A stretch of DNA of 24,417 nucleotides from a virus: positions 1 to 24,417 of IMG/VR virus record IMGVR_UViG_3300044237_000353. One strand, written 5' to 3'. The notes beneath the pieces are model-generated. The model ran no database searches and had not been told where the DNA came from. It was given only the letters and a program-made list of their open reading frames with translations. The stretch's first letter is position 1, and each line of letters opens with the position of its first letter. Both the position numbers and the translations under genes were made by a program. This document shows, piece after piece, positions 1 through 24,417 of the stretch.

Positions 1-170
1 CATTTAAACAAACCAAAGAACCTAAGACTCAAAAGAAAATCACTAAAAGATATGTTAGTGAAGTTCTAACTTGGGCTGTCAACAAAGCTAAATGGAACGC
101 AGCTGAAGAAGTTTGTCAAGATAACGGATATAAGTTCATGATCATTACAGAAAAGGAGTTGGGAGTATAA
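1..170 (+). CDS. Head completion protein, T4 gp4-like (C-terminal fragment)
   Basis: This is an open frame entering from the left edge (first full codon at position 3) and ending with TAA at 168-170. About 55 residues are visible, finishing with a pattern of the type KWNAAEEVC, then YKFMIITEKELGV. A C-terminal 'W..A..+C...G..F.I.TEKEL' pattern is characteristic of T4-like gp4 head-completion proteins, which have a TnsA-type nuclease-like fold. In T4, gp4 acts on filled heads before tail joining. The stop overlaps the next start (TAATG), so the two are translationally coupled. The N-terminal catalytic part lies outside the window, so activity cannot be judged. The family call rests on this short C-terminal signature plus its position beside tail genes. 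Confidence 0.6.
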   Translation, partial: FKQTKEPKTQKKITKRYVSEVLTWAVNKAKWNAAEEVCQDNGYKFMIITEKELGV

Positions 171-1159
171 TGTTTGGAGGATTATTACAAGTAATAACAG
201 ATGTTGTCCAGTACGTAGGTGCTACGCAGACGACTGGGATACCTGGTGCAGGAGATGTATCTTCAAGTAAATTGCAAGAGTTTATGGCTTTTAGTAGGAA
301 GAAAGCAGGAGACTTCTCTCTTACTAACATATACACAGTGCAATTTGCTACTCCTCCTATGCTTACTGATAAATTTGAGAGTGGTGACGATAAATTATTA
401 TTAGATTACTATGTTGATAGTGTAACTTTACCCAGTAAACAGATAACTACAGCTCAGGTCATGAATGTGGGATCTGCATATAAGTATGCTACTGGTAATG
501 CATTTAGTCAGATTAATATGACATTCAAGATGCCAAAAACTCAAAGAACTAGAGTAATCTTTGAAAGATGGGTTTCATTGATGAACAGTGATGCTAATCA
601 ATACACACACTTTTACAACATGTATTGCTGCCCAAGAGTAAGGATATACAAATTTGAAAGAGGTGGTGGTCCTAAAGTTGAGAATTTCCTGAATAAAAAT
701 GACACTGTGAAAAAAATAGGTGGTATTCTTAATGGTTCTGGTATATTTGGTGGTAGTAGTAGCACTATAGCGGACAATAATCTTTTAAATTACCTGAAAA
801 GTGATCCTGCAATTAAACAATCGGCTCTAGATTACATTGCAAACCAAGCAAAGTATTACGGTTGTCATGGTATGTGGGAGTTAAGAAATGTATATCCAAC
901 TAACATTGGATCAGTACAGTTAAACAATAATGAAGCAAGAATTATGTCAATGACTGTATCATTTAACTTTGAGAGATATAGATTCTATGCTAAACCACTT
1001 TATAATGGTGGTAGCAATAAGGAATTTATTGTTGAGAACCCTGCATTAAGAAACAACGTAGATATTGGTAATAATCAACATGGTGCACATGTATCAACAG
1101 GAGATGCAAATGGATTTGGATTTAGCAAAGGGGCTATCAATAATGACAATTACTGGTAG
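170..1159 (+). CDS. Baseplate tail-tube initiator/cap protein, gp48/gp54 type
   Basis: This 329-residue protein starts at an ATG overlapping the upstream stop by one base. After a short variable N-terminus, the sequence from about residue 50 (LTNIYTVQFATPPML) through the 'DYYVDSVTLPSKQI' and 'INMTFKMPKTQ' stretches alternates hydrophobic and polar residues. That is the pattern of tube-like beta-barrel domains shared by T4 gp19, gp48 and gp54. Strands return near the end (IMSMTVSFNFERYRF). Its length is close to T4 gp54 (320) and gp48 (364). In T4 these proteins sit on the hub and nucleate the tail tube. Its neighbours fit this role (gp4-like upstream; gp26-like, tape measure and gp27-like downstream). 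I cannot decide between gp48 and gp54. The middle (residues 170-230) is a poorly conserved, Gly/Ser-rich insert. Confidence 0.65.
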   Translation: MFGGLLQVITDVVQYVGATQTTGIPGAGDVSSSKLQEFMAFSRKKAGDFSLTNIYTVQFATPPMLTDKFESGDDKLLLDYYVDSVTLPSKQITTAQVMNVGSAYKYATGNAFSQINMTFKMPKTQRTRVIFERWVSLMNSDANQYTHFYNMYCCPRVRIYKFERGGGPKVENFLNKNDTVKKIGGILNGSGIFGGSSSTIADNNLLNYLKSDPAIKQSALDYIANQAKYYGCHGMWELRNVYPTNIGSVQLNNNEARIMSMTVSFNFERYRFYAKPLYNGGSNKEFIVENPALRNNVDIGNNQHGAHVSTGDANGFGFSKGAINNDNYW

Positions 1160-1223
1160 ATCGCATATATAATTTAGACTTTTTTTACCAAAATACCCCG
1201 AAAAAAATTCGTCCCAAAAAATG

Positions 1224-1240
1224 ACCCTTTAGGGTTTTCA
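1224..1240 (+). terminator. Possible weak terminator hairpin
   Basis: In the 112-base gap between the tube protein and the gp26-like gene, ACCC-TTTA-GGGT forms a 4-base-pair stem (closable to 5) followed by TTTTC. It sits just before a late promoter core, where a terminator would make sense. The stem is short and the U run is only four bases, so efficiency would be low. The rest of the gap (about 1175-1220) is homopolymer-rich and shows no gene. Confidence 0.35.
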
Positions 1241-1241
1241 A

Positions 1242-1248
1242 CTAAATA
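1242..1248 (+). promoter_or_regulatory. Late promoter core CTAAATA
   Basis: CTAAATA lies 23 bases before the ATG of the gp26-like gene in a short AT-rich gap. It matches the relaxed form of the T4 late promoter (TATAAATA), read in T4 by the phage sigma factor gp55. Similar cores with similar spacing occur before several other genes in this window, which supports the call. No -35 element is expected. Confidence 0.6.
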
Positions 1249-1271
1249 ATTACAACTGAAAATATATTATT

Positions 1272-1982
1272 ATGGCACTTCCCGTATTAAATACTCCGAA
1301 GTTTAAACTTAAACTTCCTTCTGATAACAGAGTGGTGAATTTTAGACCTTTTCTCGTAAAAGAAGAGAAAATTCTATTAATTGCAACTGAAACTGGTGAA
1401 CAAGCAGAATTAATCACTGCTATTAAGAACATTATTAAAGCATGCACCGATATTAAAGATGTTGAGCATTTATCAACCTTTGATATTGAATACGTTTTCT
1501 TACAGATCAGAACCAAGTCTGTTGGTGAATCTGTAGAAGTAAATGTGACATGCCCTGATGATGGTGAAACACAAGTTCCTGTTTCCATTCCTTTAGACCA
1601 AATTAAAATTCACAAGACTAAAGGTCATAAAAAGGAAATTAAATTATCTGAAGAAATTGTTCTTACCATGAAATATCCAAGTTTGGATGTTTTTGTAGAA
1701 ATGAATTTCCAAGAAAATGAAGGTGGAGTTGATCAAGTCTTTAAAATGGCAGCTGGGTGTATCGAATCTATTGCAGATACAGAACAGGTATATGAGTGTA
1801 AAGACTTACCAAAAGAGGAGCTTAATGCATTTCTAGATCAAATGACTTCTGATCAGTTTAAGAAAGTGCAAGATTTCTTTGAAAGTATGCCAAAACTACA
1901 GCATACATTGAAAGTGACTAATCCTAACACAAAAGTTGAGAGTGAAGTAAAACTTGAAGGACTAGCGAGTTTTTTCGCATAG
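1272..1982 (+). CDS. 26: Baseplate hub/assembly protein, T4 gp26-like
   Basis: The protein has 236 residues (T4 gp26 has 208). Its recognisable features are the opening MALPVLNTPKFKLKLPS, the 'FRPFLVKEEKILLIA' segment (about residues 26-40), and the 'VNVTCPDDGETQVPVSIPLDQI' region (about 97-118). This is the layout of the T4_baseplate (gp26) family. In T4, gp26 is needed for baseplate hub assembly and is not abundant in the virion. The ATG at 1272 is the first in frame and follows the late promoter at 1242. The last sense codons read AGT TTT TTC GCA before TAG, a perfect -1 slippery heptamer. Some ribosomes may therefore bypass the stop and make a roughly 300-residue product including the 61-codon ORF that follows. 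This would make gp26 the counterpart of a lambda G-type tail chaperone, which is an inference. Confidence 0.75.
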   Translation: MALPVLNTPKFKLKLPSDNRVVNFRPFLVKEEKILLIATETGEQAELITAIKNIIKACTDIKDVEHLSTFDIEYVFLQIRTKSVGESVEVNVTCPDDGETQVPVSIPLDQIKIHKTKGHKKEIKLSEEIVLTMKYPSLDVFVEMNFQENEGGVDQVFKMAAGCIESIADTEQVYECKDLPKEELNAFLDQMTSDQFKKVQDFFESMPKLQHTLKVTNPNTKVESEVKLEGLASFFA

Positions 1983-2006
1983 CCCTGATGCACGCTGATT
2001 TGCGTG
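1970..2006 (+). promoter_or_regulatory. Candidate -1 programmed ribosomal frameshift site
   Basis: The heptamer T TTT TTC occupies 1970-1976, in the correct register for the gp26-like frame (X XXY YYZ, zero-frame codons TTT 1971-1973 and TTC 1974-1976). The zero-frame stop follows two codons later (1980-1982). A -1 slip gives CGC ATA GCC CTG and then runs into the ORF at 1988 without a stop. Downstream, CACGC (1991-1995) pairs with GCGTG (2002-2006) around a six-base loop. The stem begins 14 bases after the heptamer, longer than the usual 5-9, so its stimulatory role is uncertain. Confidence 0.6.
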
Positions 2007-2173
2007 GTTATTATGAAACTAATTTTGCATTAATTCATCATCATAAGTGGCAAATTGAGCATATTGAAAATTTGCTGCCTTGGGAAAAAGAGATCTACAT
2101 GAATTTGTTAATACAATTTCTCGAAGAAGAGAATCAACGAATGAAGGATCAACAGTCTAAGTCTAGTGGCTAA
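1988..2173 (+). CDS. Small tail assembly protein, probable -1 frameshift extension of gp26-like protein
   Basis: This 61-codon ORF begins at ATG 1988, five bases after the gp26-like stop and in its -1 frame. No Shine-Dalgarno-like sequence precedes the ATG (the upstream bases are TTTTTTCGCATAGCCCTG). Independent initiation therefore looks poor, and frameshift expression from 1970-1976 looks better. The product is rich in His, Glu and aromatic residues (HHHKWQIEHIENLLPWEKEI) and looks helical, with a polar tail. Its position between gp26 and the tape measure matches the T part of G/GT chaperones and the T4 gp51 slot, but at 61 residues it is far shorter than T4 gp51 (about 249) and I see no direct similarity. 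The stop overlaps the next gene's GTG start. Confidence 0.6.
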   Translation: MHADLRGYYETNFALIHHHKWQIEHIENLLPWEKEIYMNLLIQFLEEENQRMKDQQSKSSG

Positions 2174-5100
2174 AATTTCAATGTACAAGTTCATTAATCC
2201 AGGTAGTGCTGCCTCGACAGCAACTGCCTCGAATGAAGCAGCTCGTACAACACTTTTAGCAACCAATAGACTAGGTGGTTCAATATCTGGACTTTCAAAA
2301 ACTGTTAATAACCTTGAAAAGATATACAAAGCAAGTGCAAAGAACGAAAAACTTGTAGAAATAGCAGAACGCAGAAGAAAGAAAAGAGAGCAAGATAGAC
2401 TTAGAGAAGAAGAGATAGAAAGTCAAAAATTAATGGATGGTAAGGATCTTGAGAAACAGGCAAAAGACGCAAATAGTACAAAAGGAAAATTTGGTAGTAA
2501 ATTAAAAGATACACTTTTAGGTGGTTTCCAGAGGATATTAACATCTATTATCGCTTTCTTATTAAAACTGTTTGCATTAAAAGAGTTAAAAAATTTAGAA
2601 GCATGGTTTAATGATAAAGCTGCACAGGAAAGAAGAAAAGAATTTGTAGAAAATTTTAAATATGTCTTTGAGACATTTCTTAAATGGGGAAAAAGATTAG
2701 TCGTTGATGGTATAGCTAAACCTTTTAATCAATTAGTAAATGGAAAGACTTTTGGAGACAAATTAGCAGGACTAGGTAAACTCGTACTAGGTTTAGCAGG
2801 TTTAACTGTATTATTAAATCCATTTGGGACTATGGATGCTATTCTCAGTCTTTTGGGAATGGATTTTTATCGTGACAGAACTCAAGAAGGTAAAAATAAA
2901 GGAAAAGATAACAAAGGTAGAACTTCTCCAAATAAAAATAAACTTAAAAATACTAGATTAAATCAAAGAAAAGATCTACTTACGAAACAATTTGGAAAAA
3001 ATGGTAGAACTGCATATGATGGATTTAGAGCACAAGGTGATACTCATGCAGAAGCACTAAAAAAAGTAGAGAGATTACAACGTCAAAGACCAGATAAATT
3101 TAAACCTAAAGTTCAACCTAAGACATCAGGTTTAAGTCCTTCGGGAGCAAAAACAGGTATTGCTACCAAGTATGGAATGAAGAGAACCTTTGGTCGTGGT
3201 GCTTTAAAATTTATGGGGAAGAATAATGTAAAACTTCTCGGCAAAGCATTTCAAAATACTTTTGGAAAAATACCTATTTTTGGAACTCTACTAACAGCAG
3301 TATTTTCAAGATTACAGGGAGATCCTTGGGGAGCAACGATATTCAAGACTGCGGGTGCAGCAGTCGGTGGTGGACTAGGAACATGGTTATTACCAGGTAT
3401 TGGTAGTTGGATTGGTACTATGGTTGGTGAATACGTAGGTAATTTACTATATCTCGGATTCCAAGGTGGAGAAGGTGGAACTCAAAACTGGAAAGCAGCT
3501 GGTAAAAAATTAAAGGAAGATGCTGCTGCGTTTATAGGACAATTGAAGAATATATTGGGCTGGATGAAGGAGAGAGTCACCATATTTTATAAAGGCATAC
3601 CAAAGATAAAAATACCAGATTTTCCTAAAGATCCTCCTAATTGGATACCACCTCTCGGTTTTGGATTGAGAGAGAAGATATATGGTGGTGCTAAAATTGC
3701 TATAAAAGCAATGCTAGGTCCTATAGGATTCTTAATGGGTAAAGAAGTCCCGAACATTGCTTGGTTTATGGATGGTTTCGGATTTAAGAATACTCTACCA
3801 TTACTTCACAAATCATTCTTTAAATCTGATCCTGTTTCTGAAGGAGAAAAGACCGAAGGTCAGGCAATGGTTGGTGTTGCAAGTAAAGAGGAAAAAGAGG
3901 CAGGTGATAGTACATCAGGAACAAAGAAACTCAAACCTTCTCCGAAAGAAGGACAGAGTTATGATACAATGCCTTTTGTACCTGCTGAAGATTATAAAGG
4001 TGTAGAATCTGACAATGAAAGATATGGTGATACAATGCCCGAAGGTGCTTTTGGCATTAAGAAAAAGAGGTTAAGTCCATATGAAAGAAAATTTGGTAAG
4101 AAACATAATCCCCTATCAACTGTAAAAGATAGAGGATTGTCCTATGAGACAATGCCTTTTATACCTATGAACAAGTACTTAGGTGTAGAAACAGATAACG
4201 AAAGGTATGGTGATACATTCCCAGAAGGATCATTTAGTATCACTCCTAAAGAAAAGAAGAAAGAATATATAAGTCCATATGAAAGAAAGCATGGTAAGAA
4301 ACATAACCCATTAGAGGGTATAGATTTTGGATCTTCCTATAAGACAAAACCTTTTGTACCTGAGGAAGAAAATAAAGGTGTAGAGTCAGACAACGAAAGA
4401 TATGGAGACACAATGCCAGAGGGTGCCTTTGGTATTGGATCTAAGAAGACAGATACAGCAAAGAAGAAAAAACCTTGGTGGAAGTTTGGATTTGAAGAGG
4501 GTGGATATAGACCACCAGAATACCTTTTTGGATTTGTTAAAAGGATATTTAAAGGTGTCACTAATGTTGTAAAAGGTGTTGTTAATACTGTAACTAACGT
4601 TGTAGGTTCTATAGCAAAGGTTGCTATGCCTATCTTAAGTGTAGCAGCACCATTTATCCCTGCATTAGCACCAATTATGCCATTCATGCAAGCAGCGAAT
4701 GCTGTATCTGCATTTGCGTCTGGTGATATCATGGGAGGTATCACTGGTGGTCTAGGTGCATTAGGTGGATTCTTCCCTAAAACTTTTGGTGCTGATTCTG
4801 CCTTTGGTAATTTCATGTCTAATAATCCATTTGGTAAAGCAATAGGTGGATTTATGACTGGTGGTATATCTGGTGCTCTAGGTAGTCTTACCAGTTTCTT
4901 ACCTCAAGGTTTCCAAGACTTCTTAGGTGGTATTGGTGGATTTATGAATAAATTTCCTGGAATAGGAGGTATAATAAGTGGAATACCTGGTTTAGGTGGT
5001 ATATTAGGATCATTCGGAGTGACAGGTATGGATGGTGCAGGATTCTCTCCATTGAGTTTGTTTGGTGATGTAGCAGAGAGAATGGGATTTGGTGGTATAT

Positions 5101-5372
5101 TTAAGACAGTGACTGGTATGATATCAGGTGGTGGACCTAATGCTATTATGGAGGGTATTCGAGGTATGGCACCTGAATTAGGTGTTAAACCTGAGGCATT
5201 GGGTATATTTACTAATAGAGGTACAAACTCACGTAGTAATCACTTAGATAGTAAATCAAATTCAATGTCAAAAGCATATGCGATGCAATCTCAGTTAGAG
5301 TTTATTCCTATGCCTATGATTATTGAGAAATTGACTCCTATTAAAGTAGCAGTTCCTGTTGGAGGGCAATAA
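2166..5372 (+). CDS. Tape-measure-like tail protein 1
   Basis: This is a 1068-residue protein. The GTG start at 2166 overlaps the previous ORF by 8 bases. It is preferred over ATG 2181 because the resulting AKISMYKF aligns with TKINIYKF in the next gene. Visible parts, in order: a Lys/Arg/Glu-rich coiled-coil-like stretch (about 55-100); hydrophobic helices (about 120-145 and 200-235); a basic linker (about 245-330); Gly-rich hydrophobic segments (about 370-425); an internal repeat (about 598-757); a long Gly/Phe/Ile-rich region (about 790-1000); and a polar tail ending in a hydrophobic stretch (EFIPMPMIIEKLTPIKVAVP). Great length, helices and Gly-rich hydrophobic segments directly after a chaperone-like pair are typical of tape measures. 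T4 gp29 is only 590 residues. I do not see residue-level similarity to gp29, so the role is inferred from position and composition. Confidence 0.6.
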   Translation: MAKISMYKFINPGSAASTATASNEAARTTLLATNRLGGSISGLSKTVNNLEKIYKASAKNEKLVEIAERRRKKREQDRLREEEIESQKLMDGKDLEKQAKDANSTKGKFGSKLKDTLLGGFQRILTSIIAFLLKLFALKELKNLEAWFNDKAAQERRKEFVENFKYVFETFLKWGKRLVVDGIAKPFNQLVNGKTFGDKLAGLGKLVLGLAGLTVLLNPFGTMDAILSLLGMDFYRDRTQEGKNKGKDNKGRTSPNKNKLKNTRLNQRKDLLTKQFGKNGRTAYDGFRAQGDTHAEALKKVERLQRQRPDKFKPKVQPKTSGLSPSGAKTGIATKYGMKRTFGRGALKFMGKNNVKLLGKAFQNTFGKIPIFGTLLTAVFSRLQGDPWGATIFKTAGAAVGGGLGTWLLPGIGSWIGTMVGEYVGNLLYLGFQGGEGGTQNWKAAGKKLKEDAAAFIGQLKNILGWMKERVTIFYKGIPKIKIPDFPKDPPNWIPPLGFGLREKIYGGAKIAIKAMLGPIGFLMGKEVPNIAWFMDGFGFKNTLPLLHKSFFKSDPVSEGEKTEGQAMVGVASKEEKEAGDSTSGTKKLKPSPKEGQSYDTMPFVPAEDYKGVESDNERYGDTMPEGAFGIKKKRLSPYERKFGKKHNPLSTVKDRGLSYETMPFIPMNKYLGVETDNERYGDTFPEGSFSITPKEKKKEYISPYERKHGKKHNPLEGIDFGSSYKTKPFVPEEENKGVESDNERYGDTMPEGAFGIGSKKTDTAKKKKPWWKFGFEEGGYRPPEYLFGFVKRIFKGVTNVVKGVVNTVTNVVGSIAKVAMPILSVAAPFIPALAPIMPFMQAANAVSAFASGDIMGGITGGLGALGGFFPKTFGADSAFGNFMSNNPFGKAIGGFMTGGISGALGSLTSFLPQGFQDFLGGIGGFMNKFPGIGGIISGIPGLGGILGSFGVTGMDGAGFSPLSLFGDVAERMGFGGIFKTVTGMISGGGPNAIMEGIRGMAPELGVKPEALGIFTNRGTNSRSNHLDSKSNSMSKAYAMQSQLEFIPMPMIIEKLTPIKVAVPVGGQ
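3957..4436 (+). repeat. In-frame tandem repeat within tape-measure-like protein 1
   Basis: Two and a half copies of a 61-65-residue unit begin at residues 598, 659 and 724. Each starts SY-x-T-x-PF-x-P, continues with GVE-x-DNERYGDT-x-PEG-x-F, and in the first two copies ends SPYERK-x-GKKHNPL. The third copy lacks the SPYERK half and runs into a Lys-rich linker. The DNA copies differ at many third positions, so the duplication is old and the protein sequence is conserved. The function is unknown. Confidence 0.85.
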
Positions 5373-5375
5373 ATA
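5368..5375 (+). promoter_or_regulatory. Possible late promoter core AATAAATA
   Basis: AATAAATA spans the TAA stop of the upstream gene (5370-5372) and ends only six bases before the ATG at 5382. The match is as good as at other late promoters here. The spacing, however, would put the transcription start almost at the ATG, giving a leaderless mRNA. Chance generation by CAA TAA ATA at a gene end is a real alternative. Confidence 0.35.
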
Positions 5376-5381
5376 CTAAGT

Positions 5382-8300
5382 ATGAACGTCTCACCAACCA
5401 AAATTAATATTTACAAGTTTGTCTCCACAACAGGGATAGCTGCGGCTAGTGATGCAAAGAAACAAGAAAAGGCAACTATAGGTATACAAACAAAACAAGT
5501 TGAAGCAATAAACCAACTTGGTGGAGTAGTTAATGGTATAGCAGGGAGTCTTGTTAAGATAGAAGCGATAGAAATAGCACGTGCAAAAGCACTAGCAAAG
5601 AAATCAACAGAATTTGAACCAGAATATACAGAAGTCAAAAAACAAAAATTTACATTTGTAGGAAAATTATTAGAAGCATTTAAAGCACCTAATTTCCTAA
5701 AAGGTTTGTTGCAGATGCTTGGTGCTCTCTTCAAAATGTTAATTGGAGTACCTGTCTTGAAATGGTTGGCAGATGAGAAAAATCAAAAAAAGATAGTAAA
5801 TACGTTTAAAATAATATATGGAGTATTCAAGGCAATTAGTTCGTTTATTGCTAGTGCTTTTGTTACAGGTATCAATAGTCTTGCAAAAGCATTGAGGGGT
5901 GGTGAAAATATGAGCACTTGGCAAAGAGTGCTTGCGTTTGCCAAGGGTATAGTAGCGTTTGGTGCCATAGTTGTAGGACTTAAGTGGTTAAATCCTCTTA
6001 GGATAGGTAAAACTATGAAGGAGATCGGTATGATCTTCAAAGGTTTTAATAATGCACTGTTTAATTTTAGAAACGCACTAAGAGCAAGAAGAGGTTTAAA
6101 AGCACTTAAACATGGAGGAGGACTAGGAGGTTCAAAATTCTTACGCAGAGCACCAGGATTTACAAAAGGTGCATTAATCACTGGTGGTATACTCACTGTA
6201 GGTTCTATGGTGATGGGTGGTGATGCTGAGGCAGCAGAAGAGGGAGGAGAAGAAGAAGGAGGAGAAGAAGTCCCAGAAAGAAAAATGGGAGGACCTATAG
6301 GTAAGGCAAATATAGGAAGAATTGTACCACAGCAGGGTGGTCTGATTAGAGGTCCTGATACTGGTTATCCAGTTTCAATGGATGGAGGTAAAAGTACATC
6401 ATTCATTGGTCATGGTACTGAAAAAGTCGTAGGTGACAAAAAGGGTGGTGGATATGTAATACCTATCAATAATGCTGCAACAAGAGCAAATCCATATTTA
6501 ACAGCTTATAATGAAGCAGCAGCTGCAGGTTTGGGTATGTCAGGTGCAATGCCTCCTGAGATGTTCATAGGTGGTTTATTTAAAGGTGCAGGTAATCTAT
6601 TAAAAGGTAGAACTTGGGGTGGTGCTCAAAGGATGGGTACTCAAGCAAACTTTGGAACAGGTAGAGATGGTGGATTTGGAACTGGTACGCATGGTAGTGG
6701 ATGGCCAAGTGCATGGGATGGTAAACCAGTAGGAGGACAAACTAACTCACCAACTAAGAAACCTGGTTTATGGGGTCAGATCGGAAACTTCTTGACTAAG
6801 GGTGATGGTCAAACCAGTGGTGCTGCTATGATAGGTAGGATGTTTGGTAATGAGCAAGCTGGTGCTTCGATTGGTAATATCATGGGTATATTCCAAGGTG
6901 GTGGTAGTGGTGAAAATGGTAAGGCAACTGGTTGGGATATCATAAAAGGTATTGGTGGTGTTGCAGGTAATTTCTTAGGTGGATCTAAGGCAGGTGGTTG
7001 GATCAATACTGCAATGGGAATAGGTGACATATTAAAAGGAGACGGAAACTGGGCATCTAAATTTAGAGATATTGCAGGAAACTTTGGTGGTACAATAGCA
7101 GATCTAATTGGTGGTAAGACAGGAGCTGCTATTGGTGGTTTCATGAACTCATACTTCAATGGAACTGCAGGTAGTATTGGAGAAATGATAAGTGGCATGG
7201 GAACACAGGCAGGTACAGGTCGTATCGCAGATGCTGCTAATCATCCTGGTTACTCTGGTGGAATGGGTGTCACTGATCCAGATGGAGGTATAAAAGCTGC
7301 TAAGATCCTTGGTAGACAAATGTTGAGTAGAGGAATGACAGTATATGGTCATCCTAATTTTAAAAATAATAAATTCTCAAAAGAAAATGCTGCAAATGAA
7401 AAAGGATATGATCCTAGTGGAAGACAACCTGTAGGTGGAGGACCTTTCCACTCTCAAGGATTGGGATTAAACATTGCTGACTATAGATCAGGTGATTATG
7501 GTGCAAGATTAAGAAACCTTGCTGACTTCTTAAGAGGTCAGATTGATACATTTAAGATTGTACAAGTTATATACGATAAGTGGGGTATGTGGTTTGCAGG
7601 TCAGAAAGAAAAGAAAGGACCTTCTAAGTATGGATATCCAGATTCTATTGGTGTTGGAGTTGCTCCTAAAACACCTGAAGAAACTACAGGTGTAGGTTCA
7701 CAACAGGCAGTAGCAAATAGTCAAAGGACTATAATGAAGAATGCACTAGAAGGTGGTGATGGATCTGTAGGTGATGCTGCATTAAACATTAGGAAGGTAT
7801 TAAATCAAGCAGATGCTGCAGATAAAGGTGCAAAAAAATCTGATTTTGGTGGTAATTTCTTTATGGATTTACTTAGCAAAGGAGAGAACACTAAAATTAG
7901 TGATGCTTTTATGAAATCTAGTGATCAGAAGAAAGGTTTAGATGCCTTTGCATTAGCACAAGATAATGAAGGACTAACTAACTTCTTATACAAAAAAGGT
8001 GCAAACGAAGAACAGGCAACTAACTATATGAATTTAATTGATGGTGACCTGTTTACAAAAACTCCTCTGTTTAATAATGATGATAAATTCTCTTTCTCAA
8101 CTAACTTTAAGATTGGTAATAGTTTATATACTAAAGATGATGGTAAATCTGCTACAGATTTTTATGCTAAGAAAAATATGGGTATCACAGACAGTGAGGC
8201 TACCCAGAGAAAGAATAATCAACAGGAAAGAAATAGAGGTGTAGCATTCTCAACTAGCAAAAAAGATGGTGAAAGTTTAATATCTAAAGCACCTAAGACT

Positions 8301-8621
8301 CAATCTCCTGTAAGTCAAGCACAAGGTGCAGGATCAAATACTAACTCTGATGATAAACAAAGAGATTACTACAATAAAAAAGCAGCAAAGGAGAGAGTTC
8401 ATGCTACTAATGCTATGCATGAAAAGATTCAAGTAACTATTCAAACAGCATTAGCAGCAGTTCAAGCACATAATAGTGGAGTTCAAGCAACGGTTAAGTC
8501 TGAGAACCAAAAAGTTCTTCAGATGCAGAAAGCTGCTAGATCAATGGTAGAAAAAGTAAAAGCTCAGAATAAACGAGGTTCTGGTGCTAGAGGAAACCAA
8601 AACCAATCTGTCATGGGTTAA
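5382..8621 (+). CDS. Tape-measure-like tail protein 2 with degenerate M15-like peptidase motif
   Basis: This 1079-residue protein is a paralogue of the preceding one. The N-termini share I-x-x-YKF, an Ala/Thr-rich helix and N-x-LGG-x-x-x-G, followed by hydrophobic helices (about 105-165) with Lys-rich flanks. The middle (about 400-620) is Gly/Ile/Phe-rich. Around residues 620-720 a different domain appears, with HPNF (His657), then FHSQGLGLNIAD (His690 to Asp700). This resembles the H-x-x-G-x-A-x-D signature of M15/D-Ala-D-Ala carboxypeptidase-like domains, but Asn697 replaces the metal-binding Asp and no second E-x-W-H motif is obvious. The C-terminus (about 970-1079) is Lys/Gln-rich, probably coiled coil. 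It could be a second tape measure or an inner-tail protein. The role is inferred from paralogy and its place before the gp27-like gene. Confidence 0.55.
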   Translation: MNVSPTKINIYKFVSTTGIAAASDAKKQEKATIGIQTKQVEAINQLGGVVNGIAGSLVKIEAIEIARAKALAKKSTEFEPEYTEVKKQKFTFVGKLLEAFKAPNFLKGLLQMLGALFKMLIGVPVLKWLADEKNQKKIVNTFKIIYGVFKAISSFIASAFVTGINSLAKALRGGENMSTWQRVLAFAKGIVAFGAIVVGLKWLNPLRIGKTMKEIGMIFKGFNNALFNFRNALRARRGLKALKHGGGLGGSKFLRRAPGFTKGALITGGILTVGSMVMGGDAEAAEEGGEEEGGEEVPERKMGGPIGKANIGRIVPQQGGLIRGPDTGYPVSMDGGKSTSFIGHGTEKVVGDKKGGGYVIPINNAATRANPYLTAYNEAAAAGLGMSGAMPPEMFIGGLFKGAGNLLKGRTWGGAQRMGTQANFGTGRDGGFGTGTHGSGWPSAWDGKPVGGQTNSPTKKPGLWGQIGNFLTKGDGQTSGAAMIGRMFGNEQAGASIGNIMGIFQGGGSGENGKATGWDIIKGIGGVAGNFLGGSKAGGWINTAMGIGDILKGDGNWASKFRDIAGNFGGTIADLIGGKTGAAIGGFMNSYFNGTAGSIGEMISGMGTQAGTGRIADAANHPGYSGGMGVTDPDGGIKAAKILGRQMLSRGMTVYGHPNFKNNKFSKENAANEKGYDPSGRQPVGGGPFHSQGLGLNIADYRSGDYGARLRNLADFLRGQIDTFKIVQVIYDKWGMWFAGQKEKKGPSKYGYPDSIGVGVAPKTPEETTGVGSQQAVANSQRTIMKNALEGGDGSVGDAALNIRKVLNQADAADKGAKKSDFGGNFFMDLLSKGENTKISDAFMKSSDQKKGLDAFALAQDNEGLTNFLYKKGANEEQATNYMNLIDGDLFTKTPLFNNDDKFSFSTNFKIGNSLYTKDDGKSATDFYAKKNMGITDSEATQRKNNQQERNRGVAFSTSKKDGESLISKAPKTQSPVSQAQGAGSNTNSDDKQRDYYNKKAAKERVHATNAMHEKIQVTIQTALAAVQAHNSGVQATVKSENQKVLQMQKAARSMVEKVKAQNKRGSGARGNQNQSVMG

Positions 8622-8624
8622 ATT

Positions 8625-10034
8625 ATGCCAAGTACAATAAGAAAAAGTTCTATACAAATATCCAGACCTGGTGAGGCACAGTATCGTCTTAGCATGTATA
8701 GAGATGGTGAAAGATTACAGAACAAAGAAGGTGCATTTGATCTAATAACTTTTTGTAGAGGTTGGGAGATATATGAATCTATAGAATTGCATACAATGGA
8801 AGCTGAGTTTATATTTGAAGATGCAGCAGGTTTAATGGGTGCATTAACAGGCACAGAAGTATTCAAGTTAGAAATACAAAGTTTTCCAGTAGATAGAACA
8901 TATTACTTTAGGTCATATGGGATATATGATAGGATAAGAGCAGGACAAACTAATGAAGTATATTTTATTAAATGTTATAGTGACGAGTTCATGAAGAATG
9001 AATCTGTCAATGTGTTTGGTAATTCAGAGGTTATATTTAATAATAATGCAAAAGCAGAAAATATTATTGAGACATTAGTAAAAGATAAAAATTATATTGG
9101 ATCTTCAAAAAGACTTTTTACTGAGGAAACACTAAATGAACATTCATTTATTGCACCTAATTGGAGACCATTTGATGTTATACCTTGGGTCTTGTTAAGA
9201 ACTATTCGTAAATCACAAAAAGGTGGTAGTTTACAGAATGGTTTTGTATTCTTTGAAAATTCTCTGGGATTTCATGCAAAATCATATGATAAAATGATTG
9301 AGGACATAGAAAAACAAAGGGAAAACTCTGAAACAAGTCCTATCACAGGACAAGCAAAGATGTATCAATATGTTCATGATATAAAAAATACAGAAAGTCC
9401 TATTGATAATCAGTTCTTGATTGACTCAGTTGTATTTCCTGATGAGGCAACAACTATGACAAACTTGAGACATGGGATATATTCTGGTTATAGTGTTGGA
9501 TTTGATCCTGTATCAATTACATCATCTAAGATGGGATTGAGTAAAGATATGTCAAGCACAGCATATAATTATAGTCTTGAAGATATATGGCCAAGAATGG
9601 CACATTTAAACGCAGGTAAATCTGTAAATCCATTGGTTAATATGGATACTGATGTTAGAAATCATATGTACAAACCGAAAAGAATTAGATACTGTGGTTT
9701 GCCTAATCAATCATTTGACCCTAAGTTTCAGAATAATCCTCAAGCGTCTTATGAGCAACTTGCAGAACTACAAGCGTACAGGTATATACGGAAAGCAACA
9801 CTCAATCATATCAATCTTAAAATCAGAATACCTGGTAATTTAGATTTGTATCCTGGTTCTGGTATTGACATTATAATTCCTAGTATTGCTAAGTCTGGTG
9901 GTGGATTTGGAAGAAGTACAAGTATTGATCGTAAGTATAGTGGGCGTTACCTGATAAAGACCTTGACGCATTCAATGACTGAAGATATAATGAATACAGA
10001 CTTAGAATTGATGAAAGACTCAATTTTAAGATAA
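8625..10034 (+). CDS. 27: Baseplate hub protein, T4 gp27-like
   Basis: The protein has 469 residues (T4 gp27 has 391) and starts three bases after the previous stop. Features match gp27/gpD-type hub proteins. An N-terminal beta-rich tube-like domain contains SIELHTMEAEFIFEDAAGL (about residues 52-70). A second part has the typical 'PNWRPFDVIPWVLLRTI' helix followed by GFVFFENSLGFHAKS (about 180-225). A late beta domain (about 395-469) contains NLKIRIPGNLDLYPGSGIDI, as in the attachment strand of hub proteins, and closes with LTHSMTEDIMNTDLELMKD. In T4 a gp27 trimer forms the hub collar around the gp5 spike. The gp5-like gene lies about 1.2 kb downstream, separated by the CP12/CpeT island. The family call is fairly secure; exact domain borders are estimates. 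Confidence 0.7.
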   Translation: MPSTIRKSSIQISRPGEAQYRLSMYRDGERLQNKEGAFDLITFCRGWEIYESIELHTMEAEFIFEDAAGLMGALTGTEVFKLEIQSFPVDRTYYFRSYGIYDRIRAGQTNEVYFIKCYSDEFMKNESVNVFGNSEVIFNNNAKAENIIETLVKDKNYIGSSKRLFTEETLNEHSFIAPNWRPFDVIPWVLLRTIRKSQKGGSLQNGFVFFENSLGFHAKSYDKMIEDIEKQRENSETSPITGQAKMYQYVHDIKNTESPIDNQFLIDSVVFPDEATTMTNLRHGIYSGYSVGFDPVSITSSKMGLSKDMSSTAYNYSLEDIWPRMAHLNAGKSVNPLVNMDTDVRNHMYKPKRIRYCGLPNQSFDPKFQNNPQASYEQLAELQAYRYIRKATLNHINLKIRIPGNLDLYPGSGIDIIIPSIAKSGGGFGRSTSIDRKYSGRYLIKTLTHSMTEDIMNTDLELMKDSILR

Positions 10035-10037
10035 ATA
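10030..10037 (+). promoter_or_regulatory. Late promoter core GATAAATA
   Basis: GATAAATA contains the TAA stop of the gp27-like gene (10032-10034) and ends 23 bases before the CP12 ATG. An AGAGGT Shine-Dalgarno-like sequence lies in the short leader. It would drive the CP12-CpeT island with late timing. Confidence 0.6.
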
Positions 10038-10060
10038 GTTCTGTATCACAGAGGTACAAT

Positions 10061-10288
10061 ATGAAAACAATAGAACAACACATCCAATACGACAAAGATC
10101 TAATCGAAAATCCAATGTCATCACCTGCAGCACGCAGACATGCAAAAGCAGAACTTCATGAACTTGAAGAGTATGCAGAGCATCATAAGGCAGAAATCGA
10201 AGCAGGAGATCATCATGATCCTAATGCACTAGAAATTTTCTGTGACTTACATCCTGATGAACCAGAATGTTTAATTTATGACGATTGA
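10061..10288 (+). CDS. cp12: CP12-like Calvin cycle regulator
   Basis: The protein has 75 residues. The C-terminus reads LEIFCDLHPDEPECLIYDD, matching the CP12 C-terminal signature, with the redox Cys pair separated by eight residues (Cys61 and Cys70) and the acidic tyrosine-containing end. The preceding helix (AKAELHELEEYAEHH) corresponds to the CP12 core helix. In cyanobacteria and plants CP12 binds GAPDH and phosphoribulokinase and switches off the Calvin cycle in the dark. Cyanophage copies are thought to divert NADPH and pentoses to phage replication. No Cys lies in the N-terminal half, so the second redox pair of plant CP12 is absent. The gene follows a late promoter and an AGAGGT ribosome-binding site and overlaps the CpeT gene by 11 bases, so the two are probably co-expressed. 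Confidence 0.88.
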   Translation: MKTIEQHIQYDKDLIENPMSSPAARRHAKAELHELEEYAEHHKAEIEAGDHHDPNALEIFCDLHPDEPECLIYDD

Positions 10289-10721
10289 TGACTATCTTTT
10301 AGGTCATTGGCACAACAGACAGCAAGCACAAAGTAATCCCCATTGTTTTTCTCAATGTGAGATAATATGGGAAAAAGAAGGGGATTTTTTTGTTTCAAGG
10401 AACTTTTATAGATCTCAAGAGCATAATCCATATAGACATAAAAGACATAAATGGGTACAAACGTCCTCCACGACAGGTATCATGGAGAACTATCGCCTTG
10501 ACTTGACAAGACATGAAGAATGTGATATGATGTTTACGTTTCACGATGAATCGTGGCATGGTAAACTAGATAGTACGAGATGCCTCGGTGAACGAGGCAA
10601 TCGTATTGTTTCAGAAATACATTTATATGGTGACAAACTTACTTCAAAGGATCAAGGGTTTGACGATAAAGGAAATGTCGTTTGGGGTTCTCCTAATCTG
10701 TTTCATTTCCTTCGGCATTAA
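10278..10721 (+). CDS. cpeT: CpeT-like phycobiliprotein lyase (T-type)
   Basis: The protein has 147 residues. It opens with the hallmark of the CpcT/CpeT family, L-x-GHWHNRQQAQSNP (residues 8-21), followed by the family's predicted beta-barrel pattern: WVQTSSTTGIMENYRLD (about 59-75), CDMMFTFHDESWHGKL (about 82-97), the GERGNRIVSEIHLYGDKL segment (about 104-121), and a C-terminal WGSPNLFHF. Cyanobacterial CpeT (about 195-205 residues) attaches phycoerythrobilin to phycoerythrin. Cyanophage versions are shorter, as here, and from memory of the literature the phage form binds phycoerythrobilin but differs in lyase activity. The start ATGACGATTGATGA overlaps the CP12 end. Its presence points to a host with phycoerythrin-type pigments. 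A GC-rich 7-base-pair hairpin (10581-10599) lies within the gene. Confidence 0.88.
   Translation: MTIDDYLLGHWHNRQQAQSNPHCFSQCEIIWEKEGDFFVSRNFYRSQEHNPYRHKRHKWVQTSSTTGIMENYRLDLTRHEECDMMFTFHDESWHGKLDSTRCLGERGNRIVSEIHLYGDKLTSKDQGFDDKGNVVWGSPNLFHFLRH
10581..10599 (+). other. Strong hairpin inside cpeT
   Basis: TGCCTCG (10581-10587) pairs perfectly with CGAGGCA (10593-10599) around a GTGAA loop. Five of the seven pairs are G-C, unusual in this AT-rich sequence. It lies within the codons for RCLGERGN, and no U run follows. It could be chance, an RNA processing or pausing site, or part of translational control of the overlapping frame that begins nearby. Confidence 0.4.
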
Positions 10722-10791
10722 TGCTTGTACAGCACCAGTGACAGATCCTACTCCTAATCCTTCAACGTTATGGAAATTAAAGAAAAATTAA
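10627..10791 (+). CDS. Candidate small lipoprotein overlapping cpeT
   Basis: This is a 54-residue frame starting at ATG 10627; GTG 10588 and ATG 10675 are alternative starts. It overlaps the end of cpeT out of frame and continues 70 bases past the cpeT stop. The N-terminus has Arg and Lys residues, then a hydrophobic core (FGVLLICFISFGI) and a lipobox-like I-N-A-C. The mature part would be a short Pro/Thr-rich peptide (CTAPVTDPTPNPSTLW). That is the layout of a lipoprotein such as Rz1-type outer-membrane spanins. It overlaps the start of the next gene, which encodes a protein with an N-terminal membrane helix. No good Shine-Dalgarno sequence is visible at 10627. The frame may be accidental, because its first half lies in conserved cpeT sequence, but the second half is not constrained by cpeT. 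Confidence 0.35.
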   Translation: MVTNLLQRIKGLTIKEMSFGVLLICFISFGINACTAPVTDPTPNPSTLWKLKKN

Positions 10792-10985
10792 GAGCACAAG
10801 TAAAAAGTAAATTTTACTATTGGTTCTGGGGACTTGCTACTGTATCAGTATTTGCAGGACAAATGTATGTTGGTAGTGGATACCGTAGAATGGCAGAGAC
10901 ACATGAACAGATTTCTGCAGATTTGAACTTATTAGTAGAGGTTCTTATCACACCTATGACTAGACAAAATCCTAGATATTATTAA
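10770..10985 (+). CDS. Small membrane protein of unknown function
   Basis: The protein has 71 residues. A basic N-terminus (EIKEKLRAQVKSK) is followed by one aromatic-rich transmembrane helix (about residues 16-36, YYWFWGLATVSVFAGQMYVG). A polar, helical stretch of about 30 residues then ends in TRQNPRYY. The positive N-terminus predicts that the C-terminal part faces the periplasm. I do not recognise the family. It lies 48 bases after the cpeT stop and overlaps the candidate lipoprotein frame by 22 bases. An inner-membrane protein overlapping a small lipoprotein resembles spanin pairs, but it is short for an inner spanin. The codon use and membrane segment support a real gene. Confidence 0.65.
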   Translation: MEIKEKLRAQVKSKFYYWFWGLATVSVFAGQMYVGSGYRRMAETHEQISADLNLLVEVLITPMTRQNPRYY

Positions 10986-10986
10986 G

Positions 10987-11031
10987 GAAACCTAAAAACA
11001 TTATAAAATATTGGTGTTTTGTTAGGGTTTC
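10987..11031 (+). terminator. Long imperfect hairpin, possible terminator
   Basis: GAAACCT at 10987-10993 pairs with GGGTTTC at 11025-11031 (six Watson-Crick pairs plus one G-U). The stem continues imperfectly through AAAAAC and GTTTT, with an AT-rich loop. It starts two bases after the stop of the 71-residue gene. No U run follows, so it may be an mRNA 3'-end stabiliser or processing element. I see no gene between 10986 and 11064. Confidence 0.35.
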
Positions 11032-11064
11032 ATGATAAAATAGTATCAGCAAATACAAAACAAT

Positions 11065-11220
11065 ATGAGTGGAGACGCTAGAACAGCACTAAACGAACAA
11101 CCAGTAATTTTTTACTCAGAACATATGACTGAGACGAAAGAGGTCTTAATCCGTATGCATATGAAAGAAGAAACAGTTATCATAAAACCTTGGAGAACAG
11201 GAAGTCGATTACAGGGATAA
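11065..11220 (+). CDS. Small protein of unknown function (51 residues)
   Basis: A frame from ATG 11065 to TAA 11218-11220 encodes 51 residues, beginning MSGDARTALNEQPVIFYSEH and ending IKPWRTGSRLQG. It looks like a compact soluble beta-type protein with a basic tail and has no membrane segment. It fills the space between the hairpin at 10987-11031 and the gp5-like gene, and its stop codon is embedded in the next late promoter (GATAAATA). That architecture, repeated at other real genes here, supports it. No Shine-Dalgarno sequence is obvious upstream. I do not recognise the family. Confidence 0.6.
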   Translation: MSGDARTALNEQPVIFYSEHMTETKEVLIRMHMKEETVIIKPWRTGSRLQG

Positions 11221-11223
11221 ATA
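11216..11223 (+). promoter_or_regulatory. Late promoter core GATAAATA
   Basis: GATAAATA overlaps the TAA of the 51-residue gene and ends 21 bases before the gp5-like ATG. The sequence is identical to the core before CP12, with similar spacing. Confidence 0.65.
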
Positions 11224-11244
11224 ATAAAAAGACTGTGTAAATAA

Positions 11245-13554
11245 ATGGCATCGACCATTGATGGTATATTTAACGAAAGAGAAGTAAACTTTGTCGGTAA
11301 AGACGGTTTCTTTTGGTGGGTTGGTGAGGTTGAAGACAACGAAGACCCTATGGAACTTGGTAGGGTAAAAGTTCGTATCCTTGGATTTTATACAAACTTT
11401 CAAGGAGGAACAGTAGCAGACTTACCTTCTACTGCATTACCTTGGGCAACAGTATTACAACATACGTCACAGGCAGGAAATGACGGACAGGGAGAATCGT
11501 CTGGTCAACTCCAACCTGGTGCTATTGTTATGGGATTCTTCATGGATGGAGAACATGCACAGATGCCTATAGTATTAGGTGTGATGAGAGTTAATAAATC
11601 AGATGCAACTAAAAAGACAAGAGACTTTGCTTTTACAGATCAAAAAATACCAACAGGTGTAGCACCTAATAGTTCTGCTATACATCCTGGCGATAAAAAT
11701 ATAGGAAACCCATTAGCACCATTAAGACAAAGTACAAACAATACAGTAGGAATACCTGGTTCAACTACAACTATAATCGGTGGTAGTGGATCTCCAAAAA
11801 ACATAGGATCATTTAAAGACATAAACGGTAGTTATGCTAACCCAATCAAACCATTAGACCCTACACAACCAATACCTGCAGCGAATGGTGTTGGTGGTCC
11901 TTGGAAAACATTGGAATATAAACTATCATATCTCATAGAAGATCTTGCTAATACTGCTGCTACTCTAGTCAAGGCAGAGGGTGGAGAGTATCTTGATTTA
12001 GTAAGTGGTAAGTTAATTACTAAGGCAGAGTTGACAATTAATATCAATAATTATTTGGGTTCTTTATTTGCTCAAGTAATCTCTGCAATGCGTCAAGCAT
12101 TAATTAATCTAGCAGAAGATCTTAAACTTGCAAACATGCTCTTGTTATCTACAGGAGTTCCATACAATATAATAACTTCAGTTCAAACAGCAATTACAAA
12201 GGTATTGACATCAGCAGTTGCCTTAGATGCTTCTATTGCAACATATACTGCTACACCACTAAAGACAGTCACAGATGTTCTTGACAAATATCTTTCTAAT
12301 TCCTTAAATAAATCTACATTTGTTGTTAATACTGTAGATACTATTACATCTAATATAATTACAGACGTTGCTAAGATAATCAAAGACATTGGTGATCTAA
12401 CTAAATCTATTACTACAACAGTAAATGGTGTAGGAGAAGCAACTACTATAATTACTGCGTGGGAAAAGTCAACTGGTATATTTCATTTACAGGATGCAGT
12501 TAGATATGATGTTGTTAATATTTCAAGTATTATACAACTCATTAATGACTTTGATAGTAAAATATCCAATAGACCTATCAATACAAGTAAGTCTTTAGGA
12601 TGGTATCCTTTAGTTGGTATTACAGATAAAACAAAGACAGAAACTACATTCAGTGACATATATGATGATGCAGATCCATACCTAACTTCTGCAAAGAATC
12701 ATGTCAATGGTTCTTATGAATTGTATTTGGGAACACCTGGTCGTCAGGGTGAAGTACAAAAGAAAGTAAATGGTACAACTCATACATCTTTATTGTATAA
12801 CAACTCACATTACGCAGAGAAAAAAGCAAGAGATCAATATAGAAAAGACAATCCTGATGCTACCGATGCAGAGATTACAGCAGCAGTTGAGTCATATAGA
12901 CTAAAACAGACTAATAATAAAGGTGATATTGGATCAACAGTAGCAGATCATATATCATGGGCAGGTGTATTAACACAAGAAGTTCATGGTGATGACTGTA
13001 AATTAGTAAATGGATCTTACGCAAGAACTATTGATGGTGATTATCATCTTAAGATAACTGGCAACTGTCATTTAGAAGTAGGAGGAGGATTCTTCTTAAG
13101 TGCTGAGGGGTATGATTCAACTACAAATACAACACAGAAACATGCAATTAAATTTGGATCTGATGTTGATATGAATATTGTAGGTGCTGCACTAGAAATG
13201 CATAGTTCTGAGTTTAGATTAAATTCTACTGTATCTAAGATAACTGGAATACAATATGAAAATTCATATCAACAGCAATCAAATAGTGGATTAGAACTAA
13301 CTTTCAATGCAGAAAGTTCTATTCAAATAGTCACTCCACATATATTAGAATTAATCAATACAGAGAAACCAACAAGCAATAAACAACTTGTTGGTAAGAG
13401 AACTGTAGTAAATGGTGGTGTAGAGATTATGATGAAACCAACTAAAGCATCTGATTACTATGTTTCTCTCACTAACACCAAGGCATCATATAAACAGATA
13501 ATACCAGACTCATATACTATCAAGAGAGGAAGTGACACTCTATCAAGTGTCTAA
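11245..13554 (+). CDS. 5: Baseplate hub/central spike protein, T4 gp5-like
   Basis: The protein has 769 residues (T4 gp5 has 575). Residues about 20-118 form the gp5/VgrG OB-fold: FFWWVGEVEDNEDPMELGRV, then VKVRILGF, LPWATVLQHTS, LQPGAIVMGFFMDGE and PIVLGVM. A linker with Gly/Pro/Asn-rich sequence follows (about 120-215). Residues about 220-410 are predicted largely helical (for example FAQVISAMRQALINLAEDLK). I find no T4-lysozyme signature (no Glu-11-aa-Asp pattern near a GIGH motif). A later part (about 570-670) has short repeating strands such as VNGSYARTIDGDYHLKITG, HLEVGG and MNIVGAALEMHS, consistent with a beta-helical spike. It would trimerise under the gp27-like collar and pierce the outer membrane. 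The gene follows its own late promoter. Confidence 0.8.
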   Translation: MASTIDGIFNEREVNFVGKDGFFWWVGEVEDNEDPMELGRVKVRILGFYTNFQGGTVADLPSTALPWATVLQHTSQAGNDGQGESSGQLQPGAIVMGFFMDGEHAQMPIVLGVMRVNKSDATKKTRDFAFTDQKIPTGVAPNSSAIHPGDKNIGNPLAPLRQSTNNTVGIPGSTTTIIGGSGSPKNIGSFKDINGSYANPIKPLDPTQPIPAANGVGGPWKTLEYKLSYLIEDLANTAATLVKAEGGEYLDLVSGKLITKAELTININNYLGSLFAQVISAMRQALINLAEDLKLANMLLLSTGVPYNIITSVQTAITKVLTSAVALDASIATYTATPLKTVTDVLDKYLSNSLNKSTFVVNTVDTITSNIITDVAKIIKDIGDLTKSITTTVNGVGEATTIITAWEKSTGIFHLQDAVRYDVVNISSIIQLINDFDSKISNRPINTSKSLGWYPLVGITDKTKTETTFSDIYDDADPYLTSAKNHVNGSYELYLGTPGRQGEVQKKVNGTTHTSLLYNNSHYAEKKARDQYRKDNPDATDAEITAAVESYRLKQTNNKGDIGSTVADHISWAGVLTQEVHGDDCKLVNGSYARTIDGDYHLKITGNCHLEVGGGFFLSAEGYDSTTNTTQKHAIKFGSDVDMNIVGAALEMHSSEFRLNSTVSKITGIQYENSYQQQSNSGLELTFNAESSIQIVTPHILELINTEKPTSNKQLVGKRTVVNGGVEIMMKPTKASDYYVSLTNTKASYKQIIPDSYTIKRGSDTLSSV

Positions 13555-13562
13555 TGCCACTT
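13534..13562 (+). other. Alternative hairpins at the end of the gp5-like gene
   Basis: GACACT (13534-13539) pairs perfectly with AGTGTC (13546-13551) across the last codons of the gp5-like gene. Alternatively AAGTG (13545-13549) pairs with CACTT (13558-13562) across the stop. The two stems exclude each other. No U run follows, so the site may be a weak terminator, a 3'-end element or chance. Confidence 0.3.
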
Positions 13563-13572
13563 GACTTAATTG

Positions 13573-13580
13573 TCTAAATA
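13573..13580 (+). promoter_or_regulatory. Late promoter core TCTAAATA
   Basis: TCTAAATA lies in the 56-base gap and ends 30 bases before the ATG at 13611. It matches the CTAAATA form seen before the gp26-like gene and would drive the cluster of small genes 13611-14316. Confidence 0.55.
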
Positions 13581-13610
13581 CCTTATACTGAAGGTAATTA
13601 CGAATTTATC

Positions 13611-13823
13611 ATGGAAAAGGATCTTCGACCATATTTGGCACACATCTTTATTAATTTCTCGAAACGTTCTGTTAAGTTAGTAGATGATGAGGGATATGAA
13701 CAAAATGTGATTTTCAAATTTGATGAGGAAGGTGCTGAAGGTTTTGCTGAAACTGTTAACAGCATCAATGATGATCCGCATCTAGACTCTGATATGATTA
13801 CCTATTGTTTCGCAACAGCATGA
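13611..13823 (+). CDS. Small protein of unknown function (70 residues)
   Basis: A 70-residue soluble, acidic protein. It has a short basic segment (FSKRSVKLVDDEGYEQNVIF, about residues 17-36) that looks like two beta strands, then an acidic helix (DEEGAEGFAETVNSI). No signal or membrane segment is seen. It starts after a late promoter, and its TGA stop overlaps the next start as ATGA (13820-13823), so the two genes are translationally coupled. I do not recognise a characterised family. The position between gp5-like and fibre genes suggests a conserved phage late protein, but no function can be stated. Confidence 0.7.
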   Translation: MEKDLRPYLAHIFINFSKRSVKLVDDEGYEQNVIFKFDEEGAEGFAETVNSINDDPHLDSDMITYCFATA

Positions 13824-14083
13824 CAGACATTCAAGACATTACAGCAGAAGAAGCAGTAGCAAACTTGCCTTTTTTGCTGTCATTAACAGAGAGAAATAGA
13901 ACTGTTTGGAGAATTAAAAGTCCTAATGGTTCAGTTGCTCTACTATCACCAGTAATTCAATCAGGTCCTCCTGTAGATAAAGAGGTGATCAATCAAGTTG
14001 AAGAGTTTCGCAACAAGTTTTTGAACGATGAAAGTTCCCAACTGGCAACACCACTCGAAGAAAGAACTGAAGAGGCATCTTAA
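13820..14083 (+). CDS. Small protein of unknown function (87 residues)
   Basis: I choose ATG 13820 (MTDIQDITAEEAVANLPFLL) over the upstream in-frame ATG at 13805, because 13820 forms the ATGA overlap with the previous stop. The 87-residue product is acidic, with a beta-like centre (RTVWRIKSPNGSVALLSPVI, about residues 29-48) and a helical Glu-rich C-terminus. It has no membrane segment or recognised domain. The C-terminal coding sequence overlaps a basic frame in another register (14028-14174). The function is unknown. Confidence 0.65.
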   Translation: MTDIQDITAEEAVANLPFLLSLTERNRTVWRIKSPNGSVALLSPVIQSGPPVDKEVINQVEEFRNKFLNDESSQLATPLEERTEEAS

Positions 14084-14174
14084 ACCTCAGAAACTCCGTC
14101 AAGCTAAAAAACGATTAAAACTGTTCATTTCAAAACTACGGAGGAAAGATGGCGAAGGTAATTCAATTCCCTAG
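14028..14174 (+). CDS. Candidate small, very basic protein (48 residues)
   Basis: A frame from ATG 14028 to TAG 14172-14174 overlaps the previous gene by 56 bases and the next by 26, exactly filling the 65-base gap between them. The product begins MKVPNWQHHSKKELKRHL and continues with Lys/Arg-rich helical sequence (LRQAKKRLKLFISKLRRK), giving a strong net positive charge. Such a peptide could bind nucleic acid. Against it: it is short, has no clear Shine-Dalgarno sequence, and lies in A-rich DNA that easily encodes Lys. In its favour: overlapping chains of small genes are the rule in this region. Confidence 0.4.
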   Translation: MKVPNWQHHSKKELKRHLKPQKLRQAKKRLKLFISKLRRKDGEGNSIP

Positions 14175-14316
14175 TAGGGTACAGACAGCAGAGATGGAGT
14201 ATGAACTCATACTCTCAGAAGTAGAAGACAGAATAAAATATTATAGTAATGAATTGGATAAAGCAGGTAAATTATACAACCTACTTCTCCAGAACAAAGA
14301 CGATGATGTCTTATAA
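14149..14316 (+). CDS. Small coiled-coil-like protein of unknown function (55 residues)
   Basis: ATG 14149 follows the strongest ribosome-binding site in the window (CGGAGGAAAG directly upstream). The 55-residue product begins MAKVIQFPSRVQTAEMEYEL. It is then predicted to be a single long amphipathic helix (about residues 14-50), suggesting coiled-coil oligomerisation. The TAA stop at 14314-14316 lies inside the next late promoter core (TATAAATA). The strong ribosome-binding site and promoter-stop overlap make a real gene likely. The function is unknown. Confidence 0.72.
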   Translation: MAKVIQFPSRVQTAEMEYELILSEVEDRIKYYSNELDKAGKLYNLLLQNKDDDVL

Positions 14317-14319
14317 ATA
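14312..14319 (+). promoter_or_regulatory. Late promoter core TATAAATA
   Basis: This is an exact T4 late promoter octamer, ending 28 bases before the GTG start at 14348 and overlapping the upstream stop codon. AAAAGGTG at 14330-14337 serves as the Shine-Dalgarno-like site. It should drive the first two fibre-like genes. Confidence 0.75.
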
Positions 14320-14347
14320 ATTCTTGTAACAAAAGGTGTGATTATTC

Positions 14348-15670
14348 GTGGCAACTAAAAAGATATCACAGTTAGAAACAATTTCAGATGCTAACTTGTC
14401 GGGAGAAGCGATTCTCCCTGTTGTGGTATCTGATCCATTGATTCCTAACAGAAAAGCAAAAGTAAATCAGTTATTTAAAGGTCTTGCACAAGGTACAAAA
14501 GATTCACCTGGTCTAGCCTTTGACTTAGATAGAGACAGTGGACTATACCAAAATGCCTATGATCAAGTAGGTATTGCATTTGGTGATGGTGGTTTATACA
14601 TGACTCGTATTGTCAATACTGCAAGTAGTACATCATTATATGTCACTGCTGTAGATGACGTTGCTAATAATGCTGATATTGTTTTTGCACCTAAAGGCAC
14701 TGGTGCTGTAAAAGTCACAGGACAATTCCTTATTGGAGATCAATCTTTCGTATTGGAAGATGCACAAGGACCTAAAGCAAGATTTGAAGTAAGTAATGTT
14801 GGTACTGGTACTAATACCAGAATCATGACACTACCTGCTATTACATCTGGTAATGGTACAACTTTAGTTGGTGCTGATACACAACAAACATTAACTAATA
14901 AAACTATTCTTATAGATGAGGATAATCTTGTTATCACGGATAATACTGATGAGGCAATATTTCAACTTAACTGGGCGATAACATCAGGTGCAAGACGTTC
15001 ATACTTCTTACCTGACGCAGGTACAGTGACTACAACTGCTGAACCTACTGCAACTGCATCTACATTATTAGATACAAAAGCAGAACAGACATCTTTGAAT
15101 AAAACTCTCGTCAATCTAAAATTAACGGAGAACGCTGAATCTGGAACAAGTTATGTTCAGTTTAATACTTCTTCTCTAACTGCTAACAGAACTATCACAG
15201 TTCCTGATCAAAATATTACGTTGGTTGGTACTACAGCAACACAAATTTTATCTGGTAAAACACTGTTGACTGCTATACTTGCAGATCCTACTGATATTAC
15301 TAAAAAGATAACATTTAGTATTGCAAATCAAAACACAGTTTCTAACGAAAGTTTTCAGTTTCCCCCTACGAATCAACTAAATAACTCAGGTGCTACGAAC
15401 ACTCTGGTATCTGAACTTGCTACGCAGGATCTTACAAACAAATCACTTGTTTCACCTGCAATTAAATTTCCAAATAATACTGCAGGTCAGATAACTTTAT
15501 CGGCAGAGGGTATTACAGGTCCTCGTGTTATTAAGTTCCCTGATGCTAACGCTACTCTGTTATCTACAGAAAACGTTACACTTGATGATGTTACATTTGG
15601 TGCAGGTATCGGTGCTAATAACTTAACTGGTTTGACCAGACAACAACAATTCTTTTATTCTGGATTCTAA
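14348..15670 (+). CDS. Virion structural protein, tail-fibre/appendage-like, with internal repeats
   Basis: The protein has 440 residues. The GTG start is chosen because it gives the MATKKISQLETISDANLSGE opening common to phage appendage proteins and follows an AAAAGGTG site. The N-terminal part (about 1-100) probably anchors to the virion. The rest carries about four spaced copies of a short motif of the type TLVG-x-x-T-x-QTLTNKT-[IL] (near residues 171, 235, 290 and 351), alternating with beta-strand-rich segments such as RTITVPDQN and RVIKFPDAN. These repeats are typical of fibrous trimeric beta-structures in marine phages. It is followed after three bases by another structural gene. The precise location in the virion cannot be read from sequence. 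Confidence 0.7.
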   Translation: MATKKISQLETISDANLSGEAILPVVVSDPLIPNRKAKVNQLFKGLAQGTKDSPGLAFDLDRDSGLYQNAYDQVGIAFGDGGLYMTRIVNTASSTSLYVTAVDDVANNADIVFAPKGTGAVKVTGQFLIGDQSFVLEDAQGPKARFEVSNVGTGTNTRIMTLPAITSGNGTTLVGADTQQTLTNKTILIDEDNLVITDNTDEAIFQLNWAITSGARRSYFLPDAGTVTTTAEPTATASTLLDTKAEQTSLNKTLVNLKLTENAESGTSYVQFNTSSLTANRTITVPDQNITLVGTTATQILSGKTLLTAILADPTDITKKITFSIANQNTVSNESFQFPPTNQLNNSGATNTLVSELATQDLTNKSLVSPAIKFPNNTAGQITLSAEGITGPRVIKFPDANATLLSTENVTLDDVTFGAGIGANNLTGLTRQQQFFYSGF

Positions 15671-15673
15671 TAA

Positions 15674-17158
15674 ATGGCTAAACAAGGAATTTTAGCAAAA
15701 TCAAAACCGTCTGGTGCTACGAATACTCTATTGTATTCAGCACCTGTTGATGCATCTGCAAGTACAGTTTTAACTGTAAATGAGCAAGGTGGATCAGGAA
15801 CTACGTATGATGTTGCTCTTAAAAATTATGATCAAAAGATGACATTGGGTTCATCTAGTTATCTTTTACATGAAGGTGATGCAATCACAGGTTATTTGAT
15901 GACATTGAACACTGCTCTACCTAAAACTGCAAACTTGACAGGTGGAACGACAATAACTTCTGTTGATGCAGAATCTACTTTTAAGTTTGAGTCATTTTAT
16001 ATTCCCCCATTTACTGAAATAGTTGTAAAGAAACGTGCAGTTCGTGCTGTCACTGTAGAGAGTGTTAGTGGTAATTTTGCTGTAGGTGAAACATTTGTCA
16101 CAGGATCAGGTGGTAATACAGCAACTGCTACAATTTTTGCAGTAGCACAAGGATCAGGAAGTACAATCGTATCCATAGGTCCTACAACACTTGCAGGATC
16201 TGGATCTGAATTTGCTGCAGGTGATAGTATAACTGCATCTGGTGGTGCTACTGGTACAATAGCTACTGGTGGTATTGGTACTGCTAATAACGAATTTACA
16301 TTCACAGAGTCTGGTGGTACTGAGCAAATGTATCTCGGTGTCACACTTACAGTTTTTACTGACAGAGTATATCGTTTTAACGTAGCAGACTCATCAATGA
16401 GTGGTTTGGTATTCAAACTATCAACAACTGTTAATGGTGAATATGGTCCTGATGGCGACTTCACCGCAACAACTGATAATGGTACAGAATATACTACAGG
16501 TAAGACAACTAATGGAACTGCAGGTTCTAGTGGTGCTTACGTTCAATATGATTTTTCACAAGATGCTAGTTTAACTGGTTCATTATATGTTTATGAGGGA
16601 ACTACCTCAGGAAACGCAGGTGCAGGTTATGGTGGTTCAGATAGATATCTAACAACTTCTGATTCTTTTACATATACTCAATTATATGTTTATGATATCA
16701 CAGGTACATGGACAAACTCTACCGATCAATTTTTATTCGGAGGTGTGACATATACCATTACTGCTCAAACTGCAGGTGCATATGGGTATATCCGTAGTTA
16801 TTCGGGTACAACTGCATATGTGGTCAAGGGAATTAACTCTGCTGATTTTACAACGAGTTCTACTTTCCAAGATTGCCCTAAATTAGCAGGTGCAACAAGA
16901 ACTGCAGTGACTGTAAGTAGCATTGACGTTGCCACAACTGCTGTAGAAACACAAGAGTATCTTCGTAAAGATAATACCCTTGCTGCAGATAGTGCAGAAG
17001 AAATTAAATCATTGGTAGTCGGTCCTGGTGAAAGACTGATTGTTGAATGTGCAGCAGCAGAAGCAAACTTTGTTCTAATTGGATTTGAAGATGCTTCAAC
17101 TGCATTCACAACAAGAACATATGCAGCAGACGCAGCATCTAGCTCTGCAAGCGGCTAA
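15674..17158 (+). CDS. Virion structural protein, appendage-like
   Basis: A 494-residue protein starting three bases after the previous stop. The N-terminal domain (about 1-125) has the pattern GATNTLLYSAPVDASASTVL followed by YDVALKNYDQ and a YLLHEGDAITGY segment. I associate this pattern with structural proteins of T4-like cyanophages. The middle is Gly/Thr/Ser-rich with GNFAVGETFVTGSGGNTATA and a similar FAAGDSITASGGATGTIATG stretch (about 135-200), which looks like a duplicated beta unit. The C-terminal domain (about 420-494) includes EEIKSLVVGPGERLIVECAA, a beta-sandwich-like end. There is no catalytic motif. It is probably a fibre or baseplate appendage. Confidence 0.65.
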   Translation: MAKQGILAKSKPSGATNTLLYSAPVDASASTVLTVNEQGGSGTTYDVALKNYDQKMTLGSSSYLLHEGDAITGYLMTLNTALPKTANLTGGTTITSVDAESTFKFESFYIPPFTEIVVKKRAVRAVTVESVSGNFAVGETFVTGSGGNTATATIFAVAQGSGSTIVSIGPTTLAGSGSEFAAGDSITASGGATGTIATGGIGTANNEFTFTESGGTEQMYLGVTLTVFTDRVYRFNVADSSMSGLVFKLSTTVNGEYGPDGDFTATTDNGTEYTTGKTTNGTAGSSGAYVQYDFSQDASLTGSLYVYEGTTSGNAGAGYGGSDRYLTTSDSFTYTQLYVYDITGTWTNSTDQFLFGGVTYTITAQTAGAYGYIRSYSGTTAYVVKGINSADFTTSSTFQDCPKLAGATRTAVTVSSIDVATTAVETQEYLRKDNTLAADSAEEIKSLVVGPGERLIVECAAAEANFVLIGFEDASTAFTTRTYAADAASSSASG

Positions 17159-17166
17159 TTTTACTC

Positions 17167-17174
17167 AATAAATA
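17167..17174 (+). promoter_or_regulatory. Late promoter core AATAAATA
   Basis: AATAAATA lies in the 35-base gap after the 494-residue gene and ends 19 bases before the ATG at 17194. An AAGGCGA Shine-Dalgarno-like sequence lies between. No further late core was seen in the gaps downstream to the window end, so the fibre genes 17194-24417 may form one operon. Confidence 0.65.
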
Positions 17175-17193
17175 ACTAAAAGGCGATAGTTAA

Positions 17194-20100
17194 ATGTCAC
17201 TAACGAGACTCAAGAATATTATTACGTCCAGAACTGGACGTATCATATATGTCAACCCAGACGATTTCGATGCATCTGATGCGATTGACAATAGGGGTAA
17301 CTCTGCATTGCGTCCGTTTAAAAGTTTACAGAGAGCATTTTTAGAAGTAGCAAGATTTTCATATAGAGTTGGTTTAAGTAATGACGAGTTTGATGCTTTT
17401 AGTATCATGCTCTACCCTGCTGAGTATGTCGTAGACAATAGACCAGGCGATGTTTTATATACAAACGTTGCACCTATTGATGCAAACTCAAACCTAGACT
17501 TAACTTCTCCTAACAATGTTCTCTACAAATATAACTCAGTCGAAGGTGGTATTATTGTACCTAGAGGTTGTTCTGTTGTTGGTACAGACCTCAGAAGAAC
17601 TAAAATAATTCCAAAATACGTTCCATATCCCACTACATATCCAGCTCAAGGTATTAATACGGAAGCTCAGGTTCCACCAAGAACAGCAATCTTCAAAGTC
17701 ACTGGTGGTACATACTTCTGGCAGTTCTCATTCTTTGATGGAGCAGAGGAGGGAGTATATTTCAAACCTGATTCAGTCTCAACTTTAGCACCTAAGTTTT
17801 CTCATCATAGACTTACATGTTTTGAGTTTGCTGATGGTCTTAATCCTTTATCAACTCTTATTGCAAACGGTACAGTTCCTAACGCTGACTACTCTGCAGT
17901 ATCAAATATTCTAGCAAGAACTGACTTAGAGATATATTATCAGAAAGTATCTAAAGCATTTGCTACAATACCTGATACATCTGGTGATCCTTCAACTGAC
18001 CAAATACAGGCAAGGGTTGAGGAAAACAGAATCGTTGGTCCTATATCTGATGAATACAGAGTATTACAGATCACACGTAATGGTCAGACTGCAACAGCAG
18101 TCACAGTTGATGAATTTGATGATCCTAGAGATCATGGCTTCTCTGTTGGTGTAAACATCAACGTTAGTGGTGTCACTGGTTCGACTGGATCACAGTCTGA
18201 AGCAGACGCAGGTTTATATAATGGTTCATTTACTGTCACATCTGCATCTGGAAACGTATTCACCTATCAAATGCAGGGAGAACCAACTGGTAATGCTGTA
18301 GGTTCAAACATTGCAGTTAAAACTGAGATTGATACTGTTGACTCTGCATCACCATACGCATTTAACCTATCACTAAGAAGTGTATGGGGTATGAATGGTA
18401 TGCATGCAAACGGTGCAAAGGCAACTGGTTTCAAATCAATGGTTGTGGCACAGTTTACTGGATTATCACTACAGAAAGATGACAGAGCATTTGTAAGATA
18501 TAATGCATCAACTGGAAACTATGATGTAGCAACAGCAGGAGATGGTGCACACTTAGATGGTTTCGCTGAGTATAGAAAGGGATGGGGTCATGAACACATC
18601 AAGTGTAGTAATGATTCATTCATACAGGCAGTTTCTGTGTTCGCTGTGGGATATCAAGGTCACTTTACTGCATTAAGTGGTGGTGATATGTCAATCACCA
18701 ACTCTAACTCTAACTTTGGTAATACTGCATTGAGATCAGCAGGATTCAAAGCAAAAGCATTCTCTAAAGATAAGGCAGGTGCATTAACACATATAATACC
18801 ACCTAAAGCTTTAAATGTTATCTCTACAACTGCTACTGGTGCTAGTGGAACAAATACAATTACGTTAGCAAATGATGGTAGTGTAAATGGTGTCATACAA
18901 GGTATGACTATCACAGGAACTAATATTGGAGTAGGAGCGACAGTCGGAAATATAAACGTAAGCACAAGAGTATTGACACTTACAGCTTCAAATACTGGTG
19001 CTGTAAATGGAAACGTAATCTTTGGTGAAGAGACATCAATTAACTGGGTTAACATTGACATCCAGAGAACTAAAACTATCAACGCATCACTTGCAGGACA
19101 GGGTGGTACACCAGGTACAAGGTTATATCTATATGGTTATACTGTAGAAGCATCTCCACCAACAACAAGAGTACAGGGTTTTGCAGTAGGAGCAAGACAA
19201 GATGGTACAGGTGCAAGTGCAATAGCAGATAAAATAAACTGTTTACTTGTAGCACAGGGTGCAACTGATGCAAGTGTACAATCTGCAAGCATATCACCTT
19301 ATGGTCCTAGTGTTTCTGGTTTGGCAGCAGGTGTTGTTGGATCTCCATTACAATATGATGCTAATACATATACAATTAGCGGTGTAGCAGGATCAGTCGG
19401 TGGATGGTATCTATCAGTCAGTTCAGTAAATAATGAAATCTATACAACTTTATCTACTAACACAACATATAACACAGTTAACTTCACACCAACTACATTC
19501 CTCAAGAGAATACCTGACCCAAGAGACTTACAAGATAGAACATATCGTGTAAGATATGTAATTGATAAAGATAAGACCAATCCATTACCAAGAGATCCCC
19601 TCTCTGGTTATGTTATGCAACCATTGAATAGTGATACTACATCATTTAATTTACAAAGATGTTTCTACATCTATGACATTGAGGTTGTACAACCATTTGT
19701 AAGAGGTACTGACGATGGTATCTACTACATAACTCTCTTATGTGGATCTATATCACCTACAACTTCTAACTTTGATGATAGGAAGTTCTCTCAAAATGTC
19801 AATGAAGTTTATCCTACATTTGACAGAGATAATCCAATCGCTGATCCTGCTGCTGCAACATCAGTTGCAGATAATGTCACCATTGGTCTTGTTAATGCAA
19901 CAGATGGTGCATCGCCACCTGTTAAAGATCCAAAGTTATCTATTACAAAGGAATCAACAGTATTCTTACTAACAGATACAGGATGGACACAACCAGGTAC
20001 TACACCTAACTATGACTCAGTTAATAAAAGATTATCTAACGTAGAGTTAACTGCACGAGCAGGAGACGAAGAAGTAAGAAAGATTAATATACGAGAAAAT

Positions 20101-21150
20101 AATGATGGTACAGTAGCACCAATTAACGTAGAGTTTAGACGACACTCTATCCTAAGATCAGGAAACCATACGTTTGAATACCTTGGTTTTGGTCCAGGTA
20201 ACTACAGTACAGCGTTCCCTCAGACACAGGTAGAAACTCTAACTCAAGAGCAAATTAGATTCTCACAGTCAATTAAAGAAGAGGGAGGAGTTTCATTCTA
20301 CTCAGGATTGAACTCAAATGGTGATCTATTCATTGGTAATCAGGTTATCAACCCAGTCACAGGTCAGATCACTAACGAAGATGTTGCACAGTTAAACGTT
20401 GTTGGTGAAGAGAGCACAACCATTGAAACATTCTCTGAGTTGGTTCTAACGGACAAGATAACTGTTATTGGTGGAGCATCAAACCAGTTAGAATCTATCT
20501 TTGCAGGTCCTGTCACATTCCAAGGACAGAGTACATTTACTAATAATATATCTGCTAAGAAACTTACATACTTTAACCAAGATGGTACTGTTATTAAACA
20601 GACTTTACTAGCACCAGAAAATGCAAGTGGACTACCAGATTTCTCTAATATCACAGGATATGATACACCTGCTGATGGAGATATAGTTTACAATATCAAC
20701 TGGACACCAGGTAAATCACTAGGTTGGATATACTATGGTGGTGCATTTAAAGAGTTTGGACTGACAGACACAGGAGATATTAACATATCTACCACAGGTA
20801 ATGGACATATAGGTTTAGGAGAAGCACCTGATACAACTTACAGAGTCAGAATTAATGGTTCAGTTAGAATTGACGGAGACGTTGTTGGTACTGGTAGAGG
20901 TGTTGTTGGATCAGATAAATATATTACTAAATCTTATACAGGGGATGGTAATACATTAACCTTCGCAGTCACAACATATGGTGGAGGCATCAAACACTCT
21001 GATGATTCACTGTTAGTATTCCTCAATGGTGTAGCACAGATTGCAGGAACTAACTACACAGTGGATACAAATGGTGCTAACGTTGTATTCTCATCTGGGG
21101 ATGCACCTCTATCAACTGACACAGTTCACATCTTAGAATTACCTATCTAA
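17194..21150 (+). CDS. Large tail-fibre-like structural protein (1318 residues)
   Basis: The N-terminal part (residues about 1-130) reads SRTGRIIYVNPDDFDASDAI, then NSALRPFKSLQRAFLEVARFSY and a 'DAFSIMLYPAEYVVDN' stretch. That is the layout of the DUF1565/right-handed beta-helix start found in large cyanophage fibres. The following few hundred residues keep a beta-helix-like strand rhythm (GGIIVPRGCSVVGTDLRRTK). The middle is Thr/Ser/Gly-rich. The C-terminal 80 residues (YTGDGNTLTFAVTTYGGG, then LLVFLNGVAQIAGTNYTVD) match a small beta-sandwich repeated at the ends of marine phage fibres. It is probably a trimeric host-recognition or baseplate fibre. No catalytic residues could be identified, so polysaccharide-degrading activity is not claimed. 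Confidence 0.7.
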   Translation: MSLTRLKNIITSRTGRIIYVNPDDFDASDAIDNRGNSALRPFKSLQRAFLEVARFSYRVGLSNDEFDAFSIMLYPAEYVVDNRPGDVLYTNVAPIDANSNLDLTSPNNVLYKYNSVEGGIIVPRGCSVVGTDLRRTKIIPKYVPYPTTYPAQGINTEAQVPPRTAIFKVTGGTYFWQFSFFDGAEEGVYFKPDSVSTLAPKFSHHRLTCFEFADGLNPLSTLIANGTVPNADYSAVSNILARTDLEIYYQKVSKAFATIPDTSGDPSTDQIQARVEENRIVGPISDEYRVLQITRNGQTATAVTVDEFDDPRDHGFSVGVNINVSGVTGSTGSQSEADAGLYNGSFTVTSASGNVFTYQMQGEPTGNAVGSNIAVKTEIDTVDSASPYAFNLSLRSVWGMNGMHANGAKATGFKSMVVAQFTGLSLQKDDRAFVRYNASTGNYDVATAGDGAHLDGFAEYRKGWGHEHIKCSNDSFIQAVSVFAVGYQGHFTALSGGDMSITNSNSNFGNTALRSAGFKAKAFSKDKAGALTHIIPPKALNVISTTATGASGTNTITLANDGSVNGVIQGMTITGTNIGVGATVGNINVSTRVLTLTASNTGAVNGNVIFGEETSINWVNIDIQRTKTINASLAGQGGTPGTRLYLYGYTVEASPPTTRVQGFAVGARQDGTGASAIADKINCLLVAQGATDASVQSASISPYGPSVSGLAAGVVGSPLQYDANTYTISGVAGSVGGWYLSVSSVNNEIYTTLSTNTTYNTVNFTPTTFLKRIPDPRDLQDRTYRVRYVIDKDKTNPLPRDPLSGYVMQPLNSDTTSFNLQRCFYIYDIEVVQPFVRGTDDGIYYITLLCGSISPTTSNFDDRKFSQNVNEVYPTFDRDNPIADPAAATSVADNVTIGLVNATDGASPPVKDPKLSITKESTVFLLTDTGWTQPGTTPNYDSVNKRLSNVELTARAGDEEVRKINIRENNDGTVAPINVEFRRHSILRSGNHTFEYLGFGPGNYSTAFPQTQVETLTQEQIRFSQSIKEEGGVSFYSGLNSNGDLFIGNQVINPVTGQITNEDVAQLNVVGEESTTIETFSELVLTDKITVIGGASNQLESIFAGPVTFQGQSTFTNNISAKKLTYFNQDGTVIKQTLLAPENASGLPDFSNITGYDTPADGDIVYNINWTPGKSLGWIYYGGAFKEFGLTDTGDINISTTGNGHIGLGEAPDTTYRVRINGSVRIDGDVVGTGRGVVGSDKYITKSYTGDGNTLTFAVTTYGGGIKHSDDSLLVFLNGVAQIAGTNYTVDTNGANVVFSSGDAPLSTDTVHILELPI

Positions 21151-21154
21151 TCTC

Positions 21155-21571
21155 ATGGCTATTTCAAGAATATCTGGAAACCAGATTGCTAACACTACAA
21201 GTGCAATTATCACAACATTAAAGTTTTTGAATACCAATAGTGTTTTAAAATTACCTGTAGGTAGTACAGCTCAAAGACCTACAGGTATAGATGTTGGTAC
21301 GATAAGATTTAACTCAACAAATGACTCTGCTGAAATCTACAAGGCAGATGATGGTACAGGAAGTGCAGGTTGGGCAGCACTAGCAGGAGGAGGACCTTCA
21401 TTAGGAACAGATAGTATAGTTCGTACAAATGCAAATACCATATCAGAAAACTTGACCATAGGACCTACAGCAGGTGCAGAGTTTGCTAACGGTATGAGTG
21501 CAGGTCCAATAACGATCGCAAATAACTATACAGTCACCATAGAATCAGGTGGTAGTTGGAGTGTTAGGTAA
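21155..21571 (+). CDS. Small tail-fibre-like structural protein
   Basis: The protein has 138 residues. It contains the module LPVGSTAQRPTGIDVGTIRF (about residues 33-52) followed by an Asn/Thr and 'E-x-Y' stretch, a unit shared with two of the next three genes. The C-terminus (GMSAGPITIANNYTVTIESG, about 113-132, ending SWSVR) is a short beta-repeat that commonly closes cyanophage fibre proteins. The stop overlaps the next ATG (TAATG at 21569-21572), indicating coupled translation. It may be a short fibre, an adaptor or a chaperone-like tip for the neighbouring fibres. The role is not determinable from sequence. Confidence 0.65.
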   Translation: MAISRISGNQIANTTSAIITTLKFLNTNSVLKLPVGSTAQRPTGIDVGTIRFNSTNDSAEIYKADDGTGSAGWAALAGGGPSLGTDSIVRTNANTISENLTIGPTAGAEFANGMSAGPITIANNYTVTIESGGSWSVR

Positions 21572-22986
21572 TGGGTCAACTAAACGTTGGATATTTACAA
21601 GGTACAAGTAATTCTGGTTTTAAGATTACTCTTACCAAAGAATCTACTATATCACATGAGGGTGATGTTAGATTTTTAACCTCACAGTCATATCAGGATT
21701 TACCTGTATATGGTTCAAAAAATTTTCTTGCCCATAAATTCTATCCTTTAGATTTATTCACACCAAATCCTAATGATGCTACTAATGTAGGATGGAATAG
21801 CGGTGTTAGATGTACATTAACTAGAGATACTGGAACAGCAGGTCCTACAGGTATAGGTGGAGTGCCATTAAAGATGGTCACTACTGGTAATGATTCATAT
21901 ACAAATACATATAATTCATCAGCATATAATGTTTGCCCTGCTGCTCAAGGACAACAGTGGACTTTTAGTATATACGCAAAAGCATCTGGAACTCAAAGTA
22001 ATTGTGAGTTGTATCTTTTTGAATGCCCTGATAGTGGAAGTTATACAGTCGCACATAATACCGCTATTACTATACCAACAACATGGACAAGATTTTCAAT
22101 AACAAGAACACTAAGTAGTGCTAGTACCACTAATCTTCAAGTTAGAGTTGGTGGTCCTGATAGTGGACATAACGGTGGAAGTATATGGTGGGTAGGAGCA
22201 CAACTAGAAAGAGGAGCAAGTGCATCAACATTTGCTGATGGTGGTGCTGATACTGCAAAAGAAGATTCACCACATGAAACTGGTAGTATTCAGTATAATG
22301 CTGAGACACAAGGATTAAGATTATATAAGGATAATGTATGGGTAAATGAGGCAGGAACTACAAATGTAGCAGGAGCAGTCGGTACTATTGGTACAGGTGG
22401 AGGATTTACTGTAGCAGAGGGAGCAATAAACACAAATCATCAAGGAGTCACAGGAACAGAAAATCCAATACTATTTGAAGGATTAAGATATAATGATGGT
22501 ACAACTGGTGATGAAACTTTAAGTGCAACAACTAATACACGTTCATTCTTAGAGTATGTTTCATCAACAGATAGTAATGATTTTGCATTTCATACAGGAC
22601 ATAGCAGTCCAGGTAATGTCAACTGGCCACAGTTTTTTGCAGTTAAGGTGACTGAGTGGGATTTTGGACAAGTGTTAAATAGAATCAGATGGTATAAACA
22701 TGCAAACATGGTTGGTAATGTAAACGTCTGGGGATCTAACCAAGATGTTCATCGTGGAAACTTTACTCAGACAGCAAATCTTTGGACATATCTTGATAGA
22801 CTTCACTTTGGTGGATCAGGTTCTGGTAGTGAAGGAGGACAAGTATCTAGATCTTTTAATAACACAGCAGGTTATCGTTGGTATATGCTTGAAATGGTCG
22901 ATATTAATTCCTCTGCACTTGCATATCCTTCAGTAGGAACTCAAGGTGGATGGGCAGCATATCCATTAACATTTGATAAAACATAA
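21571..22986 (+). CDS. Tail fibre with carbohydrate-binding-like and discoidin-like domains
   Basis: The protein has 471 residues. Residues about 70-225 resemble a CBM4/9-type jelly roll, as in many phage and bacterial carbohydrate-binding proteins: NVGWNSGVRCTLTRD, then QQWTFSIYAKASGT, TTWTRFSITRTLS and the closing WWVGAQLERGASASTFADGG. A GSIQYNAETQGLRLYKDNVW module (about 238-257) follows. The C-terminal part (about 300-470) has a discoidin (F5/8 type C)-like pattern: FFAVKVTEWDFGQVLNRIRW, VNVWGSNQD and a late YRWYMLEMVDIN. Both domain types bind sugars, so this is a good candidate for adsorption to host surface glycans. The assignments are by eye from strand patterns, not from a profile search. 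The gene starts in TAATG overlap with the previous one. Confidence 0.65.
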   Translation: MGQLNVGYLQGTSNSGFKITLTKESTISHEGDVRFLTSQSYQDLPVYGSKNFLAHKFYPLDLFTPNPNDATNVGWNSGVRCTLTRDTGTAGPTGIGGVPLKMVTTGNDSYTNTYNSSAYNVCPAAQGQQWTFSIYAKASGTQSNCELYLFECPDSGSYTVAHNTAITIPTTWTRFSITRTLSSASTTNLQVRVGGPDSGHNGGSIWWVGAQLERGASASTFADGGADTAKEDSPHETGSIQYNAETQGLRLYKDNVWVNEAGTTNVAGAVGTIGTGGGFTVAEGAINTNHQGVTGTENPILFEGLRYNDGTTGDETLSATTNTRSFLEYVSSTDSNDFAFHTGHSSPGNVNWPQFFAVKVTEWDFGQVLNRIRWYKHANMVGNVNVWGSNQDVHRGNFTQTANLWTYLDRLHFGGSGSGSEGGQVSRSFNNTAGYRWYMLEMVDINSSALAYPSVGTQGGWAAYPLTFDKT

Positions 22987-22988
22987 AC

Positions 22989-24038
22989 ATGAGTCAATTA
23001 AACGTCAGTCAAATGGGCGGTACTCCGCAAACTGTAGATCAGGTCAATGTTTCGACTGGACATACCCTAGAGATTGAAGGTACTCTGAAGTTTGCTCATA
23101 GAGGTGCACACAGAGTTCCTACTGGCACAACTGCAGAAAGACCTAGTGTATCTAATAGTAAGGTAGGACAAATAAGATTTAATACTACAACTGCTTCATT
23201 TGAAGTTTATAATAACAGCACATGGATAAGTGTAGGAGTTGCAGGTTCAGCAGGTAATACTGCAGGTAATTATAGTACACCTGCTAGAAATGGTAGAGCA
23301 ATAAAACAGGCAGGTAGACCCTCTGGTTATTATTGGATACAACCCATAGGATATGATTCTCCAACATATTGTTATGTTGATTGTGATAATTATGATGGTG
23401 GATGGGTATGTGTTATGACTGCAGGATCGTCATCAACTAATCATTACGGAATATTTGAAGCAGATAATTTATATTCTCAAACAATTGATGGTGTGACAGC
23501 ACAATATGTTCCTGTATCTGGTAATTATTACAGTGAAACAAATGGTAGGAAGTATGCTGATACATTCATTCGTGATGTATGTTCAAGAGCTAATGGCGGT
23601 GAAGAGACAATAAATGTAAGACTAGCAAAGAATAATACACAACCACCAGGCGGTGTATATGATACATACAATGGTGGTACAGTAGCAAATGATGAATGGA
23701 ACTATGCCTCATTCATTAAATATCGTGGCGGTATTCAATATCATAGTGCGTTAAATACTGGTGGGGATAGTCGTCAGGGTGACAGACGAGAAGGAAACTT
23801 TAGAGTCTCTCATGTATATCCTTACAACTGGGAGCAACCTGGCGGATGGGAGCATATTAGATTATATGATAACAATTATAAAATATTTGATTATCACTCA
23901 AATCCATCTAGCAATCAGACATCTCGTTATAGTAATAATAGAGTTCTGTGGGGTTATACTGGTACTACCTCAGCAGGTATCTATGGTTCAGGTCCTGCCA
24001 GTGGTCAAGGTCATCCAGGTTATTTCTTTGTAAGATGA
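22989..24038 (+). CDS. Tail fibre with fibrinogen-like C-terminal domain
   Basis: The protein has 349 residues. The N-terminal part carries the shared module VPTGTTAERPSVSNSKVGQI, then RFNTTTASFEVYNNSTW (about residues 43-79). After a short linker, residues about 108-349 start with GRPSGYYWIQPIGYDSPTYC and YVDCDNYDGGWVCVM. The Y-x-I-x-P plus CD-x-x-x-x-GGW pattern is the entry signature of fibrinogen-related domains, with Cys128, Cys132 and Cys141 visible. The remainder is Asn/Gly/aromatic-rich and ends GHPGYFFVR. Fibrinogen-like domains bind acetylated sugars in animals. In a phage tail they would be receptor-binding tips. The final TGA overlaps the next start (ATGA, 24035-24038). Confidence 0.68.
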   Translation: MSQLNVSQMGGTPQTVDQVNVSTGHTLEIEGTLKFAHRGAHRVPTGTTAERPSVSNSKVGQIRFNTTTASFEVYNNSTWISVGVAGSAGNTAGNYSTPARNGRAIKQAGRPSGYYWIQPIGYDSPTYCYVDCDNYDGGWVCVMTAGSSSTNHYGIFEADNLYSQTIDGVTAQYVPVSGNYYSETNGRKYADTFIRDVCSRANGGEETINVRLAKNNTQPPGGVYDTYNGGTVANDEWNYASFIKYRGGIQYHSALNTGGDSRQGDRREGNFRVSHVYPYNWEQPGGWEHIRLYDNNYKIFDYHSNPSSNQTSRYSNNRVLWGYTGTTSAGIYGSGPASGQGHPGYFFVR

Positions 24039-24417
24039 GTACATTAAGAGTAGAACAATTAGTAGCAAACTCGGATCATAATTTTGAGATTCGTTTTGCT
24101 CCTAGTGCCAATTTATTAATAAGAGGTGGTTATGCTGCTGACCCTGATTCTGGTTTAATATTACCTGCAGGATCAACAGCAGATAGACCTTCAGCACCAG
24201 ACGCAGGACAGATACGTTATAATACAACTGAACAAACTGTAGAGGGATATAATGGTACTGTATGGGTAAACTTGATGAAGAGTGCAACTTCAACTGCTTC
24301 TTCTACAACTACTGATGTACCTCGTAAGGGATTATTCATGTGGTTAGATGCTAATAATGAAAGATCATTAAAACCTCAGGCAAGTGACCAAGATGCAAAC
24401 TACTGGTATGATATAAG
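24035..24417 (+). CDS. Tail-fibre-like structural protein (cut at window end)
   Basis: The frame opens at ATG 24035 in ATGA overlap with the preceding gene and runs open to the window edge, so 127 codons are visible. It begins MSTLRVEQLVANSDHNFEIR and contains the shared fibre module LPAGSTADRPSAPDAGQIRY followed by NTTEQTVEGYNGTVWVNL (about residues 43-80). After a Ser/Thr-rich linker the sequence KGLFMWLDANNERSL suggests the start of a lectin-like jelly-roll domain, but too little is present to be sure. By position and module it is a further member of the fibre cluster. Confidence 0.72.
   Translation, partial: MSTLRVEQLVANSDHNFEIRFAPSANLLIRGGYAADPDSGLILPAGSTADRPSAPDAGQIRYNTTEQTVEGYNGTVWVNLMKSATSTASSTTTDVPRKGLFMWLDANNERSLKPQASDQDANYWYDI

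Follow-up and report, generated by a model that had tools for sequence, protein, structure and literature searches.

The tail assembly chaperones of long-tailed phages reportedly share a conserved frameshift, described by Xu, Hendrix and Duda in 2004. In phage lambda, which makes the chaperone pair G/GT, the slip heptamer is G GGA AAG. The tail assembly chaperones of T4-like phages are said to be the subject of a paper by Vladimirov, Gautam and Davidson (Virology 566:9-15, 2022). A 2025 article cites that paper for -1 slip sites of the poly-T type in the TAC-N (short-form) genes of T4-like phages (PMC12846349). The same article gives the slip motif of the Vandenendeviridae and Andersonviridae tail chaperone as GTTTTT; the phage families and the motif differ from those of the present case. 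This kind of frameshift is already known from the tail genes of other phages and, going by that article, is reported for T4-like phages, and the remark in the preliminary description of the locus that no demonstrated T4-type case was known does not hold. Literature searches by gene name mostly gave no earlier report, and the prior work surfaced through reference lists. In phage 0305phi8-36 two paralogues, gp143 and gp144, replace G/GT, and no frameshift was found (PMC2147016).

The window analysed here, a stretch of 24,417 nucleotides, is an IMG/VR fragment of a marine T4-type cyanophage with about 95-96% nucleotide identity to Prochlorococcus phage P-SSM4. Its gp26 and extension proteins are identical to their P-SSM4 counterparts, and gp26 and gp51 are two separate genes in the P-SSM4 GenBank record. 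Our conclusion is that gp26 and the 'gp51' ORF are very probably one gene with two decodings through a -1 frameshift, giving a chaperone pair like G/GT. The features of the locus are as follows.

1272..1982, plus strand: gp26-like gene, short G-like form, 236 aa (PF12322, PHROG 150)
1956..1961, plus strand: GAAGGA, internal SD-like sequence and possible stimulator, 8 nt 5' of the slippery site
1970..1976, plus strand: slippery heptamer T TTT TTC in the gp26 register, identified by its X XXY YYZ register and its conservation
1980..1982, plus strand: 0-frame stop TAG, end of the short form
join(1272..1976,1976..2173), plus strand: predicted long GT-like product, 300 aa, deduced from the slip
1976..2173, plus strand: -1-frame extension module (PHROG 634), annotated in P-SSM4 as gene gp51 from Met 1988
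1986..2010, plus strand: candidate stimulatory hairpin with core CACGC/GCGTG (1991-1995 with 2002-2006), part of the 1977-2016 fold
2181..5372, plus strand: next gene, about 1,060 aa, candidate tape measure by position and length

In the proposed mechanism, most ribosomes would stop at the TAG at 1980-1982 and make the 236-aa short, G-like protein. A fraction would slip back one base with tRNA-Phe on TTT and TTC of the heptamer, and their product would be the 300-aa GT-like fusion with a helical C-terminal module. Two elements probably aid the slip: a purine-rich stretch that precedes the heptamer by about 8 nt and, in most relatives, a stem-loop that begins 6 nt after it. If the lambda pair G/GT is a guide, the short and long proteins, present in a fixed ratio, would chaperone the tape-measure/hub core in tail assembly. 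We infer slippage at T TTT TTC, and its rate, from sequence; it is the comparison with lambda that suggests a chaperone function for the short and long pair and that gp26/gp26-51 may work as G/GT does. The locus resembles lambda G/GT in having a -1 slip site near the end of the short chaperone ORF, an extension in the overlapping frame and a long tape-measure-like gene next. It differs in its heptamer, which is T TTT TTN, and in its protein family, since PF12322 has no detectable sequence relation to the lambda proteins and the fold match to HK97 gp13 is non-significant.

The gp26-like ORF ends with the codons GCG AGT (1968-70) TTT (1971-73) TTC (1974-76) GCA (1977-79) TAG (1980-82). The preliminary description had recognized T TTT TTC in the correct register at this end of the gene, and positions 1970-1976 do read as X XXY YYZ. 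It had placed the heptamer two codons before the stop; a single sense codon, GCA, separates it from the TAG. From 1970 the -1 frame stays open up to a TAA at 2171-2173, and the predicted reading of 65 codons past the slip to 2173, with a product of about 300 residues, agrees with the 300 aa found here. The fusion junction is FFRIALMH, and the sequence across it is ...LASFFRIALMHADLR. In-register X XXY YYZ sites occur 29 times among the 7,720 codons of the coding sequences in the window. The one at 1970-1976 is the only one of the 29 that lies within five codons of a stop, and the only one that opens a -1 frame of at least 50 codons. A chance origin of the slip site is ruled out because of its conservation across relatives.

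The heptamer is conserved in two samples of relatives, with partial overlap between them. Of 80 contigs picked for their similarity to gp26, 79 carry an in-register T TTT TTC close to the stop. All of 80 contigs picked on the downstream module alone have TTTTTT[CAT] (TTTTTTC in 71, TTTTTTA in five, TTTTTTT in four), and here the heptamer sits exactly at the start of module homology and the preceding codon ends in T without exception. Among distant named phages, TTTTTTN is also found in KVP40, phiM7 (TTTTTTT), RHph_I34 (TTTTTTG), HTVC008M (TTTTTTT), Aeromonas avDM12, Stenotrophomonas BUCT608, Desulfovibrio 7757, Ochrobactrum ORM_20 and Synechococcus BUCT-ZZ01. A search with KVP40 gp26 as the query gave two contigs only.

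The codons of the heptamer are frozen. In 61 gp26 genes with less than 85% nucleotide identity, aligned over 238 codon columns, the third base is fixed despite synonymous freedom in three columns, and these are exactly the three heptamer codons. The column before TTT encodes Ser, Ala, Asn or Asp and always ends in T, and the second Phe codon is TTC in 61 of 61 genes, against a TTC usage of 24.5% in the rest of the gene. Relatedness is controlled for by the remaining 235 columns; the sequences compared share ancestry, and p-values are guides only. Such freezing is the signature that would be expected of a slippery heptamer.

The single exception in the gp26-selected sample is contig L052 (IMGVR_UViG_3300049043_000112, 2501-3394), which has lost the heptamer: through a 2-nt difference at the slip site, gp26 and the extension form one in-frame fusion reading TCT TTT TGG TTA GGA ATG. 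Its neighbouring ORFs look intact, and a sequencing error is possible. That this contig reads through in frame would fit a view of the -1 frame as a decayed or mis-sequenced remnant of a former in-frame fusion. Set against this, the 0-frame stop lies two to four codons past the slip in 73 of the 80 module-selected contigs and ten codons past it in the other seven, these contigs were sequenced independently, and the module is conserved as a protein across phages of many different hosts. Sequencing error or decay as the origin of the -1 frame is refuted by the 80/80 conservation, and we regard a remnant as extremely improbable. The seven contigs with the distant stop (L157, L161, L172, L179, L186, L195 and L206) keep the heptamer, and with the stop 10 rather than 3 codons past the slip they have a longer short-form tail.

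The downstream module matches PHROG 634 (gp51; E=3e-30, positions 56-119), and its homology begins at the second slip codon, 5' of Met 1988. The P-SSM4 annotation agrees with a different reading, in which the downstream ORF would be a small gene in its own right, starting at ATG 1988 and translated by termination-coupled reinitiation after the TAG at 1980-82. The ATG at 1988 is present, an early ATG follows shortly after the stop in 45 of 61 relatives, and KVP40, phiM7, RHph_I34 and BUCT608 have TAATG or TGATG at the stop. However, no SD-like sequence accompanies any of the 45 early ATGs. The preliminary description had noted that the 61-codon ORF has no ribosome-binding site of its own, and there is indeed no Shine-Dalgarno sequence in the 20 nt 5' of ATG 1988. 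Fourteen of the 61 lineages lack ATG, GTG and TTG in the -1 frame, both over the 14 codons that follow the slip and in the open stretch before it, and among the 80 module-selected contigs 50 lack a start codon over the first 14 -1-frame codons. Loss of the heptamer in relatives that keep a start and ribosome-binding site had been named as evidence against frameshifting; the reverse is found, with the heptamer near-universal and the start and ribosome-binding site not kept. Since starts are often absent, SD sequences are lacking and homology begins before the Met, independent translation of the module is not the general mechanism. A separate gene also leaves the frozen heptamer codons unexplained, and it appears very unlikely. 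In three phage records, those of ACG-2014d, avDM12 and ORM_20 (contigs L083, L089 and L094), the extension is unannotated, as expected if it is without its own start codon.

Slippage and reinitiation may also be combined, with the long product made by slippage and some free module made by reinitiation, the latter dominant in Ackermannviridae-type relatives without the heptamer. In these relatives the canonical heptamer was not found. Det7, Taipeivirus, Vibrio K476, D494 and 207E48.1, and Pseudomonas Cygsa01 have the -1-frame module with xTT TTY replacing the heptamer; the Vibrio and Pseudomonas phages have TAATG at the stop, and Kuttervirus and Taipeivirus have TAATT. The title of Vladimirov et al. 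2022 mentions a mechanism other than frameshifting. The frequent absence of starts in the P-SSM4 group speaks against such a combination as a general rule, and we consider it unlikely, though less so than a separate gene. The Ackermannviridae-type set with xTT TTY comprises contigs L086, L092, L093, L095, L097, L098 and L101-L115, and the TAATT junction of Kuttervirus and Taipeivirus has no in-frame ATG, GTG or TTG.

For frameshifting at the heptamer there are two kinds of candidate stimulator. An SD-like word lies at -20 to -6 of the heptamer in 89 of 96 distinct junctions, compared with 1/95, 3/95 and 15/95 in control windows; it is forced in part by a conserved Glu-Gly of the protein. The Glu codon in this word is GAG in 53 of 61 relatives versus 32% elsewhere, and it is GAA in P-SSM4. 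Among the other conserved Glu columns a single one, close to the N-terminus, shows an equal bias.

Downstream of the heptamer, most relatives have a 10-bp stem with a 9-nt loop, 6 nt from the heptamer. The stem covaries (GCT/GAG, GCA/GTG, GCG/GCG, GTT/GAA), with 13 double-change cells compared with a shuffle mean of 4.2; none of 500 shuffles reaches 13, and none of the slid controls matches the real position. Over 95 distinct junctions, the downstream window folds with a mean z of -1.77 versus +0.17 and -0.42 in two control windows (p=4e-11 and p=4e-6, guides only, as the sequences are related). In the P-SSM4 clade the 10-bp stem is not conserved, and P-SSM4 itself has a different hairpin. The P-SSM4-type fold of 1977-2016 has -10.4 kcal/mol and a z of only -1.24, which is of ordinary strength. 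A conserved RNA structure in the P-SSM4 clade was rejected, since RNAalifold yields only a weak structure through the slip site. An Rfam search of 1800-2300 gave no match.

The gp26-like protein matches Pfam PF12322 T4_baseplate (E=1e-77) over residues 9-236, with the entire profile covered, and PHROG 150 (E=1e-87). Its AlphaFold model is confident (pLDDT 86.9), and its fold matches predicted gp26-type viral proteins. Foldseek against the PDB gave no significant match; HK97 gp13 (2ob9) ranked 16-17 with E 1.3-1.8 and a TM score, normalised by target, of 0.36-0.42, which is non-significant. Searching the PDB by sequence with the profiles of gp26 and of the extension gave nothing significant, and an NCBIfam search gave no match. 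The predicted short and long products have a common N-terminal domain, and the long form adds the C-terminal extension, which is helical and less certain in the AlphaFold model of the natural fusion L052.

The same two forms can be recognized in T4. T4 gp26 matches the short form end to end (hhalign E=4e-16), both ending at the same Phe-Phe, and residues 1-201 of T4 gp51 match the Pfam domain of the short form. The extension matches T4 gp51 200-244 (hhalign E=2.3e-5) and has no match in T4 gp26 (hhalign E 0.51 over five columns). The predicted long product is collinear with T4 gp51 and with the natural in-frame fusion L052. The locus therefore resembles T4 in that gp26 is the short form end to end and gp51 is the short form plus the extension; it differs in that T4 has two divergent full-length genes without a slip site, and the -1 frame past T4 gene 26 closes immediately. 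Genes 26 and 51 are divergent neighbours in T4 and in Aeromonas phiAS4. By sequence comparison, T4 encodes its predicted short and long forms as two divergent paralogous genes, 26 and 51. This paralogous two-gene form of G/GT is shared with 0305phi8-36, which belongs to a different phage group, and the pair in that phage is a precedent for the T4 duplication. In RB43 the gp51-like gene (contig L099, 2501-3244) is on the same strand after genes of 361 and 287 aa, unlike the T4 arrangement. The proposal that gp26/gp51 is the equivalent of lambda G/GT is supported for the relatives with the slip site; in T4 itself there is no frameshift, and the equivalence would be by duplication, gp51 being a paralogue of gp26 with the extension.

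The identity of the tape measure is less clear. The preliminary description took the ORF after the extension for the tape measure, and its position and length make this likely, although the protein of 2181-5372 has no match to a tape-measure profile and its PHROG 790 carries the label 'endolysin'. In HTVC008M, the protein one gene further downstream is annotated as a putative tape measure and matches tape-measure PHROGs. The neighbouring proteins of 2181-5372 and 5382-8621 (about 1,060-1,080 aa) have PHROGs 790, 1200 and 2588 in common, labelled 'endolysin' or unknown. These labels are probably mistaken. The two genes look like a paralogous pair, and one of them may be the tape measure.

Within the limits of the check made, four points may be new: the test for frozen codons, the stem-loop that covaries, how widely the heptamer occurs, and its replacement by xTT TTY with TAATG or TAATT in the Ackermannviridae type. 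The surprise is limited, because much of the idea was apparently published in 2022. A broader reading, which we somewhat favour, is that one chaperone pair, presumably at a set ratio, is kept by three interchangeable devices in one virus superfamily: -1 slippage, duplication and reinitiation. Slippage would be used by the cyanophages, with the covarying stem-loop, and by KVP40 and others with the heptamer, the stem having been seen in cyanophages. Duplication would account for the divergent genes of T4 and phiAS4, and stop-overlapping reinitiation for the Ackermannviridae type. On this reading the 'hub assembly catalyst' of T4, gp51, which a 2010 review lists as essential with its function unknown, would be the frameshifted long form converted into an independent gene. 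What is annotated as gp51 in cyanophages is very likely no separate gene but the end part of a protein made by frameshifting. The reading as a chaperone pair would also give T4 gp51 a role, and would place the contractile tails of T4-type phages in the same assembly scheme as that of lambda.
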